A stretch of DNA of 64,000 bases from Actinomycetes bacterium (GTDB lineage: Bacteria > Actinomycetota > Acidimicrobiia > Acidimicrobiales > RAAP-2): positions 1 through 64,000 of the forward strand of contig JAKADK010000001.1 in the NCBI GenBank assembly GCA_021820665.1. Direction: 5' to 3'. The notes under the pieces are model-generated. The model did not search any database. It was not told the DNA's origin and saw nothing but the letters and a program-made list of their open reading frames with translations. Positions 1 through 64,000 of this stretch are shown piece by piece (the first letter of the stretch is position 1; each line of letters begins with the position of its first letter). Made by a program: the position numbers and the translations under genes.

Positions 1-1
1 C

Positions 2-1340
2 TCCCCCCCCCCCGTCGACGACTGGCTGCCAGAGGACCACCCGGCCCGTTTCGTCGCAGAACCAGTCGACGAACTGCTCGACCTCGGTCCCATCTACGCC
101 TCCTACGAGAGCTTCGACGGCGCCCCGCCCTACGACCCCACGATGATGCTGAAGCTGCTCTTGTGGGGCTACTCGTGCGGGGTGACCTCCTCCCGGGAGA
201 TGGAGCGGCACTGTGGGACCGACGTCGCCTTCCGCTACCTTCGCGCCAACCAGGCCCCCGACTACCGCTCGATCACCCGCTTCCGCCGGCGCCATCTGGG
301 TGCGTTGGAGGACCTGTTCGTTCAGGTGCTGGCCTGCTGCGCCGAGGCCGGGCTCGTGAAGCGCGGCCGGGTGGCCCTCGACGGCACCAAGCTCCGGGCG
401 TCGGCGTCGCGCCACAAGGCGATGAGCTGCGGCCGCCTGGGCCCGCGCATCGACGAGCTTGAGGCCGAGGTGAGGGATCTCTTGGCTAAAGCAGAGGTGG
501 CCGACCGCAGAGAGGACGAGGTCTTCGGAGCGGACCGGTGTGGCGACGAGCTCCCGGCCGAGCTGGCCTGCAGGGAGACCCGGTTGAAGAAGATGAGGGC
601 CGCCAAGGCGGCCATCGAGCACGACGCCAAGGAGAAGGCGGCGGCCAAAGCTCGGGCCAAGGCGGAGAAAGAAGGCCGAAGCGACGACGAGGTGCACGAG
701 GCCGCCGACGCTGCGGCGAAGAAGGCGAGGCCCGACAAGCGGGCCCAGCGCAGCTTCACCGATCCCGAATCTCGCATGATGAAGACCAACGATGGCTTCC
801 ACTACGCCTACAACGCCCAGGCGGTCGTCGACGAGGAGGCCCAGGTGATCCTGGCTCTCTCGGTCATCCAGGCTGTGGGCGACGTCGGCGAGCTGTTCTC
901 CATGGCCGATCGCATGGTCGACAACCTCGCTGCCGCCGGCATCGAAGGCGAGCCCGGCGTGATCCTGGCGGACGCCGGCTGCTGCTCGGACGACAACCTG
1001 AAGAAGGCCGACCGCTCCGAGCACGACTGGCTCATCGCCACGGGACGCCTGAAGCCCCACGAGCGCGTGCCCGACGCTTGGCGCGGCCCGATCCCAAAAG
1101 ACGCCACCCTCCGTGAGCGCATGGCTCGGGCGGCTACGCACCAAGGCGGGTCGGACCGACTACGCCCGCAGGAAGGCGATCGTCGAGCCCGCCTTCGGCC
1201 AGATGAAGGTCCGCCAGCATGCCGGCCACCTCCGCCTGCGCGGCCTCGCCGGGGCCACCGGCGAGTGGACGCTGCACGCCATCTGCCACAACCTGCGCAA
1301 GCTCGGGAACCAGCCGGTGGCCACGGCTGCGATGGCCTGA
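2..1340 (+). pseudogene. IS1182-family transposase, 5'-truncated by window edge and frameshifted
   Basis: The frame is open from base 2 (PEDHPARFVAEPVDELL is encoded before the first ATG at 143), so the true start lies outside the window. The order DGAPPYDPTMMLKLLLWGY, FRYLRANQAPDYRSITRFRR, VALDGTKLRASASRHKAMS and, late, YARRKAIVEPAFGQMK is the usual IS1182 layout of an N-terminal domain followed by a DDE core with a charged coiled insertion (about codons 100-200 of the visible part). The frame breaks at the GGG run near 1128-1130: after ERMAR the family sequence continues one frame over as RLRTKAGRTDYARRK to the stop at 1338-1340. One extra G explains this. No terminal inverted repeat could be matched because the left end is missing. 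Family confidence is high; the copy is probably inactive. Confidence 0.85.
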
Positions 1341-2365
1341 CGGCCACCGCGGCGGACCCGCCAAGTCCGGCAGGGCCCGCCGACACGCTCTTTGCTGGCG
1401 GCGGGACCGGCTCTAACTCCATACCTGGGATTTAGGATCCTGCTCAGCCGACGTCCACGGGCCGTTGGCGGGTTGTGACCCGCGCTCCTAGACACGAGGA
1501 CCTCGCCGCCATCGCCGAACGGATCGAGTCCCCGACGCTCCACGTCGAAGCCCCAGACGTGGCGCTGGCCTGCGCCGCCGACGCCACCGCCCGCCGCCAG
1601 GTGGTCGACGACTCCCGCCGCGGCGGCACGCCATGCCACCAGGCGGCTGTCGGTCTCGAGTGCCAGCTGCGCGAGACGGGCCGGCCGAGCCTCCAAGAGC
1701 AACGCCGCTCCCGCACCGGGCAGATCGACACCTCCGCCGAGCGGCTCGCCAGGCCGAGTTGCTGGCCGAGCCTCCGTAGCCACCACCGACATCGCTGTGG
1801 AACAGGAGCCGGATCGGGACCTGGAACAGCAGGTCCGATTCGAGCGGACCGCCGGAGGCCGCTGGCTGCTGCGCCGACCGGCCGAGGCGCGGCACACCGG
1901 TGACGAAGTGGCTGGGACGCGGCGCGGCGCCACCACCGGCGCGATCGCCGTCATCGAGGTTGCCGCGCTGGATCCGCCGACCGGCCAGGCCAGGCGCGCT
2001 TCGAGACGCCGCGTGGCGTCGCCGAACGCCTGGCCGACCTGGCCCGCCCGCCTCGAACAGCACCGCCGGGATCGGCGTGGAACATGCCATGCACCGCGGC
2101 CAAGCCCACCATCGGACTGGCGGCGACCTGCTCTTGGGACGCGTTGCGTAGAGCCAGCGGCCTCGGCGGTACCCGACCGCGAGCGCCTCGCCTACGCTTG
2201 GCGCTGTGGCTCAGCGTTCCCCAACCCAACGTCAACGAATGCGGCGGGCTGCGAGCCGCACCTCGCGCGTACCCCGGAGAACTGGCGAACGCAGGGTACA
2301 GATGGGTGTGGTGGGACAACCACGATAGGTCGTCTGCCCCGGTCGCGGGCAGTTCGACGAGCCCG
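1341..2365. other. About 1 kb without a convincing gene between the transposase and tRNA-Arg
   Basis: Several frames are open on both strands, but the conceptual proteins are Arg/Pro/Gly-rich, lack hydrophobic cores or recognisable domains, and no frame has the codon pattern of the neighbouring genes. A stretch at 1475-1750 reads somewhat like an eroded Ala/Arg/Glu-rich coding sequence. It may be decayed DNA next to the IS copy. No RNA gene or strong repeat was seen. Confidence 0.4.
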
Positions 2366-2438
2366 GCCCCCGTAGCTCAGTGGATAGAGCGTCGGTTTCC
2401 TAAACCGTGCGTCGCAGGTTCGAGTCCTGCCGGGGGCG
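2366..2438 (+). tRNA. tRNA-Arg (anticodon CCU)
   Basis: A complete cloverleaf can be drawn. Acceptor arms are GCCCCCG (2366-2372) and CGGGGGC (2431-2437), with discriminator G at 2438. The D arm is GCTC/GAGC, the anticodon loop is TTCCTAA (CCT at positions 34-36), and the T arm is GCAGG-TTCGAGT-CCTGC. There is no encoded CCA in the right register. The gene overlaps antisense with the last codons of the serine integrase, so it is the likely chromosomal attachment site of the element to its right. Confidence 0.95.
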
Positions 2439-3951
2439 CCGACCCTGACGGTGGTCGAACCTTTCCGATGGTGGAGGGGTTCGGCGCCGTCGGGTGTGTG
2501 CCGTCGAGCGGTATCCGGAAGTAGGGGCGCACGGCGGAGCGGCTCTCGACTTCGATGCGGGCGACGAGAGCCTGGAGGAGGCCCTTTTGGGCTTCGGGTT
2601 CGCCGTGCTCGATGGTATCGGTCACGTGTCGGCGGAGCTGGTGGAGGTGCTCTTCGCTGATGCGGGGTTCTTGTCCTTCTTCGAGCAGGCTGGCAAGTTC
2701 GACGCGGCGGGCTTGGAGGGTGGCGATCTTTGCTGCGAGGGTCTCGACGCGCTGTCCGCAGGTCGTCTCGGTGAGGGTGCCGGCTTCGAAAGCGAGGAAG
2801 TACCGTTCGATGGCTTCTTCTGCTTTGGTCAGCTCGGCGTCGACGACGCCGAGCTCGTCTTGGTGTTGGCGGCGTTTGGCCCCGGAGCGGGCGAGGCCGG
2901 CGGCGAGGGCGGCGTCGAGGAGGTCGTTGCGGCTGAGAAGTCGCAGGAGGGCGCCGAGCACTTCGCTCTCGAGTTGATCGGCCGGGAGCCGTTCGGCGGG
3001 GCAGGTGTCGGTGCCGTAGCGGTGGCGGGAGAAGCAGGTGTAGTAGCGGTAGCGGTACTTGTTGCCGTTGGCGGCGGTGCCGATGTAGCGCTTGCCGCAG
3101 CGGGTGCAGGTGATGAGACCGGCGAGCTGGTAGTCGCTTGAGTTGGAGGCCCGATGCGAGTAGTCCTCGCCTCGAAGGGCGAGGATCTGGCCGGCGAGGT
3201 CGAAGGTGGCGGCGTCGATGAGCGGCGGGTGCGGGGCGGGGTGGTAGGTGTCTCGGAAGTAGACCTCGCCGAGGTAGGCCCGGTTGCGCAGCACGGTGAG
3301 GACGGCCATGTGGTTCCAGGGCTTGCCGGCCTTGGTTCGGTGCCCGTGGGCGTTGAGCCAGGTGGCGATGGCCTTGGCGCCGTGGCGTTTGCGGGCGTAG
3401 CGGTCGAAGATGACCGCCACGAGGGGGGCTTCGTCGGGGTTGACGACGAGGTGGCCGCTCTGGGGGTCGACGAGGTAGCCGTAGGGTCGTGACCCGCCGC
3501 ACCACTCGCCGCGGGCGGCTTTGCGTTCCATGCCGGCGATGACCCGGTCGATGATCGTCGCCCGCTCGAATTCTGCGAACACGCCGAGCATCTGGACCAT
3601 CATCCGCCCGGCCGGGGTGGCGGTGTCGAAGGGCTCGGTGGCCGAGCGGAACGCCACGCCAGAGGCGTCGAGTTGCTCGAGGAGGGTGGCGAGGCCGCGC
3701 ACCGAGCGGGCGAAGCGGTCGACCCGGTAGACGAGGAGCAGGTCGTAGCGCCGGGCGCGGGCCTCGGCGAGGGCGCGCTCAAGTCCGGGGCGTTCGGTGG
3801 TGGCGCCCGAGGCCTGGTCGCTGAAGGCGCGCACCAGTTCCCAGTCCTCTTGGCTCTCCACGTAGGAGCCAAGCCGGGTGGCTTGGGCTTCGAGGGAGTA
3901 GGGCTGGTGGGCCTCGTCGGTGGAGATCCTGGTGTAGGTGGCGATCCTCAT
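2377..3951 (-). CDS. Large serine recombinase (site-specific integrase)
   Basis: A 524-residue protein predicted to integrate and excise the element. The N-terminal resolvase domain has the nucleophile Ser10 in YTRIS and the YRVDRFARS loop (Asp78, Arg79, Arg82), followed by the long helix LGVFAEFERATIIDRVIAG (about 122-140). A recombinase domain follows (about 155-265), then a zinc ribbon with Cys282, Cys285, Cys306 and Cys317 and a coiled-coil segment (about 345-420). The ATG at 3951 has AAAGGA about 10 nt upstream. The tail PAGLEPATHGLGNRRSIH is encoded by the antisense strand of tRNA-Arg, a situation seen in actinobacterial integrases whose attachment site is the tRNA. The tail would therefore change on excision. 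It is transcribed after the small coupled gene at 4019 and the methyltransferases. Confidence 0.92.
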   Translation of the reverse strand: MRIATYTRISTDEAHQPYSLEAQATRLGSYVESQEDWELVRAFSDQASGATTERPGLERALAEARARRYDLLLVYRVDRFARSVRGLATLLEQLDASGVAFRSATEPFDTATPAGRMMVQMLGVFAEFERATIIDRVIAGMERKAARGEWCGGSRPYGYLVDPQSGHLVVNPDEAPLVAVIFDRYARKRHGAKAIATWLNAHGHRTKAGKPWNHMAVLTVLRNRAYLGEVYFRDTYHPAPHPPLIDAATFDLAGQILALRGEDYSHRASNSSDYQLAGLITCTRCGKRYIGTAANGNKYRYRYYTCFSRHRYGTDTCPAERLPADQLESEVLGALLRLLSRNDLLDAALAAGLARSGAKRRQHQDELGVVDAELTKAEEAIERYFLAFEAGTLTETTCGQRVETLAAKIATLQARRVELASLLEEGQEPRISEEHLHQLRRHVTDTIEHGEPEAQKGLLQALVARIEVESRSAVRPYFRIPLDGTHPTAPNPSTIGKVRPPSGSAPPAGLEPATHGLGNRRSIH

Positions 3952-4018
3952 CGGTGGTCGTCCTTTGTGGCGCGCTCGGCGGTGGGGTCTTCGAGGAGAC
4001 CTCCGTCATGGCGGGCTG

Positions 4019-4270
4019 TCAAGGCGACCGGCGGGCCCCGGGCGCGGGCGGCCGTTGTCTCGGGTGAAATGCCGATGCCGCCGCGGAACGTGGCGGGTCC
4101 GCTGCGAGCGGCTCGGCGCTGAAGAGGGGGGCGAGCAGCTCGGCCAGGGCGATGAGGGCGCACTGTTCGTGCTCTGCGTCGAGTGGCACCTCGATCGGTG
4201 GGAGCAGAACCACCCCGGGTCGGTGGTAGGGGCGACGAGCGGGCCGAGGGTCTCGGCGTCGGCCGGGCAC
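4019..4270 (-). CDS. Small conserved-looking hypothetical protein coupled to a methyltransferase
   Basis: An 83-residue product with no recognised domain. Its centre (LPPIEVPLDAEHEQCALIAL, followed by AELLAPLF) looks like a short amphipathic helical core; both ends are Arg/Pro/Ala-rich. The GTG start overlaps the TAG stop of the upstream methyltransferase (TAGTG), which suggests translational coupling and supports the gene being real. It sits between the methyltransferase pair and the integrase, so it may belong to the integration/maintenance operon. An excisionase-like or accessory role is only a guess. Confidence 0.5.
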   Translation of the reverse strand: MPGRRRDPRPARRPYHRPGVVLLPPIEVPLDAEHEQCALIALAELLAPLFSAEPLAADPPRSAAASAFHPRQRPPAPGARRSP

Positions 4271-5106
4271 TAGCGGCGTCTCCAGGCCAACAGGTCCTCA
4301 TGGGCGGTGACGAGACGCGGGGTGCCGGCGGCGCGGGCCTTTCGGACTTGTTCGAGCGCGAAGAACGACGCCCGGGGCACGAGGGTGTCGTCTCGGAGGG
4401 CGGCGAGGAGGGCGACGTTGCGTTCGTAGAGGACGAGGCCGGCCTCGTCGCCTATGGAGCTGAGGGCGCCGGGGAGGTCGACGAGCGCGCCGTCGCGCCA
4501 CCAGGGTCGCACGGTCATGGCGACGATCCCGTCGGGGCGCAGCAGCTGGGCGGCGCCACGGAGGACGGTGCGCATCGCGTCGAGCAGGCCGGATAAGCCG
4601 ACGTGGGCAAGGTTGGCCGGGTCGCTCGAGTAGCGGGCGTGGCTCTTGTGCACGCCTCCACCGGGGGTGGTCGTGACCCGCCCGTGCAGGGAGGGGCCAT
4701 AGGGCGGCGAGGTGAGCACGAGGGCGACGAGGCCGCGGGCGGCGGGGTCGAGGTGGCCGACGAGGCAGCGCCCGTCGCCGCAGATCACCTCGGCCTGCCC
4801 GGTGGCGCCCTGGGCTCGGGCGAGGGCGAGGTTGGCCTCGGCGTGGGCGGCCCACTCGGGCTCGTACTCGATGCCGACGGCGTCGCGACCTTGGTGGACG
4901 GCCTCGACCAAGGTGGTGCCGATGCCGCACATGGGATCGACGACGAGGTCGCCCGGTGCGCTGTAGGTGGCGACGGCGCGCGCCGCGATGGCGGGGAGCA
5001 TCTTGGCGGGGTGGGTGCCCGAGATCTCCAGGTAGCGTCCCTGCCGCTGGGCGCGGGCGGTGCGCTGGGCGGCCGGCCAGACCGACAGGGGCAGCTCAAT
5101 GGCCAT
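4270..5106 (-). CDS. DNA amino-methyltransferase (motif I then TSPPY), second of a tandem pair
   Basis: A 278-residue S-adenosylmethionine-dependent DNA methyltransferase of the N4-cytosine/N6-adenine type. Motif I is VVDPMCGIGTT (about residues 55-65), the acidic ribose-binding strand ends VGIEYEP (about 77-83), and catalytic motif IV is TSPPY (132-136). The order I then IV and the short length fit solitary methyltransferases of mobile elements. No restriction endonuclease lies beside it. The start ATG at 5106 overlaps the end of the upstream methyltransferase by 11 nt. The two proteins share their N-terminal pattern (PLSVWP/PLAVWP, GRYL, HPAKMLP) and C-terminal pattern (HEDLLAWRR/HEDCLAFRR), so they are diverged paralogues. 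Target base and site cannot be read from sequence. Confidence 0.85.
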   Translation of the reverse strand: MAIELPLSVWPAAQRTARAQRQGRYLEISGTHPAKMLPAIAARAVATYSAPGDLVVDPMCGIGTTLVEAVHQGRDAVGIEYEPEWAAHAEANLALARAQGATGQAEVICGDGRCLVGHLDPAARGLVALVLTSPPYGPSLHGRVTTTPGGGVHKSHARYSSDPANLAHVGLSGLLDAMRTVLRGAAQLLRPDGIVAMTVRPWWRDGALVDLPGALSSIGDEAGLVLYERNVALLAALRDDTLVPRASFFALEQVRKARAAGTPRLVTAHEDLLAWRRR

Positions 5107-6001
5107 CGGTCACCTCCGGTCGACGAAACGCCAGGCAGTCCTCGTGGACGACGAGATGGGCGGGCTCTCCTCGGGCGCGGGCCTTGCGGGTCTGGGTGGT
5201 CTGCCAGAAGCTGGGCCGGGCGACGAGCCGGCTGTCACGGATCGCGGCGTGGAGGGCGACGACGTGGCCGAGGTAGGCGAAGCCGGCTCCTTGGGCGAGG
5301 CGGACGGTGAGCCCGGCCAGGTCGAGGGTGCGCCCCCCTCGGCGACTGTGCTTGGTGACGGTGACCAAGATGCCGCCGGGGCGCAGCAGGCGGTAGCAGC
5401 CGGCGTAGATCTCGGCCATGGCCTGTTCGTAGGCGGCGCCGCGGGCGTGGCCGAGGTTGTCCTTGTCGGTCGAGTAGTTGCGGGTGGCGGTCGGGCACAG
5501 GTCCCCGCCCGCCCCCCACTTGGCCTTGTCCATGTTGCCGACGTCGCACGCGTACGGCGGCGAGGTGCAGACCAGGTCGACGGTGCCGGTGAGGTCGCCG
5601 GCCACGTCGGTGAGGCGGCGGGCGTCGCCGAGGCGGACCTCGGCGAGGTGGCGCCGGCCGGGGCCGAGCAGGTGGTCGAGGTTCGCCTCGCCGAGCGCGG
5701 CCCAGCGCGCTTCGACCTCGACGCCGACGGCGCGCCGGCCCAAGAGGGCGGCTTCGGCGACGGTGGTGGCGATGCCGGCCATCGGATCGACGACGAGGGC
5801 GCCTTCGGCCGAGTACTCGCAGACGATGCGCCGGGCGAGCTCGGGGAGCATCTTGGCCGGGTGCTGGGCGCACTCGGGCAGGTAACGCCCGGCGCGTTGG
5901 TACTGGGCCGAGGTCTGCGCGACCGGCCAGACCGCGAGTGGCACGACCGGACGAGATGAGTTCCGACGAGCGGGGCAGCGGGGGGTGGTGGGTGTGGTCA
6001 T
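5096..6001 (-). CDS. DNA amino-methyltransferase (TSPPY type), first of a tandem pair
   Basis: A 301-residue paralogue of the next gene. Motif I is VVDPMAGIATT (about 70-80) and catalytic TSPPY is at about 146-150; the fold ends HEDCLAFRRPEV. It may methylate the element's own DNA to escape host restriction or tune its regulation; neither is shown. The ATG at 6001 was chosen. An in-frame TTG at 6022 follows AGGTGA by only 3 nt, lies right at the proposed promoter and would add seven residues. The gene is the promoter-proximal member of a leftward operon of methyltransferase, methyltransferase, small protein and integrase. The shared bipartite motif (6034-6065) lies directly upstream. Confidence 0.85.
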   Translation of the reverse strand: MTTPTTPRCPARRNSSRPVVPLAVWPVAQTSAQYQRAGRYLPECAQHPAKMLPELARRIVCEYSAEGALVVDPMAGIATTVAEAALLGRRAVGVEVEARWAALGEANLDHLLGPGRRHLAEVRLGDARRLTDVAGDLTGTVDLVCTSPPYACDVGNMDKAKWGAGGDLCPTATRNYSTDKDNLGHARGAAYEQAMAEIYAGCYRLLRPGGILVTVTKHSRRGGRTLDLAGLTVRLAQGAGFAYLGHVVALHAAIRDSRLVARPSFWQTTQTRKARARGEPAHLVVHEDCLAFRRPEVTDGH

Positions 6002-6033
6002 GGGCGGCCCACGACCGAACAAGCGTCACCTAT

Positions 6034-6065
6034 AGAACACCCCTCGCGAGCCCGATTTTGGACAA
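6034..6065 (-). promoter_or_regulatory. Bipartite promoter/operator motif, copy 1 (methyltransferase-integrase operon)
   Basis: On the minus strand TTGTCCAAAA (6065-6056), 12 nt, then GGGGTGTTCT (6043-6034), followed by ATAG and the first methyltransferase. The same two 10-mers with the same 12-nt gap occur at 7806-7837 on the plus strand upstream of the secretion operon. TTGTCC could serve as a -35 and TTCTAT as a -10-like box, but the about 22-nt spacing is too long for a housekeeping sigma factor. Confidence 0.6.
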
Positions 6066-6192
6066 AGGGGGATCGACCACGCCCGCCTGCCTCGCCGTCG
6101 GACCGGGCCGAAGTCGAGATCGCCTTGAGATCGGGCCGGGGGTGGAGGTAGCTCCTCGGAGACACGCCTTCAACCCTTGAAAGGAGCCCACC

Positions 6193-6699
6193 ATGGCCAC
6201 CACCTCGAAGGTCTCACCCGAGCAGGTCCTCGACGCGCTCGGCGCCCGGCCCGGGGCGAGCGCGGCCGGCCTGGCCGAGGCGCTCGGCATCGGCCAGTCC
6301 ACCGCGGCCAAGCACCTCGCCTCGCTCGAAGCCAAGGGCGCCGCCCGCCGGGACCCCGACGGACGAGACGGCGCACGGCGGCTGGCGGACCGCTGGTACG
6401 TGACGGTAGAGGCCGACTCGGCCCCCGGCGACAGCGACGGCGGCGCTGATCCGGTCGACGGCTCCGAGAGCGAGGCGACTGCGCCCGGCGGGCGCCTCGG
6501 TCGTGGGGCGCTCGGCGTGCTGGTACGGGCGTACCTCGCGGCTCGACCCGACGAGGACCTCGGGGCGACCCAGATCGGAAAGGGGCTCGGGCGCTCCCAG
6601 GGTGCGGTCACCAACGCCTTGGCCCGTCTCGAAGCGACCGGCGAGGCGCGCCTCGTCTCGGCCTCGCCCCGCCGCTACCGCCTCGTCTCGGAGCGGTAG
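6193..6699 (+). CDS. Two-winged-helix DNA-binding regulator
   Basis: A 168-residue protein with two helix-turn-helix segments. The first is at about residues 8-55 (GASAAGLAEALGIGQSTAAK then HLASLEAKG). The second is at about 115-165 (LGATQIGKGLGRSQGAVTNA then LARLEATGEARL). An acidic, Gly/Ser-rich linker joins them. Both resemble MarR/ArsR-type winged helices. The ATG follows a strong AAAGGAG. The 15-nt leader TTGAAAGGAGCCCAC is repeated exactly before the next regulator (7055-7069). It is divergent from the methyltransferase operon and directly upstream of the iteron/palindrome zone, so it is the best local candidate for binding there. It may control element excision or transfer; that is inference. 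Confidence 0.75.
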   Translation: MATTSKVSPEQVLDALGARPGASAAGLAEALGIGQSTAAKHLASLEAKGAARRDPDGRDGARRLADRWYVTVEADSAPGDSDGGADPVDGSESEATAPGGRLGRGALGVLVRAYLAARPDEDLGATQIGKGLGRSQGAVTNALARLEATGEARLVSASPRRYRLVSER

Positions 6700-6747
6700 G
6701 TCGACCACGGCGGTTGCCCGCGACCCTCCAGGAGAGGGCGGCGGGGG

Positions 6748-6799
6748 GACCCACTACCCCACCAGTGGGGGACCCACTACCCCACCAGTGGGGTAGTGG
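6748..6799. repeat. 23-bp tandem repeat ending in a perfect palindrome
   Basis: Two adjacent copies of a 23-bp unit (6748-6770 and 6771-6793) containing ACTACCCCACCAGTGGGG. The second copy continues into TAGTGG, giving the palindrome CCACTACCCCAC-CA-GTGGGGTAGTGG (arms 6774-6785 and 6788-6799, no mismatch). No T run follows, so it is not an obvious intrinsic terminator, though it does follow the regulator stop by about 75 nt. Confidence 0.8.
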
Positions 6800-6995
6800 T
6801 CGTCTCGGGCCAGTTCACCGCCGGTCAGGACTGTTCGCAGAAGAATTTCTCTTGCCGCCCCGCGGCTCTCCGGCGGCGAGTACCCCGCGGCACGCACGCG
6901 GCTACCCCACCGCAATGACCTGGGCCGACGCCGGAACCGGGGCAGTCGCCCCGGCCGGCTTCCCCGGTAGTGGGGCAGTCCCCCACCAGCTCCGA

Positions 6996-7025
6996 GCGGG
7001 GGAAAAGCGGGGGAAAAGCGGGGGA
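6996..7025 (+). repeat. Three 11-bp direct repeats (GCGGGGGAAAA)
   Basis: Two full GCGGGGGAAAA units (6996-7006, 7007-7017) and a partial third (7018-7025) lie 45 nt before the sigma-like gene. An 11-bp period places the units on one face of the helix, as expected for cooperative protein binding sites. Confidence 0.75.
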
Positions 7026-7069
7026 CCTCGTGTGGCGCGATCACGGCTCCGAAGTTGAAAGGAGCCCAC

Positions 7070-7921
7070 ATGGCCACTCGCCGCCGCCGCCTCACCGACT
7101 CGCCGTTCGACACCTTGGAGCGCACCTTCACGCTGCTGGTGAGCGGACCGGGCCCCCTCGCCCTCGACGGCACCACCGTCGCCAGCCTGCCCGACCGGCC
7201 GATCCCCCTCGGGGAGCTGAAGGCCCGCTTGCTGCACCCCTCGACCCCCTTTGCGGCGCGCGACGCGATCGTGGCCGAGCTCGTCGCCCGCGCCCAGGTC
7301 GAAGGCGGCCGCTGGACCGTCGGGCTGGCCGGGGTGCTCCTCCCCGGCTTGCGCCGGACGATCCGACCCCTCACCGAGGCCTGCCCCGGCAAGGCCGACG
7401 ACCTCGAGGCCGAGGCCCTCACCGCCTTTGTCGCCGCCGTCGGGCGCTGCCGGCCAGGTCGGCCCCGGCTGGCGTCGTGGCTGCGCTGGCAGGCTCGCAA
7501 GGGCGCCACCCGGCTCCTCGAGGCCGAGCTGGCCGAGCGCGCCCGGCCCGGGTCCGAACCGGTCTCGACCGCCCCGCCCCGACCGTGGGGCCACCCCGAC
7601 CTGGTGCTGGCCCGGGTGGTCGCCGCCGGGGTGATCGACGAGGCCGACGCCGAGCTGATCGGCGAGACCCGCATCGGCGGCATCGACCTCGCCGAGGAGG
7701 CCGAGCGCCTCGGGATCGGCTACTGGGCGGCCCACAAACGGCGCCGGCGCGCCGAGGTCGCTACCCGGCGCTTTCTCCAAAGCTCGGACTACTCGGCGAT
7801 CGATCTTGTCCAAAAACGGCCCGAATCGGGGTGTTCTCTACATGGGGATCGTCGCCGACAGGAGCCGACCGTGGACCGCGGATCGGACAAGCGTCAATCG
7901 AGTCCGACACCGAGGAGGTGA
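7070..7921 (+). CDS. Sigma-70-like regulator of the conjugative element
   Basis: A 283-residue protein. The centre (LLPGLRRTIRPL, DDLEAEALTAFVAAVGRC, LASWLRWQARKG) resembles the helical core of degenerate sigma factors. The later segment (DAELIGETRIGGIDLAEEAE then RLGIGYWAAHKRRRRAE) is a sigma region 4-type helix-turn-helix. Related proteins are common beside actinobacterial conjugation genes. The ATG at 7070 follows AAAGGAG; a TTG at 7055 would place the Shine-Dalgarno inside the gene. The last 50 codons carry the shared bipartite motif for the next operon, and the stop codon is embedded in the GGAGGTGAC ribosome site of the pilin gene. A role as dedicated sigma factor for the two shared motifs is inference. 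Confidence 0.7.
   Translation: MATRRRRLTDSPFDTLERTFTLLVSGPGPLALDGTTVASLPDRPIPLGELKARLLHPSTPFAARDAIVAELVARAQVEGGRWTVGLAGVLLPGLRRTIRPLTEACPGKADDLEAEALTAFVAAVGRCRPGRPRLASWLRWQARKGATRLLEAELAERARPGSEPVSTAPPRPWGHPDLVLARVVAAGVIDEADAELIGETRIGGIDLAEEAERLGIGYWAAHKRRRRAEVATRRFLQSSDYSAIDLVQKRPESGCSLHGDRRRQEPTVDRGSDKRQSSPTPRR
7806..7837 (+). promoter_or_regulatory. Bipartite promoter/operator motif, copy 2 (secretion operon)
   Basis: TTGTCCAAAA (7806-7815), 12 nt, GGGGTGTTCT (7828-7837), then CTACATG. It matches the motif at 6034-6065 in both blocks and in spacing, and lies inside the 3' end of the sigma-like gene about 85 nt before the pilin start. Confidence 0.6.
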
Positions 7922-7922
7922 C

Positions 7923-8423
7923 GTGCCCAGCCTGGCCCACCCGGGCCTGTCGCGCCGACCCCACCACCGCCACCGGCACTCACGCCGGGGCCGAGCCGAG
8001 GAGATCACCACGAGACATCCCACCCACCCCACCATCGAGGGCCTACGAGCACGAGCCCGGCGGCCGGCGGCCCGCCGCCAAACCCGCCCGACGCTACGGG
8101 TGATGCTGCGCCGCCTGGCGCCCGCCTTGGCGCTTGGCGTCGTGCTGCTCGTCGTCTTCGCGGCGCCGGCGTTCGCGCAGGGCGGCGGGAGCGCCCCGAG
8201 CCTGTCGGGGGTGATCAACAACCTGCGCAACTGGATCGTCGGCATCTTGGCCGGAGTCGCCACCTTGTTCCTCACCATCGGGGGGCTGCGCTACCTGACC
8301 GCCGGCGGCGACCCCGGCCAGGTCGAAAAGGCAAAGGTGACCCTCAAGTCCGCCGCGGTCGGCTACGCCCTCGCCATCTTGGCCCCGCTGTTGGTGTCGA
8401 TCCTCGCCTCGATCGTGGGCTGA
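7923..8423 (+). CDS. T4SS pilin-like membrane protein (VirB2/TrbC type)
   Basis: A 166-residue protein. After a polar, His/Arg-rich N-terminal stretch of about 60 residues comes a signal-peptide-like segment (LALGVVLLVVFAAPAFAQ) with an AFA-Q cleavage-like site. A short loop and two hydrophobic helices follow (ILAGVATLFLTIGGLRYLTA; AVGYALAILAPLLVSILASI), separated by the basic/Gly loop GGDPGQVEKAK. This is the layout of VirB2/TrbC-type conjugative pilins. The GTG at 7923 is preceded by GAGGAGGTGAC. A start at the GTG-ATG pair near 8100-8105 would give a conventional signal peptide but lacks a ribosome site. It is the first gene of the secretion operon. Confidence 0.75.
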   Translation: MPSLAHPGLSRRPHHRHRHSRRGRAEEITTRHPTHPTIEGLRARARRPAARRQTRPTLRVMLRRLAPALALGVVLLVVFAAPAFAQGGGSAPSLSGVINNLRNWIVGILAGVATLFLTIGGLRYLTAGGDPGQVEKAKVTLKSAAVGYALAILAPLLVSILASIVG

Positions 8424-8425
8424 GC

Positions 8426-9694
8426 ATGACCCGGCTGCCCCCGACCCTTCGACCCCGCATCCCCTGTCGCCGCATCCCCTGGGCGGGCCGGCGTGTGCTG
8501 GTCGTCGCGTTGCTCGCCCTGGTCGCGCTGCTCGCCCTCGGCGCAATCCGCCATGGCGCCACGTCCGACCCCCCCGGCACGCCGGGCGGCCGGCACACGG
8601 CGGGGGGCATGCCGACCATCGTGCTCACCGCCCACCAGGCACCGACCACGACCACGACCACGACGCCGCCGGGCTACAGCGGCTCGGGGGACGGCCCTCC
8701 CGGCATCGGGGTCGGCCCCGGCGGCACTACCGCACCCAGCGCCCCGGCGCCGGGGAGCGGCGGGTCGGTGTCGGGCGGCAGCCAACCCTCCCCGGGCCTG
8801 TTCGACATCACCGGCCACATCGAAGCCGCGATCGACAGCTGGTTCAGAGACCTCGTCACCGCCGCGCTCGACCCGGTCCTCACCCTGCTCGGCCACACCC
8901 TCCTTGCCACCCCCAACGTCACCGCCCAGTCCCGGGTCGGCCAGCTGTGGGCGATGACCGAAGGCATCGCCGATGCCTTCTTGGTGCTCTTCATGCTCGT
9001 CGGCGGGGCGATCGTCATGGGACACGAGACCCTCCAGACCCGCACCGCGCTGCGTGACGTGCTGCCACGGATTGTCGTCGCCGCCATAGCGGTCAACGCC
9101 AGCCTCTCCCTCGCCGGCCTCGTGATCTCTGTCGCCGACTCCCTCTCCGCCGCGGTGATGGGCCAGGGTGTCGACCCCGCACAGGCGGCGGTCGTGCTGC
9201 GCCAGCTCGTCTTGGGCTCGCTCGCCTCGGGCGGCATCTTCGTCGTGCTCGTCGGCGGGGTCGTCGCCGTGCTCGCCATGGTCGTGCTCGCCACCTACGT
9301 CGTGCGCCTCGCCGTGGTGATCCTCCTCGTCGTCTCCGCCCCGATCTGCCTCGTCTGCCACGCCCTGCCCCAGACCGAGGGCCTGGCCAGGCTGTGGTGG
9401 CGGGCGTTCCTCGGCGCCTTGGCCGTCCAGGTCGCCCAGTCCCTCGTCCTCATCACCGCCCTGCGGGTGTTCCTCGCGACGGGAGGGCCGGCCAACTTGG
9501 GGATCGCCTCGACCGGCGGCCTGGTCGACCTGCTCGTCTCGGCGTGCCTGTGCTGGGTGCTGGTCAAGATCCCCGGCTGGGTCGCCCGGTTCGTGTTCTC
9601 CGGCTCCCGCAGCCACGGCGGCATCGGCCGGGTGGTGCGTGACGTCGTCGTCTACAAGGGCGCCAAGGCCCTCGCGGCGGGAGTCGGACTGTGA
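8426..9694 (+). CDS. TrbL/VirB6-like inner-membrane T4SS protein
   Basis: A 422-residue polytopic protein. One N-terminal membrane helix (VLVVALLALVALLALGA, about 24-40) is followed by a Thr/Pro/Gly-rich external linker (about 60-120). At least five further helices lie between about 180 and 385, including FLVLFMLVGGAIVM, IVVAAIAVNASLSLAGLVIS, GGIFVVLVGGVVAVLAMVV and LAVVILLVVSAPICLV. This organisation fits the TrbL/VirB6 family that lines the conjugation channel. It starts 2 nt after the pilin stop, and its stop overlaps the next start (GTGA). Confidence 0.8.
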   Translation: MTRLPPTLRPRIPCRRIPWAGRRVLVVALLALVALLALGAIRHGATSDPPGTPGGRHTAGGMPTIVLTAHQAPTTTTTTTPPGYSGSGDGPPGIGVGPGGTTAPSAPAPGSGGSVSGGSQPSPGLFDITGHIEAAIDSWFRDLVTAALDPVLTLLGHTLLATPNVTAQSRVGQLWAMTEGIADAFLVLFMLVGGAIVMGHETLQTRTALRDVLPRIVVAAIAVNASLSLAGLVISVADSLSAAVMGQGVDPAQAAVVLRQLVLGSLASGGIFVVLVGGVVAVLAMVVLATYVVRLAVVILLVVSAPICLVCHALPQTEGLARLWWRAFLGALAVQVAQSLVLITALRVFLATGGPANLGIASTGGLVDLLVSACLCWVLVKIPGWVARFVFSGSRSHGGIGRVVRDVVVYKGAKALAAGVGL

Positions 9695-10689
9695 GCCCGG
9701 CCGCTCGCAACCCCGAGCGTGACCGCGGCCGGGTGCGGATCCCGGCCGACTTCGAGCGGCCCGACAAGCTCCTCGCCGGGCTCACCGCCCGCCAGCTCGC
9801 CATCCTCGCCGTCGCCGCGGTGATCCTGTGGGCCGGCTACGCGGCCACCCGCCACCTCGTGCCCGTCGCCGCCTACGGGGCGGTCGCCCTGCCGATTGGG
9901 GCGATCGCTGCCACCTTGGCGTTGGGGAAGATGGAAGGCACCGGCGCGGACCGCTGGGTGGCGGCCGCCTGGCGGCACCACCGCTCGCCCCGGCGGCTCG
10001 TCCCCGCCCCCGACGGCGTGCAACCCCCACCCGCCTTCCTCGGCGTCCCCGCCGGGCCGCTCCCCGCACCCCTGCGCCTCCCGATCGGCGAGGTCGCCGC
10101 CGACGGGATCGTCAACCTCGCCGGCGACGGCCTGGCGCTGTTGTGCCGGGCCAGCGCGGTGACCTTCTCGCTGCGCACCCCGGTCGAGCAGGAGGCGCTG
10201 GTGGCCGGCTTCGCCCGGTTCTTGAACTCCCTCGCCGAGCCGGTCCAGATCCTGGTGCGGGCCGAGCCGGTCGACCTCACCCCGACCATCGACGCCCTGC
10301 TGGACATCGCCCCCGGCCTGCCCCACCCGGCCCTCGAGGCCGCCGCCCGCGGCCATGCCCAGTTCCTGGCCGACCTGGCCGCCCACCGCGACCTGCTGCG
10401 CCGTGAGGTGCTCGTGGTCCTGCGCCAGCCGGCCGGCAACTCTGGGGCCGGCAAAGACGCCGCCGGACGCCTGCAGCGCCGGGCGGCCGAGGCCACCGCC
10501 GCGCTCGGCGCGGCCGGGGTCGCCCTCACCGTGCTCGACGGGCCAGCCGCGGCGGCCTGTCTCACTCGGGCGCTCGACCCGGCGGCACCGAGCCGGTCCG
10601 GAATGGCCGGCCACGACGGGCCCGTCGCCACCACCCGGCCGGCAACCACCGCGTCCACCGCATCCACCGAGAAGGGAGCCGAACCGTGA
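9691..10689 (+). CDS. PrgI family (VirB3-like) T4SS protein
   Basis: A 332-residue protein with a conserved short N-terminal segment (VRIPADFERPDKLLAGLTAR) followed by a two-helix hairpin (LAILAVAAVILWAGYAA; VALPIGAIAATLAL, about 36-75). This is typical of PrgI proteins that act as VirB3 equivalents in actinobacterial and Gram-positive systems. The soluble remainder (about 130-300) resembles the N-terminal domain of VirB4 proteins, suggesting that functions split differently elsewhere are carried here. GTG start in a GTGA overlap with the TrbL-like gene; its own stop overlaps the VirB4 start in the same way. Confidence 0.8.
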   Translation: MSPAARNPERDRGRVRIPADFERPDKLLAGLTARQLAILAVAAVILWAGYAATRHLVPVAAYGAVALPIGAIAATLALGKMEGTGADRWVAAAWRHHRSPRRLVPAPDGVQPPPAFLGVPAGPLPAPLRLPIGEVAADGIVNLAGDGLALLCRASAVTFSLRTPVEQEALVAGFARFLNSLAEPVQILVRAEPVDLTPTIDALLDIAPGLPHPALEAAARGHAQFLADLAAHRDLLRREVLVVLRQPAGNSGAGKDAAGRLQRRAAEATAALGAAGVALTVLDGPAAAACLTRALDPAAPSRSGMAGHDGPVATTRPATTASTASTEKGAEP

Positions 10690-12419
10690 TCCGCCTCCTC
10701 GCCCGCCTTCCCCGTCCGAGCACCCGGCCGCCCTCGGCGTTCGGTCCCGACCGCGTCGAGGTTCGCCCCCGGGCGCTGCGGGTCGCAGACGGCTGGTGCG
10801 CCAGCCTCGCCGTCGTCGGCTACCCGAGAGAGGTCGGCGTCGGGTGGCTCGAACCGCTCTGCGCCCACCCCGGACGCCTCGACGTCGCCGTCCACGTCGA
10901 GCCGATCCCGGCCAACCAGGCCGCCGATCGGCTGCGCCGCCAGCTGGCCCGCATGGAATCAGGCCGGCGCGCCGATGCGGCCAAGGGGCGCCTGGTCGAC
11001 CCCGACGTCGAGGTCGCGGCTGAAGACGCCCGTGCACTTGCCGCCGGCCTCGCCCGCGGTGAGCAGCGGCTGTTCCGGGTCGGCCTCTACCTCACCGTCC
11101 ACGCCCGCAGCGAGAAGGCATTGGAGGCCGAGTGCGCCCGCGTCAAGGCGCTGTGCGCCTCGATGCTGCTCGACGCCCAGCCCGCCACCTGGCGCATGCT
11201 GCAAGCCTGGTCGGCCACCCTCCCCGTCGCGCTCGACACCCTCGGCCAGCGCCGCGCCTTCGACACCGACGCCCTCGCCGCGTCGTTCCCGTTCGCCTCC
11301 GCCGAGCTGTCGACGTTTGGCGGGGTCCTCTACGGGGCGGTCACCGGCGGGGCGGGGCTGGTGTGCTGGGACCGCTTCGCCCAGGACAACCACAACTCGG
11401 TCATCCTGGCGCGCTCGGGGGCGGGCAAGTCCTACCTGGCCAAGCTCGAAGCGCTCCGCTCGCTCTACGCCGGGATCGAGGTGGCCGTCGTCGACCCCGA
11501 AGACGAGTACCGCCGCCTGGCCGAGACCGTCGGCGGCGCCTACGTGCATCTGGGCGCCCCCGGGGTGCGGGTCAACCCCTTCGACCTCCAAGCCGGCCCC
11601 GATGCGTTGACTCGACGGGCACTGTTCGTCCACACGCTCGTCGCCGTGCTGCTCGGCGGGAAGCTCGACCCCGCCTCCACGGCCGCCTTGGACCGGGGCA
11701 TCGTCGCCGCCTACGAGTCGGTCGGGATCACCTCCGACCCGCGCAGCCACGCCCGGCCCGCACCGCTGCTGGCCGACCTGGCCGCGGCACTCGACGCCGA
11801 CGGCGACCCCGCGGCGCGAACACTATCGGCCCGCCTGGCCCCGTTCACCACCGGCACCCACCGGGGCCTGTTCGACGGGCCGACCACCACCCGCCCCGAG
11901 GGCCACCTGGTCGTCTTCAGCCTGCGGGATTTGCCAGGTGAGCTGAAGGCAGCGGGGACGCTGCTCACCCTCGACGCCGTGTGGCGGCGGGTGTCGGATC
12001 CCGCCGACCGCCGGCGTCGGCTGGTCACCGTCGACGAGGCGTGGCTGCTCATGTCCGACCCGGCCGGGGCGGAGTTCCTCTTCCGCATGGCCAAGTCGGC
12101 CCGCAAGCACTGGGCCGGCTTGACCGTCGTCACCCAGGACGCTGCCGACCTGCTCGGCTCGCCGCTCGGCCAGGCGGTGGTCGCCAACGCGGCCACCCAG
12201 ATCCTGCTGCGCCAAGCCCCCCAGACCATCGACACCCTCAGTGACGCCTTCGCCCTCTCGGCTGGCGAGCGGGCCTACCTGCTCGGTGCCGGCCGCGGCC
12301 AGGGACTCCTCGCCGCCGGCACCGAGCGCGTCGCCTTCACCGTTCTTTCCTCCGAAATCGAGGACCGTCTGGCTCGGACCGGGATCGAGCAGGCCCTCGA
12401 TGCCACCCCCGACCTCTGA
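10686..12419 (+). CDS. VirB4-type T4SS ATPase
   Basis: A 577-residue secretion ATPase that would power pilus assembly and substrate transfer at the inner membrane. Walker A is LARSGAGKSYLAK (about 241-252), Walker B is RLVTVDEAWLLM (about 443-453), and a Q-containing sensor motif follows (LTVVTQDAADLLGS). The N-terminal third is the VirB4/CagE domain without membrane helices. It starts with GTG overlapping the PrgI stop. A 44-nt gap separates it from the coupling protein. Confidence 0.9.
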   Translation: MIRLLARLPRPSTRPPSAFGPDRVEVRPRALRVADGWCASLAVVGYPREVGVGWLEPLCAHPGRLDVAVHVEPIPANQAADRLRRQLARMESGRRADAAKGRLVDPDVEVAAEDARALAAGLARGEQRLFRVGLYLTVHARSEKALEAECARVKALCASMLLDAQPATWRMLQAWSATLPVALDTLGQRRAFDTDALAASFPFASAELSTFGGVLYGAVTGGAGLVCWDRFAQDNHNSVILARSGAGKSYLAKLEALRSLYAGIEVAVVDPEDEYRRLAETVGGAYVHLGAPGVRVNPFDLQAGPDALTRRALFVHTLVAVLLGGKLDPASTAALDRGIVAAYESVGITSDPRSHARPAPLLADLAAALDADGDPAARTLSARLAPFTTGTHRGLFDGPTTTRPEGHLVVFSLRDLPGELKAAGTLLTLDAVWRRVSDPADRRRRLVTVDEAWLLMSDPAGAEFLFRMAKSARKHWAGLTVVTQDAADLLGSPLGQAVVANAATQILLRQAPQTIDTLSDAFALSAGERAYLLGAGRGQGLLAAGTERVAFTVLSSEIEDRLARTGIEQALDATPDL

Positions 12420-12463
12420 CCCACCGCCTCAGTAATCCCGTCTCGAGTGAAGGAATCCCCGTC

Positions 12464-15178
12464 ATGCCCACACCCCAGCCGATCCCCCCGCCGTCGGTGC
12501 CGTCGGGGCCGCTCGCCCACTACCTGGCCCATCCCGGCGCCACCACCTCCCATCTGCTCCACCAGCTCGGCCACGCGCTCTTTCACCTGGCCGTCGCGCT
12601 CGGCCCTCCCGTCGCCGGGATCGCCCTCGCCGGGTTCGTCGCGCTCGGCGTGGCCCGTCGGGCCCAGGCCCGGCGCATGACCGAAGGCGCCCGCCTCGTC
12701 GTGGTGCGCACCCCGCCCGAGGTCGACCCCCAGGGCGCCGTCACGTTGTGGACGAACCTGGTGGCCCTGCTCCGTCCCGCCTGGCGGCGGCTCCTCGGCG
12801 GCCAGCCCCACCTCGGCTTCGAGCTCACCGCCACCGACGGCGGGCTCACCATCGCGCTCTGGGTGCCCGGAGCGGTCCCGCCCGGACTGGTCGAGCGGGC
12901 CGTCGAGGCCGCCTGGCCCGGGGCGCGCACCGAGACCGTCCCCGCCGTCGCGCCGCTCGTAGGCCGCGGGGGGGCGACGGGCGGCGAGCTGCGCCTGGCG
13001 GTCGCCGAGCACTACCCGCTCAAGAGCGAGCACAAGGTCGACCCGCTCCGCCCCCTCCTCGGGGCGCTCTCCGGCCTCGGTGAGGGCGAGTCGGCGTGCG
13101 TGCAGCTCCTGGCTCGGCCGGTCACCGGCCGCCGTCTCGCCCGGCTGCAGCGGGCCGCCGCGGCCCGCCGTTCGGGGCGGCCGGCCAGCCGCCTCGGCCG
13201 GCTGATCGACCTGTTCACCCCCGGCCCCACCACCCAAGCCGCGGCCACCGACCCCACCCGCTCGGCGGACGTGGCCGACATCTTGGACAAGGCCGCCCAG
13301 CCCTGCTGGGCCATCACCATCCGCTACGCCGTCGCCATCGTCGGCGCCCAAGCCCCGGATCGCCAGGCCGCGGCCCGGCTGCGGGGCCGGGCCCATGCCG
13401 TGGCGTCCGCCTTCGCCCTCTACTCGGCCCGCAACCGCCTGGAGCGCCACCGCCTCCGCCACCCCGCCCGGGTCCTCGCCGCCCGCCGTCTCGGCCGGGG
13501 CGACCTGGTCTCGGTGGCCGAGCTCGCCGCCCTGGCTCATCTGCCCACCGACGCCGCCGTCCCGGGTCTCGACCGGGCCGGGGCGAACGCCGTGCCGCCA
13601 CCGCCCGCCGTCGCCCGCCCCGCCTCGGCCAACGCAAGCCGCCCCGCCTCCGGGACTGGTCCCGACGCGGGGGCTGGTGGCGCGGGTCCCACCTCGGGGA
13701 CTGGCGGGGCTCTCGGGACCCCCAAGGTGCTCGGCGACGCCCAGGCCGGCGGCCGGCGGCCGGTCGCGCTCTCGATGCCCGACGCCCGCTACCACCTCCA
13801 CGTCATGGGGGCCACCGGGTCGGGCAAGTCGACGCTGCTCACCAACCTCGCCCTCGGCGACGTCGACGCCGGGCGGGGGGTGGTGGTGATCGACCCCAAA
13901 GGGGATCTGATCACCGACCTGTGCGACCGGCTCCCCGAGACCGCGGCGGCCCGCACCGTGCTGATCGACCCCGAGGACCCCGACGCCGCCCCGGTATTGA
14001 ACGTGCTCGCCGGTCCCGATCCGGACCTGGTCGTCGACAACCTGGTCGGCATCTTCCGGTCCATCTTCGCCGCCTTCTGGGGGCCTCGGACCGACGACGT
14101 GCTGCGCGCCGCCTGCCTCACCCTGCTCCGCCACTCGGCGGCCACCGGCACCCAGACCAGCCTGGCCGACGTCCCCCGCCTGCTCGCAGAGGACGACTTC
14201 CGCGCCCCGAGGGTGGCGGTCGTGGCCGACGACAAGGTCGGCCTCGGCGGGTTCTGGGACGCGTATGAGGCCATGAGCGAGGCGAACAGGGCCCAGGTCA
14301 TCGGGCCGCTCATGAACAAGCTGCGGGCCTTTCTCCTCCGAGACTTCGTCCGGCGCATCGTCGGCCGGCCCGACGGCAGCTTCGACATGGGCCAGGTCCT
14401 CGACGGCGGCATCTGCCTGGTCCGGGTCCCCAAGGGCATCCTCGGCGAGGAGACCGCCAAGCTGCTCGGCAGCTTCGTGGTCGCCAAGGTGTGGCAGACC
14501 GCGACGCATCGGGCCCGGCTCGGCCAGGCCGCCCGGGTCGACGCCTCCCTCGTCGTGGACGAGTGCCAGAACTTCTTGAACCTGCCCCGCAGCTTTGACG
14601 AGATGCTGGCCGAGGCCCGCGGCTACCGGCTCTCGATGGTCCTCGCCCACCAGCACCTCGGCCAGCTCCCCCGGGAGCTGCGCGAGGCGGTGTCGGCCAA
14701 CGCCCGCACCAAGGTGTGGTTCTCCATGTCCCCCGAGGACGCGCATGCGCTCTCCCGCCACGTCGCCCCGGAGGTGTCCGAGCACGACCTCGCCCATCTC
14801 GGCGCCTACACCGCGGCGGTCCGCATGGTCGTCGACGGCGAGGAGACCCCCGCCTTCACGCTGCGCACCCGACCGGCCCCGCCCGCCATCCCCGGCCGGG
14901 CCGACACGGTGCGCGCCGCCAACCGGGCCGCCCACCGCCCGCCTAAGCCCACGCCGCCGGCCTCGCCGCTCGCCGGCCGGACCCTGCCCGCCGCCTCGGG
15001 CGGCGCACAGCGCCGAGGTCCCGGGCCGGGCGGCGCCGTCCATGAGGGGCTCCGTCAAGACGTCCACGGAGCACTCCACGGAGCCCTCCCCCAAGAAACG
15101 GAGCCCTCGAACAGCCGCCAACCGCCACGTCAGCGCCGAGCGGAGGGCTCCGGCGCGCCGGGCGACTCAAGGGGGTAG
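12464..15178 (+). CDS. T4SS coupling protein (TraG/VirD4-like) with N-terminal extension
   Basis: A 904-residue DNA-translocating ATPase expected to dock the transferred DNA to the channel. One membrane helix is at about 40-62. A large N-terminal domain precedes the motor. Walker A is MGATGSGKSTLL (about 447-458) with the following VVVIDPKGDLITDL. Walker B is SLVVDECQNFL (about 694-704), and a late TraM-recognition-like segment reads MVLAHQHLGQLPRELREAV. The C-terminal 100 residues are Pro/Arg-rich and disordered. AAGGAA lies upstream of the ATG. It is longer than typical VirD4 because of the about 430-residue front domain, as in actinobacterial relatives. Confidence 0.9.
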   Translation: MPTPQPIPPPSVPSGPLAHYLAHPGATTSHLLHQLGHALFHLAVALGPPVAGIALAGFVALGVARRAQARRMTEGARLVVVRTPPEVDPQGAVTLWTNLVALLRPAWRRLLGGQPHLGFELTATDGGLTIALWVPGAVPPGLVERAVEAAWPGARTETVPAVAPLVGRGGATGGELRLAVAEHYPLKSEHKVDPLRPLLGALSGLGEGESACVQLLARPVTGRRLARLQRAAAARRSGRPASRLGRLIDLFTPGPTTQAAATDPTRSADVADILDKAAQPCWAITIRYAVAIVGAQAPDRQAAARLRGRAHAVASAFALYSARNRLERHRLRHPARVLAARRLGRGDLVSVAELAALAHLPTDAAVPGLDRAGANAVPPPPAVARPASANASRPASGTGPDAGAGGAGPTSGTGGALGTPKVLGDAQAGGRRPVALSMPDARYHLHVMGATGSGKSTLLTNLALGDVDAGRGVVVIDPKGDLITDLCDRLPETAAARTVLIDPEDPDAAPVLNVLAGPDPDLVVDNLVGIFRSIFAAFWGPRTDDVLRAACLTLLRHSAATGTQTSLADVPRLLAEDDFRAPRVAVVADDKVGLGGFWDAYEAMSEANRAQVIGPLMNKLRAFLLRDFVRRIVGRPDGSFDMGQVLDGGICLVRVPKGILGEETAKLLGSFVVAKVWQTATHRARLGQAARVDASLVVDECQNFLNLPRSFDEMLAEARGYRLSMVLAHQHLGQLPRELREAVSANARTKVWFSMSPEDAHALSRHVAPEVSEHDLAHLGAYTAAVRMVVDGEETPAFTLRTRPAPPAIPGRADTVRAANRAAHRPPKPTPPASPLAGRTLPAASGGAQRRGPGPGGAVHEGLRQDVHGALHGALPQETEPSNSRQPPRQRRAEGSGAPGDSRG

Positions 15179-15181
15179 GGA

Positions 15182-16207
15182 ATGGAAGCTTCGACGTCGA
15201 TACCGTCCGGCCAACGGCCGGTCCGCTCCGCTGCCGGCACGGCCGGCACCGGCAACGACGGTCCAGCTGACACCGTGCCGCTCGGGCCGGCGGACAGGAA
15301 CCGAGCGCCGGTAGGCGCATCCGCATCATCACCAGGCAAGGGTGCAGCGCCGGCAGGCACCGATCGGAGCGGTCTCCGTCGCGCCCGGCGTGACGCCGAG
15401 GTCCGCCTCCTCGCCGTGGCCGGTCGCCTGACCGAACGGGACCGGCTCATCTGCCGCCTCCTCGACGAGCACCGCGTGCTCACCACCGCCCAGGTCGCCG
15501 ACGTCGGCTTCACCGGGGAACGCCGAGCAAGGATGCGCCTCGCCGAGCTGCACGCCCTCGACCTGCTCGACCGGTTCCGGCCGCAGGTCTGGGGCAACCC
15601 CGCCCCGTTCCACTGGACCCTCGGCCCGCTCGGTGCCGCCCTCGTCGCCGCCGAGGCCGGCATCGAGCCCTCCGCCCTGTCCTGGCGGCGCACCCTCGCC
15701 CACGAGCTCGCCCAAAGCCAACGCCTCGCCCACCTCGTCGGGGTCAACGGCTTCTTCTGCGCCCTGTTGCGCTCCGCCCGCACCCGGCCCGGCTGCTGGC
15801 TGGAGGAGTGGTGGTCCGAACGGCGCTGCGCCCGCGAATGGGGCGAGGTCGTCCGCCCCGACGGCTACGGCGTCTGGACCGAGGCCGACACCAGCCTCCC
15901 GTTCCTCCTCGAGTACGACAACGGCACCGAAACCCTCGCCCGGCTCGCCGGAAAGCTCGACGGCTACCGCCGCCTCGCCCAAGCGGCCGGACACCCCAAC
16001 TGGGTCCTGTTCAGCTTCTCCACCCCCCGGCGCGAGCACGACGCCGCCCGGGTCCTCGCCGGTCACGGCGTCCCCGTCGCCACCGCCGCCCGCACGCCGG
16101 GCACCGCCCCCGACACCGCGATGTGGGCCCCGCTCGCGCCGAGCGCCCCCGGCGGCGGTCTGCTCCGCCTCGCCGCGCTCGCCCAGCTCCCCCTCGAGGC
16201 GGCGTGA
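15182..16207 (+). CDS. Replication-relaxation family protein
   Basis: A 341-residue protein. The conserved part begins with a winged helix (RLTERDRLICRLLDEHRVLT then TAQVADVGFTGERRARMRLA, about 80-120). It continues through HWTLGPLGAALVA and a nuclease-like segment (PDGYGVWTEADTSLPFLLEY, DNGTETLARLAGKLDGYRRL). This is the pattern of the replication-relaxation family found on actinobacterial plasmids and conjugative elements; its biochemistry is not settled. As no other relaxase-like gene is visible, it is the nearest candidate for a DNA-processing role. It starts 3 nt after the coupling protein stop with AGGGGGTAGGGA upstream. Confidence 0.75.
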   Translation: MEASTSIPSGQRPVRSAAGTAGTGNDGPADTVPLGPADRNRAPVGASASSPGKGAAPAGTDRSGLRRARRDAEVRLLAVAGRLTERDRLICRLLDEHRVLTTAQVADVGFTGERRARMRLAELHALDLLDRFRPQVWGNPAPFHWTLGPLGAALVAAEAGIEPSALSWRRTLAHELAQSQRLAHLVGVNGFFCALLRSARTRPGCWLEEWWSERRCAREWGEVVRPDGYGVWTEADTSLPFLLEYDNGTETLARLAGKLDGYRRLAQAAGHPNWVLFSFSTPRREHDAARVLAGHGVPVATAARTPGTAPDTAMWAPLAPSAPGGGLLRLAALAQLPLEAA

Positions 16208-17178
16208 CCCTCGGCCTCGACGCCGGCCCCGCCAGCCTCGGGACCAAGCTCGCCGCCGCAGCCGGCGGACTCGCCCTCGCCGTCGTTGTCCTCGCGGCGG
16301 GGGCGGGCGCGGGCATCGCCTCCCTCCTCGGCGGCGGCAGCCCACCGTCTGCCACCGCCACCGCGCAGGTCCCCCCGGCCATGCTCGCCCTCTACCAGCA
16401 GGCCGCGGCGGTCTGCCCGGGACTGCCCTGGACGGTGCTCGCCGCCATCGGCACCGTCGAGTCCGACAACGGTCAGTCCACCCTGCCAGGAGTGAGGTCA
16501 GGGGCGAACCCCGCCGGCGCCGAAGGTGACATGCAGGAGCTGCCGGCGACCTTTGCCGCATACGCCTTTCCGGTCCCCCCCGGCGGCGCCAACCCGCCCA
16601 GCCCCTATGACCCGACCGACGCCGTCTACGCCGCCGCCCGGATGCTCTGCGCCAACGGAGCAGCCAACGGCGCCGACCTCCAAGCCGCTGTGCTCAGCTA
16701 CAACCATGCCTCGTGGTACGTCGCAGAGGTTCTCGCCCTCGCCCGCTCCTACGGCCAGACCCAGGCCCAGATCGTCGCCGCGGGCAGCGCCGGGGGCGTC
16801 GCCGCCGACTGGGCCCTCGCCCAGGTCGGCACGCCCTATGTCTGGGGCGGTGAGACCCCCGGGGTGGGCTTCGACTGCTCGGGGCTCGTCCAAGCCGCCT
16901 ACAAGGTCGCAGGCATCACCCTGCCGCGCACCGCCCAGGCGCAGTACGACGCGACCACCAAGCTCGCGCCAGGTGATCCCCTTGCGCCCGGCGACCTCGT
17001 CTTCTTCGGCCAGAGCACCACCGCCATCGAGCACGTGGGCCTGGTGGTCAGCCCCACGACCATGGTCGACGCCCCCCACACCGGCGCCGAGGTGCGCGTC
17101 GAGCCCTTCCCTGCGGCCCTCGGTGCCTACTGGGGGGCCGAGCAGGTGGTGGGCTTCACCCAGCCGGCGACGCCCTGA
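16204..17178 (+). CDS. Bifunctional lytic transglycosylase / NlpC-P60 peptidase (VirB1-like)
   Basis: A 324-residue cell-wall hydrolase for opening peptidoglycan around the channel. It has an N-terminal membrane anchor (LAAAAGGLALAVVVLAAGAG, about 14-35). A lysozyme-like domain has Glu in LAAIGTVESDNG (about 84) and PAGAEGDMQELPATFAAYAF. A C-terminal NlpC/P60 domain has catalytic Cys in FDCSGLVQ (about 225), His in IEHVGLVV (about 278) and the YVWGG motif. The GTG at 16204 overlaps the preceding stop (GTGA). It is the last gene of the tightly packed secretion operon. Confidence 0.88.
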   Translation: MTLGLDAGPASLGTKLAAAAGGLALAVVVLAAGAGAGIASLLGGGSPPSATATAQVPPAMLALYQQAAAVCPGLPWTVLAAIGTVESDNGQSTLPGVRSGANPAGAEGDMQELPATFAAYAFPVPPGGANPPSPYDPTDAVYAAARMLCANGAANGADLQAAVLSYNHASWYVAEVLALARSYGQTQAQIVAAGSAGGVAADWALAQVGTPYVWGGETPGVGFDCSGLVQAAYKVAGITLPRTAQAQYDATTKLAPGDPLAPGDLVFFGQSTTAIEHVGLVVSPTTMVDAPHTGAEVRVEPFPAALGAYWGAEQVVGFTQPATP

Positions 17179-17292
17179 GCCTTGCGCCCCACTCGCCCGA
17201 CCGGCACCCGGCGGTGACCCTGACCTGGCCCGCGGCCTTGCATCCTGCACCACGACGAGGTCTCCTCGCCCGGGAGCGACCGAGGAGGTGCC

Positions 17293-17682
17293 ATGGTGCG
17301 AGTCGCGATCTACGCCTGGGAGGCGCCGGGGCGGCGGGGCGCGACGAGCGTGGCGCGCCAGGTGGGCCGCCTTGTCGGCGAGGTTGCCCGCCGGCCGGGC
17401 TGGTGCCACGTCGCCACCTACAGCGACTGCTGCGAGGCCTGGAGGGCCGAGCGCCCGGGGCTGTGGCGCCTGCTCGCCGAGGCGCCGGGGCGCATCGACG
17501 TGGTGGTCGTCGACGGCTACGGCCGCCTGTCGGTCGACCGGCGGGCGCTCGACGCCCTGGCGGCGCATCTGCACGCCGTCGGGGTGCAGGTGGCGGCGCT
17601 GCGTCCCTCGGCCGGACGCCGGGTGGCCAAGGTGCTGGCCAACCTGGCGCTGGCCGACCTGATCGGAGAAGCCGCCCGATAG
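17293..17682 (+). CDS. Resolvase-fold protein lacking catalytic residues
   Basis: A 129-residue single-domain protein. Its pattern (MVRVAIYAWEAPGRRG, TSVARQVGRLVGEVARRPGW, DVVVVDGYGRLSVDR, GVQVAALRPSAGRR) matches the N-terminal domain of serine recombinases. The expected R-x-S nucleophile motif after IYA is replaced by WEAP, and the DR of the second active-site loop reads DG. There is no DNA-binding domain after it. It therefore cannot catalyse recombination in the usual way. A strong GAGGAGGTGCC precedes the ATG. Its place after the secretion operon suggests an element-specific regulatory or structural role; I cannot say which. Confidence 0.65.
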   Translation: MVRVAIYAWEAPGRRGATSVARQVGRLVGEVARRPGWCHVATYSDCCEAWRAERPGLWRLLAEAPGRIDVVVVDGYGRLSVDRRALDALAAHLHAVGVQVAALRPSAGRRVAKVLANLALADLIGEAAR

Positions 17683-17684
17683 AT

Positions 17685-17700
17685 CGGCCCTCCCGGGCCG
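17685..17700. terminator. Hairpin between convergent genes
   Basis: CGGCCC-TCCC-GGGCCG lies in the 28-nt gap between the resolvase-fold stop and the prepilin peptidase stop. There is no T run on either side, so termination is plausible from context only. Confidence 0.45.
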
Positions 17701-17710
17701 CGGGGTCCCC

Positions 17711-18262
17711 CTACCGTGCGGTGAGGACGGCGGCGACGGCACCGGCGACCATGAACGGCGCCATCGGCACCGTGGCCCGATCGGGACCGGGCGCGGCGAG
17801 GCGTCGGGCGAGAACGAAGAGCGTGGCGGCCGCGAACCCGAGGAGCGTGGCGTCGGCGACCGCAGCCCAACCGAGGAAGCCGAGCGCGAGGCCGACCACG
17901 CCCGCCCATTTTGCGTCTCCCATGCCCATTCCCCCGGGGAACGCCAGGCCAAGAAGGACGTAGAAGCCGGCGAGGGCGACCATCGCGACGGCGGCCCGGG
18001 CCAGCGACCACGGGTCCCCCAACACCGCGGCGGCCACGCCGAGCAGCGACAAGGCGCCGACGGCGGCGGGGCCGACGACCCGGTTTCGGATCCGCCGCTC
18101 GACGAGGTCTGTCACGGTCACGGTAGCGGCGCACACGCCGAACAGCAGGTAGGCGGGCAGCGCCGGGGACCAACCAAATCCCAGGGCCATCGCCACGTCG
18201 ATCCCGACCGCCAGGACTGCGGTGGCAAGGACGAGACGAGGCGAGGCGACGATCGCGCTCAT
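17711..18262 (-). CDS. Prepilin peptidase, A24 family (TadV-like)
   Basis: A 183-residue membrane aspartic protease with about five hydrophobic helices. The two catalytic aspartates are in VTVTDLVERRIRNRV (about residue 38) and in the GxGD-type motif GMGMGDAKWAG (about 98). It lacks the N-terminal methyltransferase domain of PilD, as TadV-type enzymes do, and would process the Flp and TadE-type pseudopilins encoded upstream. The ATG at 18262 overlaps the stop of the LysM-BTAD gene (ATGA), so it ends the minus-strand Tad operon. Confidence 0.85.
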   Translation of the reverse strand: MSAIVASPRLVLATAVLAVGIDVAMALGFGWSPALPAYLLFGVCAATVTVTDLVERRIRNRVVGPAAVGALSLLGVAAAVLGDPWSLARAAVAMVALAGFYVLLGLAFPGGMGMGDAKWAGVVGLALGFLGWAAVADATLLGFAAATLFVLARRLAAPGPDRATVPMAPFMVAGAVAAVLTAR

Positions 18263-21081
18263 CTCGTAAGGCGAGCCGGTCGGGGGCCGCCGGAGCGTTC
18301 GTCGGAGGCGGTGAGGCTGCGGTAGAGGCGGATGGTGGCGGGGTCCATCTCGACGTCGAGGTCGGCGAGGCGACGCCCGAGGCACTGCCACAGAGCGGCG
18401 AGCGTCTCGAGATGGCCGTGGGCGGCGTGGAGGGCCATGAGCCGGCGGTAGGGCTCCTCGGCGTAGCGGTCGAGCTCGATCGCCCGCTCCAAGACCGCGA
18501 CCGCCGCGTCGGGGTGCCCGGCCTGTTCTTCGAGCTCGGCCAGGCGCAGGTGGGCGTCGAGCGCCCGGCGGTGCAGGTCGGCTCGGACCGGCTCGACCCA
18601 GGGGTAGTCGGCCCCCTGGAGCAGGTCGCCGCGGAACGCCTCGACGGCGCGGCGCAGCGCGGTCCGGGCACTCCCGGCTTCGTCGGCCCGGGCCGCCTCG
18701 GCGAGGGTGGCCTGGAAGTCCCACAGGTCACAGCGGATCTCGGTGGGGCTCGGCCGGTAGTGCTCGCCCACCTTCTCCAGGACCTCGAGCGCCGCCTCGC
18801 CGTGGTCCCGGAAGAACGAGCGCAGGTCGCCCAACGGATGCCAGAACACCTTGAGGACCCGGCCGGGGGGCGTGTCGGGCCACAGGGCGTCGACGGCCTC
18901 GTCGATCGTGACGCCCTCGGGGCGCAGCAGGCACCACGCCAGGAGCATCTTGGCCCGGGCCCGCAGCCCGGGAGGGACCGGCCGGCCGAACAGGCTGATC
19001 CGATAGGGGCCGAGGACCTCGACGACCACCGGCCGCTCTCGACCCAACGGCGGCGCCGGCTCGGGCCACCGCTCGTCGGCTACCTCCTCGGCCAGCCCAT
19101 CCGCGGCGGCGTGGTGAGGAGGGTCGCCGTCCTGCTCCGCTCGGCCGCTGCCGTCGGGCGCCTCGACCCCTGGCGGTTCGGCGTCGGCGCCCTCGCCGTC
19201 GTCCTCGGCTGCAGACAGCGCGCCGAGCAGCTCGACCGCCTCGTCGGCGCGCAGCCCGTGCAGCTGGGCACCGCTGAGCCGCTCGGCGAGGGCGGCCGGC
19301 TCGGCGTCGGCGACGGTCCGGCCCGCACCGAGGCGCAGCCGGCCCGTCGCGGCCGGGGTGTCGTCGAGGAACAGCACGCAGATGCCGAGCCGCCCGGCGT
19401 CGCCGAGGAGGCCCGACCACCGCCCGAGCGACTCGGCGGGAAGGTCGCAGACGACCACGAGGAGCAGCGGCAGGGGGTTCTCGGGGTTGTCGTGGCGGAA
19501 GCTTGCGGCGTCCTTGGCCCCCGCGGCCTCGAGGCGCCGGGTCCGGGCGATGCGCTCGACCTCGACCACCCTGGCCGCCTGGTCGGGGCCAAGGCACCGG
19601 ATGGCGGCTGCGGCGGGGAGGCCGGGCACCAGGCGCTCGGCCGCAGCCAAGGAGAGGACGACCTCGGCGGCGCCGCGGCCGGCTCGGACCAACAGGCCGG
19701 CGAGGAGTGCCCGGACCACCTCGTCGGCGCCGGGGCCGTGCACGGCCACGCCCGAGAGCTCGGCCACCTCGACGTCGACGGCTGTGGCGTGGCGCACCCC
19801 AACCTCGAGGAGCCCCGGGTCGAGCCGCCGCTCGTCGTCGGCCACCGGGAACACCGCCAGCACCTCGGCGGCGTCGTCGCCCGGGGCGGTGCCATCCGAT
19901 GCCCGGACGAGGTGCGCCAGGGTTGGGCGAGCCGGCTCGACGCGAAGGTCGCGGCCCGGGGCCGGTGGCCGGTAGCGGTAGGCGTGACGGCGGCGCAGCC
20001 GGCCGAGAGCCACCGTCGCAGCCACCCCGGCGGCGAACGAGCCAGCCACGACCGACCCCGACGGCAACCGGACCGGCGCCGGGGGCGCTGGCGTCCGGGG
20101 CGTCCCAGAGCCGTTGGTCCCAGCTGACGGCGCGCCCGGTGCGCTCCGGGCCGGCGCGGTTCGTGGCCCTAGCGGTGCGGTCGCCGACGGTCCCGGCGAC
20201 GTCGCAGGCGACGGCGGGCCGGCGCTGCCCGGGAGGCGGCCAGGTGACGACGGGTCTGTCGTCGGGGGAGGGGTCGTCGGCACCGCCGGTGCCGGTTTCG
20301 GCGGAGAAGAAGCAGGCGAGGGCAGAAAAAGGGTCCAGCCCGGGTCGATCCAGTGGGGGTTGTCGAGGCTGACCCCGTCGGGTTGGGGCCGGCCCGCGTT
20401 CAGCTGGTAGATCTCCGACCAGCGCAGCGGGTCGCCGAGCACTCGCTCGGCGATGCCCCACAAGGTGTCGCCGCGTTGGACGACGTAGGGGGTGAGCGTC
20501 ACCGCCGCCGGGCCGCCCGTCGAAGGGATCGGCGGGGTCATTGTCGGGTTGGACGACGTCGCTGTCCGGCTGGGCAACGTCGCGGCGACGGTCGCAACCG
20601 GCCGGCTGGCGGCGTCGGTGACGACGAGGGCGGCCACAGGACGCCCGGCGACCACCGCGCCGAGCGCGCTCCGGCTGCTTGCCGTGCCCGGCTGCACCGG
20701 ACGCGGCGCGAGCGCGAGGCCGGCGACGACGACGGCAGCCACCAGGCGGCCCGTCAGGGGCTGGAAGATCCCGGCGACCGGCAAGCGCCGGGCACGTCGT
20801 CCACACAGCGCGCCGAGGACTTCGGCGGCGATGGAGGCGACGAGGCTCGCCCAGCAGATCCACACCACCACGGCCAGCGCGTCGATAAGGGCCTGGGCAG
20901 GGATGCCCTGGCGCTCAAGGGCCCGGCCGACCTGGGCCGCCGTGGGGACGTGGTGGGGCAACGGCCAGCCGATGAAGTGCCACAGCGCCCAGGGGATGCC
21001 ACCAACGAGCACCGCCAGCGCGCACAGGGCGGCAAGGCCCCTGGCGACACGAAACACCCTGTACGGACCACTTTCGGTCAC
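18259..21081 (-). CDS. Membrane-anchored LysM and BTAD (SARP-type) protein
   Basis: A 940-residue protein. Two or three membrane helices lie in the first 125 residues. A LysM repeat (YVVQRGDTLWGIAERVLGDP, about 208-265) is followed by a Pro/Thr-rich linker and another hydrophobic helix near 350. A long Ala-rich middle has no assigned domain. An OmpR-like winged helix (VEVLGPYRISLFGRPVPPGL, from about 695) and a bacterial transcriptional activation domain with TPR-like helices end the protein. The union of peptidoglycan binding, membrane anchor and a transcription-factor-like end suggests a sensor or scaffold at the cell envelope. Such proteins are commonly seen next to actinobacterial Tad genes. 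Start and stop overlap neighbours by 4 nt. Confidence 0.75.
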   Translation of the reverse strand: MTESGPYRVFRVARGLAALCALAVLVGGIPWALWHFIGWPLPHHVPTAAQVGRALERQGIPAQALIDALAVVVWICWASLVASIAAEVLGALCGRRARRLPVAGIFQPLTGRLVAAVVVAGLALAPRPVQPGTASSRSALGAVVAGRPVAALVVTDAASRPVATVAATLPSRTATSSNPTMTPPIPSTGGPAAVTLTPYVVQRGDTLWGIAERVLGDPLRWSEIYQLNAGRPQPDGVSLDNPHWIDPGWTLFLPSPASSPPKPAPAVPTTPPPTTDPSSPGRLPGSAGPPSPATSPGPSATAPLGPRTAPARSAPGAPSAGTNGSGTPRTPAPPAPVRLPSGSVVAGSFAAGVAATVALGRLRRRHAYRYRPPAPGRDLRVEPARPTLAHLVRASDGTAPGDDAAEVLAVFPVADDERRLDPGLLEVGVRHATAVDVEVAELSGVAVHGPGADEVVRALLAGLLVRAGRGAAEVVLSLAAAERLVPGLPAAAAIRCLGPDQAARVVEVERIARTRRLEAAGAKDAASFRHDNPENPLPLLLVVVCDLPAESLGRWSGLLGDAGRLGICVLFLDDTPAATGRLRLGAGRTVADAEPAALAERLSGAQLHGLRADEAVELLGALSAAEDDGEGADAEPPGVEAPDGSGRAEQDGDPPHHAAADGLAEEVADERWPEPAPPLGRERPVVVEVLGPYRISLFGRPVPPGLRARAKMLLAWCLLRPEGVTIDEAVDALWPDTPPGRVLKVFWHPLGDLRSFFRDHGEAALEVLEKVGEHYRPSPTEIRCDLWDFQATLAEAARADEAGSARTALRRAVEAFRGDLLQGADYPWVEPVRADLHRRALDAHLRLAELEEQAGHPDAAVAVLERAIELDRYAEEPYRRLMALHAAHGHLETLAALWQCLGRRLADLDVEMDPATIRLYRSLTASDERSGGPRPARLTR

Positions 21082-21509
21082 GGCGCTTGCTCCGCCGTGG
21101 CGCTCCCGGTGCCCGACACGCCGATCGAGTCGATCCCGACGATGGAAAGGATCTGGGTGGGCTGGGTGACCGACACGGTGACGGTGACCTGGTCGCCGGT
21201 GACGGTGACGGTGCCGGTGTGCCCGGAAGCGGCGAGGTAGCGCTCGGCGTCGGCGACAGCCGCTTGCGGGTTGAGGGTGATCTGGCCGGTCGTGCGGTAG
21301 AGGGGGATGTCGATCGCCTGCGCGCCGGCCCGGGCCGCCGCCTGGGCGTCGTCGATGGCCTGCACCTTGGCGGCCAGGGCGAGCCCGCCGTCCAAGACGA
21401 GCCCGGCCATGGCGAGCAGCGCCAGGGTGAAGATGACCACGAAGGCGGTCACCATCCCCGCCTCGTCGTCCCCGGATTGGGCCAGGCGGCTGCGCAGCCC
21501 GGCGGTCAC
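21078..21509 (-). CDS. TadE/TadG-like pseudopilin
   Basis: A 143-residue protein with a short polar leader ending GDDEAGMVTAFVVIFTLALL. This Gly-x-hydrophobic transition with the glutamate-like cluster is the pattern cut by prepilin peptidases. The single helix (about 19-42) is followed by an extended beta-rich periplasmic part with many Thr/Val (VTVTGDQVTVTVSV) near the end. It is likely a minor pilin or assembly factor of the Tad pilus. GTG start in a GTGA overlap with the next TadE-like gene. Confidence 0.72.
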   Translation of the reverse strand: MTAGLRSRLAQSGDDEAGMVTAFVVIFTLALLAMAGLVLDGGLALAAKVQAIDDAQAAARAGAQAIDIPLYRTTGQITLNPQAAVADAERYLAASGHTGTVTVTGDQVTVTVSVTQPTQILSIVGIDSIGVSGTGSATAEQAP

Positions 21510-21946
21510 GACGCCTGCCGGTAGGTGTCGACGACCGAGGTCGCGCTCGACGAGATCGACTCGGCGGGGGGAAGGCGAAGGCCGGTCAGGTCGGCGAGGT
21601 CGACGGTGCAGGTGACGGTGACAGTCACCTGGCCACCGGGGGCGAACGCCGCAATGTCGGTCGCGACGGTGAGGTGCGCGCAGGTGACGTGGTCCGAGCC
21701 GAGGGCGGCGGCAGCCGTCTGGGTCGCCATGGCGGTCGCGATGGCGGGGTCCCGAGCGATCGAGGCGGCCCGTGCGGCCTGGGCGGCGGCCCCGTCGACC
21801 TCGAGGCGCGCACCGGCGAGACGGCCGAGGGCGACGACGAACAGCAAGAGCAAGATGAGCAGCGGGGTGAGCAGCACCAGCTCGGTGGCCACCGCGCCGG
21901 ACTCGTCGCCAGCGTGGCGGCGCGCGGGTGTGCTGCTGGCGCTCAT
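21506..21946 (-). CDS. TadE-like pseudopilin
   Basis: A 146-residue protein with the TadE leader and helix GDESGAVATELVLLTPLLIL (about 14-40), followed by an Ala-rich extracytoplasmic domain that includes two cysteines (VTCAHL, VTVTCTV). The AVATELV segment carries the glutamate five residues into the mature pilin, as in TadE family proteins. The ATG at 21946 overlaps the upstream gene's stop (ATGA). Confidence 0.78.
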   Translation of the reverse strand: MSASSTPARRHAGDESGAVATELVLLTPLLILLLLFVVALGRLAGARLEVDGAAAQAARAASIARDPAIATAMATQTAAAALGSDHVTCAHLTVATDIAAFAPGGQVTVTVTCTVDLADLTGLRLPPAESISSSATSVVDTYRQAS

Positions 21947-22404
21947 GGGCCTTGTCCGGGAGAGGTGCGCTCCTCGCTCGGCCCCGAGGCGACGGCCCGG
22001 ACCGGCAGGGCGAACAGCCCGACGACGCTCACGGCCCGGCCGGTCACGATCACCGTCGTGGTCGCCGTCGTCTTGGTGGCGCTGACCGTGGGGGCGGCGA
22101 GCACCCCGGTGCCGACTTGGGCGAGCACCGCTTGGCTCTCCGCTCGGCCGGCGGCTGCGGTCTCGCCCTGGAGGCGGCCGACCGAGAGGCCTTGCTGGGC
22201 GGCCGCCTCGGCGACATGGGTGGCGTGCTGCCAGAGGGCGAACTGGATCACCCCCATGACCAGCAGCAGCAACAGCGGCGTGGCGATGACCAGCTCGGCC
22301 GCGACCGCCCCCCGCTCGTCGCGGACCCCGGCGCGCCAACGCGGTCGGCGGCGTCGTCCCAGACCGGCCGAATGCAGCGGAGGTGCTGAGCGCGGCGGTG
22401 CCAT
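21943..22404 (-). CDS. TadE-like pseudopilin, first of three
   Basis: A 153-residue TadE-type protein: basic leader [20 protein letters not shown], then the helix AVAAELVIATPLLLLLVMGV (about 32-52), then an Ala/Thr-rich domain. Start choice is uncertain. The ATG at 22404 has no clear ribosome site; an in-frame ATG at 22440 has a weak purine stretch and adds 12 residues, and the frame is open further up to 22659 with an unlikely Cys/Trp run. The repeated CCATTCGCCATCT sites lie just upstream. Domain identification is good, the 5' end is not. Confidence 0.7.
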   Translation of the reverse strand: MAPPRSAPPLHSAGLGRRRRPRWRAGVRDERGAVAAELVIATPLLLLLVMGVIQFALWQHATHVAEAAAQQGLSVGRLQGETAAAGRAESQAVLAQVGTGVLAAPTVSATKTTATTTVIVTGRAVSVVGLFALPVRAVASGPSEERTSPGQGP

Positions 22405-22915
22405 GGAGCTTGCGGTGGCGGTAGCTACTCCATTCGCCATCTCGCCGGTCCGTTCGCCACGCGCTCGCCAAATAGACGGCCCATTCGCCATCTTCTCGAC
22501 CTTCCTCCACCACCACCAGCAGCAGCAGCAGTTGTAGTGAATCCCGCGAACGTGTCGGTTCTGGCAGGCTTCTTGTTGGTCCGGTCCTGGGAGAACATCG
22601 TCCGGCTCCTTTCCCCGTCGCCATCGAAAGACCATCAACTTGTCGGTTTCCTCGGTCATGGTCGGGACTTCTCGTGTGGCTGACGTGAGTAGGACGTGGT
22701 CGCATACCGGCGGGTGTGGTTCTGGAGCGAGTCGCGAAGCGGCTGGTCAACGCCATGCCCTGCGTCCACGCGTGGGTGCTCGGATCGAGCGAGGGGTGAC
22801 AGGAAGCGGGCCGCAACCGACACGAACCCGGCCCGGCCCGACACGCCACCGACAAGAAGACGGCCCAACCGACACGAATTCGGCCTCCCTACAGCAGCAG
22901 TCATGGCCGGGGTGC
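22405..22915. repeat. Repeat-bearing intergenic region between TadE and Flp pilin
   Basis: About 500 bases without a credible gene, transcribed leftward if read through from the pilin. It contains a 13-bp direct repeat, CCATTCGCCATCT, at 22430 and 22481. It also contains a CAC/CAG microrepeat near 22506-22532 and four copies of AACCGACA-type sites. Of these, 22815 and 22867 are on the plus strand as AACCGACACGAA; 22551-22560 and about 22637 are inverted. It may hold the promoter of the pseudopilin/LysM-BTAD operon. Confidence 0.5.
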
Positions 22916-23119
22916 TCAGGGGCCGGTGGTGATCGAGTTGGCCTTGGCGATGACCTTGGCCACGATTATCCCGACCGCGGTCAACGCCAGCGCGGCGAGC
23001 AGCGCGGTGACGATCACGGCTTCGGTCGAGTAGCCGGCGTCGGGTTCTGCTCGCAGCGCTTGCCAACGCGCCGCGAGGGTGTTGAAGAGGTGGCGGAGGA
23101 GGATCAGCTCGGGGAGCAC
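22916..23119 (-). CDS. Small Flp-type pilin candidate
   Basis: A 67-residue protein with a 30-residue hydrophilic leader ending AEPDAGYSTEAV. A single hydrophobic helix follows (IVTALLAALALTAVGIIVAK), then the tail VIAKANSITTGP. Length, leader and helix match the Flp major pilin and similar small actinobacterial proteins near Tad genes. The GTG at 23119 has AAAGGA upstream. It lies immediately beside the left end of the recombinase cassette, which separates it from tadC. Confidence 0.65.
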   Translation of the reverse strand: MLPELILLRHLFNTLAARWQALRAEPDAGYSTEAVIVTALLAALALTAVGIIVAKVIAKANSITTGP

Positions 23120-23219
23120 GGCGCGTGTCCTTTCTCGTGTTGGGTCATGTCATGGGCCTTCCTTTCTCTGGCTGACGAGGGTGTCGGAATTCATGAACCC
23201 CATCGCTTCTGTTGGAACA

Positions 23220-23233
23220 CCCTTCGGTTCGTC
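23220..23233 (+). repeat. Left direct repeat of the recombinase cassette
   Basis: CCCTTCGGTTCGTC, identical to 26525-26538. Candidate recombination core or target duplication. Confidence 0.6.
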
Positions 23234-23385
23234 TGCCGCGATTTCGCGACGACTCTCCGTTCGGCCTGGTGGTCAGCGACTTCGGGGCGTGTCCACGGCC
23301 CCTGCGTTTCTGACGGTTGGTCACGCTGGCTGAAGCTTTTGTGATAGGCATGACCGATGGTTGATCTGAGCGAACCGACGTTCTC

Positions 23386-24474
23386 GTGACGCTCGCCGCG
23401 GTCCGTTCGATCGACTCCGGCCGGCGAGGGCGTTCGGAGGCGGAGCTCGACGACTTCGAGCAGGAGCTGGTCGACCAGTACGCGCTTGCCGGTGCCGGGT
23501 CGGGCATGACCGACGGCTCGATCGCAAGTGAACGCTTCGCGATCGTGGCGTTTGCCCGGTTCATGGGCCAGCGCATCTGGACGGCAACGGCCGACGACGC
23601 GGACCGGTTCTTGACCCATCAGCGCAAGACGCTCGGACTCGCGAGAAGCACCGTGAAGGGCCACGCCGGGGCGATCGGTCGCTTCTTCGACTTCCTCATC
23701 GTCCGCTATCAAGGCGACATCCTCGCCATCGACGGCCACGTCGTCGTCCAGCCGATCGACGAGTTCAACCGCCCGAGACGCGTGCACCTCACCGGCGTCG
23801 AGCGCATCCCGCCCCGCGATGAGGAGGTGGACGCCTTCTTCGAGGTGTGGGCTGCGTGGTTGCCCTCTGCCCGCAAGTACCTCCCAGCGGCGCGGGACTA
23901 CATGGCAGCGTCGTTGTGGCGGCGGGCAGGGCTGCGCATAAGCGAGACCGTCATGCTCGACATCCGCGACTGGCGGCCGGACCTCGGCGAACACGGCAAG
24001 CTCCACATCCGTTTCGGCAAGGGGAGCATGGGTCGTGGGCCGAAGGTCCGTCTCGTGCCGGCGATCAATTCCGTCGACTCGTTGATGGAGTGGTGGTTCA
24101 CCGACGTGCGCCATCAGTTCGGCGACGACTACCGCGATCCCGACGCGCCATTGCTGCCGAGTGAGCGGCGCAACCGGCAGACCGATGCCTGCTTTCGTGT
24201 CGGCCACGACGCGCTGCGCTCCGGGCTGGCTATCGCGGTCGGCACGTGGCTGCCCGATTGGAACGGCCGTCTCAGCCCGCACGTGCTTCGGCACTACTGC
24301 GCGTCGTCGCTCTACATGCAAGGCATGAGCCTGAAGGCCATCCAAGACCTCTTGGGCCACGAGTGGCTGTCCACCACGACGAGCTACATCCACGTGCACG
24401 ACACGCACATCGAAGATGCGTGGGCGAAGGCCAACGACCGGGTCGCCGAACGGCTGACCGACGAGGCGAGGTGA
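23386..24474 (+). CDS. Tyrosine recombinase (XerC/D-like integrase)
   Basis: A 362-residue recombinase with a SAM-like core-binding domain (about 20-115, with FARFMGQRIWTATADDADRF) and a catalytic domain. Visible active-site residues are Arg in RRAGLRISE (about 185), Lys in FGKGSMGRGPK (about 210), the HxxR pair in LSPHVLRHYCAS (about 298/301), His in LLGHEWLST (about 325) and the nucleophile Tyr in TTTSYIHVHDTH (about 333). The set is complete, so the enzyme should be active. The GTG start has no clear ribosome site, and an internal start is possible. It is the first gene of the three-gene cassette. Confidence 0.88.
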   Translation: MTLAAVRSIDSGRRGRSEAELDDFEQELVDQYALAGAGSGMTDGSIASERFAIVAFARFMGQRIWTATADDADRFLTHQRKTLGLARSTVKGHAGAIGRFFDFLIVRYQGDILAIDGHVVVQPIDEFNRPRRVHLTGVERIPPRDEEVDAFFEVWAAWLPSARKYLPAARDYMAASLWRRAGLRISETVMLDIRDWRPDLGEHGKLHIRFGKGSMGRGPKVRLVPAINSVDSLMEWWFTDVRHQFGDDYRDPDAPLLPSERRNRQTDACFRVGHDALRSGLAIAVGTWLPDWNGRLSPHVLRHYCASSLYMQGMSLKAIQDLLGHEWLSTTTSYIHVHDTHIEDAWAKANDRVAERLTDEAR

Positions 24475-24478
24475 CGAG

Positions 24479-24796
24479 ATGAGATGGAACCTGCGGATGG
24501 CCGCTGCCGAGCGAGGCATCTGGAAGAGCTCCGAGCTGCGACGCAAGTTCGCGGATGCCGGCCTTGAGATCAGCGCCGGGAAGATGTCGACGCTCTGGAC
24601 CCAGACGCCCAACAGCCTCCGACTCGAAGAACTCGACGTCATCTGTACGGTCCTCGACTGCACCCCCTTGGACCTGCTCATCCCCGAGCCGGACAAGGTC
24701 GCAGCGCGACGACCGAAGAAGGCCGAGTCGTCGTCGCCGGGAGTCGCGCAGATCACGCCCCGTCTCGGGCGCAATCGGACCAAGCCGCCCGCGTGA
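24479..24796 (+). CDS. Small Cro/CI-type helix-turn-helix protein
   Basis: A 105-residue protein. Residues 5-70 (MAAAERGIWKSSELRRKFAD, ISAGKMSTLWTQTPNSLRLE, ELDVICTVLDCTPLDLLIPE) follow the five-helix XRE/Cro fold with the terminal CTPLDLL signature. The C-terminal third is basic and disordered. The ATG is preceded by GAGGTGACGAG, 4 nt after the recombinase stop. It probably regulates the cassette or helps assemble the recombination complex. Confidence 0.8.
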   Translation: MRWNLRMAAAERGIWKSSELRRKFADAGLEISAGKMSTLWTQTPNSLRLEELDVICTVLDCTPLDLLIPEPDKVAARRPKKAESSSPGVAQITPRLGRNRTKPPA

Positions 24797-26487
24797 CCCG
24801 CGTCCGGCTCTGTGCCGGCTGCGGCGTCAACCCCATTGCCTACATCGGTCGCGAGTACTGCTACGGGTGCGTACCTCGCGTCTGGAAGCGACCGGCCAGG
24901 TGCAAGCGCTGCGGCTCGGAGAAGGACTACTTCACGAACGGGCTCTGCCGCCGCTGCCACCGCCAAGGACCGCTGCGCACGAGTTGCGTCGACTGCTTCG
25001 CGTGGCCGGTGACGCGCCACCACAAGTGGCTCTGTGAGGCATGCCGAGCTTGGCACGTGCGCTTCGGCGAGTCGACCGCCGAGTGCGGGTGCTGCCGGCG
25101 ATCCCTCGTCCTCCACCGCGAGGGCTACTGCCGGCTCTGTTGGCTGCAGGCTCGCGACGTCCGCCTTCCCCACCAGAAGCGCGACGTGCTCGGCGCGAAC
25201 CGCAATGGACAACAGCTGTGGTTTGCCGACATGTTCCGTCAACGGCGTTGGGCATCGTCTGCGACCGTCACCTCGACCGTCGAGGCCGCGTGGCCCGTCG
25301 GCTTCCCGCTCAGGCACCGCCAGCTCGTCCTGTTCGAGACCCCACGGGTCCTCGACCCAGCTCGTTCCTATGACGTGGCGTCGTCGCCCGTGCCCGAGCT
25401 CGCGAGAGCCCTCGATTCCATCGTCGACGAGCACGGTGAGGCGCACGGCTGGAAGAGGCACATGCGCGTCATGGCCTACCGCGCGATCCACGCGATGCTC
25501 GCCGTCCAGGACACGCCGGGGGCGCCGATCCGGGCGAGCGAGCTCGCCGTTCTCTCCCAGTTGCCGAACACCACGATCCAGCCCGTCCTCGAAGTGCTCC
25601 TCGCCGCAGGGATGCTCGAAGACGACCGGCCGGCGCCGCTCGAGGTCTGGTTCGAGCGCCGCGTCCTCGATCTCCCCGATTCGATGCGGACGGAGGTCCG
25701 AGAGTGGTTCCACGCGCTCCGCGACGGCAGCGAGGCCGCGCCGCGCACGCGGCCACGCAGCATCGGGACCGTGTATCGCCGGATCTTCACCGTCACCGCA
25801 GCGCTCGAAGCGTGGGGTGCGGCCGGCCACCAGTCGCTTCGCGAAATCACCCGCGAGGACATCGTCGACGCGCTCCCGAACGACCCCGACCAACGGCGAC
25901 GAACGCTCGAGAGCCTGCGCAGCCTCTTCCGCTTCTTGAAAGGGCGGCGACTCGTCTTCGCCAACCCCACCGCCCGGATGCGCTCGCCGCGGCCCCAGGA
26001 CAGCTACCCGATGCCCGTCGATCCAAAGATCCTGCGGGACGCCCTCAACAGTGCGGACCCGGCCAAAGCCGCGCTCGCCGGACTCGTCGTCTTCCACGCG
26101 CTGCGTAGCGGCGAACTGCGCGCCCTCCTGCTCAGTGACATCGTGGACGGCCGGCTCGCGCTCAACGGGCGGACGATCCTGCTCGCGGCACCCGTGCGCG
26201 AACTGCTTGCAGCCTGGCTCGACGAACGCGCCCGTCGCTTTCCGGACACGATCAACGCGCACCTGTTCGTCAGCCAATACACCGCAGTTCGCCTCGGGCC
26301 GGTGAGCGGTTCGTGGATCAGCACGACCCACGCGCTCCCCGTCCAAGCGATCCGTGAGGACCGCATCCTCCACGAGGCGCTCATCGGGGGTGACGTCCGA
26401 TTGCTCGGCGATCTGTTCGGCCTCAGCGTCGGCGGCGCGGAGCGTTACACGCGCATCTTCGAAAACGACAAACGATTCAGTTCGTGA
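24793..26487 (+). CDS. Zinc-ribbon protein with degenerate tyrosine-recombinase domain
   Basis: A 564-residue protein. The first 120 residues hold about eight CxxC-type knuckles (CAGCG, CYGC, CKRCG, CRRCH, CVDC, CEAC, CGCC, CRLCW), i.e. four zinc ribbons. A central helical domain (about 180-330) is followed by a recombinase-like C-terminal half with a core-binding segment (ITREDIVDALPNDPDQRRRT) and an Arg box (FHALRSGELRALLLSDI). The usual catalytic Lys strand and the HxLRH box are not recognisable; THALPVQAIRED stands where the latter should be. The LGH motif reads LFGLSVGGAERY but keeps a possible Tyr. It probably binds cassette ends as an inactive partner. GTG start in a GTGA overlap. Confidence 0.65.
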   Translation: MTRVRLCAGCGVNPIAYIGREYCYGCVPRVWKRPARCKRCGSEKDYFTNGLCRRCHRQGPLRTSCVDCFAWPVTRHHKWLCEACRAWHVRFGESTAECGCCRRSLVLHREGYCRLCWLQARDVRLPHQKRDVLGANRNGQQLWFADMFRQRRWASSATVTSTVEAAWPVGFPLRHRQLVLFETPRVLDPARSYDVASSPVPELARALDSIVDEHGEAHGWKRHMRVMAYRAIHAMLAVQDTPGAPIRASELAVLSQLPNTTIQPVLEVLLAAGMLEDDRPAPLEVWFERRVLDLPDSMRTEVREWFHALRDGSEAAPRTRPRSIGTVYRRIFTVTAALEAWGAAGHQSLREITREDIVDALPNDPDQRRRTLESLRSLFRFLKGRRLVFANPTARMRSPRPQDSYPMPVDPKILRDALNSADPAKAALAGLVVFHALRSGELRALLLSDIVDGRLALNGRTILLAAPVRELLAAWLDERARRFPDTINAHLFVSQYTAVRLGPVSGSWISTTHALPVQAIREDRILHEALIGGDVRLLGDLFGLSVGGAERYTRIFENDKRFSS

Positions 26488-26524
26488 ACCCAAGTGGTGA
26501 GTTACCATGTTTTCCATAGACGAC

Positions 26525-26538
26525 CCCTTCGGTTCGTC
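26525..26538 (+). repeat. Right direct repeat of the recombinase cassette
   Basis: CCCTTCGGTTCGTC, identical to 23220-23233, 38 bp after the zinc-ribbon gene stop and 39 bp before the tadC stop. Confidence 0.6.
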
Positions 26539-26576
26539 GCTCTTGGGGCTTCGGAAGCCGGGAACTGAAGCACTAC

Positions 26577-27479
26577 TCACAGGCCATGGAGCACCCGTTC
26601 GACGGCGGGGAACCCCAAGAAGAACAAGAACCCGGCGAAGAGGAGGACGACGGGGAGGCTCATGCGCTCGGTGGCCGCCTGGTCGGCGGTCTCGGCCTCG
26701 GCGAGGGCGTGGGTGCGAAGCGAGGTGGCCTTGGCGGCCAGGCTGGCGCGGACCTTGGCGCCCTCGGTGCCCGCCAGGGCGACGCTGGCGGCGAGCTCGG
26801 ACAGCTCGGTCACGCCGAGCTCGGTGCCGAGGCGTCCGAGGGCGGCCCAGGGGGTCTCACGGGCGAGGCGGGCCTGGTCGAGCGCCCGGCGCAGCGCGGC
26901 GAACGCCCACCCCTCGCCGACGCCGGCCGCGTCGGCGAGCGCGGTCTCGACGCCGCCGCCGGCCAGGGCGATGACGACCAAGTCGAGGAAGGAGCTGAGC
27001 GCGTGGCGGAAGTCCCGGCGCCTGCGGGTGGCCTCGGCGTGGACGCCGAGGTCGGGGACGAAGAACCCGGCGACCATCAACACGAGCGCCCCCCACACCG
27101 GCACCGCCACCGGAAGGCCGCCGCCGCCGAGAGCGAGCAGCGCCGCGACGACCGGGGCGAAGAGGAGGCCGACGAGGCCGAGCGCGATCTTCTCGGCCAG
27201 GTGGCGCTCGGGTTGGCGTCCCAAGACGGCGAGGTCCCGGCGCAGCGCGGTGGGCACCAGCCAGCCGGCCCCGGCTCGGGTGAGGGCACCGGCGGCTGGT
27301 CGCCCGAGGCGTGCCGCGAACCCGCCCGGGTCGTCCTCGCCGAGGACGGCGGTGGGTTGAGGCAGGCGGCGGAGCTGGGCGAGGGCGGCGGCCAGTGAGG
27401 GGCGCGGAGGGAACAGGCCGCGCACGACCAACCACAGGCCGCCACCGGCGCCCGCGCCCTCCAGCAGCGCCGCGATCAC
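26577..27479 (-). CDS. tadC: TadC-like type II/IV pilus inner-membrane protein
   Basis: A 300-residue T2SSF-domain protein. Hydrophobic helices are at about 95-150 (IALGLVGLLFAPVVAALLAL; VWGALVLMVAGFFVPDLG), and a last helix ends the protein (LPVVLLFAGFLFFLGFPAVE). The cytoplasmic F domain lies between (FLDLVVIALAGGGVETALAD, GTEGAKVRASLAAKATSLR, AETADQAATERM). It forms the pilus platform with TadB. The GTG at 27479 overlaps the tadB stop. Its 3' side is now cut off from the pilin gene by the recombinase cassette. Confidence 0.88.
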   Translation of the reverse strand: MIAALLEGAGAGGGLWLVVRGLFPPRPSLAAALAQLRRLPQPTAVLGEDDPGGFAARLGRPAAGALTRAGAGWLVPTALRRDLAVLGRQPERHLAEKIALGLVGLLFAPVVAALLALGGGGLPVAVPVWGALVLMVAGFFVPDLGVHAEATRRRRDFRHALSSFLDLVVIALAGGGVETALADAAGVGEGWAFAALRRALDQARLARETPWAALGRLGTELGVTELSELAASVALAGTEGAKVRASLAAKATSLRTHALAEAETADQAATERMSLPVVLLFAGFLFFLGFPAVERVLHGL

Positions 27480-28348
27480 CGCCGTACCCTCGACGGGGCC
27501 TCGGGGATCCCGAGCTTGGCGGAATCGGCGATGATCCGCTCGGTGGTGGCGGGCCGGGTCATGCGGCCGAGCCACACGAACGCTGCGGCGAACATGGTCC
27601 CGACGGCCAGGAGGACGAGCTGGCCGAGCGCGCTGTCGTAGGGGGCGAGGTAGCCGCGGTTCAACACGGCGAGGCCGAGCACCAAGGCGCCCGTGGCGCC
27701 GACGATGACCCGCACCGAGGTACGGGTGCGGGCCCGGCCGGCCTCGACCCGAAGGCGCATGGTGGCCTGGTCCCTCGCGGCCTGGGCGAGGGTGCCGAGC
27801 AGCTCGCCCAATCGCTGGGCCTGGTGGCCGGCGGCGAGCACCAAGGCAGCGACCACCAGGTCACACGTCGGGTCGGCGACGTCGTCGGCGAAGGCCCGAA
27901 GGGCGGGGGCGAGCCGTTCGCCTTCGAGGCGCACCCCCAGGGTCACCACCTCGGCCCGTATCGGAAGCGGCGCCAGCGGGGCCGTCGCGATGATCGCCTG
28001 CTCCAGGCCGGCCGAGCCGGCCATGGTGTCTCGGAGCATCTCCGCCCACCCCGCCACCGCCTCGATGCGCCCCACGGCGCCCTGTCTGGCCCGGGTGCCG
28101 CCCAGAAGGCCCGGTGCGCCCCACCCGGCCAGGGCGGCCGACACGGCGCCCACGGGCCACCGGGTGGCAGCCCCGACCACCACCGCGCCGCCGACAGCCA
28201 AACCGACGCGGAGGTTCGCCCGCTCGACGCCCCGCCACCGGGTCGACCGCGACGGGCGGGGGCGGTCGGTGCCCCGCCAGCCTGCCCACAGGAGTACCAG
28301 CCCGAGGCCGACGCCCACACCGAGCATGGCGGCAAGTGCGGGGGTCAC
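27476..28348 (-). CDS. tadB: TadB-like pilus platform protein
   Basis: A 290-residue T2SSF-domain protein with an N-terminal helix (ALAAMLGVGVGLGLVLLWAG), a central pair (LAVGGAVVVGAATRWPVGAV region), the cytoplasmic motif AGSAGLEQAIIATAPLAPLP, LAQAARDQATMRLRVEAGRA, and a C-terminal hairpin (LLAVGTMFAAAFVWLGRM). Acts with TadC and the CpaF ATPase in pilus assembly. The GTG at 28348 overlaps the cpaF stop (GTGA). Confidence 0.85.
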   Translation of the reverse strand: MTPALAAMLGVGVGLGLVLLWAGWRGTDRPRPSRSTRWRGVERANLRVGLAVGGAVVVGAATRWPVGAVSAALAGWGAPGLLGGTRARQGAVGRIEAVAGWAEMLRDTMAGSAGLEQAIIATAPLAPLPIRAEVVTLGVRLEGERLAPALRAFADDVADPTCDLVVAALVLAAGHQAQRLGELLGTLAQAARDQATMRLRVEAGRARTRTSVRVIVGATGALVLGLAVLNRGYLAPYDSALGQLVLLAVGTMFAAAFVWLGRMTRPATTERIIADSAKLGIPEAPSRVRR

Positions 28349-29658
28349 TGCTCCCACCAGCCCTGGGGGCGATCCAGCAGACCGGGGTCGAAGCCGACGG
28401 CGGCGATCTGGTCCAACGTGTCGTTGCGCAGCGGGGCGCCGGGGACCGCCCGGCCGTCTGGGCCGGGTCGGAACACCTCGTTGGAGACCACCATCGGGCC
28501 CTCGGCGTCGACGACCTCGCGCACCGAGTCGACGAAACGCCGCTCGCCGTCTTGGGCGAGGTGGATGACGAAGTGCACGGCGTTGGCCACCAACAGGTTG
28601 GTCGCCTCGAGCGGGAGACGCTCGGGGGCCTGCACGGCGTAGGTGGCGAGCTTGGAGAACGCCCCCTTCGACGACGAGGCATGCAGGGTGGCCATCGAGC
28701 CGTCGGTGCCCTGGGACATGGCGTTCAACAGGGCCAGGACCTCCTCGCCCCGGGCCTCGCCGACGATGACCCGGTCCGGGGACATCCGAAGCGCCCAGCG
28801 GACCAGCTCGGCCAGGGAGACCCCGCCCTCGCCCTCCAAGTTGGGTTCGCGGGCTTCCAAGGCGACGACGTCAGGGTGCAGGTCGGGGAAGCGGTCAAGG
28901 CCCAGCTCCAAGGAGTCCTCGATCGTGATCAGCCGCTCAGACGGTGCGATGTCGGCCGCCATCGCCCGCAGCAGCGTCGTCTTGCCCGCCCCCGTCCCCC
29001 CGCAGATGACGCACGACTTCTTCGCCGCCATCACGGCCCGGAAGAACTCGCGCAGGGAAAGGTCCAAGGTGCCCATGGCCACCAGGTCGTCGGGGGTGAC
29101 CCGCAGGTAGCGGTGGCGCCGGACCGACAGGCATGGCCGGGCCGCCACCGCCATGAGCGCGAACAGCCGGGAGCCGTCGGGCAGCTGCAAGGACAGGCGT
29201 GGCGAGCCCCGGTCGAAGCGGCGCTCGCCGATGCCGACCCGTGCCGCCGCGGTGCGCAGCATCTCCTCCAGCTCGGCATCTGTGGAGGCGATCGGCTCGA
29301 CCCGCTCCCGGCGCCCGTCGGCGTAGCGGACCCACACCTGGTCGGCCCCGTTCGCGTTGATGTTCTCGATGGCGGGGTCGTCCAGGAGTCGCTGCAGGCG
29401 GTTGAGGCGGAACAGGGCGTCGAAGACCGCCCGGGACAGCTCGTCCTCCTCGGATGCCGAGAGCACCGCCTCGCTGGCGCGGAGCGCGTCGGTCGCCCGG
29501 CGTTCCAGCGCCTCGGCGATCAGCTGGCGGCCGAGGGCCTGCTCGTCTGCCGCCCCAAGCGGCGGGCGCCCTGCCCCGGCGAGGGCCCGCTCCCGCTCGG
29601 ACAGCGCGGCGAGGACCTCGGCGCGCAGACCGCCGACGAGAGCGGCATCGGCGCTCAC
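28345..29658 (-). CDS. cpaF: CpaF/TadA-type secretion ATPase
   Basis: A 437-residue hexameric ATPase that drives Flp pilus extension. Walker A is ICGGTGAGKTTLLRAM (about 231-246), the Asp box is LITIEDSLEL, Walker B is SPDRVIVGEARGEE, and the His box is GSMATLHASS. The N-terminal domain contains INANGADQVWVRYADGRRER. Length and order are those of the CpaF family rather than VirB11. The GTG at 29658 overlaps the tadZ stop. Confidence 0.92.
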   Translation of the reverse strand: MSADAALVGGLRAEVLAALSERERALAGAGRPPLGAADEQALGRQLIAEALERRATDALRASEAVLSASEEDELSRAVFDALFRLNRLQRLLDDPAIENINANGADQVWVRYADGRRERVEPIASTDAELEEMLRTAAARVGIGERRFDRGSPRLSLQLPDGSRLFALMAVAARPCLSVRRHRYLRVTPDDLVAMGTLDLSLREFFRAVMAAKKSCVICGGTGAGKTTLLRAMAADIAPSERLITIEDSLELGLDRFPDLHPDVVALEAREPNLEGEGGVSLAELVRWALRMSPDRVIVGEARGEEVLALLNAMSQGTDGSMATLHASSSKGAFSKLATYAVQAPERLPLEATNLLVANAVHFVIHLAQDGERRFVDSVREVVDAEGPMVVSNEVFRPGPDGRAVPGAPLRNDTLDQIAAVGFDPGLLDRPQGWWEQ

Positions 29659-30494
29659 TGCGTCGCCCCGTTCGACGCGCTCGCGTTGGTCGACGCCACG
29701 GCCGGCTCGGCCCGCCACGGCGTGTGCATCCGACGCCCGAGGCGCGCCCCGACCCTCGCCGAGCTCGACGCTGCCCCGGCCACCGGCTCGCCGGTAGCAC
29801 CGGCAGCAAGGTGCTCGGCCAGGGTGCGCACCGCCCGGGTGAGCGGCGCCATCCGGAGCCGGCGGGCCGACGCCGGGACGCTCACCAGCGCCTCGGCTGC
29901 GGCGGGGTCCCACGCCAGGCGCGCCGCCACCTCGACGCCGAGCGCCTCGGCGATCTCGGCGTCGGGGTAGGGGCCGTCGCCGACCGCCACCAGCGCCACG
30001 GGCACCTGGGCGAGCGGGCGGGCCTCCAGCCACGTGGCCGCCGTGTGGAGATCGGCCAGGCGTGGTCGCACCGCCACCACCAGCCGGTCGGCCCCGGCCA
30101 CGACCGCCAGGGCCGGCGACCCCGGATCGAGCCGCCCGCAGTCGACCACCACATCCGCGTCCAGCTCTCCCAGGCGGCCGAGCAACCTCTCGGCCATGGC
30201 GAGCGTGGCCCGGGACTGCTCGGCCGAGGCCGGCGCCACCACCACGGCCGCTCCGCCGGGCAGCGCCTGGCAGTGGTCGAAGACCATCTCGGGGCTCCCG
30301 CCGTGGCGGGCCGCGGCGGCGAGCGAGACCAGGCTCGGCTCGGGCGGCCAGCCCGACGCCCCAGCCAGGGTCCCACCCGCCGGGTCGGCCTCCACCAACA
30401 CCAGCCTGCGGCTGCTGGGCCAGGTGGCTGCCAGCCCGAGGGCCAGCGTCGACGCCCCGCACGAGCGCACCGACCCGACCGCCACGACGCTCAC
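29655..30494 (-). CDS. TadZ/CpaE-like MinD-superfamily protein with altered P-loop
   Basis: A 279-residue ParA/MinD-fold protein. The first strand and loop read VVAVGSVRSCGASTLALGLA, where MinD proteins have KGGxGKT; the deviant lysine and the catalytic P-loop lysine are both missing. LVLVEADPAGGTLA and ADVVVDCGRLDPGSPAL are the Switch-like strands. TadZ proteins localise the Tad machine at the pole and often have weak or no ATPase activity, which fits. The C-terminal 60 residues are Ala-rich. GTGA overlaps join it to both neighbours. Confidence 0.72.
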   Translation of the reverse strand: MSVVAVGSVRSCGASTLALGLAATWPSSRRLVLVEADPAGGTLAGASGWPPEPSLVSLAAAARHGGSPEMVFDHCQALPGGAAVVVAPASAEQSRATLAMAERLLGRLGELDADVVVDCGRLDPGSPALAVVAGADRLVVAVRPRLADLHTAATWLEARPLAQVPVALVAVGDGPYPDAEIAEALGVEVAARLAWDPAAAEALVSVPASARRLRMAPLTRAVRTLAEHLAAGATGEPVAGAASSSARVGARLGRRMHTPWRAEPAVASTNASASNGATQ

Positions 30495-31192
30495 CCGCCG
30501 ATCCCCTCTTGGACCAGGGCCACCTCGCCCGCCGCGGCCAACGAGGCCACCTCGGCGGCGTCGGAGCGGGCCACCCCGAGCGACACCACCGCAGGGCTCC
30601 CCGAAGTGGCCGACGGCCCCTGGACCGCCAGCACCGTCGCCGGGAGCGGGCGCTGGCCTGTCGAGCCGGCCGAACCGGCCGCCGGCGAGGCGCCGGAGCC
30701 GGAGGCGACCGGGACGACCTGCACCTTGTCCCCCGGGGCGAGATCAGGCGGGTAGGCACCAGACTTCAAGGCCACGGCCACCACATCCGACCCGGCGCCC
30801 ACCCCGGCCCCGGCACCCACCTCGGCGCGGGTGAGCACCGAGCCCAAGGCGAGCGGGACGGCCGCCGGCTGGCCCACCACCGCCTGCTCCTGGCCGGCCC
30901 GCACGCTCGCCACCCCGCCCGGGGCAGACAGCCTCACCGCCCGCAGGTCACCGGCGGTGAGCACCTGGCCGGCGGCCACCGGTTGGGCCACCACCAGCAC
31001 CTCCTCACCGTGTCCGAGACGGACCGAGCCCTCCGCGAACGCCAGCGCACAGCCGACCACAAGCAGCACCCCCACCACGACCAGCGGCAACTGGCGCCGC
31101 CGCCGCCCCGCCCAGGTTCGCTCGCCGCCCGGGCGGGCGGCACCGGGCGCCGTCTGGCCGTTGCTTCGCGAAGGTGCCGTCGTCGTCGCCAA
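30491..31192 (-). CDS. SAF-domain pilus assembly protein (CpaB/RcpC-like)
   Basis: A 233-residue protein with a basic cytoplasmic N-terminus, one membrane helix (LPLVVVGVLLVVGCALAFAE, about 36-55) and an external SAF domain (about 65-125, VLVVAQPVAAGQVLTAGDLR then AVRL). A second beta-rich part follows (APGDKVQVVPVAS, PATVLAVQG). It would guide the pilus through the envelope. The TTG at 31192 is chosen because GAGGAGG lies 5 nt upstream, inside the end of the PKD-like gene region. Confidence 0.8.
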   Translation of the reverse strand: MATTTAPSRSNGQTAPGAARPGGERTWAGRRRRQLPLVVVGVLLVVGCALAFAEGSVRLGHGEEVLVVAQPVAAGQVLTAGDLRAVRLSAPGGVASVRAGQEQAVVGQPAAVPLALGSVLTRAEVGAGAGVGAGSDVVAVALKSGAYPPDLAPGDKVQVVPVASGSGASPAAGSAGSTGQRPLPATVLAVQGPSATSGSPAVVSLGVARSDAAEVASLAAAGEVALVQEGIGG

Positions 31193-31202
31193 TGGATCCT
31201 CC

Positions 31203-32108
31203 TCAGCCGCCTCCCCCGCTCGGGGTGTTGATCGCCTCCGACTCGACGACCCGTACGTTCACGCCGGCCGCCGGACCGCTCTGGGCACCGAGGTTTCCCC
31301 CGCCCGGCGCCCCGGTCGCCGTCCAGGTGACCGACCAGTAGATGGTGGCGGTCACCTGGTAGCTGCCAGGGGCCGCCCAGGTGTAGGAGCAGTCCGTCGT
31401 GGCGTTCGGGTCGTTCGGGTCGTACGGGGTGCCCGGGCCGGCACAGGTGACGCTGGCGCCGTCGCCCATGTCCCAGATCACCTTCGACGGCGTCGCCGTC
31501 GCCGTGGTGGTCACCGGGCCGGCCGAGGCCGACGCCGTCACCGCCTTCCACGCTGCGGGGTCGATCCACAGCCACGTCGCCACCCCCACCAGCTGCGGAT
31601 CCCCCGTCGGCGGCGCCATCTCGATCGTCGGCGACCCCAAACCCAGCCGGCGCACCGCCTGGACGGCCACCACCACCGGGCTCACCTGCGCGACGGCCGC
31701 CACCGGCTGGGCGCCGGTCACCCAGAACGGCGGCATCGGGTCGATCACCCCGGGCCCCGCGCACACCGGGAACACCCACTGGCCCGGCTGGGGCCCGCCG
31801 ACCCCGATCATGGCCGTCGCTTGAGGCCCGCCCGCGCTGTAGGAACAGCCGTAGGGCTGGTTCGGGTTCGCCTTGCCCGGCGGCGGGTCCCCCTGGGCGG
31901 CCCTGGCCCAATGCGAGGCAGAAGGCGGCGTCCAGGTCGTGACACCGGCCTCGACGGTGAGCGTCCCGCCCGAGGCCTCGGCAGCCCCATTCGTGCTCGA
32001 GTAGGCGCCCGACCCGTCGCCCGCCCACGCCCGGGGCGCGCCGAGCACGACGAAGCCGCCAGCGGTGACCACCCCGCAGAGCACCGCCGTCACGACCCGG
32101 GGGCGCAC
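31203..32108 (-). CDS. Secreted PKD-like protein of the Tad locus
   Basis: A 301-residue exported protein. The signal peptide (VVTAVLCGVVTAGGFVVLGA, ending RAWA-GDG) is followed by a beta-rich domain. It includes VIWDMGDGASVTCAGPGTPY and CSYTWAAPGSYQVTATIYW, a PKD-type motif pair of a WDxGDG strand and a late YxW/SYQVT strand. Paired cysteines (CSYSAGG, PVCAGPG, VTCAG, DCSYTW) suggest disulfides. It is probably a surface or pilus-associated adhesion factor. The GTG start overlaps the lipoprotein gene's end. Confidence 0.65.
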   Translation of the reverse strand: MRPRVVTAVLCGVVTAGGFVVLGAPRAWAGDGSGAYSSTNGAAEASGGTLTVEAGVTTWTPPSASHWARAAQGDPPPGKANPNQPYGCSYSAGGPQATAMIGVGGPQPGQWVFPVCAGPGVIDPMPPFWVTGAQPVAAVAQVSPVVVAVQAVRRLGLGSPTIEMAPPTGDPQLVGVATWLWIDPAAWKAVTASASAGPVTTTATATPSKVIWDMGDGASVTCAGPGTPYDPNDPNATTDCSYTWAAPGSYQVTATIYWSVTWTATGAPGGGNLGAQSGPAAGVNVRVVESEAINTPSGGGG

Positions 32109-32659
32109 TTTCCCTCCGTCACCGACTGCTGGGACACCTTCCAGGTCCCCGCGGTCAACACCAGGGTGGCACTAACGCCGTCGTGCTCGGGCGGCGTCAC
32201 CGGCGGCACCGGCTGGCCGGTGCTCTTGTAGACCAGCTCGGAGCTGCTGAAGGTGCAGTCGACCACCGTCGCCGTCGACGAAGAGACCGTCACCACCTTC
32301 GGGTACAGATCCACCGGGCCACGCCCGACGATCCCCTGGCGCTGGTACGCGTACAGGTTCGCCTTCACCCGCTGCAACAGCGGGTCGACCATCGTCGCCG
32401 CCAAAGCCGGGTCCCCGGCGTTGGCGTCGGCCAACGCCCCCTCGTAGGCCGACCAACCCGCCCGATACGCAGCGAGGACCGCAGCTGACCCGCCCGACCG
32501 GCTCGACGACGTGCTCGTAGAGGCCGTCGAGTGCCCGCGGGTGGTCGTCGACGGACCCGGCGCGCCGGTGGTGGCGCCTCCTCCGCACGCCGACAGGACA
32601 ACGGCGGCGATCGCCACCATCGCACCGGCCCACGCCAGCCGGGCCTGCCGCGGCGCCAT
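32090..32659 (-). CDS. Lipoprotein at the head of the Tad operon
   Basis: A 189-residue predicted lipoprotein. A signal helix (WAGAMVAIAAVVLSACGGGA) ends in the lipobox LSAC, Cys at about 24, followed by a Thr/Ser-rich spacer. The compact domain ends with YKSTGQPVPPVTPPEHDGVS and a short beta hairpin; its Cys residues (VVDCTF, GKCAPG) could pair. The ATG at 32659 has GGTGAG 7 nt upstream; an ATG at 32706 would add 15 residues. It overlaps the PKD-like gene by 19 nt. I recognise no family beyond lipoprotein. Confidence 0.65.
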   Translation of the reverse strand: MAPRQARLAWAGAMVAIAAVVLSACGGGATTGAPGPSTTTRGHSTASTSTSSSRSGGSAAVLAAYRAGWSAYEGALADANAGDPALAATMVDPLLQRVKANLYAYQRQGIVGRGPVDLYPKVVTVSSSTATVVDCTFSSSELVYKSTGQPVPPVTPPEHDGVSATLVLTAGTWKVSQQSVTEGKCAPGS

Positions 32660-32760
32660 ATGGCGCTCACCAACCAGAGCGAGGACTTGCCGAGCAACCC
32701 TGTCCATGGCTACCCACCAGATGCTGAACGGCCTCCGGTGACACCCTCCCTTGCCTATGC

Positions 32761-32776
32761 CGCCAGCGAGCTGGCG
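32761..32776. promoter_or_regulatory. Inverted repeat between the Tad lipoprotein and the MmyB-like regulator
   Basis: CGCCAGC-GA-GCTGGCG, perfect 7-bp arms, in the divergent intergenic region. Possible operator for either side. Confidence 0.35.
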
Positions 32777-32899
32777 GGACCATTCATGGTTGGCATGGCG
32801 CAGGGCGGATCGGCGAGCCTCACCGCAGCGAGACGCCTGCAGACTGGATGCTAGGGAGGATCGAGATCGGGGTCCACGAGGAGCCTGGTGCCATTTCAC

Positions 32900-32918
32900 C
32901 TGGTAGTAAACGAACCAG
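32900..32918. promoter_or_regulatory. Dyad upstream of the MmyB-like regulator
   Basis: CTGGT-N9-ACCAG about 20 nt before the ATG at 32939, with a TATGTC box 6 nt before that ATG. This fits an autoregulated, possibly leaderless promoter and argues for the ATG over the upstream GTG at 32888. Confidence 0.35.
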
Positions 32919-32938
32919 CCATCGGGTATGTCCAAGGC

Positions 32939-33826
32939 ATGGGGAAGAGACCTGATCCCGAAGCCGCCCGCAGAGCCGAGCTCGGCGCCTTTCTCCGAGC
33001 CCAGCGAGCGAAGCTCCAGCCCGAAGACGTCGGGCTCAGCCCGACGTCCGGGCGCCGCAACACGCCGGGGCTTCGCCGCGAGGAAGTGGCGCACCTCTCC
33101 GGGGTGGGCCTCACCTGGTACACCTGGCTCGAGCAGGGGAGGCCCATCACGACGAGCGCCCCGGTGATGGACGCGCTCGCCGGAGCCCTGCGCCTCGATC
33201 GTGAAGCCCACGGACACCTGCGCTGCCTCGCCAGCCTGCCCGTGCCCGAGCTCGAGCAGGTCCCCGATGGCGCGGACGGTGAGTTCGCTCGCCTCCTCGA
33301 CACCCTCCTGCCGGCGCCGGCTTGCATCGTCGGACCGAGATTCGACTTCGTTGCGTGGAACGAGACCTTCACCAGGATCTGGCGGCCCGACCGTCTGCCA
33401 GCAGGTCGGTGCAACGCCGTGTGGATGGCGTTCTGCGAGCCCGAGCATCGCCGGACGTGGGTGAACTGGGAACAGCGCAGCCACAACCTGCTCGCCGAGC
33501 TCCGGGCGACCGCCGGTCAGCACGCCGGCGACCCGGGCTTCGCCGAGCTCGTCGGCGCCCTCGAACACAACAGCAGCGAGTTTCGAGCGTGGTGGGCCAG
33601 CTACGAGGTGCGCCAGTCGATCGCGGGCCCGCTCCGTGTCCGCACCGCACAAGTGGGCATTATCAGCTTCGACGTCGTCGACCTGCGGATCTGCACCCGC
33701 CCGGCTCTGCGACTCTCGATCCACACCCCTGCGAGACCAGCCGACGGGCGAAAGCTCAACCTCCTTGTCTCCTCGCCGCTCGCTCCTCCTTCACGTGCCT
33801 CGCTGCGCCGAGCTACCAGTAGCTGA
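32939..33826 (+). CDS. MmyB-like XRE transcriptional regulator
   Basis: A 295-residue regulator. The N-terminal helix-turn-helix has the family signature RRNTPGLRREEVAHLSGVGL and TWYTWLEQGR (about 40-75). The C-terminal MmyB ligand-binding domain contains FDFVAWNETFTRIWR and the conserved LRVRTAQVGIISFDVVDLRI. The ATG at 32939 is used. A GTG at 32888 with GAGGAG upstream would add 17 residues that the family does not usually have. MmyB-like proteins control secondary functions; targets here are unknown. It marks the change from element-like to chromosomal gene content. Confidence 0.85.
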   Translation: MGKRPDPEAARRAELGAFLRAQRAKLQPEDVGLSPTSGRRNTPGLRREEVAHLSGVGLTWYTWLEQGRPITTSAPVMDALAGALRLDREAHGHLRCLASLPVPELEQVPDGADGEFARLLDTLLPAPACIVGPRFDFVAWNETFTRIWRPDRLPAGRCNAVWMAFCEPEHRRTWVNWEQRSHNLLAELRATAGQHAGDPGFAELVGALEHNSSEFRAWWASYEVRQSIAGPLRVRTAQVGIISFDVVDLRICTRPALRLSIHTPARPADGRKLNLLVSSPLAPPSRASLRRATSS

Positions 33827-33970
33827 TCCACCTCGCGCCTACTGCGGTGCGGGGCCCGGGTGGAGCACGAGGCGTCGGTAGGTGACGGAAGCCGGCCGCG
33901 GCAGATTGCCACCCCATTGGTACGGGACCACGGTTGCGCTGGGACAACGGACGCCTCACGGCTTCCTGAG

Positions 33971-33997
33971 ATTTTCCTAGCCAGCACCAGATAAACT
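33971..33997 (+). promoter_or_regulatory. aceE promoter with CTAG-N11-TAAACT motif
   Basis: TTTTCCTAG (33972-33980), 11 nt, TAAACT (33992-33997), 38 nt before the aceE ATG. The same pair with the same gap precedes the Cys-rich gene at 36829. TAAACT fits a -10 box. Confidence 0.55.
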
Positions 33998-34035
33998 GGC
34001 CCCAGGTCCCGTCTCCGGTACGGGCCACGCAGGAG

Positions 34036-36720
34036 GTGACTGGCATGGCACTCCAACCTTCACCCTCATCGCCTCTGGACGTGGACGACGACGAGCTGGC
34101 CGAGTGGCGGGACTCGGTGGACGCCGTGGTGGCGGCCCACGGCCCGGAGGGAGCGACCCGAGTGCTCGGGGCGGCGTCGGCACGAGCCCGGGCCCTCGGC
34201 TTGACGGCGCCCGGGATGCCGCTCACCGACTACGTGAACACGATCCCGCCGACGGCAGAGCCCGCCTTCCCCGGCGACGAGGCGCTCGAAGCCCGCATCC
34301 GCCACTACGTCCGGTGGAACGCAGCGGTGATGGTGGCGCGGGCGAACCGACGGGCCGACGGCATCGGCGGCCACCTCGCCACCTATGCGTCGGCGGCCAC
34401 CCTCTACGAGGTCGGCTTCAACCACTTCTTCCAAGGAGCCGACACCGGGCCCGGCGACCAGGTGTACTTCCAGGGCCACGCTGCCCCGGGGATCTACGCC
34501 CGGGCCTACCTCGAGGGGCGTCTCGGCGAGGCGGACCTCGACGGGTTCCGCCGGGAGGTGGGCGGCGGGCTACCGAGCTACCCGCACCCGCGCCGCAGCG
34601 ACTTCTGGCAGTTCCCGACGGTGTCGATGGGCCTCGGCCCCTTGATGGCCGCCTACCAGGCCCGCTTCAACCGCTACCTGACCGACCGGGGGATTGCGGA
34701 CGTCTCGGGGTCCCGAGTGTGGTGCTTCGTCGGCGACGGCGAGATGGACGAGCCCGAGTCGTTGGCCGCGGTCGCCGTGGCGGGCAGGGAGAAGCTGGGG
34801 AACCTGGTGTTCGTCGTCAACTGCAACCTCCAGCGCCTCGACGGGCCGGTCCGGGGCAACGGCAAGGTCGTCCAAGAGCTCGAAGGGCTCTTTGCCGGCG
34901 CGGGGTGGAACGTGGTGAAGGTGGTCTGGGCCCGCGAGTGGGACCCGCTCCTCGCCGCCGACGGCGATGGTGTGCTCCTCGACAAGATGAACACGACGCT
35001 GGACGGCGAGTACCAGAAGTACCGGGTGGAGACCGGCGCCTACGTCCGCGAGCACTTCTTCGGCCCCGACCCGCGCTTGGCCGCCCTGGTCACCGATCTC
35101 TCCGACGACGACCTGCGCCGGCTGCGGCGCGGTGGACATGACCCGGCGAAGGTCTATGCCGCCTACCGGGCCGCCGTCGAGCACACCGCCGGGCCCACGG
35201 TCGTGCTGGCGAAGACGGTCAAGGGCTGGGCGCTCGGGCCCGACGTCGAGGCCCGAAACGCCACCCACCAGATCAAGAAGCTGACCGAGGCCGAGCTGCG
35301 GACCTTGCGGGACCGCTTGGAGCTGCCGATCTCCGATCGTGCCCTCGCCGACGATCTTCCGCCCTATGCCCATCCGGGCTTTGACTCCGAGGAGCACCGC
35401 TACCTCGCAGAGCGCCGTCGCGCCCTCGGCGGGCCGCTCCCGGCCCGCCGGTGGACCAAGGGGACGCTCGCCGCGCCCGACGACAAGGTCTATGGGGAGT
35501 TGTTGGCCGGCACTGGCGCCAAGGTGGCGGCCTCGACGACGGGCGCGTTCACCCGGCTGCTGCGGGCGCTGCTTCGCGATCCGCACGTCGGGCGGCAGGT
35601 GGTGCCGATCGTGCCCGACGAGGCGAGGACCTTCGGGATCGACGGCCTGTTCCGGGAGGTTGGCATCTACCAGCCCGGTGGCCAGCGCTACGAGCCGGTC
35701 GACGCCGGCCTGCTGCTCTCCTACCACGAGGCCCCCGATGGCCAGATCCTGGAGGAGGGCATCACCGAGGCCGGCGCCATGGCGTCGACGCTCGCGGCGG
35801 GCACCTCCTACGCCACGCTCGGCGAATCGACGGTGCCGTTCTTCGTCCACTACTCGATGTTCGGCTTCCACCGGGCCGCCGACCTGCTGTGGGCCTTCGG
35901 CGACGCCCGCGGTCGGGGCTTCGTGCTGGCTGCCACCGCGGGGAGGACGACCCTTCAGGGCGAGGGCCTCCAGCACTGCGACGGCCAGAGCCTGCTCTAC
36001 GCGTCGGCGCACCCGTCGTGCCGGGCGTACGACCCGGCGTTCGCCTACGAGGTGGCGGTCATCGTGCGGGCCGGGATGGCCGCAATGTACGGCTCCGACC
36101 CCGAGGACGTCTTCTACTATCTCACCCTCTACAACGAGAGCTACCCGATGCCGGCCATGCCCGACGGTGTCGAGGAGGGGATCGTGGCCGGTCTCTACCG
36201 GTACGCGACCGCCCCCGAGACCGGTGGGCCCCGGGCCCGCATCCTCGGCAGCGGCCCGGCGGTGTTGACCGCGCTCGACGCCCGGCGGCTCCTCGCCGAG
36301 CGCTACGGCGTGGCCGCCGAGGTGTGGAGCGCGACGAGCTACAAGGCGCTGCGCGAGGACGCCCTCTCGGCCGAGCGCTGGAACCGGCTCCACCCCGCCG
36401 AGCCGGCGCGGGTCGCCTACGTGACGAGGTCGCTCGCCGGTCCCTCGCCCGTGGTCGCCGTCACCGACTTCACGAGCCTGGTGCCGGACCAGGTGGCCCG
36501 CTGGGTGGCCGCCCCCTACGTCGTGCTCGGCACCGACGGCTTCGGCCTCTCCGACACCCGAGCGGCGCTTCGCCGGCACTTCGAGGTCGACGCCGCCCAT
36601 GTGACGCTCGCGGTCCTCGAAGCCCTGGCCCGCTCGGGGGCACTCGGCCCGTCCACGGTGGCGAAGGCGGTGAGCGACCTCGACATCGACGCCGAAGCTG
36701 CGGACCCGCTCTTCGTGTGA
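34036..36720 (+). CDS. aceE: Pyruvate dehydrogenase E1, homodimeric type
   Basis: An 894-residue thiamine-diphosphate enzyme that decarboxylates pyruvate and passes the acetyl group to lipoyl-E2 for acetyl-CoA formation. Family landmarks: N-terminal DYVNTIPP, substrate-pocket region FNHFFQGADTGPGDQVYFQG then HAAPGIYARAYLEG, ThDP/Mg motif GDGEMDEPES through VNCNLQRLDG (about 234-262), and the second-half TAGRTTLQGEGLQHCDGQS. Length matches single-chain AceE. AGGAGGTGAC lies before the ATG. No E2/E3 gene is in the window. It is followed by a small Cys-rich gene and transaldolase. Confidence 0.93.
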   Translation: MTGMALQPSPSSPLDVDDDELAEWRDSVDAVVAAHGPEGATRVLGAASARARALGLTAPGMPLTDYVNTIPPTAEPAFPGDEALEARIRHYVRWNAAVMVARANRRADGIGGHLATYASAATLYEVGFNHFFQGADTGPGDQVYFQGHAAPGIYARAYLEGRLGEADLDGFRREVGGGLPSYPHPRRSDFWQFPTVSMGLGPLMAAYQARFNRYLTDRGIADVSGSRVWCFVGDGEMDEPESLAAVAVAGREKLGNLVFVVNCNLQRLDGPVRGNGKVVQELEGLFAGAGWNVVKVVWAREWDPLLAADGDGVLLDKMNTTLDGEYQKYRVETGAYVREHFFGPDPRLAALVTDLSDDDLRRLRRGGHDPAKVYAAYRAAVEHTAGPTVVLAKTVKGWALGPDVEARNATHQIKKLTEAELRTLRDRLELPISDRALADDLPPYAHPGFDSEEHRYLAERRRALGGPLPARRWTKGTLAAPDDKVYGELLAGTGAKVAASTTGAFTRLLRALLRDPHVGRQVVPIVPDEARTFGIDGLFREVGIYQPGGQRYEPVDAGLLLSYHEAPDGQILEEGITEAGAMASTLAAGTSYATLGESTVPFFVHYSMFGFHRAADLLWAFGDARGRGFVLAATAGRTTLQGEGLQHCDGQSLLYASAHPSCRAYDPAFAYEVAVIVRAGMAAMYGSDPEDVFYYLTLYNESYPMPAMPDGVEEGIVAGLYRYATAPETGGPRARILGSGPAVLTALDARRLLAERYGVAAEVWSATSYKALREDALSAERWNRLHPAEPARVAYVTRSLAGPSPVVAVTDFTSLVPDQVARWVAAPYVVLGTDGFGLSDTRAALRRHFEVDAAHVTLAVLEALARSGALGPSTVAKAVSDLDIDAEAADPLFV

Positions 36721-36754
36721 CGAGCTGGCGAGCCGCCGATGGCAACGAGGATTC

Positions 36755-36781
36755 GTTTTTCTAGTATGCAGAGGCTAAACT
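36755..36781 (+). promoter_or_regulatory. Promoter of the Cys-rich protein gene with CTAG-N11-TAAACT motif
   Basis: TTTTTCTAG (36756-36764), 11 nt, TAAACT (36776-36781). Spacing and both boxes equal those upstream of aceE, in a stretch clearly more AT-rich than its surroundings. Confidence 0.55.
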
Positions 36782-36828
36782 GATCGCAGGGCGATGGTAG
36801 TGGTGATCACAAACTTGGAGGAGGTCAC

Positions 36829-36993
36829 ATGGCGCGAGAGGAGACGACCGGATCCGCCCCGTCGGGACACGAGCACCCGGTGAAGGTCGATGAGGGCATG
36901 CGCCGTTGGTACGAGTCGTGCCCGTGCTGCATGAGCACGGCCTACCCCGACATCAAGCGGGCCCTCGACGAAGAGCGTTGGGCCTCGGCCTGA
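36829..36993 (+). CDS. Small Cys-rich protein with a CPCC motif
   Basis: A 54-residue protein: a polar N-terminal part containing HEHPVKVDEGMRRWYESCPC, then CMSTAYPDIKRALDEERWAS. Three cysteines lie in CPCC (residues 31-34). The His pair HEH lies upstream, so a metal or Fe-S site is conceivable. GGAGGAGGTCAC immediately precedes the ATG and the gene has its own promoter motif, so it is very likely expressed. It ends 50 nt before transaldolase. I do not recognise a family; a redox-linked helper of central metabolism is only a guess. Confidence 0.7.
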   Translation: MAREETTGSAPSGHEHPVKVDEGMRRWYESCPCCMSTAYPDIKRALDEERWASA

Positions 36994-37043
36994 CCACGAG
37001 GGAGCGTGCGCCGTCGTGGCCGGTGGTGACCTGAGGTGAGCAT

Positions 37044-38150
37044 ATGAGCGGCACCGAGCGGGACGCTGGCGTGCCCAATGCTGCCGAGCGGTTGCACGGG
37101 GTGGGCCAGAGCATCTGGCTCGACAGCATCAACCGGGTGATGATCGCCTCGGGCACCCTGGCTCGCTATGTCGAGGAGTTGGCGGTGACCGGCCTCACCT
37201 CGAACCCCACCATCTTGGGCCACGCGATGACGGCGAGCCACGACTACGACGTGTCGCTGCGGCGCCGGATCGGCGAGGGCGTCACTGACCCGCAGGATCT
37301 CGTGTACGCCGTCGCCCTCGAGGACCTTGGTGCAGCGGCTTCGCTGTTCCGGCCGGCCTGGGAGGAGACCTCGGGCGTCGACGGGTACGTGTCGGTCGAG
37401 GTCCCGCCCGATCTCGCCTACGACGCGCCGGCCACCGCCGCGCTCGCCCGGCGCCTCCATGACCAGGCCGGCTTCTCGAACCTGCTCGTCAAGATCCCCG
37501 GCACCCCCCAGGGGCTGACGGCGATGGAAGAGACGGTCACTGCCGGCATCGGGGTCAACGTGACGCTGCTCTTCTCCGACGCCCAGTATCTCCAGACCGC
37601 CGAGGCGTACCTGCGGGCGCTGGAACGCCGCCGCGCCGCCGGGCGGGACCTCGACGTGCCGTCGGTGGCGTCGGTGTTCGTGTCCCGCTGGGACAAGGCC
37701 GCCGACCCGTTGTTGCCCTCCCACTTGCACTCCACGCTCGGGCTGGCCATGGCGAAGAAGGCTTACGCCTCCTACCGCAACCTGCTCTCGGGGAAACGGT
37801 GGGCCAACCTGGCGGCGGCCGGGGCGCGTCCCCAGCGGCTGCTGTGGGCCTCCACCTCGGCGAAGGACCCCGGCCTGCCCGCCGACCACTACGTCGCCAA
37901 CCTGGTGGCCCCCGGCACGGTCGATACCGTCCCGGAGAAGACGCTGCTCGCCTTCGCGGACCACGGAAGCTTCACCGGCCTCCTCGACGCTGACGACGCC
38001 GGCGCAGGGGCACAGGTCGCGGCGGTCGCGGCCGAAGGCGTGGACGTCGACGCGCTCGCCGAGTCGCTGCAGCGCCAAGGGGCGAAGACGTTCAGCGCGG
38101 ACTGGGCGGCGCTCGTCGAGGCGGTCGGCGCCGCGGTCGCAGGGATGTAG
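37044..38150 (+). CDS. tal: Transaldolase
   Basis: A 368-residue pentose-phosphate enzyme that moves a dihydroxyacetone unit from sedoheptulose-7-phosphate to glyceraldehyde-3-phosphate. Landmarks are IWLDSINRVMIASGTLARYV, VTGLTSNPTI, the Schiff-base lysine in NLLVKIPGTPQG (about 149), VTLLFSDAQY, SVFVSRWDKAAD and WASTSAKDP. Length fits the actinobacterial single-domain type. GAGGTGAG lies before the ATG. Likely co-transcribed with the preceding Cys-rich gene. Confidence 0.93.
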   Translation: MSGTERDAGVPNAAERLHGVGQSIWLDSINRVMIASGTLARYVEELAVTGLTSNPTILGHAMTASHDYDVSLRRRIGEGVTDPQDLVYAVALEDLGAAASLFRPAWEETSGVDGYVSVEVPPDLAYDAPATAALARRLHDQAGFSNLLVKIPGTPQGLTAMEETVTAGIGVNVTLLFSDAQYLQTAEAYLRALERRRAAGRDLDVPSVASVFVSRWDKAADPLLPSHLHSTLGLAMAKKAYASYRNLLSGKRWANLAAAGARPQRLLWASTSAKDPGLPADHYVANLVAPGTVDTVPEKTLLAFADHGSFTGLLDADDAGAGAQVAAVAAEGVDVDALAESLQRQGAKTFSADWAALVEAVGAAVAGM

Positions 38151-38154
38151 GGCC

Positions 38155-38688
38155 GTGGCCGGCCAGCCCCGTGCTGACGGTCGCCCGTGGTGGCGCCGCT
38201 CTTCCTCGCGGATCGGCTTCAGCGAGGCGGTGCCGCGGCGCTCGGACCGTCGGGACCTACGCCGCCAGCTTCGGACGGTGGCCCGTGCCACCCGCACGGA
38301 GCGCAAGCGCCGGGTGACCGCAGGGCTCTCAGCTCTGGCGAGCCGCCGAGTCCGTATCGCTTCGGTGAGGCCAGGCGTGCTCGGAGACGAGGTCATCGAG
38401 TTCGCCGACGGCACCCGTATCTGGCTCGACGTGCGCGACGGCACCACCGCGCTGCGGCGGTTGGCCGCCCGGTCCTCCAGCCAGCACCTCTACCTCGGCC
38501 AGGTGGACGTGTGCTTCGGGTGCTGCTGGTACCAGTTGCACTTCTCGGGCGACAGTCTCTCGGGGGCAGGGGAGATCACCCCGACGGTCCTCGTCAGGGT
38601 GAAGCAGTACGAGTCGAACACGACGTGGGTCCGGCGGGCTGCGAGCTCAAGGTGGCATCGCACGCCGCGCGAGCAGCGCCATGGTTGA
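38155..38688 (+). CDS. Hypothetical basic protein
   Basis: A 177-residue product starting with GTG 4 nt after the tal stop. Ser/Arg-rich N-terminus (about 1-55), then a more ordered part (VRIASVRPGVLGDEVIEFAD through TALRRLAARSSSQHLYLGQV) with a cluster VDVCFGCCWYQLHF. No domain recognised. The C-terminus overlaps an Arg-rich stretch that may not be structured. The Cys cluster and the conserved-looking beta pattern favour a real gene. Confidence 0.5.
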   Translation: MAGQPRADGRPWWRRSSSRIGFSEAVPRRSDRRDLRRQLRTVARATRTERKRRVTAGLSALASRRVRIASVRPGVLGDEVIEFADGTRIWLDVRDGTTALRRLAARSSSQHLYLGQVDVCFGCCWYQLHFSGDSLSGAGEITPTVLVRVKQYESNTTWVRRAASSRWHRTPREQRHG

Positions 38689-38821
38689 CGACGATCGCCG
38701 GAGAGCCGGCCGCTGGCTCCACGTGGGCCGTGGGGCGCTGCTGCCGCGGCCGACGGTCCCCGATGCCCGCCGCGATCATTGTTCTGGTGTACACTAGAAG
38801 ATCGACTTGGGAAGGCGCGAG

Positions 38822-39496
38822 ATGGTGGAAGACGAGCTGCAGCAAGAGGCCCGGGCACTCGGTGACCCGACGCGTCACCGCCTGTTCCGCTACGTCGCCG
38901 AGGCGTCCCGACCGGTGGGCGTGGCGGAGCTGACCGACTTCGTCCAGCTGAACCATAACGCGGTGCGCCAGCACCTGGCGGTGTTGAAGGACGCCGGCCT
39001 GGTCGTAGAAGAGGTCGAGGAGCGCTCCCGACCCGGGCGACCGCGTCTGCTCTACCGGTTGGCGCCCGAGGTGGCGGGGCGCTGGGGTACGCCCGGTGCG
39101 TACGCCTGGCTGGCGGGCCTGCTCTCCGACGCGGTGCGCCGGAACCTCGAGCCGCGCCAGGTCGGGCGCCAGGAGGGACACCGCCGGGGGGCGGAGCTGG
39201 CGGAAGGAAGAGCGCCCATCGATCTCCTGGAGACCGAGATCGAGCGACGGGGGTTCAGGCCGACGCGGGTGGAGCGCGGCCGGACGGTCGAGTTCGTGCT
39301 CGGACGATGCCCGTTCGCTGACGTAGCCGGCTCGGATCCCGACACGGTGTGCCAGCTGCACCTGGGCCTGGCCGAGGGATTGGCGGAGGGTCTCGGCGGC
39401 CTCGAGGTCGAGGGCCTCGTGGTGAAAGACCCACGCCGGGCAGGGTGCCGTCTCACCGTCCGGCGCCAGGCCCCGTTGACGGGTGCCCGGTCCTGA
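38822..39496 (+). CDS. SufR-like winged-helix regulator with a Cys ligand set
   Basis: A 224-residue regulator. The N-terminal ArsR/DeoR-type winged helix (ARALGDPTRHRLFRYVAEAS, LNHNAVRQHLAVLKDAGLVV) is followed by a C-terminal effector domain with RCPFADVAGSDPDTVCQLHL (Cys at about 161 and 174). Cys spacing of this kind is used for Fe-S clusters in SufR-type regulators. The ATG at 38822 follows GGAAGG by 7 nt. It resembles the regulator at 45406 in layout. Targets unknown; nearby genes are redox-related. Confidence 0.75.
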   Translation: MVEDELQQEARALGDPTRHRLFRYVAEASRPVGVAELTDFVQLNHNAVRQHLAVLKDAGLVVEEVEERSRPGRPRLLYRLAPEVAGRWGTPGAYAWLAGLLSDAVRRNLEPRQVGRQEGHRRGAELAEGRAPIDLLETEIERRGFRPTRVERGRTVEFVLGRCPFADVAGSDPDTVCQLHLGLAEGLAEGLGGLEVEGLVVKDPRRAGCRLTVRRQAPLTGARS

Positions 39497-39604
39497 TCCG
39501 GTGCTCTGCATGATTCGCACCGATCGACGCGGGTGCCGTCGGCTGGCGGGTCTCGCCTGCCTCGCGCCCAGACCGGCCCTCTGAGAACCTGGCAGGCTCA
39601 CGGG

Positions 39605-40594
39605 ATGAAGTTCCGGACGTCACTGACCGAGCGCCTCGGCGTGAGCCTACCGATCATCGGCGCGCCGATGGCAGGCGTCGCCCACGGCGCCCTGGCCCGA
39701 GCAGTGACCGAGGGCGGCGGGCTCGGCATGATCGGGGTCGGGAGCACGGACCGAGCAGAGCTCATCGCTCGTGAGGCACCCGTCGCCAGCGACAGCGGCC
39801 GTCTCCCCTTCGGGATCGGCCTCATGGCCTGGGCGCTCCATGACCGTCCCGAGCTGCTCGAGCGGACGCTCGAGGCCAGGCCGACGCTCGTGTCGGTCTC
39901 CTTCGGCTCACCTGGACCCTACGTCGCGGCGTTGCACGACGCCGGGATCGTGGTGGCGTCCCAGGTCCAAGACGTGGCGGGCGCGGTGGCCGCCGCCGAC
40001 GCGGGCGTCGACATCGTCGTCGCCCAGGGGACCGACGCCGGCGGGCACACCGGGACGGTGGGAACGCTGCCGCTCCTCCAGCTCGTCCTCGACGCCGTCG
40101 ACGCGCTGGTCGTGGCGGCGGGTGGCATCGCGACGGCGCGCGGGGTGGCCGCGGTGCTCGCCGCGGGCGCGGCCGGTGCCTGGGTGGGCACGTGCCTGCT
40201 TGCCTGCCCCGAGGCGACGACCACCGCCGGGGCGCGGGCCAAGGTGCTGGCGGCAGGTGAGACCGACACGGTCCTGACCCGGGTGTTCGACGTCGCCCAA
40301 GGCATTGCCTGGCCCGAGGTGTTCGCCGGTCGAGCGCTGCGCAACCGCTTCAGCGACACCTGGCACGGCCGGGAGGGGGACCTGGCCGCCGACCCGGTGG
40401 CAGGGCGCCAACTGGCCGAAGCCCGCAAAACCGGCGACTACGACACCGCCTACATCTACGCCGGCCAAGCCGTGGGCCTCGTCCGCCAGTCCCGCCCTGC
40501 GGCAGAAGTGGTCCGGGAACTCGGCGAAGGCGCCGCGCTCCTCTTGAGCGAACGGCTCGCAGAGCTGCTCGGCGACGAACGCCAGCGACACTGA
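39605..40594 (+). CDS. Nitronate monooxygenase-like FMN protein
   Basis: A 329-residue TIM-barrel flavoprotein of the NMO/2-nitropropane dioxygenase family. It has IIGAPMAGVAHGALARAVTE at the start, VVAQGTDAGGHTGTVGTLPL (His in GGH is the usual catalytic base), VVAAGGIATARGVAAVLAAG and GAWVGTCLLACPEA for phosphate binding. Oxidises alkyl nitronates; related proteins act on other substrates. The ATG at 39605 matches the family N-terminus, upstream codons do not. Monocistronic by appearance. Confidence 0.85.
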   Translation: MKFRTSLTERLGVSLPIIGAPMAGVAHGALARAVTEGGGLGMIGVGSTDRAELIAREAPVASDSGRLPFGIGLMAWALHDRPELLERTLEARPTLVSVSFGSPGPYVAALHDAGIVVASQVQDVAGAVAAADAGVDIVVAQGTDAGGHTGTVGTLPLLQLVLDAVDALVVAAGGIATARGVAAVLAAGAAGAWVGTCLLACPEATTTAGARAKVLAAGETDTVLTRVFDVAQGIAWPEVFAGRALRNRFSDTWHGREGDLAADPVAGRQLAEARKTGDYDTAYIYAGQAVGLVRQSRPAAEVVRELGEGAALLLSERLAELLGDERQRH

Positions 40595-40645
40595 GCGGTT
40601 CCGGCTGACCACGTGCGCCCCGCAGCGGCGTGGTGCCGCGAGCCG

Positions 40646-41281
40646 TTACTTATCGGGCTGGGGGGTGAGACGCAGGTAGGGCTTCAGGGACCGGAAGCCC
40701 TTCGGGAAGCGCTCCCTCGCCTCGTCGTCGGACAGGGCGGGGGAGATGATGACTTCGTCGCCGTCGCGCCAGTTGACCGGCGTCGACACCGCGTGGGCTC
40801 CGCTCAGCTGCAGCGCGTCGATCACTCGAAGGATCTCCTCCACGTTGCGGCCGACGTTGGCGGGATAGGTGAGGGTCAACTTCACCAACTTGTCGGGGCC
40901 GATCACGAACACGGTGCGCACCGTGGCGGTCTCGAGGGCGTGGGGGTGGATCATCCCGTAGAGGTCGGCGACGGTATGGTCCTCGTCGCCGACGAGCGGG
41001 TAGTTGAGCCCGGTGCCCTGGGTCTCGGCGATGTCGTCCGACCAGCGCCGGTGAGAGTCCACGGGGTCCACGCTCACCCCGATGAGCTTGACGTCGCGCT
41101 GAGCGAAGTCGTCCTTGCGGCGGGCGAACTCCCCGAGCTCGGTGGTGCACACGGGCGTGAAGTCGGCCGGATGGGAGAACAAGAGCCCCCAGCTGCCGCC
41201 CAGGTAGTCGTGCAGGCTGAGGCGTCCCTCGGTCGTCTCGGCGGTGAAATCGGGTGCGGTGTCGCCCAGCTGGATCGCCAT
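40646..41281 (-). CDS. 1-Cys peroxiredoxin (Prx6 type)
   Basis: A 211-residue peroxidase. The peroxidatic Cys45 is in HPADFTPVCTTELGEF. The long C-terminal domain (DGDEVIISPALSDDEARERF, SLKPYLRLTPQPDK) and the absence of a canonical resolving cysteine place it in the Prx6 group. It removes hydrogen and organic peroxides. AAGGAGG lies before the ATG. Upstream, a TATACT box (41323-41318) overlaps a near-palindrome that may be a redox operator. Confidence 0.9.
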   Translation of the reverse strand: MAIQLGDTAPDFTAETTEGRLSLHDYLGGSWGLLFSHPADFTPVCTTELGEFARRKDDFAQRDVKLIGVSVDPVDSHRRWSDDIAETQGTGLNYPLVGDEDHTVADLYGMIHPHALETATVRTVFVIGPDKLVKLTLTYPANVGRNVEEILRVIDALQLSGAHAVSTPVNWRDGDEVIISPALSDDEARERFPKGFRSLKPYLRLTPQPDK

Positions 41282-41305
41282 GGATCCTCCTTCGAGATCG
41301 TTGTT

Positions 41306-41323
41306 CTAGCTGCAACTAGTATA
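41306..41323 (-). promoter_or_regulatory. Peroxiredoxin promoter overlapping a CTAG-TGCA-CTAG dyad
   Basis: On the minus strand TATACT (41323-41318) runs into CTAGTTGCAGCTAG (41319-41306), a 14-bp dyad with a single mismatched base pair. A repressor bound there would cover the transcription start. Confidence 0.45.
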
Positions 41324-41411
41324 TGGCGTGGTGAGCGGTATAGTCGACTCGAACAGTCGGGTTTGGAGCCCGGTTCTGCTCGCCACGACCAGCAGTGGGG
41401 AGGAAGCTTGG

Positions 41412-41573
41412 ATGGAACCGACACGGACGGAGCGAGCAGGCGGCGGAGAACCGGCGTGCTGGGCGCATCTGGTCTGCCCCGACTGCGGTGCGATCGAGAC
41501 CGAGGGGCACCGTGCGGGTTGCCGCTTCGAGCACCCTGGCGGCTCGGAGGGGGATCAGGCCCCCGCGGACTGA
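41412..41573 (+). CDS. Small zinc-ribbon-like protein
   Basis: A 53-residue protein. CWAHLVCPDCGAIETEGH followed by RAGC offers Cys/His ligands for one zinc ion. Acidic, Gly-rich tail. The ATG at 41412 has GGAGGAA upstream. Divergent from peroxiredoxin and convergent with the flavoprotein gene. Function not recognised; such small zinc proteins are common in Actinobacteria. Confidence 0.55.
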   Translation: MEPTRTERAGGGEPACWAHLVCPDCGAIETEGHRAGCRFEHPGGSEGDQAPAD

Positions 41574-41595
41574 GGGGCCGGGCCCGGGATCAGCC

Positions 41596-42834
41596 TCAGG
41601 CGTCCGGCGACCCGGCGAGCCCGGCGAGGTCGATCTCGGGATCGGCCAGACGCGCGGGGTCGATCGGCCGGTCGCCTCGCAGGAGCGCCTCGATGGCGTC
41701 GCCGGCGTCCCAGATGTTGGCGTTCATCGCCGCGGCGACGTTCCCGTGGCGGAGCCAGAAGCAGAGGAATGCCCCGCTGGCGGGATCACCTCGGAAGACG
41801 ACCTGGTCGAAGTCGGGCGCCCAGCCCCGGTACTCCATGCCGAGGTCGTACTGGTCGGAGAAGAAGTACGGCGTGCGGTCGTAGGAGACCTGCTGGCCGA
41901 GCATGGCGCGGGCGGCGGCCGGGCCCTGGTTGAGCGCGGCCGACCAGTGCTCGAGACGGATCCGGGTGCCGTAGCGGGGGTGGAAGGCGTTGGCCACGTC
42001 GCCGGCGGCGAAGATGCCCGGGACGCTCGTCTGGAGGTGCTCGTCGACCACGACCCCGTTGTCGACCGCCAGCCCGGCCGCCTCGGCCAGCTCGACCCTC
42101 GGCGTTACCCCGACCCCGACGACGACCGCGGTGGCGTCCAGCACGGTGCCGTCGGAGAGCCGGACGGCCTCGACCGCCGTCGACCCGACGATGGCCTCGA
42201 CGCCGACCCCGAAGTGCAGGTCGACGCCGTGGCTGGCGTGCAGGTCGCGGTAGACGGCGCCGACCTCGGGGCCGAGGACGCGTTCCAAGGGGACGGCGGC
42301 GAGCTCGACTATCGCCACGGCGGCGCCGACCTGACGGGCCGAAGCCGCGACCTCCGCGCCGATCCAGCCGGCGCCGATCACCACCACCTGCGCGGAGGGG
42401 CTGATCGCCTGGCGCAGCGTGTTGGCGTCCTCGACGCTGCGCAGATAGAGCACGCCGGGGAGATCGGCTCCTTCGACCGAGAGGCGCCGGGGGACGGCGC
42501 CGGTGGCGAGCAGCAGCCGGTCCCAGGTGATCTGCTCGCCAGAAGCGAGGGTGACCGACCGCTCAGCGGGGCCGATGGCGGTCACCGTGGTCGAGGTCCG
42601 CAGGTCGATGTCGTGCTCGTCGTAGAACCCGGCGGGATGCACCGCGGCGGCGTCGAAGTCCTTTTCCCCTCGCAGGTAGTCCTTGGACAGCGGGGGGCGT
42701 TCGTAGGGGCGGCGCGCCTCGTCGCCGATCAGCACGACCCGGCCGTCGAAGCCCTCGGCTCGTAGGGTCTCGGCTGCCTTGGCACCAGCGAGGCTCGCCC
42801 CCACGATCACGAAGGTCTGCGTGGCTTGTGGCAT
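41596..42834 (-). CDS. NAD(P)/FAD-dependent ferredoxin/rubredoxin reductase-like protein
   Basis: A 412-residue two-dinucleotide-binding flavoprotein. FAD motif FVIVGASLAGAKAAETLRAE at the N-terminus, PYERPPLSKDYLRGE, LLLATGA, NAD motif VVVIGAGWIGAEVAASARQV, late FAD motif PGIFAAGDVANAF. This is the ferredoxin reductase family that feeds electrons to ferredoxins, P450s or dioxygenases. No dedicated partner gene is adjacent. Confidence 0.88.
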   Translation of the reverse strand: MPQATQTFVIVGASLAGAKAAETLRAEGFDGRVVLIGDEARRPYERPPLSKDYLRGEKDFDAAAVHPAGFYDEHDIDLRTSTTVTAIGPAERSVTLASGEQITWDRLLLATGAVPRRLSVEGADLPGVLYLRSVEDANTLRQAISPSAQVVVIGAGWIGAEVAASARQVGAAVAIVELAAVPLERVLGPEVGAVYRDLHASHGVDLHFGVGVEAIVGSTAVEAVRLSDGTVLDATAVVVGVGVTPRVELAEAAGLAVDNGVVVDEHLQTSVPGIFAAGDVANAFHPRYGTRIRLEHWSAALNQGPAAARAMLGQQVSYDRTPYFFSDQYDLGMEYRGWAPDFDQVVFRGDPASGAFLCFWLRHGNVAAAMNANIWDAGDAIEALLRGDRPIDPARLADPEIDLAGLAGSPDA

Positions 42835-42847
42835 TGGCTTCTCCTGT

Positions 42848-43747
42848 TCAACCTAGCTTGCGTCCGTCCGTCGCCGGCATGCCAACCCGCGGGCCCACTG
42901 AGACCGTCTGGTACCTGTGTGCAAGGGCCGCCGCGTTTCGTCGGACCGGCACGCCGGTGCCGATGCCGGCGCGCTCCAAAATCGCCTGGGCCACCGAACG
43001 AGCCTGCGGTGCCAGCTCCGAGAGGCGCCGGTTGCGGTGGCGGCGCTCGCCGAGGTCCACCTCGGCCATGGCGTCGAGGCCGATGCGTCGTGCCACGTCG
43101 ATCAACAGCGCGACGTCCACGCCGTAGTCCGATGGCATCGACAGGCCCTCGAGCACCGACCGACGCGCCGCGATCTCGCCGGCGAGTGGTTGTGCGAAGC
43201 AGGCCAGATGGGGGTGCAGCATGGCCAAGAGCGGCTTGGCGGTGAGCTCGGTGACCCTGCCGCCCTCACCCGGCGCCCCCGCGAGCGGCCGGCGGTAGGT
43301 GCCCTTCACGAAGCCGATGTCGTGGTCGCAGAGCAGTGGTCCGAGCAGGCCGACGACGAAGTGCGACGAGAAGCCCTCGATGTCGGCGTCCAAGAAGACG
43401 ACGAGGTCCCCGCGGCTCTCGTCCAGCGCGGCCGCCATGGCTGCGCCCTTCCCCGACTGCGATCCCGCGGGCACCGCCACGGGGACCACCCTGGCCCCGG
43501 CTGCGGCGGCCACCGCGGCCGTCGCGTCGGTGGAGCGGTCGTCTGCGACGAGGACCTCGTCGACGAGGTGCACGTCGTCCGCGAGGTCCGCCCGGATGGT
43601 CTCGACGATGCGGCCGATCGTGGGCGCCTCGTCGCGGGCCGGCAGGCACACCGACACCGTGGTGGCGTTCTTCGACCTGGCGAGCGCCTCGGCCGAGAAC
43701 TCGCGATGGCTGAAGCGGCGCGGTCCTGTGAGCCCGGCGGGGGTCAC
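42848..43747 (-). CDS. gpgS: Glucosyl-3-phosphoglycerate synthase
   Basis: A 299-residue GT-A glycosyltransferase that makes glucosyl-3-phosphoglycerate, a precursor of glucosylglycerate and methylglucose lipopolysaccharides. N-terminal VSVCLPARDEAPTIGRIVET, the DxD metal site in VFLDADIEGF, KGTYRRPLAG, and VTELTAKPLLAMLHPHLACF are GpgS hallmarks; GLSMPSDYGVDVALLIDVAR follows. The GTG at 43747 overlaps the folE stop (GTGA) and is preferred over a TTG at 43756. Confidence 0.9.
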   Translation of the reverse strand: MTPAGLTGPRRFSHREFSAEALARSKNATTVSVCLPARDEAPTIGRIVETIRADLADDVHLVDEVLVADDRSTDATAAVAAAAGARVVPVAVPAGSQSGKGAAMAAALDESRGDLVVFLDADIEGFSSHFVVGLLGPLLCDHDIGFVKGTYRRPLAGAPGEGGRVTELTAKPLLAMLHPHLACFAQPLAGEIAARRSVLEGLSMPSDYGVDVALLIDVARRIGLDAMAEVDLGERRHRNRRLSELAPQARSVAQAILERAGIGTGVPVRRNAAALAHRYQTVSVGPRVGMPATDGRKLG

Positions 43748-44607
43748 GGGCGGCAACCGACGAGGGAGAAGAACTCGGCACGGGTCCGCTCGTCGTCGCG
43801 GACGATCCCCGCGAGCGCCGAGGTGAGGGTCATCGACCCCGCGGCGCGCACCCCACGGAGCGACATGCAGGCGTGCTCCGCTTCGAGGACCACCCCGACG
43901 CCCTTTGGATGCAGGGCTCCTGCGAGCCAGTCGGCGACCTGGGTGGTGAGGCGCTCTTGGACCTGGAGGCGGCGGGAGAAGTGGGTGACCACCCTGGCGA
44001 GCTTGGACAGCCCGAGGAGCCGCTCGCCGGGCAGGTAGCCGATATGGGCGACGCCGGTGAAGGGCAACAGGTGGTGCTCGCAGAGCGAGGAGAACGGGAT
44101 GGACCTGGCCAGAACGAGCTCGTCGTAGCCTTCGTCGTTCGGAAAGGTGGTGGCCTCGAAGGGCTCCGGGGTGAGCAGCTCGGCATAGGCCCGGGCGACA
44201 CGAGTAGGGGTGTCGGCAAGCCCTTCGCCGCGTCGATCGACCCCGAGCGCGTCGAGCAGCTCGGAGACGGCGTGCGCTGCCCGGGAGAGGTCGATCTCCG
44301 GGCCCGTGAGCCCGCCGCCTGTCGTTGCGACGATGTCCGCGTGCGCTGGTAGCGAGGCGGAGCCAACCCGGCGGAGCTGGTCGCTGCTCGGCCCAGGGCG
44401 CTGACCGTTGCTCCCCGGCGTCGAACCTACGTCAGGCCAGCGCGTCGGTGGAGCGCTGGCCTGACCGAACGATCTCGTCGTCGGCGCGCCGTCGCGCCCT
44501 GCGCCGAGGTGACGTCGCAGCGCCGCCAGGTCGTCATCCTCGGGACCGATCAGGGGAGCTTGCGCGTCGGTCGGGGCGTCGTTCCCGGCGCCGCAGGAGG
44601 ACGTCAT
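43744..44607 (-). CDS. folE: GTP cyclohydrolase I with long N-terminal extension
   Basis: A 287-residue enzyme opening GTP to dihydroneopterin triphosphate for folate synthesis. The catalytic domain (about 105-285) contains TPTRVARAYAELLTPEPF, the zinc-site FSSLCEHHLLPFTGVAHIGY, HFSRRLQVQERLTTQVADWL and EAEHACMSLRGV, i.e. both zinc cysteines and the histidines. The first about 100 residues are polar, Pro/Gly-rich and unlike usual FolE. The start may therefore be further downstream, though no better ribosome site is seen; AAAGG lies 14 nt from the ATG. Translationally coupled with gpgS. Confidence 0.88.
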   Translation of the reverse strand: MTSSCGAGNDAPTDAQAPLIGPEDDDLAALRRHLGAGRDGAPTTRSFGQASAPPTRWPDVGSTPGSNGQRPGPSSDQLRRVGSASLPAHADIVATTGGGLTGPEIDLSRAAHAVSELLDALGVDRRGEGLADTPTRVARAYAELLTPEPFEATTFPNDEGYDELVLARSIPFSSLCEHHLLPFTGVAHIGYLPGERLLGLSKLARVVTHFSRRLQVQERLTTQVADWLAGALHPKGVGVVLEAEHACMSLRGVRAAGSMTLTSALAGIVRDDERTRAEFFSLVGCRP

Positions 44608-44689
44608 GGTTCGTTCAGACCTTTCTTTCTTTGGGGTGGCGGCCCGGGGCGGGGCCTGACGTGCAACGCGGGACCCGCGGCCGTCTCTA

Positions 44690-44728
44690 CCTGGCTGGGA
44701 CCTGCCGGCGGCCGGCGCCCCAGCCAGG
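44690..44728. terminator. Strong hairpin between the DoxX-like gene and folE
   Basis: CCTGGCTGGG (44690-44699) pairs with CCCAGCCAGG (44719-44728) around a GC-rich inner loop. It lies 88 nt past the DoxX-like stop and 83 nt before the folE start. No T run, so a terminator or a leader structure for folE are both possible. Confidence 0.45.
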
Positions 44729-44815
44729 ACCTCTGTCAAGGGCGCCGCCCTGGCGGGTCGCTCACGCAGTCACTCTGACCGCTGCGTTGCAACTACCGGT
44801 GGACCCCGCCCTGTG

Positions 44816-45313
44816 TCAGCTGTGCTTGGTTCCGATCAGGCGCCGCGGGGCGTACTTGGCCGCCAGGCGGGCGAGGGCGAACGCTGCCACCATGAGACCG
44901 AAGTCTCGGAGGGCGATGTCCCAGAAGACCTGGCCGCCGTCACCGTTGCGGGCGATGCTCAAGATGATCTCGTTGGTGATGATCCCCCCCAGCCACCCGG
45001 CCACGACGTAGGGGGCCAGACGTGGCAGCACCAACACGCCGAGGCCGGCGACGATCTCGATGACGCCGACGCCGTACATGAAGCTCTGCGGGCTGACGCT
45101 CAGGAAGTGGGGGAAGCCGACCCACAGGTACTTGGGCCAGAAGGTCATCCAGTTGAAGAACTTGTCGACCCCGAAGAGGATCGGTGCCACCACGAAGGTG
45201 GTTCGCAGCACCAGGTAGGCCTGGTAGGCGGGGTCGGACAGCTTCTCGGAGGGCACCTGCAGAAGCCGCAGGGTGTGCCAACCCTCGTGGTGGTGGGTTG
45301 CTGTGATGGCCAT
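44816..45313 (-). CDS. DoxX-like four-helix membrane protein
   Basis: A 165-residue protein with about four hydrophobic helices: VLRTTFVVAPILFGVDKFFN, FMYGVGVIEIVAGLGVLVLP, LAPYVVAGWLGGIITNEIIL, DFGLMVAAFALARLAAKYAP. The GVDKFFNW segment after helix 1 is typical of DoxX/DUF417-type proteins. The N-terminus is soluble with a His cluster (THHHEGWH). Divergent from the SufR-like regulator at 45406, with which it shares a 92-nt promoter region, so regulation by that protein is likely. Confidence 0.7.
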   Translation of the reverse strand: MAITATHHHEGWHTLRLLQVPSEKLSDPAYQAYLVLRTTFVVAPILFGVDKFFNWMTFWPKYLWVGFPHFLSVSPQSFMYGVGVIEIVAGLGVLVLPRLAPYVVAGWLGGIITNEIILSIARNGDGGQVFWDIALRDFGLMVAAFALARLAAKYAPRRLIGTKHS

Positions 45314-45347
45314 CGACGTCTCCTCTGTCTAACAACGACTACCTTCC

Positions 45348-45397
45348 ATCTTAGAGGCCGGACCGAGGGTTCCGTCAACTTCAACATGTTTTAGAAT
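45348..45397. promoter_or_regulatory. Divergent promoters of the DoxX-like gene and the SufR-like regulator
   Basis: Leftward: TTGACG (45378-45373), 19 nt, TAAGAT (45353-45348). Rightward: TAGAAT (45392-45397), then 8 nt and the GTG start at 45406, so the regulator mRNA is probably leaderless. The palindrome AACATGTT (45383-45390) sits between and could be the operator. Confidence 0.55.
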
Positions 45398-45405
45398 GGG
45401 GGTTC

Positions 45406-46128
45406 GTGGAACCCGACACCGACTCCGAGACCGACGCACTGGCCGCGCTGGCGGTCCTGAACGAGCCGCTGCGTCGGCGCGTCTACGAGCACGTCGCTTC
45501 TTCGCCGGGTGGTGAAGTGAGCCGCGATGGCGTCGCCGCCGCCCTCGGCGTGGCCCGCTCGGTCGCGGTGTTCCACCTCGACAAGCTGGTGGACGCCGGC
45601 CTGCTCGAGGTGCACTACCGCCGGCCTCCCGGGCGCGGCGGTCCGGGGGCGGGTCGACCGGCCAAGTGGTACCGCCGGGTGCCAGGCGAGATCGCCGTCA
45701 GCGTGCCCGAGCGCCACTACGACCTCGCTGCCGAGCTCCTCGCCCGGGCGATCGAGCGGGCCGGCGAGGGCGCCGGTGACCTCGACATCGAAGACCTGCT
45801 CGCCGACGTCGCCCGGGCGCACGGCCACGACCTCGCCCGCGAGCTCCGCTCCTCGCCGACCGAGGCCTCAGCCGGCGAAGCTCGGCCGGCGCTCCTCGAG
45901 CGTCTGGTCCGCTTGCTCGCCCGCCACGGCTACGAGCCGAGGCTGGCCGGCGGTGTGGTCACCATGGCCAACTGCCCCTTCCATGCCCTGGCGGAGCAGC
46001 ACCGTGCCCTCGTCTGCCACATGAACCACGAACTGCTGTCCGGTCTCGCCGAGGAAGCGGGACTCCCACCTGGGTCGGCCCGGCTCGATCCCGAGCCCGG
46101 GCGCTGCTGTGTCACCATCGTCGCCTGA
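45406..46128 (+). CDS. SufR-like winged-helix regulator
   Basis: A 240-residue regulator. Winged helix at about 10-75 (LNEPLRRRVYEHVASSPGGE, ALGVARSVAVFHLDKLVDAG). The C-terminal domain has VVTMANCPFHALAEQHRALV then CHMNHELLSG and a final CCVTIVA, giving several Cys for a possible Fe-S cluster. Second such protein in the window. GTG start without ribosome site but 8 nt after TAGAAT, consistent with leaderless translation. Probably controls the divergent DoxX-like gene. Confidence 0.78.
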   Translation: MEPDTDSETDALAALAVLNEPLRRRVYEHVASSPGGEVSRDGVAAALGVARSVAVFHLDKLVDAGLLEVHYRRPPGRGGPGAGRPAKWYRRVPGEIAVSVPERHYDLAAELLARAIERAGEGAGDLDIEDLLADVARAHGHDLARELRSSPTEASAGEARPALLERLVRLLARHGYEPRLAGGVVTMANCPFHALAEQHRALVCHMNHELLSGLAEEAGLPPGSARLDPEPGRCCVTIVA

Positions 46129-46175
46129 GGCCACCGACGCCTCGCTGGGACCGGGTCGAGCCCCCATGCGCACAG

Positions 46176-46637
46176 TCAGCGCAGCGGGTTCTCGCCTCCG
46201 CGCTCCCCGGGCGGCCGGGTCCCGAAGATGCGCCGCTCGGATTCGTCGATGCGGACGTCGTTGATGCTCGCCTCGCGCCGGCGCATCAGCCCGTGCTCGT
46301 CGAACTCCCACAGCTCGTTGCCGTAGCTGCGCCACCACTGCCCGCTCGTGTCGTGGCTCTCGTACTGGTAGCGCACGGCGATCCGGTTGCCATCGAAGGC
46401 CCAGAGGTCCTTACGCAGCGCGTAGTCGAGCTCGCGCGCCCATTTCGACGCCAAGAGCTCGACGATCTCTGCCCGGCCAGCGACGAAGGTGTCACGGTTG
46501 CGCCAGACGGAGTCCTCGCTATAGGCGAGAGCGACACGTTCGGGGTCGCAGCTGTTCCAGGCGTCCTCGGCGCCCTGGACCTTCTGGAGCGCCGTCTCCC
46601 TCGTGAAGGGGGGCAGCGGCGGCCGTTCCTCGGACAT
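46176..46637 (-). CDS. NTF2-fold protein (DUF1348-like)
   Basis: A 153-residue single-domain protein. [60 protein letters not shown] and EASINDVRI are the hallmark strands of DUF1348 proteins of the nuclear transport factor 2 fold. Function in the cell unknown; small-molecule binding is typical of the fold. The ATG follows GGAGGAG. Confidence 0.8.
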
Positions 46638-46686
46638 GGCGATCTCCTCCTTCTCGACTTGGGCCGTTGAGCGCGGCCCCTGTTGG

Positions 46687-47877
46687 TCATGAGATGGGTC
46701 CACTCTCGGGGCGCCGCTGGTCGCCGAGCGTCCGTGCCAGTGCGCCGACCATGAGCAACAGGACACCGACCCACGCGGCGACCCCGACCCAGACCCACAC
46801 CCGGGCGACCGACGCCATGAACCCGAGGCCGGCGACCTGCCCAAGGCTGAAGGAGGCGACGGTGTACATGCCCAGGGGGAAGACGACGTTCCACAGCCTC
46901 GGCTCGTAGGTGCGCGGGTAGCGGCGCAGCACGTAGCGCCAGATCCCGAGCAGCACCAGCAGAGGGATCCACCAGGTGCCGAAGGCCCACAGCACGACCG
47001 ATAGGCCGACCACGAAGGGGCGCATCACCGCCACGAGCACCGTGGAGTGCGGGTCGTGCAGGGCGAGGATGCCGGCCGCTGCGCGGACGCTGATGGCGGT
47101 CGCCCCCATGGCGATCCAGTAGGCCGGTCCCATCTCGGCGGGGGTGACCTCGATCAAGAGGAGCCGGAGGAAGATGATCACGATGAAGACGAGGTACAAC
47201 ATGACGCCGAGCCCCCACAGGCAGACCGCCACGGCCGGCAGGTCGGCCCGAAGCCAAGAGGCCGGGGCGCTCGGGGCGACGGCGGCGGCCACGATGGAGA
47301 GGGACTGGGTGGCGACGACCCACACCAGCCACGTGCCGTTGATCTCGCCCAGCACCGGCCGGCGGGCGGCGGCCACGATCGACCAGGGCAGCGCGTAGGT
47401 GAGCACCAGCCACAGCGCGGCCGCGGCGCTGCCGAGCGCCAAGGCGACCAGGGGATGGGCCGCCATCACGAGGCGGACGGCGAGCACGTCGGTGCCGGCG
47501 ACCACGGTGAAGTACGCCATGGCGGTGGTGGGGTCGGCCGCGCTCTGGCGCACGAACGGCGCGAAGAAGACGAGGCGCGCCGCGTAGGCCAGGGTCAGGC
47601 CGACGAAGGCCACCACCGCCACCCCGAGCACGACCTGGGAGAGCAGGTGGTCGCCGAGCAGGTCGGTGCCGACCGAGACGATGCCGGTCGCCATCACCCA
47701 GGCGAAGTAGCCGGGATCGAGCGTGGCGATCGCCCGCCGCACGAGGCCGTCGGGCACGGGCAGCGCCTGGGCCGGAGGTTCCTCGCCGCGGCGTTCGCCG
47801 GCGTCCCGGGTGGGCGCTCCGTCGGCCCCGCTCGCTGCGCCGGTCTCGTCGCCGTCCGGCGCCCCGAGCCAGCTCAC
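46687..47877 (-). CDS. TDT/SLAC1-family transporter next to narGHJI
   Basis: A 396-residue membrane protein with about ten helices, beginning with the family motif [23 protein letters not shown] proteins move C4-dicarboxylates, anions or tellurite-related ions; SLAC1 relatives conduct nitrate. Position right after narI in the same direction suggests a link to nitrate respiration, for example nitrate/nitrite movement, but the substrate cannot be read. GTG start; the 50 N-terminal residues are charged and disordered. Confidence 0.78.
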
Positions 47878-47935
47878 CGGCGTCCTCCGGCGCTCACTCC
47901 GTGGCCGGGTACCCCCCGATGACCCGGGCCGCGGC

Positions 47936-48688
47936 TCAATAGTGGACGCCGATCCGCCGCCAGCGCCGGCCGCTCGTGCCCGGCTCGTTGGGCCGCGTCG
48001 CCCGGCGGCTGCGGTAGACGACGAAGGGTCGCCACAGGTACCACACGGGCGCGCTCCAGGCGTGCACGAGGCGGCTGAACGGCCACACCGCGATCACCGC
48101 CCACGCCGCGGTGGCGTGCAGCTGGTAGAGGAACGGCGCGTGGGCGATGGCCCGCACGTCGGGGCTCCCGGCGAACAGGCCCCGGAACCACAGGGCCACG
48201 CTCTGGCGGTAGTTGTAGCCGTGGCCGAGCAGCCCCACGCCGATCGTCTCGGCGATGCCCATCACGATCACGATGGCGAGGAGGATGAGCGCCAGCCAGT
48301 CGACGGGGCTGGTGGTGGCCCGCACCCGGGCGACGAACAGGCGTCGTCCGGCGAGGATGGCGACGCCGATGATGATGAGCACCGCGGCGAGCGTCCCCGC
48401 ACCGGCCGAGAACCACCGGTAGGCGGTCTCGGGGATGCCGATGGCTGCCGTCCAGCGCTCGGGTATCAAGATGCCGATGATGTGACCGGAGATGGCGGCG
48501 AAGGTGCCGTAGTGAAAGATGGGGCTTCCCCACTTGAGGAGCTTCTTCTCCTGCAGCTCGGTGGAGCGGCTGGTCCAGCCGAACTGGTCGTAGCGGTACC
48601 GCCAGATGTGGCCGATGACGAACGTGGCGAGCGCCAGGTACGGGAGGATCACCCACCACCACAGCTGGAAGCCGGTGATGCCGCTCAT
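47936..48688 (-). CDS. narI: Nitrate reductase gamma subunit
   Basis: A 250-residue di-haem membrane subunit that takes electrons from quinol. Five helices. Haem-ligand candidates are in FVIGHIWRY, FHYGTFAAISGHIIG, and the late pair YQLHATAAWAVIAVWPFSRL then VHAW. The ATG at 48688 overlaps the narJ stop (ATGA). Last structural gene of the operon. Confidence 0.9.
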   Translation of the reverse strand: MSGITGFQLWWWVILPYLALATFVIGHIWRYRYDQFGWTSRSTELQEKKLLKWGSPIFHYGTFAAISGHIIGILIPERWTAAIGIPETAYRWFSAGAGTLAAVLIIIGVAILAGRRLFVARVRATTSPVDWLALILLAIVIVMGIAETIGVGLLGHGYNYRQSVALWFRGLFAGSPDVRAIAHAPFLYQLHATAAWAVIAVWPFSRLVHAWSAPVWYLWRPFVVYRSRRATRPNEPGTSGRRWRRIGVHY

Positions 48689-49326
48689 CTGCGGGTCGCT
48701 CCGATCGTGACGCCCTGGCCGAGGACCTCGGGCGGGGCGAAGGGCTCCAGGCCGACCTTCTCCGAGGGCGGCCCCTCCGCCCGGTAGCGGCGCAGCGCCT
48801 GGCGGTCTTTCCGAGTCGGCCCCGGGAGGGCGTCGCACACCGCGCCGACGACCCCGGCGTAGCGGCCGTCGGTTTTGACGAGGGCTGCGTGGAGGGCGTC
48901 GAGGGCCATGCGGTGCTCGGCGAGGACGGTCGCGCCAACCGGATGGGCTGCGGCCAGCTCCAGGAGGGCGGGGAGGTAGTCGGGCAGCTCCCCGGCGACG
49001 ACATCGAACCCTGCTCCCCGGAAGGCGTCGACGAGGGCGGTGAGCGCCATGCCTCGCTCGCGGGTGTCGCCGTGGCGGTAGTAGGTGAGATGCAGGCAGA
49101 CCCCGCGGCGCAGGTCGAAGGTGTCCACGTAGGTCGCGGCCGCCTCCATGGGCGACATCCCACCAAGCCATTCGGCGGCGGCGGCGAGCTCGGAGCGAGC
49201 GCGGCCGTCCGAGAGCCTCCCGAGCGCGTCGCACACGGCGGCCAGGTCCCGGGCGTGGTGCTCGTCGGGATAGCTCAGCAGCACCGACGCGCAGCCGAAC
49301 ACCGTCCGTGCCGCCGAGCTCCTCAT
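48685..49326 (-). CDS. narJ: Nitrate reductase assembly chaperone
   Basis: A 213-residue all-helical NarJ/TorD-type chaperone needed for molybdenum-cofactor loading of NarG. Signatures: FGCASVLLSYPDE, YVDTFDLRRGVCLHLTYYRH, GDTRERGMALTALVDAFRGA, GELPDYLPALLELAA. ATGA overlaps on both sides. Confidence 0.9.
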   Translation of the reverse strand: MRSSAARTVFGCASVLLSYPDEHHARDLAAVCDALGRLSDGRARSELAAAAEWLGGMSPMEAAATYVDTFDLRRGVCLHLTYYRHGDTRERGMALTALVDAFRGAGFDVVAGELPDYLPALLELAAAHPVGATVLAEHRMALDALHAALVKTDGRYAGVVGAVCDALPGPTRKDRQALRRYRAEGPPSEKVGLEPFAPPEVLGQGVTIGATRR

Positions 49327-50969
49327 CGGGTCCCCCCCGCACCTGCCGGGCCGAGCGGGCCGGGTGACGGATGCTCAGCCACCCGGAGGTGCAGGCGGCC
49401 GTGGCCGTCGCGCCCGGCAACCGACGCGTCGGACGAGCCGTCATGTCGGAGATGGAAGCCGGTCACGTCCGCGGTCGCGGGTCCCTCTCCGCCCATGCCC
49501 GGGCCGCCTTCGGTGTCGAGCGAGCAGCCGGACAGGTCGTGCTGGGCGAGGAGGCGCCCCGCGTCCTCCGCGTGGGCGGGGGGGACGACGTAGCGGTCCT
49601 CGTAGCGGGCGATGGCCAACAGTCGGAAGAGGTCCTCGGCGTCGTCCTCGGTGAGCCCGACCTCCGCCAGATCGATCGCGGGGTGGGTCCCGAGCTGGTG
49701 GGCTCGCATGACGGCGCGCACCATGGCCAGGCGGCGAAGCGCCATGCGCACGGGGCCGACCTCGCCGGCGGTGAACAGGTTGGCCAGGTACTCGACGGGG
49801 ATGCGCAGGGCATCGATGGCGGCGAACACGCTGTCGGCATCGGCGTCGTCGTAGCCGGCCGCGGTGGTGACATCCGCGACCGGGGAAAGCGGCGGGATGT
49901 ACCAGACCATGGGCATGGTCCGGTACTCCGGGTGCAACGGCAGGGCGACTTTGTGGCGGGCGATCAGGGCGTAGGTCGGCGAGCGACGGGCCGCGGCCAG
50001 CCAGTCGTGGGGGATGCCCTGGCGTTCCGCCTCGGCGGCGACGGCCGGGTCGTCGGGGTCCAAGAACACCCCGAGCTGGGCCTGGTAGAGGTCGGCCGCG
50101 TCGGTGGTGGCCGCCGCGGCCAGCACCTTGTCGGCGTCGTAGAGCACCAGCCCCAGGTAGCGCAGCCGCCCGACGCAGGTCTCCGAGCAGATGGTGGGCA
50201 GCCCCGCCTCGATGCGGGGGAAGCAGAAGGTGCACTTCTCGGCCTTGCCGGTGCGGTGGTTGAAGTACACCTTCTTGTACGGGCAGCCCGACACGCAAAA
50301 GCGCCAGCCCCGGCAGCGGTCCTGGTCGACCAGCACGATGCCGTCCTCCTCGCGCTTGTACATCGCCCCCGAGGGACACGAGGCGACGCAGGACGGGTTG
50401 AGGCAGTGCTCGCAGATGCGCGGCAGGTAGAACATGAACACCGACTCGAAGTCGAGCTTCACCTTCTCGGCTGCGTTCTCGGGCAGGGCCACGATGTTGG
50501 GGTCTTGAAGCGCCCGGGCGGGCGCGCCGGCGAGGTCGTCCTCCCAGTTCGCCCCCCAGGTCGGGTTCATCTCCCGGCCGGTCAATGCCGAGCGGGTGGA
50601 GACCGACGGGGCCTTGGTGCCGGCCGGCGCCGTGATGAGGTGGGCGTAGTCGTAGCTGAACGGCTCGTGGTAGTCCTCGATTCCGGGCAGGTCCGGGTTG
50701 TAGAAGATCGACGCCAGCTTCTTCAGCCGGCTCCCGGCCTTGAGCTTGAGGCGGCCCTTCTTGTCGAGGGTCCAGCCGCCCTTCCACTGCTCCTGGTCCT
50801 CGTAGCGGGCCGGGTAGCCGAGGCCGGGCTTGGTCTCTACGTTGTTGAAGTAGACGTACTCGGTGCCCGGACGGTTGGTCCAGGTCTGCTTGCAGGTGAC
50901 CGAGCAGGTATGGCAGCCGATGCACTTGTCGAGGTTCATCACCATGCACACCTGGGCCATGATCCTCAT
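49323..50969 (-). CDS. narH: Nitrate reductase beta subunit
   Basis: A 548-residue iron-sulfur subunit carrying electrons from NarI to NarG. Cys sets: CIGCHTCSVTCKQTW near the N-terminus, CEHCLNPSCVASCPSGAM, CRGWRFCVSGCPYKKVYF (Trp replaces one Cys, as for the [3Fe-4S] cluster) and CTFCFPRIEAGLPTICSETC. GGAGGG precedes the ATG at 50969. The last about 50 residues after SLDTEGGPGMGGEGPATADV are disordered. 61 nt follow the narG stop. Confidence 0.93.
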   Translation of the reverse strand: MRIMAQVCMVMNLDKCIGCHTCSVTCKQTWTNRPGTEYVYFNNVETKPGLGYPARYEDQEQWKGGWTLDKKGRLKLKAGSRLKKLASIFYNPDLPGIEDYHEPFSYDYAHLITAPAGTKAPSVSTRSALTGREMNPTWGANWEDDLAGAPARALQDPNIVALPENAAEKVKLDFESVFMFYLPRICEHCLNPSCVASCPSGAMYKREEDGIVLVDQDRCRGWRFCVSGCPYKKVYFNHRTGKAEKCTFCFPRIEAGLPTICSETCVGRLRYLGLVLYDADKVLAAAATTDAADLYQAQLGVFLDPDDPAVAAEAERQGIPHDWLAAARRSPTYALIARHKVALPLHPEYRTMPMVWYIPPLSPVADVTTAAGYDDADADSVFAAIDALRIPVEYLANLFTAGEVGPVRMALRRLAMVRAVMRAHQLGTHPAIDLAEVGLTEDDAEDLFRLLAIARYEDRYVVPPAHAEDAGRLLAQHDLSGCSLDTEGGPGMGGEGPATADVTGFHLRHDGSSDASVAGRDGHGRLHLRVAEHPSPGPLGPAGAGGTR

Positions 50970-51030
50970 CGGGTCCCTCCACGCGCTGCGTTTTCGGGCA
51001 CCGGGCTGGGCGGGTTCGAGCGGGGCTGCA

Positions 51031-54000
51031 TCAGAACTCCACCTCCTGGGAACGCCGGCGGATCACCGCCAGCTCATCGCGCTGGGAGCCGGTCGGCCCG
51101 TAGTAGTTGAACCCCGCCGAGAGCTGGGCGTAGCCGCCGATCATGTGGGACGGTTTCATGACCACCCGGGTGAGGGAGTTGTCGGTCCCGCCGTGCAGGC
51201 CCGAGGTCTCCGACACCGGCATCTGCAGGTGGCGGTCGATCGCGTGGTACATGATCACCGTCCCCGGCGGCACCCGGTGGGTGACCGCGGCACGCGCCAC
51301 GGTCACCCCGTTGCGGTTGTAGGCCTCGATCCAATCGTTGTCGGCCACCCCGATGCGAGTGGCGTCGAGGTCGTTCACCCAGATGACCGGTCCGCCCCGG
51401 AACAGGTTGAGCATGTGGAGGTTGTCCTGGTACTCCGAGTGGATCGACCACTTGGAGTGCGGGGTGAGGTAGCGGGCCACGAGCTGCGGACGGTCCGGGG
51501 CGCCTCGGCGCTGGTCGCCGAAGGTCTCGGCGATCGAGAGCGGCGGTCGGTAGGTGGGCAGGCACTCGCCGAGCTCGGCCATCCAGTCGTGGTCCAAGAA
51601 GAACTGCTGGCGGCCCGTCAGGGTATGCCACGGCTTCAGGCGGTCGACGTTGACGGTGAACGGCGAGTAGCGGCGCCGCTCGGACTCCGCCCCCGACCAC
51701 TCGGGCGACGCGATGACGGCGCGGGGCTGCGTGACGGTGTCGGCGAAGGTGATCCGGTCCCCGGCCCGCTCGTGGGCGAGATCGGCGAGCGGAACGCCGG
51801 TGCGCTCCTCCAGCGCTTCGAAGCCGGCGACCGCCAGGCGCCCGTTGGTCGTGCCCGACAAGGCGAGGATGGCCTCGCAGAACAGGTCGTCGCGGTCGAT
51901 GCGGGGGCGCCCGTCGGCCACGCCGCCTCGGACGGTGCCGTTTCTCGATGCCAGCCAGGGCACCTCGGTGCCGACCGGCAGCGTGACGCCCTTGGTGGTG
52001 GCCCCGGCGGTATCGATCAGCGGGCCGAGGGCCCGCCACCGCTCGGCGAGCCGCGGGTAGTCCCGCTCCACCACCACCAGGCGCGGCATCGTCACCCCCG
52101 GCACCGGCTCGCACTCCCCGGCCGCCCAGTCGAGGGCCCGACCACCCGGCTGGGCGCACTCGTCAGGGGTGTCATGGCCGAGCGGGACCGCCATCACGTC
52201 GCGGCGAACCCCGAGACGGCCCTCGGCCAGCCGGGAGACCTCGGTGGCAAGGTCGCTGAAGATGTCGAAGTCGCTGCGTGCCTCCCAGGGAGGGGCGATC
52301 GCCGGGTTGAAGGAGTGCACGAAGGGGTGCATGTCGGTCGAGGACAGGTCGTGCTTCTCGTACCAGGTGGCGGTCGGCAGCACCACATCGGCGTAGATGC
52401 CCGTCGACACCATCCGGAAGTCGATGTCGACGAGCAGGTCGAGCTTGCCCACCGGGGCCTCGTCGTGCCAGGCGACCTCGGCGGGCCGGGCCCCGGGCGG
52501 GCACTCCTCGGCCGCCACCGCGTTGTCGGCGCCCAGCAGGTGGCGCAGGAAGTACTCGTGGCCCTTGCCCGAGGAGCCGAGCAGGTTCGAGCGCCAGACG
52601 GTGAGGACCCGGGGGAAGTTGGCCGGGTCGTCGGGGTCGCAGGCGGCGAAACGCAGCCGGCCGGCCTGCAGCTCACCGACGACGAACTCGTCCAGGCCCT
52701 TCCCCGAGGCGTCGGCTGCGTCGGCCAGGTCGAGCGGATTGCGATCGAAGGCCGGATGGGAGGCGATCCAGCCCTGGCGGACCGCGTAGGCGTTCAAGTC
52801 GGCCACCGACTTGCCCGAGAAGCGCCCCTCGCCGAGCGGGGAGGACAGCACGTCGGCGCCCGCGCCCTCGTAGCGCCACTGGTCGGTCACCAGGTACCAG
52901 TAGGGCGTGGCGGGCATGTGGCGGGTGGGGCGGACCCAGTCGTAGGCGAAGGCCAAGGTGAACCAGCCGGTCAGCGGGCGGACCTTCTCCTGGCCGACGT
53001 AGTGCGCCCATCCCCCGCCGTTCACCCCCTCGCAGCCGCCCAGCATGAGCAGCGACAGGAACGTCCGGTAGATCTGGTCGGAGTGGAACCAGTGGTTGGT
53101 GCCCGCCCCCATGGCGATCATCGACCGGCCCTCCGAGAGCTCGGCGTTGCGGGCGAACTCCCGGGCCACCCGAGCGGCGGCCGAGGCGGGGACCGAGGTG
53201 ATCTGTTCCTGCCACGCCGGGGTGTAGGGGGCGTCGGCGTCGTCGTAGCCGGCTGGCCAGTCGCCCGGCAGCCCGGGCCGGGCGACCCCGTAGTGGCCCA
53301 TCACGAGGTCGAACACCGTCGTCACGAGCCGGTCGCCGACCCGGACCGCCGGCACCCCGCGCCGCAGCACCCCGCCCCCTTGGTCGCCGACGTCGAAGCG
53401 GGGCAGGTCGACCGCCACCGCCTCGGCGCCCGGGCGGCCGTAGCACGACAATGCGGGGCGGGTCTCCCCGAGGTCGAGGTTCCAGCGGCCCTTCCCCTCC
53501 TCGCCCCAGCGAAAGCCGATCGACCCGTTCGGCACGACGGCCTCGCCGCTCGCCTCGTCGAGCACGACGGTCTTCCACTGGGCCTGCTCGTCATGGGCCT
53601 GCTCATCGTGGGCCTGCTCGTGGTGGGCCTGCGCCCCGCTGCCCGCCGCGCCGTCGTGGTCGAGGTCTGACGCGGTCAGGAAGTGGTCGGGCACGTACCC
53701 CTCGCCGTGCTGGCGCAAGGTGACGAGGAACGGCAGGTCGGTGTAGGTACGGGCGTAGGACTCAAAACGCGGGACCTGGCGGTCCCGGTAGAACTCGGTG
53801 AGCATCACGTGCCCCATGGCCATGGCCAGCGCCCCGTCGGTGCCCGGGTTGGCCGCCAGCCAGTCGTCGGCGAACTTCGTGTGGTCGGAGTAGTCGGGGG
53901 AGACGACGACCACCTTCTGGCCCCGGTAGCGGGCCTCGGTCATGAAGTGCGCGTCGGGGGTGCGGGTGATCGGCAGGTTGGTGCCCCACACGATCAGGTA

Positions 54001-54795
54001 GGAGGCGTTCCACCAGTCGGCCGACTCGGGCACGTCGGTCTGGTCGCCGAACACCTGCGGGGACGCCGGCGGCAGATCCGCGTACCAGTCGTAGAAGGAG
54101 AGAATGGTGCCGCCCAGCAGCGAATAGAAGCGGGTGCCAGCCGCGTAGGAGGTCATCGACATGGCCGGGATGACCGTGAAGCCTGCGGTGCGGTCCGGGC
54201 CGTAGGCGGCGACCGTGTGCACGTGGGCGGCGGCCACCAGCTCGAGCACCTCGGCCCAGGTGGCCCGCACGAAGCCACCCCGCCCCCGGGCGGTCTTGTA
54301 GGCCGCCGCGCGCTCGGGATCGGCGGTGATCTCCGCCCAGGCGGCGACGGGATCCCCGCCATTGGCGGTCTTGGCCGCCCGGAACAGCTCGAGCAGGACG
54401 CCTCGGACGTAGGGGTAGCGCACCCGGGCCGGGGAGTAGGTGTACCAGGAGAACGACGCCCCCCTCGGGCACCCCCGCGGCTCGTACTCGGGCGAGCCCG
54501 GCCCGACCGAGGGGTAGTCCACCGCCTGGGTCTCCCAGGTGATGATCCCGTCCTTCACATACACCTGCCACGAGCACGACCCGGTGCAGTTCACCCCGTG
54601 GGTGGAGCGGACGATCTTGTCGTGGCGCCAGCGCTCTCGGTAGAACTCCTCGGCGCGCCGGCCGCCCCGGCGGTGTAGCTCGCGCCCGTCGGGCGTCTGC
54701 TCGCCGGGCTGGATGTAGCGCGCGGCACGAACAAGTCCCGTTTTCGCGAGGAGCCCGTCGTGGACTGCCGTCGTGTTCTCGACGTGACGTGCCAT
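51031..54795 (-). CDS. narG: Nitrate reductase alpha subunit
   Basis: A 1254-residue bis-MGD molybdoenzyme reducing nitrate to nitrite. The FS0 cluster motif has His66, Cys70, Cys74 and Cys109 (THGVNCTGSCSWQVYVKDGI; GCPRGASFSW). A Mo-site Asp candidate is in NLPITRTPDAHF. Further landmarks are MGAGTNHWFHSDQIYRTFLS, GKLDLLVDIDFRMVSTGIYA, and the C-terminal cofactor domain with YLTPHSKWSIHSEYQDNLHM. No twin-arginine leader is obvious, so the catalytic site probably faces the cytoplasm. The region at about 386-402 holds a His/Glu/Gln 5-residue repeat. First gene of narGHJI. Confidence 0.95.
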   Translation of the reverse strand: MARHVENTTAVHDGLLAKTGLVRAARYIQPGEQTPDGRELHRRGGRRAEEFYRERWRHDKIVRSTHGVNCTGSCSWQVYVKDGIITWETQAVDYPSVGPGSPEYEPRGCPRGASFSWYTYSPARVRYPYVRGVLLELFRAAKTANGGDPVAAWAEITADPERAAAYKTARGRGGFVRATWAEVLELVAAAHVHTVAAYGPDRTAGFTVIPAMSMTSYAAGTRFYSLLGGTILSFYDWYADLPPASPQVFGDQTDVPESADWWNASYLIVWGTNLPITRTPDAHFMTEARYRGQKVVVVSPDYSDHTKFADDWLAANPGTDGALAMAMGHVMLTEFYRDRQVPRFESYARTYTDLPFLVTLRQHGEGYVPDHFLTASDLDHDGAAGSGAQAHHEQAHDEQAHDEQAQWKTVVLDEASGEAVVPNGSIGFRWGEEGKGRWNLDLGETRPALSCYGRPGAEAVAVDLPRFDVGDQGGGVLRRGVPAVRVGDRLVTTVFDLVMGHYGVARPGLPGDWPAGYDDADAPYTPAWQEQITSVPASAAARVAREFARNAELSEGRSMIAMGAGTNHWFHSDQIYRTFLSLLMLGGCEGVNGGGWAHYVGQEKVRPLTGWFTLAFAYDWVRPTRHMPATPYWYLVTDQWRYEGAGADVLSSPLGEGRFSGKSVADLNAYAVRQGWIASHPAFDRNPLDLADAADASGKGLDEFVVGELQAGRLRFAACDPDDPANFPRVLTVWRSNLLGSSGKGHEYFLRHLLGADNAVAAEECPPGARPAEVAWHDEAPVGKLDLLVDIDFRMVSTGIYADVVLPTATWYEKHDLSSTDMHPFVHSFNPAIAPPWEARSDFDIFSDLATEVSRLAEGRLGVRRDVMAVPLGHDTPDECAQPGGRALDWAAGECEPVPGVTMPRLVVVERDYPRLAERWRALGPLIDTAGATTKGVTLPVGTEVPWLASRNGTVRGGVADGRPRIDRDDLFCEAILALSGTTNGRLAVAGFEALEERTGVPLADLAHERAGDRITFADTVTQPRAVIASPEWSGAESERRRYSPFTVNVDRLKPWHTLTGRQQFFLDHDWMAELGECLPTYRPPLSIAETFGDQRRGAPDRPQLVARYLTPHSKWSIHSEYQDNLHMLNLFRGGPVIWVNDLDATRIGVADNDWIEAYNRNGVTVARAAVTHRVPPGTVIMYHAIDRHLQMPVSETSGLHGGTDNSLTRVVMKPSHMIGGYAQLSAGFNYYGPTGSQRDELAVIRRRSQEVEF
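53581..53625 (-). repeat. 15-bp tandem repeat inside narG
   Basis: Three copies of a 15-bp unit (plus strand GGCCTGCTCGTCATG and variants) encode repeats of five residues, H-(H/D)-E-Q-A, at about residues 386-402. The number of units may vary between strains. It keeps the frame and probably forms a surface loop. Confidence 0.75.
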
Positions 54796-54962
54796 CGCTC
54801 TCCGATCCGTTGTCCGGCACCGCCGTTTCATCGTCGGCGCGTCGCCCGCAGTCACCCTACGCGGTGTCTACCGCCGGATGGAAATACACCGGTGGAGCAT
54901 GGACTCGACACGTCGGGTCGGGTTACGATTCTCTCATCCGGCTCTCGGAGAAGGAGGGAGCC

Positions 54963-55487
54963 ATGTACAGCAAGGCCAAGGTCGGCGGCCATCCAGTCCA
55001 TCCGATGCTGGTGGCGTTCCCGGTTGCCTCCTACACCGGTGCCCTCGTCGGGTTCGCCGTATACGCCGCGAACGGCCATCAGTTCTGGTTGAACCTTGCG
55101 ATCGCCCTCAGCATCGCGGGCGCCGGGAGTGCGGTGCTCGCCGCCCTGCCGGGGTTCGTCGACCTCACGTTCGGCGTCCCGCGAAGGTCGCAGGCCAAGG
55201 TGGTGGGCCTCGCGCACGGGGCACTGAACGTCACGGCCCTCGGGCTGTTCATCGCCGTGGCGGTCATCTACGTGGGCAACTGGAACGGACCTCCCGTCGG
55301 CGTGACCCTCGGGCTCGCCCTCTCGGCCGCGGGCGTGGCGGGCACCGTCGCCGCCGGAGCGCTCGGCTGGATGCTCGTCCAGACCTACCACGTCGGGGTC
55401 CGCCTCACGGCCAGCCAAGAACAAGACGAGGAGAGTGTCCAGCAAGCGCCGGCGCTCACGATCGTCCGTCACCGCCAAGCAGGCTGA
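54963..55487 (+). CDS. DUF2231 membrane protein
   Basis: A 174-residue four-helix protein. The family motif GGHPVHPMLVAFPVASYTGA opens it, followed by WLNLAIALSIAGAGSAVLAA, ALNVTALGLFIAVAVIYVGN, and LSAAGVAGTVAAGALGWMLV. The conserved His pair and the middle helix suggest haem or metal binding, unproven for the family. GGAGGGAGCC precedes the ATG. Divergent from narG with a 167-nt gap. Confidence 0.8.
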   Translation: MYSKAKVGGHPVHPMLVAFPVASYTGALVGFAVYAANGHQFWLNLAIALSIAGAGSAVLAALPGFVDLTFGVPRRSQAKVVGLAHGALNVTALGLFIAVAVIYVGNWNGPPVGVTLGLALSAAGVAGTVAAGALGWMLVQTYHVGVRLTASQEQDEESVQQAPALTIVRHRQAG

Positions 55488-55560
55488 ACGCGGAGACCAC
55501 CGGTGTCCCGCGTCAACGCCGGCTCGGGCGTCACCGCGGCCGAGAGTCGCCAGGGGCGAG

Positions 55561-55578
55561 GCGCCCCGCGCGGGGCGC
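55561..55578. terminator. Palindrome between convergent genes
   Basis: GCGCCCCGCGCGGGGCGC, a perfect 18-bp palindrome in the 105-nt gap between DUF2231 and the flavoprotein gene. It can serve both strands, although no T run follows. Confidence 0.55.
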
Positions 55579-55592
55579 GTTGAGGGTACGGC

Positions 55593-56731
55593 TCAGCGGG
55601 CTTCGACGCGCAGTGCCCGCCATCGTCGGTGGGCGTCTTCGAAGTCGGCGGCCCGTGCTGGCGCGGCCGGATCGATGGTCACGGCGGGCCGCCCTTGCGG
55701 TGGTGGCCCGCCGGGGTAGGCGACCTGGATGCGCCCGTAGGCGCCCTCGCCGTGGTCGACGAAGCAGTCCGCCGTGGGCGTCTGCGCCGCATGGGCGCCC
55801 TCCATGCCGAGCTCGGATGTGCCGAGCTCGGACAGCACTGCCTGCGCGGCGACCGTCCCCGACCATGCGGCGGGATCCGCCGCCCGGGGGTAGGGCTGGC
55901 GGCGGCGTCGCCCACGACGAAGACTCCGGCCATCTCGGTGGCGAAGCGGGCGTCGACCGGGACGAGCGGGCTGTTCGCATCCGCCAGATCAGCGACCAGC
56001 GGGCTCGCATGATGCTGGGGGACCACGATCGTGAGGTCAGCGGCATCCGGGCCGTTGTCGGGAGCTGGCACCTTTCCTTCGGCCAAGGCGTCGGGATCGA
56101 CCAGGGTGCCGAGGCGGACCTCGACGCCGGCGTCTTCGCAGCCGGCGACCAGCGCGTCGCCGAGCGTGCGCCCGAGCACGGCGAGCGGGTGCTGCTCGGG
56201 CGTGAGCAACCGGACATGGAGCGGCAGTCCGAGCCGGCGAGCCCGCCGGGCCAGGCGCATGGCCAGGCCGTAGGGCGCAGGGGGGCAGCGGTACGGGAGA
56301 GACGAGATCACGACGTCGACGACGCCCCGCTCGACGGCACCGATCCTCGGCGCGACCGCCTCGGCCCCGGTCGGGTCCCAGAAGCCGACGATCGAGCGGG
56401 ACGTGGCGCTCCCGACGGCGTGGAGGGCCAGCCCCGGGGCCGCGATGACGGCGTCGACCCGACGCCACGAGCCGGCGGTCCCGAGCGCGCCCGGCTCGAC
56501 CGCCTCGGCCCGGTCGGAGACGACCTCGACCCCGGCGAGCTGCACCCGGGTCCGGTAGCGGGCGGCACGAGCGTCACCGGTGGCTACAGCCAGCGTGCCG
56601 GGCAGGTACTCCGACAGGCCCCCGGGAACGACGAGGACAACCCGGACCCCCCGCGACGCTCGGAGCCGCCGGACGGCGGCGAGCCCCGCCGGCCCGGCGC
56701 CCACCACGGCCACGAGCGGCGCAGACGTCAC
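55593..56731 (-). pseudogene. Sulfide:quinone reductase-like flavoprotein with a frameshift
   Basis: About 380 codons. N-terminal FAD motif LVAVVGAGPAGLAAVRRL, VVVPGG-like second strand, ISSLPYRCPPAPYGLAMRLA and MAGVFVVGDAAASP are the pattern of SQR/FCSD-type proteins. After GDAAASP the frame reads TPGRRIPPHGR, but one frame over it continues YPRAADPAAWSGTVAAQAVL to the stop at 55593, the normal ending. One C missing from the CCC run near 55892-55896 explains it. Either a real inactivation or a sequencing error. GTG start at 56731. Confidence 0.75.
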
Positions 56732-56775
56732 CGTGTCACCGCTCGGGAGGCGGCCGGCCGCCCCATGCCGGCTCC

Positions 56776-57243
56776 CTACCCATCGGATGCGGCGCCGGGC
56801 GCGCGGTCGTCGGGCTGAGCGGCGCCCGTCGGCTCGCCTCCAGCGGGCTTGGACCACCACAGCTCGAGCTGGATGTGATCGGGATCCCTGAAGACGAGCG
56901 CCGAGCCGACCTCGGTATCTGCCACCGGCGAGTGCTCGACACCGAGCGATACCAGACGCTCGGCCCAGGCGTCGAGGTCCCGGCGCTGCCCGACGGCGAA
57001 GCCGACGTGGTCGAGCCCGGCCCGTTGCTCGTCGAAGGGTTCTCCGGGGAACCCCTGGTGCTGGTTGAGCCCGATCACCAGACCCGAGGCCTCGTGGCGC
57101 AGCACGATCATGGTGCGTTCGGGGAAGTCCACCCGCCGCACGCGCGCCAGCCCGAGCACCCGTTCGTACCACGCCGCGCTGGTCTCGGCGTCGGACACCG
57201 ACAGGTCGAGGTGACCGATGCCAGAGAACCCAGGTACCCCCAT
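56776..57243 (-). CDS. Glyoxalase/VOC family protein
   Basis: A 155-residue protein with two beta-alpha-beta-beta-beta units: GIGHLDLSVSDAETSAAWYE at the start and GLDHVGFAVGQRRDLDAWAE in the second unit. Metal ligand candidates are His in each, and Glu in DPDHIQLELWW. The fold covers isomerases, dioxygenases and resistance proteins; the substrate is not evident. GGAGAAGG before the ATG. Confidence 0.85.
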   Translation of the reverse strand: MGVPGFSGIGHLDLSVSDAETSAAWYERVLGLARVRRVDFPERTMIVLRHEASGLVIGLNQHQGFPGEPFDEQRAGLDHVGFAVGQRRDLDAWAERLVSLGVEHSPVADTEVGSALVFRDPDHIQLELWWSKPAGGEPTGAAQPDDRAPGAASDG

Positions 57244-57482
57244 GCCTTCTCCTCTCCGGCTCAGCGCCGGGGGGCCTGGCGGCCCACCTGGTGGTTGGGG
57301 AAACGTTGTTGGGTGGTCTGCCGCCGACGCCGGTTCTCCTTGGTGCGAGAGAGCCCGTGGCTCAGCGTGGCGTGGGGGCCCCGAGCACCGGTGATTGCGA
57401 CCTCGAGCGCGGACGTCAGACTTCTTGGCGCGGTGCCCCCCGGCAGGCCACATCCCGAACCGACGAAGGGAGCGTGGTCGCC
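57244..57482 (+). other. Untranslated leader of the IS110 element
   Basis: 239 bases between the divergent VOC gene and the transposase. No gene seen. In IS110-group elements the region 5' of the transposase encodes the bridge RNA, so part of this stretch is a candidate. GAAGGGAG at 57465-57472 is the transposase ribosome site. The exact left end could not be placed. Confidence 0.35.
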
Positions 57483-58746
57483 GTGGACCTCATGGTGGAG
57501 CGTGCCGCTGGGATCGACGTGCACAAGTCGATGGTCATGGCCTGTGTGCGCTTTCCCGGTGCCGACGGAGAGCGGGTGTCGGAGGTCGCCGAGTTCGCGA
57601 CCTACACCGCCGACCTGCTCGCACTGCGGGACTGGCTCGTCGCCCACGGGGTGACTCGTGTCGGGATGGAGGCGACCGGCGTCTACTGGAAGCCGGTCTT
57701 CTACGTCCTCGAGGACGCGATGGAGACGTGGCTCTTGAACGCCAGGCACATGCACAACGTCCCTGGCCGCAAGACCGACGTCGCCGACGCCGAGTGGATC
57801 GCCCGCCTCGTCGAGGTGGGTCTCGTCCGCCCGAGCTTCGTGCCCGACAAGCCGATCCGAGAGATCCGCGACCTCACCCGCTTTCGCCGCAGCCGGATGG
57901 AGGAGCGCACCCGAGAGGCGCAGCGCCTCGACAAGGTGCTCCAAGATGCCGGCATCAAGCTGTCGAGCGTCGCCTCCGACCCGCTCGGGGTCTCCGGCCG
58001 AGCGATGCTCCACGCGCTCGTCGCCGGCTCCCGCGACCCCGACGTGCTCGCCGAACTGGCGAAGGGCACCTTGCGCAAGAAGATCCCGTTGCTGCGCCAA
58101 GCACTTGCGGGGCGCTTCAGTGCCCACCACGCGCTGCTCGTCGCAGAGATCCTCGAACAGCTCGACAGCCTCGACGCGTCCATCGGCCGCCTGAGCGACG
58201 AGATCGACCGCCTGATCGCCCCTTTTCGCTGATGCCCGGGACCGCCTGGCGAGCATCCCGGGGATCGACAAGCGCGCCGCCGAGGCGATCATCGGCGAGA
58301 TCGGCGTCGACATGACCCGATTCCCCACCGCTGGCCACTTGGCCTCGTGGGCAGGGATGTGCCCGGGCCAGCACGAGTCGGCCGGCAAAGCCAAGCACGG
58401 CACCGCCCGACGAGGTGACACCTGGCTCGGGAAGGTCCTCGCCACCTCGGCGATGTCCGCAGCCCAGTCCAAGGACACCTACCTCGCGACCCAATATCGC
58501 CGCATCGCCGCGCACCGCGGGAAGCGACGGGCCCGCAAGGCAGTCGGCCACTCGATCCTCGTCGCGGCCTGGCACATCCTCTCGGACGCGAACGCCACCT
58601 TCACAGAACTCGGCAGCGACTACTTCGACCGCCGACGCCGCCCGGAGACCGTTGCGCGGCGCAAGCTCGCCGAACTGAGTGCTCTCGGCTGGGACGTCAC
58701 CGTCGACTCCGACGGCGCCGCGATCATCCGCCCGCCGGCCGCCTGA
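57483..58746 (+). pseudogene. IS110-family transposase, frameshifted
   Basis: About 420 codons. The RuvC-like DEDD domain is visible: Asp in GIDVHKSMVMACVRF, Glu in VGMEATGVYWKPVFYVLEDA, Asp pair in KTDVADAEWIARL. The C-terminal Tnp domain holds DRLASIPGIDKRAAEAIIGE, ASWAGMCPGQHESAGKAKHG with its catalytic-type serine, and AAWHILSDANATF. Frame is lost at TTTT (58223-58226): the first part stops at 58232, the second continues one base over. Removing one T restores IAPFADARDRLASI. Start between GTG 57483 and ATG 57492. Confidence 0.88.
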
Positions 58747-58751
58747 GCGCC

Positions 58752-58839
58752 CACAACCGCACTCTCGGGCCTGGGGCCCGAGCCCGCCGCCCGCGGCGGG
58801 TCTGACGCGCCGCGGGCGCGCGGACCACTCACGGTTGTG
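58752..58839. ncRNA. Cloverleaf-like inverted-repeat cluster after the IS110 transposase
   Basis: An outer stem CACAACCG (58752-58759)/CGGTTGTG (58832-58839) encloses three perfect hairpins. They are CTCGGGCC/GGCCCGAG (58764-58782), CCCGCCGC/GCGGCGGG (58783-58800) and CGCGCC/GGCGCG (58806-58820). It lies between two convergent stops, so it may be a bidirectional terminator, or a structured RNA of the IS element. Confidence 0.4.
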
Positions 58840-58846
58840 TTTCACG

Positions 58847-59461
58847 TCAGGCGACGCCACGCCACGGTGCGGCACCGGCGTCGAAGACGAGCCTCGTAGT
58901 CCCTTCTGCGTTTGCGACCCGGGCCCCTTCGGTCACCCGGTGCGCGGACAGCCGGCCGTCGTGGCCGAGGTGGCACACCTCGGCGCCTGCGAGCAGGACC
59001 GCCGCGTCGGCGATGAGGCGGCGGTGGCAGCGCCACCACAGCGTCTCCGCGCACATCGCCACCGTCGGCCGAGCCGCGGCGTCAGCGAGCAGGCGAGCCA
59101 ACCCGGCGGCGAACGAACCGGTCGCCATGTAGTCGGCGTAGCCCCGGAATGCCGGGTGGCGCAGCGCGGTGTTCGCCGATCCCTCCAGGGGGCGTCGGTG
59201 CCCGCCCAGGTCCTTCTCCCAGCGGTAGTCGATCCCCGCCGCCGGCAGCCACCACTCCAGCTCTGCCCGGCCGAAATGCGGGTGGCGGCGGCTGCCCGGC
59301 GCGCTGCGGACGTCGACCACCAGTTGGACGCCGGCTGAGCCGAGCAGCTCGGCGAGCTCCTTGGCTCGAAGCGTGCCGTGCCCGACGGTCAGGAGCGACG
59401 GTGCGCGGGTCCCTGTCTGGGCTCGCCGTGTGCCGTCCGCACCTTCGCCGCAGGTTCCCAT
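58847..59461 (-). CDS. DUF488 family protein
   Basis: A 204-residue protein with the DUF488 signatures LLTVGHGTLRAKELAELLGS, LVVDVRSAPGSRRHPHFGRA, YRWEKDLGGHR, MCAETLWWRCHRRLIADA and VCHLGHDGRLSAHRVTEGAR. The C and H residues may bind metal or DNA-like substrates; function unknown. The ATG has no ribosome site but sits 8 nt after a TAGAAT box, so the mRNA is probably leaderless. Confidence 0.85.
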   Translation of the reverse strand: MGTCGEGADGTRRAQTGTRAPSLLTVGHGTLRAKELAELLGSAGVQLVVDVRSAPGSRRHPHFGRAELEWWLPAAGIDYRWEKDLGGHRRPLEGSANTALRHPAFRGYADYMATGSFAAGLARLLADAAARPTVAMCAETLWWRCHRRLIADAAVLLAGAEVCHLGHDGRLSAHRVTEGARVANAEGTTRLVFDAGAAPWRGVA

Positions 59462-59469
59462 CGCAAGAT

Positions 59470-59475
59470 ATTCTA
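59470..59475 (-). promoter_or_regulatory. Leaderless promoter of the DUF488 gene
   Basis: TAGAAT on the minus strand with 8 nt to the ATG. The regulator at 45406 has the same box and spacing. Confidence 0.5.
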
Positions 59476-59631
59476 GCTACGAGGAGAACAACGGTCCCCA
59501 ATGACCTTTCGACATGGGCCGGAGCATGGTGACGTCCCGCTTGTCGGGGACATCCGAACCGACGATCGCCCTGCAGCGATCGCGCCGGGCGGCAATGGGT
59601 GCGAGTCCCTGCGTCGCCGAGAGGAGACAAG

Positions 59632-60090
59632 ATGCGCATCGACTACCGCAGTGTGTTCCCGGCCGCCATCGGGGCCATGGCTGGCCTGGAGGAGGCGGTG
59701 CGGACCAGCACCCTCGAGCCGGAGCTGCTCGAACTGGTGAAGCTCCGGGCGTCGCAGCTGAACGGCTGCGGGTACTGCGTCGACATGCACACCAAGGACG
59801 CCACCGCCATCGGCGTCGACCCGCAGCGACTGCACCTCGCCGTCGCCTGGAGAGAAGCGCCGTGCTACTCGGAGCGGGAGCGTGCCGCGCTCGCCTGGTG
59901 CGAGGCGCTCACGCTCCTCCCGGGCTCCGACGTTCCCGACGACCTCTACGCCGAGGTGCGGGGCCAGTTCGACGAAGCGGAAGTGGTGGCGCTCACCCTG
60001 GCGGTGGTCGCCATCAACGGCTGGAACCGCTTTGCCGTGGGCCTTCGGTCCCCGGTCGGCAGCTACCAGCGCCCAGATGGGCACGGGTGA
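59632..60090 (+). CDS. AhpD-like carboxymuconolactone decarboxylase family protein
   Basis: A 152-residue all-helical protein. Redox motif NGCGYCVDMHTKDA with Cys46, Cys49 and His53, followed by WREAPCYSERERAALAWCEA and VVALTLAVVAINGWNRFAV. The CxxC-xxxH set is that of AhpD alkylhydroperoxidases. GAGGAG precedes the ATG. The stop overlaps the MOSC gene start (GTGA), so the two are co-translated. Confidence 0.88.
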   Translation: MRIDYRSVFPAAIGAMAGLEEAVRTSTLEPELLELVKLRASQLNGCGYCVDMHTKDATAIGVDPQRLHLAVAWREAPCYSERERAALAWCEALTLLPGSDVPDDLYAEVRGQFDEAEVVALTLAVVAINGWNRFAVGLRSPVGSYQRPDGHG

Positions 60091-60773
60091 CGGCGATCCC
60101 CCCGCCGGCGGCTGGCGCGGGCCGGCTGGTGTCGGTGAACGTGGGTCGCCCGAGCGAGGTGGCCTGGCGTGCCCGGACGGTGTCCACGGCGATCCGGAAG
60201 GCGCCCGTCGCCGGGCCGGTCAGGGCGCGGGGCGTGAACCTGGTCGGCGACGCCCAAGCCGACCGCAGGGCCCACGGCGGAGTGGACAAGGCCCTCTACG
60301 CCTACGCCGCGGAGGACCTGGCGTGGTGGAGCGGCCAGCTCGGTCTCGACCTTGTTCCGGGGAGCATGGGCGAGAACCTGACGACCGCTGGTCTCGAGCT
60401 CTGCGAGGCGGTCGTCGGCGAGCGCTGGCAGGTGGGAGGCGTGCTCCTCCAGGCCACCCAGCCGCGCATCCCCTGCTACAAGCTCGGGATCCGCTTGGGA
60501 GACGACCGGTTCCCCGAACGCTTCGCTATGGCGCGCCGCCCCGGCATCTACCTGCGGATCCTCGCCGAAGGGGAGTTCCAGGCCGGTGACGAGATCGAGG
60601 TCCTCGAGCGCCCGGCGCACGGGTTGCGGGCGGTCGAGGTGGCCCACATCTTCTACGACCAGCACCATCGCGCCGGCGAGCTCCTCTGCGTGGCGGAGCT
60701 CGCAGCTTCCTGGCACCGCTGGGCGCGCCGGATCCTCGCCGGTGCCGGCCAGGAGGCAGTTGCCGAGAGCTGA
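60087..60773 (+). CDS. MOSC-domain protein (YiiM-like)
   Basis: A 228-residue protein. LVSVNVGRPSEVAWRART, VNLVGDAQADRRAHGGVDKA, MGENLTTAGLELCEAVVGER and QATQPRIPCYKLGIRLGDD contain the conserved Cys of MOSC domains, which handle molybdenum-cofactor sulfur or reduce N-hydroxylated compounds. A C-terminal extension (RPAHGLRAVEVAHIFYDQ) follows. GTG start. Confidence 0.88.
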   Translation: MTAIPPPAAGAGRLVSVNVGRPSEVAWRARTVSTAIRKAPVAGPVRARGVNLVGDAQADRRAHGGVDKALYAYAAEDLAWWSGQLGLDLVPGSMGENLTTAGLELCEAVVGERWQVGGVLLQATQPRIPCYKLGIRLGDDRFPERFAMARRPGIYLRILAEGEFQAGDEIEVLERPAHGLRAVEVAHIFYDQHHRAGELLCVAELAASWHRWARRILAGAGQEAVAES

Positions 60774-60814
60774 GGGCGCTCCGAGCTCGGGGCAGGGCCA
60801 GGTCCTCGCAGGTC

Positions 60815-61960
60815 TCAGCGGGGTGGCGCGGCCATCGGTGCCGTGTCGGGGACCAGCGGGCTCGGTGCCACGGTCGGGGCGTCCCGGTCCGTCGTCTCGG
60901 CAGGACCAGGACGGCGACGAGCAGCCGGGAAGAGGCGTGACGCGTGCAGCACGGCGGTGACCGCCCACAGGGCGAGCGTGGCCCCAGCGGCCACCTTGCC
61001 GACGCCGGTGACGGCCGGGACTCCCAACATCTTGGCGGTGGCGAGCGCGCCGAGAGCGAACACGGCGGTGGAGAAGGTCGGCGGCCAGGGGGCGGCCCTC
61101 ACGATCCGGCGGGTGCGCGCCAGCGACCGTACGCTTGCGACCACGATCGGCACCGCGAGGACGGCGGCGACCGACCAGGTGGCGCCCGCTACGACGTGAC
61201 CGGCCGCGGCGACGCCCGAAGGGACGAGCGCTCGGCCGGCGGCGAGCACCCGCCCGACCGCCGCCGCAGCCAGGCCACCGCAGCCTGCAGCGATCCACCA
61301 CAGCACCCGGCGGCCTTGGCCGAGACCCCGACGCGCGACCGCCAGCGCGGCGCCCGCCGCCACTGCCCAGTAGCCGGCCACGCCGACGGCGGCCGCCACG
61401 AGTGCCACCCACCGGAGCAGGTCCGCCAGCACGCCGACCGTCTGCCCCGCGTACGCCGCGGCGGCGATGCCGGCCCCGAGGAGGGCAGCAGGGGCGAGGA
61501 ACCAGCCCCCGTCGACGGCCGTCGTCCCGTCTCGGCGGGTGACCGACACGGCGAAGCGGGCGACGAACACCGCGGCGCTGAGCCACGCCAGGACCACAAA
61601 GGCGGCACCGAGCACCTTGGCCAGTCCTGGCTGCGTGCTGAGGCCCGTGGCGACGACCGCCAGGCCGAGGGGCACGGTGAGCACCCCGGTGTGCTCGGCG
61701 GGCAGGCCGATCCTGGCCCAGGCCGACGGCGGCAGGCGAAGCTCACCACGATGGCGTACCAGTCCCCGTCCAGCGATCCATCCCGCCTCTGCAACCGCCA
61801 GCCACAACAAGGGGCGCGCCGCGCCCGGGAGGCCGCAGGCCCCGGCCAGCTGTCCCGCGCCGCCGGTCGCCATCACGGCCCCATAGGGAAGCCCGAGGCG
61901 CAGGGCCCGGGGCTGGGGCTGTTGCGGTGACTCGCCCTGGTTGGCCGCGAGCGAGCTCAC
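60815..61960 (-). CDS. TDT-like membrane transporter
   Basis: A 381-residue protein with about ten helices. The first carries LGLPYGAVMATGGAGQLAGA, the VMATG motif of the TDT family; others include WLAVAEAGWIAGRGLV, LGAAFVVLAWLSAAVFVARF and WLSAAVFVARFAVSVTRR. More diverged than the transporter at 46687. The GTG start overlaps the acyl-CoA dehydrogenase-like stop (GTGA), so it is the third gene of a leftward operon. Substrate unknown. Confidence 0.65.
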   Translation of the reverse strand: MSSLAANQGESPQQPQPRALRLGLPYGAVMATGGAGQLAGACGLPGAARPLLWLAVAEAGWIAGRGLVRHRGELRLPPSAWARIGLPAEHTGVLTVPLGLAVVATGLSTQPGLAKVLGAAFVVLAWLSAAVFVARFAVSVTRRDGTTAVDGGWFLAPAALLGAGIAAAAYAGQTVGVLADLLRWVALVAAAVGVAGYWAVAAGAALAVARRGLGQGRRVLWWIAAGCGGLAAAAVGRVLAAGRALVPSGVAAAGHVVAGATWSVAAVLAVPIVVASVRSLARTRRIVRAAPWPPTFSTAVFALGALATAKMLGVPAVTGVGKVAAGATLALWAVTAVLHASRLFPAARRRPGPAETTDRDAPTVAPSPLVPDTAPMAAPPR

Positions 61961-63033
61961 CGGGTGCCGCTCGCCACGGGCGTCGGCACGTCGTTCGACC
62001 CAGCGCCCTCGAGCTCGAAGCGGAGGTGACCCTCGGTCGGGGACTGGATGGGCAAGAACGCCGCCTCGCGCAGTCGCCGGGCGGTCGGGCTCGACGCCCG
62101 GTACCCGCCGCCGCCGGCCACCGCCAGCTCGAGGTCGACGGCGAGGCGCGCCATCCTCGCCACCTGGAGGCGATGCGCCACCACCGCAGGCGTCGGTCCG
62201 ACGTCCTCGATGAGCCGCCGGTGGCGGGCCCCGAGCGTGTCGAGGTCCACCCGGAGGCGGTGGTGCTCGCGTCGAAAGGCCGCGAAGCTCCGCTTGAGCC
62301 CGACTTCGGCCGCTTCGAGCGCGGCGCGTGCAAGCCCCAGGCAGAACGAGCTCTGCAGGAGGAGGAACCGGGGCTTGACCGTCCGCAGGAACGGCTCGAA
62401 GTCGGCGCTCACCACCCAGGAGGGATCGAGCACCACGCCGTCGAACCGCAGGCTCGACGAGCGCGTGGCGCCGAGGGCGAGGAGCTCGAGCGGTGCCCCG
62501 GCATGCACCCCCGGGGCGTCCGACGCGATGGCGAGGACTGCTCGGGTGCCACCGGGGCCCGCCTCGCCCACCACGACGAGAAAGCCCTCGGCGAAGAGGT
62601 TGGACGCCCAGCGCACCGCACCGTCGACCACGAGGGACGCCCCGTCGTGGCGGAACCCGACGCCGAGATCGGCCAGTCCGACCAGGTGCTGCATGGCCGG
62701 CGCCATGGCGGTCGACCCGATCGTCTCGGCCCGCCGCAGGCGTGCCACCTCGGCTTGCAGCGCCGCGGAGCTGGACAGCGACAGGTACTCGGCCACCATG
62801 GTGTGCGCCCACGCGCTGAACGCCGAGGCGAGGCAGCGGCGGGCGACCTCCTCGAGGACGGCGCAGCTGGTGGCCAGGTCGGGATGGGCGAGGAGGCCAT
62901 GGTCCGCGAGGAGCCGGAGGCCGTCGCGCACCTCCGCGGTGCCCCGGTCCACCGCTTCGGCCCGTTCGGCGAAGTAGGCCCCGAGCTCGGGAGGGAGCGC
63001 GCCCTCGGCCAAGGCCGGGTGGCGGGCGGTCAC
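61957..63033 (-). CDS. Acyl-CoA dehydrogenase-like flavoprotein
   Basis: A 358-residue protein of the acyl-CoA dehydrogenase/flavin-dependent monooxygenase fold. It has VLEEVARRCLASAFSAWAHT, IGSTAMAPAMQHLVGLADLG, VVDGAVRWASNLFAEGFLVV, LRFDGVVLDPSWVVSADFEP and a final helical domain with ARMARLAVDLELAVAGGGGY. Lack of a clear catalytic Glu and the short length lean towards DszC/SfnB-like relatives. GTG start in a GTGA overlap with the DUF4242 gene. Confidence 0.72.
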   Translation of the reverse strand: MTARHPALAEGALPPELGAYFAERAEAVDRGTAEVRDGLRLLADHGLLAHPDLATSCAVLEEVARRCLASAFSAWAHTMVAEYLSLSSSAALQAEVARLRRAETIGSTAMAPAMQHLVGLADLGVGFRHDGASLVVDGAVRWASNLFAEGFLVVVGEAGPGGTRAVLAIASDAPGVHAGAPLELLALGATRSSSLRFDGVVLDPSWVVSADFEPFLRTVKPRFLLLQSSFCLGLARAALEAAEVGLKRSFAAFRREHHRLRVDLDTLGARHRRLIEDVGPTPAVVAHRLQVARMARLAVDLELAVAGGGGYRASSPTARRLREAAFLPIQSPTEGHLRFELEGAGSNDVPTPVASGTR

Positions 63034-63587
63034 GGCTGGGAGGGCGACGCGGTGGCGTCGGCCGGCTGTGCGAGGCGGTGGAGGCGGTCGATGGGCGTGG
63101 TCACGACCTCTCGGGCCCGCACCACCGCGGCGTCGTCGGGGGCGTCGTAGACGCACAGGCACTTTCCCATGTCCTCGCGCACGTAGGTGCGAAGGAACGC
63201 CACCTCGGGCACCTGGGAGTAGAGGGGCGACTTCTCCTTCTTGCGGGCCAGGTAGGTGTCCATGTCGAGACCGGCGGGGAAGTCCCACTCGACCAGGTGG
63301 CTGGCCGACCCGGCAGCCCGGGCCCGCACTGTATCGACGGTCGTGCCCACCAGGCGCACGAGCGCAGGGTCGGTCCGAGCGACACCGAGGTCGCCGATGC
63401 CGGCGGTGAGCCGGGCCGGGTCGACGTCCTCGGCCACGAAGAAGATCCGGGCGAAGTCCTCGCTCACCTGCACTTCGAACAGCCGGCCACCGGCCCCGTC
63501 GGCGGCGGGCCCGAGCCGCTCGACCAGCTCTTCGGCGGCTGCTCGGTCGCCGGTGCCGGTCAGGATCTCGGTCAGGTACAACGCCAT
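63030..63587 (-). CDS. DUF4242 (SCO4226-like) protein
   Basis: A 185-residue protein with two ferredoxin-like halves. The second carries the family pattern WDFPAGLDMDTYLARKKEKS through TYVREDMGKCLCVYDAPDDA and VTTPIDRLHRL. The first (ALYLTEILTGTGDRAAAEEL, FEVQVSEDFARIFFVAEDVD) is a diverged copy. Streptomyces SCO4226 binds nickel; the Cys pair KCLC here is compatible with metal binding. First gene of a three-gene leftward operon behind a strong operator-like dyad. GGAG before the ATG. Confidence 0.75.
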   Translation of the reverse strand: MALYLTEILTGTGDRAAAEELVERLGPAADGAGGRLFEVQVSEDFARIFFVAEDVDPARLTAGIGDLGVARTDPALVRLVGTTVDTVRARAAGSASHLVEWDFPAGLDMDTYLARKKEKSPLYSQVPEVAFLRTYVREDMGKCLCVYDAPDDAAVVRAREVVTTPIDRLHRLAQPADATASPSQP

Positions 63588-63607
63588 GGCGCACTCCGTA
63601 TCTCTAG

Positions 63608-63621
63608 TAGTTGACCAACTA
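63608..63621. promoter_or_regulatory. Perfect dyad TAGTTG-AC-CAACTA upstream of the DUF4242 operon
   Basis: Six-bp arms separated by AC, flanked by CTAG on the left, 21 nt before the DUF4242 start. It resembles operators of dimeric MarR/TetR-type repressors. No regulator gene lies beside it in the window. Confidence 0.5.
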
Positions 63622-64000
63622 GGTCAGCTTTTACGGTACCGACGAGCGTCGGGCCGCGCAACCCCGGGAACGGGTGTCGAGGCACCCGCCCTGGTCGGCG
63701 TAGTGTTTGTTGCCGGGTGAGGCGGCGATCGGCGGTTCATCGCGCAACGGGGCGTCGGACCTGGACTGGCGCGACGCTCTGCCTACTGGGCCAGCACCTC
63801 GTCGGCGGGGTCACCGACCCCGGGCGTCCGGCGGTGTCGCTTGGAGATGGCCAACGGCCCGCCTCCAGCCGGGTTGGCCGAATCGGGCTCCCCCGTCAGT
63901 AGCCGGCCAGGATCGCTTGGAGACGGACGAGCGTCGCTCGGGGTGCCCCTCACACGTTGTGACGGGCTCGCCGCTCCTTCGTGGATCCCTGCCTGGACTG
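63622..64000. other. Terminal stretch without a gene
   Basis: About 380 bases at the window edge. Short frames only, with no domain. TCGCTTGGAGA(T/C)GG occurs twice, about 76 bp apart (near 63838 and 63914). Confidence 0.4.

Follow-up and report, generated by a model that had tools for sequence, protein, structure and literature searches.

A probable tyrosine recombinase-driven transposable element with a degenerate, cysteine-rich recombinase partner in an actinobacterial Tad pilus locus

The window analysed here, a stretch of 64,000 nt from an Actinomycetes bacterium, contains on its forward strand a 3367 bp mobile element (positions 23210–26576) that probably belongs to a widespread family of transposable elements, found mostly in Actinomycetota and driven by a tyrosine recombinase, Int, as its sole catalytic subunit with the product of a third gene (gene 3) as DNA-binding partner. 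Comparison of sequences shows exact ends, cargo that is optional and placed after gene 3 and before the right terminal motif R2, the absence of a target duplication and an antisense insertion in T4SS, Tad or SSB genes, which is often placed at the stop codon of the right-hand gene.

The element consists of three closely packed forward-strand genes; int (23386–24474, 362 aa; Pfam PF00589, 2.5e-17), a gene for an XRE/Cro-type HTH protein (gene 2, 24479–24796, 105 aa; PF13443, 5.7e-15) and gene 3 (24793–26487, 564 aa), where an N-terminal zinc-knuckle array with 16 cysteines is combined with a degenerate tyrosine recombinase domain recognised by weak XerC models and a fold match. The gene coordinates and Pfam matches agree with the trio of tyrosine recombinase, XRE and zinc-ribbon protein, antisense to the Tad genes on either flank, that an earlier note had described. 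To the right the target gene encodes a T2SSF-like TadC (26577–27479, reverse strand), the stop codon of which (TGA, 26577–26579) forms the first host bases, and on the opposite side of the insertion there is a small Tad pilin-like gene (22916–23119, reverse strand) that adjoins TadC in trio-free relatives. The window element holds the trio alone, with no other gene and no cargo, and a search for ICE/IME features within 23210–26576 revealed no relaxase or conjugation gene of its own and no tRNA-type site. Beside the Tad operon, at 12464–17178, a VirD4/TraG-like coupling protein, another reading frame and an NlpC/P60-like peptidase were found; together they suggest that the window contig, which comes from a fragmented assembly, is part of a conjugative element.

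As far as sequences can define them, the ends are known nearly to the base from four agreeing lines; a copy of the element in locus L055, contigs consisting of the element alone, duplicate copies within one isolate and end profiles. The identity to L055 begins at 23210, and the L055 contig ends at the equivalent of 26578. In the within-isolate copy pairs the shared sequence begins 17 nt before GTTC at the left (19 in Nocardia) and stops 11 nt after GAAC at the right. Among the element-only contigs two show exactly these 17 and 11 nt (L130 and L097) and two differ by at most one base (L074, 17/12; L118, 18/10). The left-end profile over 35 loci reads TGTCnnnAnTGCCGTGA-GTTCG, its information beginning at TGTC with about 0 bits on the host side, while in the right-end profile of 35 loci the information extends past GAACCCACGG with little in host DNA. 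Copy pairs, element-only contigs and profile thus give 23210–26576 for the window element, an extent also seen when aligning a trio-free site. Pairs of family elements repeatedly lose their match 168 nt before int.

The 14-bp direct repeat of the earlier note, CCCTTCGGTTCGTC, was confirmed as exact copies at 23220–23233 and 26525–26538, with no third copy in the 64 kb, but the two do not bracket the element as had been proposed. The left copy is part of the left end, TGTTGGAACACCCTTCG-GTTCGTC (23210–23233), and corresponds to element positions 11–24, starting 10 bp inside the end, while the right copy ends 38 bp short of the true right end, which abuts the TadC stop codon. The 14-mer as boundary was ruled out by the copy pairs, the 35-locus end profiles and the element-only contigs. 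In most family members a subterminal motif R1 (consensus CCCTTgGGTTCC; in the window the right 14-mer, 26525–26538) is located near the right end and is followed at the true end by R2, which in the window is CTTCGGAAGCCGGGAAC (26549–26565; consensus CTTCAGAATTCGCGAAC), and by the final 11 nt of the element, TGAAGCACTAC (26566–26576), as defined by copy pairs in N. farcinica and Streptomyces and by L130 and L097. Two exactly identical 14-mers are peculiar to the window element; around the other trios no identical direct repeats were found, the copies being only similar. Trios of this kind speak against a role for the repeat and leave the mobility of the trio untouched. The weaker similarity further in that had also been reported is no more than expected of repeat searches in GC-rich DNA.

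No target is duplicated at the insertion, and when searching for direct imperfect repeats of GInt type no repeat was found to flank 23210 and 26576, where just CTTC|T and CTAC|T can be compared. Imperfect terminal inverted repeats (left CCGTGAGTTC, right GAACTCACGG) appear in part of the family and are weak in the window. A GAAC-N8-GTTC core, considered at one point, was dropped once distances of 17 and 11 nt had emerged from the copy pairs. Directly against the left end of the window element, at 23182–23209 on the forward strand, there is an R2-like motif (TGTCGGAATTCATGAAC) with 11 nt, which has an equivalent at the corresponding position of L157, a trio-free site, and a counterpart in the left flank of L113; it is possibly a host half-site or a relic of an earlier insertion. 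As a general rule such a motif was rejected, being present in only 2 of 68 loci.

The L055 copy is 99.97% identical over 3369 bp (window 23210–26578) while its Tad flank shows only ~75% identity, and trio-free Tad sites, which the earlier note had proposed to look for in relatives, were found in G067 and L111. Both findings bear out its view of a self-contained element of an active recombinase, an XRE protein and a zinc-ribbon/degenerate recombinase placed in a Tad operon. In G067 the window flanks, with 23210–26576 removed, align straight through the junction and host DNA resumes at TCACAG, the TadC stop codon; the site holds no copy of the 14-mer, so that of the predicted empty sites with one 14-mer the sites themselves exist, without the repeat. 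The same Tad operon in L111 is trio-free at the position used in the window; a different trio separates its TadC and TadB, which in the window have no trio between them. On pNOCA01 a trio is likewise placed between TadB and TadC, and the position differs within the same operon type (window, L111 and L043). Two copies on two plasmids were found both in an N. farcinica isolate (99.85% identical) and in Streptomyces NBC_00984 (99.6% identical, a GNAT gene included). From these comparisons we infer that the trio and its ends move as a unit between sites.

Contig C171 of the window's own genome (locus A) is 100% identical to the L055 flank over 5.6 kb and lacks the element. Its trio-free Tad site (17800–19600; L150, L160) retains 10 nt of left-end sequence, which meet the right flank at ACA, and the first 145 bp rightward are identical to the right flank of the window with ~80% identity beyond. 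Because of the 10 nt it was rejected as a pristine empty site. They speak for a scar left by a deletion or for an effect of the assembly, and against clean excision; the whole pattern is due to recombination of one Tad locus with another, to such a scar or to misassembly. No solo ends or MITEs were found in the same genome; when further copies were sought, the L130 genome gave a single contig end bearing 80 nt of left-end sequence from L130, and the L097 genome none. A second, diverged trio is present in the window's genome (G000:C52, 7.6–10.8 kb; L006, 2693–5769), with an Int 44% identical; two DNA methylase-like genes flank it, and a VirB2-like pilin gene lies close by.

When bacterial and archaeal genome contigs were scanned with Int, 168 relatives were found and 80 were kept, and among plasmid records 120 match Int and 95 match gene 3. 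The hosts are mostly Actinomycetota; some loci come from binned metagenomes, where labels such as Chloroflexi, Acidobacteriota and Rhodospirillales may reflect contamination. Many loci carry cargo, often 0.6–6 kb, between gene 3 and R2, and rightward of gene 3 the families identified include MerR and ArsR-type regulators, a cation efflux protein, acetyltransferases and a HicB-like antitoxin. Given this placement, the end rules make it possible to mark off cargo genes in many actinobacterial plasmids, namely metal and redox regulators, toxin-antitoxin-like genes and acetyltransferases. Two small genes resembling the HicA/HicB toxin-antitoxin (HicB_lk_antitox) recur to the right of gene 3 in five loci (L056, L095, L103, L108 and L110). 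Gene 3 is labelled just "hypothetical protein" in the plasmid records examined, and text searches of the literature found no description or family name for the trio, absence from subscription papers, which were outside their scope, being unproven.

Among the 66 loci whose flanks measure 1.2 kb or more on each side, 55 are situated in T4SS, Tad or SSB loci (32 beside T4SS genes, 16 Tad, 6 SSB and 1 both), and in 55/55 the trio is antisense to the homologues, counts that are inflated by plasmid relatedness since common descent may link many of the 55 insertions. The distinct target sites comprise at least the 3' ends of a T4SS ATPase, TadC and TadB, plus two positions within SSB. For the 25 loci with a callable right end and host frame, the stop of the target gene is located at the junction (-6 to +10) in nine and 63–78 nt inside the element in ten. 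The left host sequence is not conserved across the family (35-locus profile) and therefore offers no general definition of a host site.

Alignments of the proteins revealed that Int is a XerC/D-like recombinase in which R184, K212, H299, R302, H325 and Y334, together with W, are kept in 89 of 89 aligned members; the XRE protein is present in 97 of 98 loci. Gene 3, mostly 550–600 aa across the family, contains its 16 conserved cysteines as CxxC pairs. Its similarity to XerC models is weak only, while a profile match to XerA (2.7e-7) was obtained and its AlphaFold model (pLDDT 87) gives matches to XerA, XerH, lambda Int, Cre and Tn1549 Int. In the profile alignment Gln518 (in most members) takes the place of the active-site His and Arg521 that of the second Arg, which rules out Glu522 as the lost catalytic Arg. 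The box-III His and Lys are lost and Arg I is found in only 37 of 84 members, while Arg521 (82/84), Tyr552 (80/84) and an RxDR...FG motif are conserved, so that with Arg521 and Tyr552 retained some activity is possible.

In the mechanism that we propose, Int would be the cleaving enzyme and the only catalytic subunit, closing a circle in which the right end (R2-GAAC-N11) meets the left end (N17-GTTC); for the window element this would join 26576 to 23210 (...GGGAACTGAAGCACTAC|TGTTGGAACACCC...). The circle junction would then recombine with a host site, with the crossover near GAAC-N11|N17-GTTC. Gene 3, a recombinase fold with most of its active site lost, may bind the ends or the target in an architectural or a targeting role, and the XRE protein may set the direction or repress the operon. 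Insertion into conjugative and plasmid backbone genes would let the element be carried along by plasmids and ICEs. A more specific version, in which these small transposons home on conjugative backbone genes (T4SS ATPase, Tad, SSB and possibly oriT), antisense and often at stop codons, with the zinc-knuckle pseudo-recombinase picking the target, is put forward tentatively. If true, it would be tyrosine recombinase transposition with a dedicated targeting subunit, a logic comparable to the conjugation-directed insertion of Tn7; thanks to the targeting bias itself, the way in which conjugative hosts are found by a recombinase element can be tested directly.

Among the alternatives, copy-out/copy-in of SE type, by single-strand exchange and replication with the donor left in place and a short spacer swapped, would fit the imperfect terminal inverted repeats, the lack of a clean excision site among the sites examined, the two copies in one isolate and a non-catalytic partner of recombinase fold as in SE and GInt (PMC10214605). 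It is nevertheless somewhat doubtful, as the second catalytic recombinase is absent and the right-end 11 nt are identical in both copies of each pair, so that no exchange of a 6-bp spacer is visible. Cleavage by both Int and gene 3, the latter through Arg521 and Tyr552 in a rearranged active site with the two-recombinase logic of Tn554, is unlikely; the recombinase fold and the conserved residues speak for it, while the replaced His, the missing box-III residues and the scarce Arg I speak against it.

That the trio is instead a resident accessory module of T4SS and Tad operons, such as a regulator or phase switch passed on together with them, would explain why 55 of 66 flanked loci lie in such operons, all antisense, and why trios on Arthrobacter plasmids share one common position. 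This reading is very improbable and already contradicted by the L055 copy in its diverged flank, the copy pairs and the element-only contigs; the varied positions within one operon type, trio-free operons, SSB and other targets and the cargo stand against it as well. The 14-bp repeat as crossover core of an integrase element, or as its target, was suggested by exact copies close to both ends and is hardly tenable, the right copy being an internal motif, missing from the trio-free site in G067 and different in sequence in other elements.

To place the preferred reading, a transposable element with one cleaving recombinase, the trio was compared with the tyrosine recombinase transposons, usually listed as five kinds: ICE/IME, SE, GInt, RIT and Tn554 (PMC10214605). 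The SE, strand-biased circularizing integrative elements of Gammaproteobacteria with the order IntA-Tfp-IntB-Srap, encode two catalytic (RHRY) recombinases, Tfp without catalytic motif and Srap, and leave a 6-bp spacer footprint (PMC10214605). Like SE, the present elements have a compact operon at the left end, cargo rightward, imperfect terminal inverted repeats, a target preference and one recombinase-fold protein without catalytic motif (Tfp in SE), but they are set apart by gene composition, one catalytic recombinase with an XRE protein and a 16-Cys pseudo-recombinase, and by mainly actinobacterial hosts; the SE of pAQU1, sought among annotations, was not recognised. GInt islands contain ginABCD, three recombinase-type genes and GinD, with direct imperfect repeats, 2.5–70 kb cargo and an AT-rich 3' end (PMC5385486); a multi-gene recombinase operon with cargo, a GinC without catalytic motif and a small helical DNA-binding protein are shared features (PMC5385486), while the trio has just two recombinase-fold genes and XRE.

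In Tn554 and actinobacterial Tn554-like pairs both proteins have catalytic motifs and the long one is 611–828 aa, and RIT elements, mostly in proteobacterial hosts, encode three catalytic recombinases (PMC3414803). With the Tn554-like pairs the family shares a site-specific tyrosine recombinase transposon on actinobacterial plasmids with one short and one long protein, although gene 3 is shorter and has lost parts of its active site; compared with the Tn554-like pair of L166, gene 3 gave no significant match to the long protein and Int only a 48-residue motif match. Three adjacent genes are shared with RIT, without three catalytic recombinases, and three genes including a recombinase with the gamma-mobile-trio (GmtX/Y/Z, NCBIfam), where Int scored 14 bits against the GmtY model (cut-off 340) and genes 2 and 3 match no Gmt model. 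The distinction from Tn554 and RIT made in the earlier note thus stood, with one catalytic recombinase and a degenerate gene 3. The element is akin in kind to SE, GInt and Tn554 but has the gene composition of neither these nor RIT, which would add a sixth grouping to the five listed (PMC10214605).

Some of the flanks show further features. In N. farcinica (L163 and L164, right of 10174) both plasmids carry GTGAGCAAGATATCCCAAAACCCCGGGGTTTTGG directly beyond the element, and this conserved right flank could be an oriT; on pNF1, judged by eye, it precedes a small reading frame that is MobC-like. In L166, from 10663, the Streptomyces target motif GGGGTCCAGCCAAGGTGAGCCC recurs unoccupied ~300 bp away, and beyond this second motif the Tn554-like recombinase pair is situated at 11722–15053.
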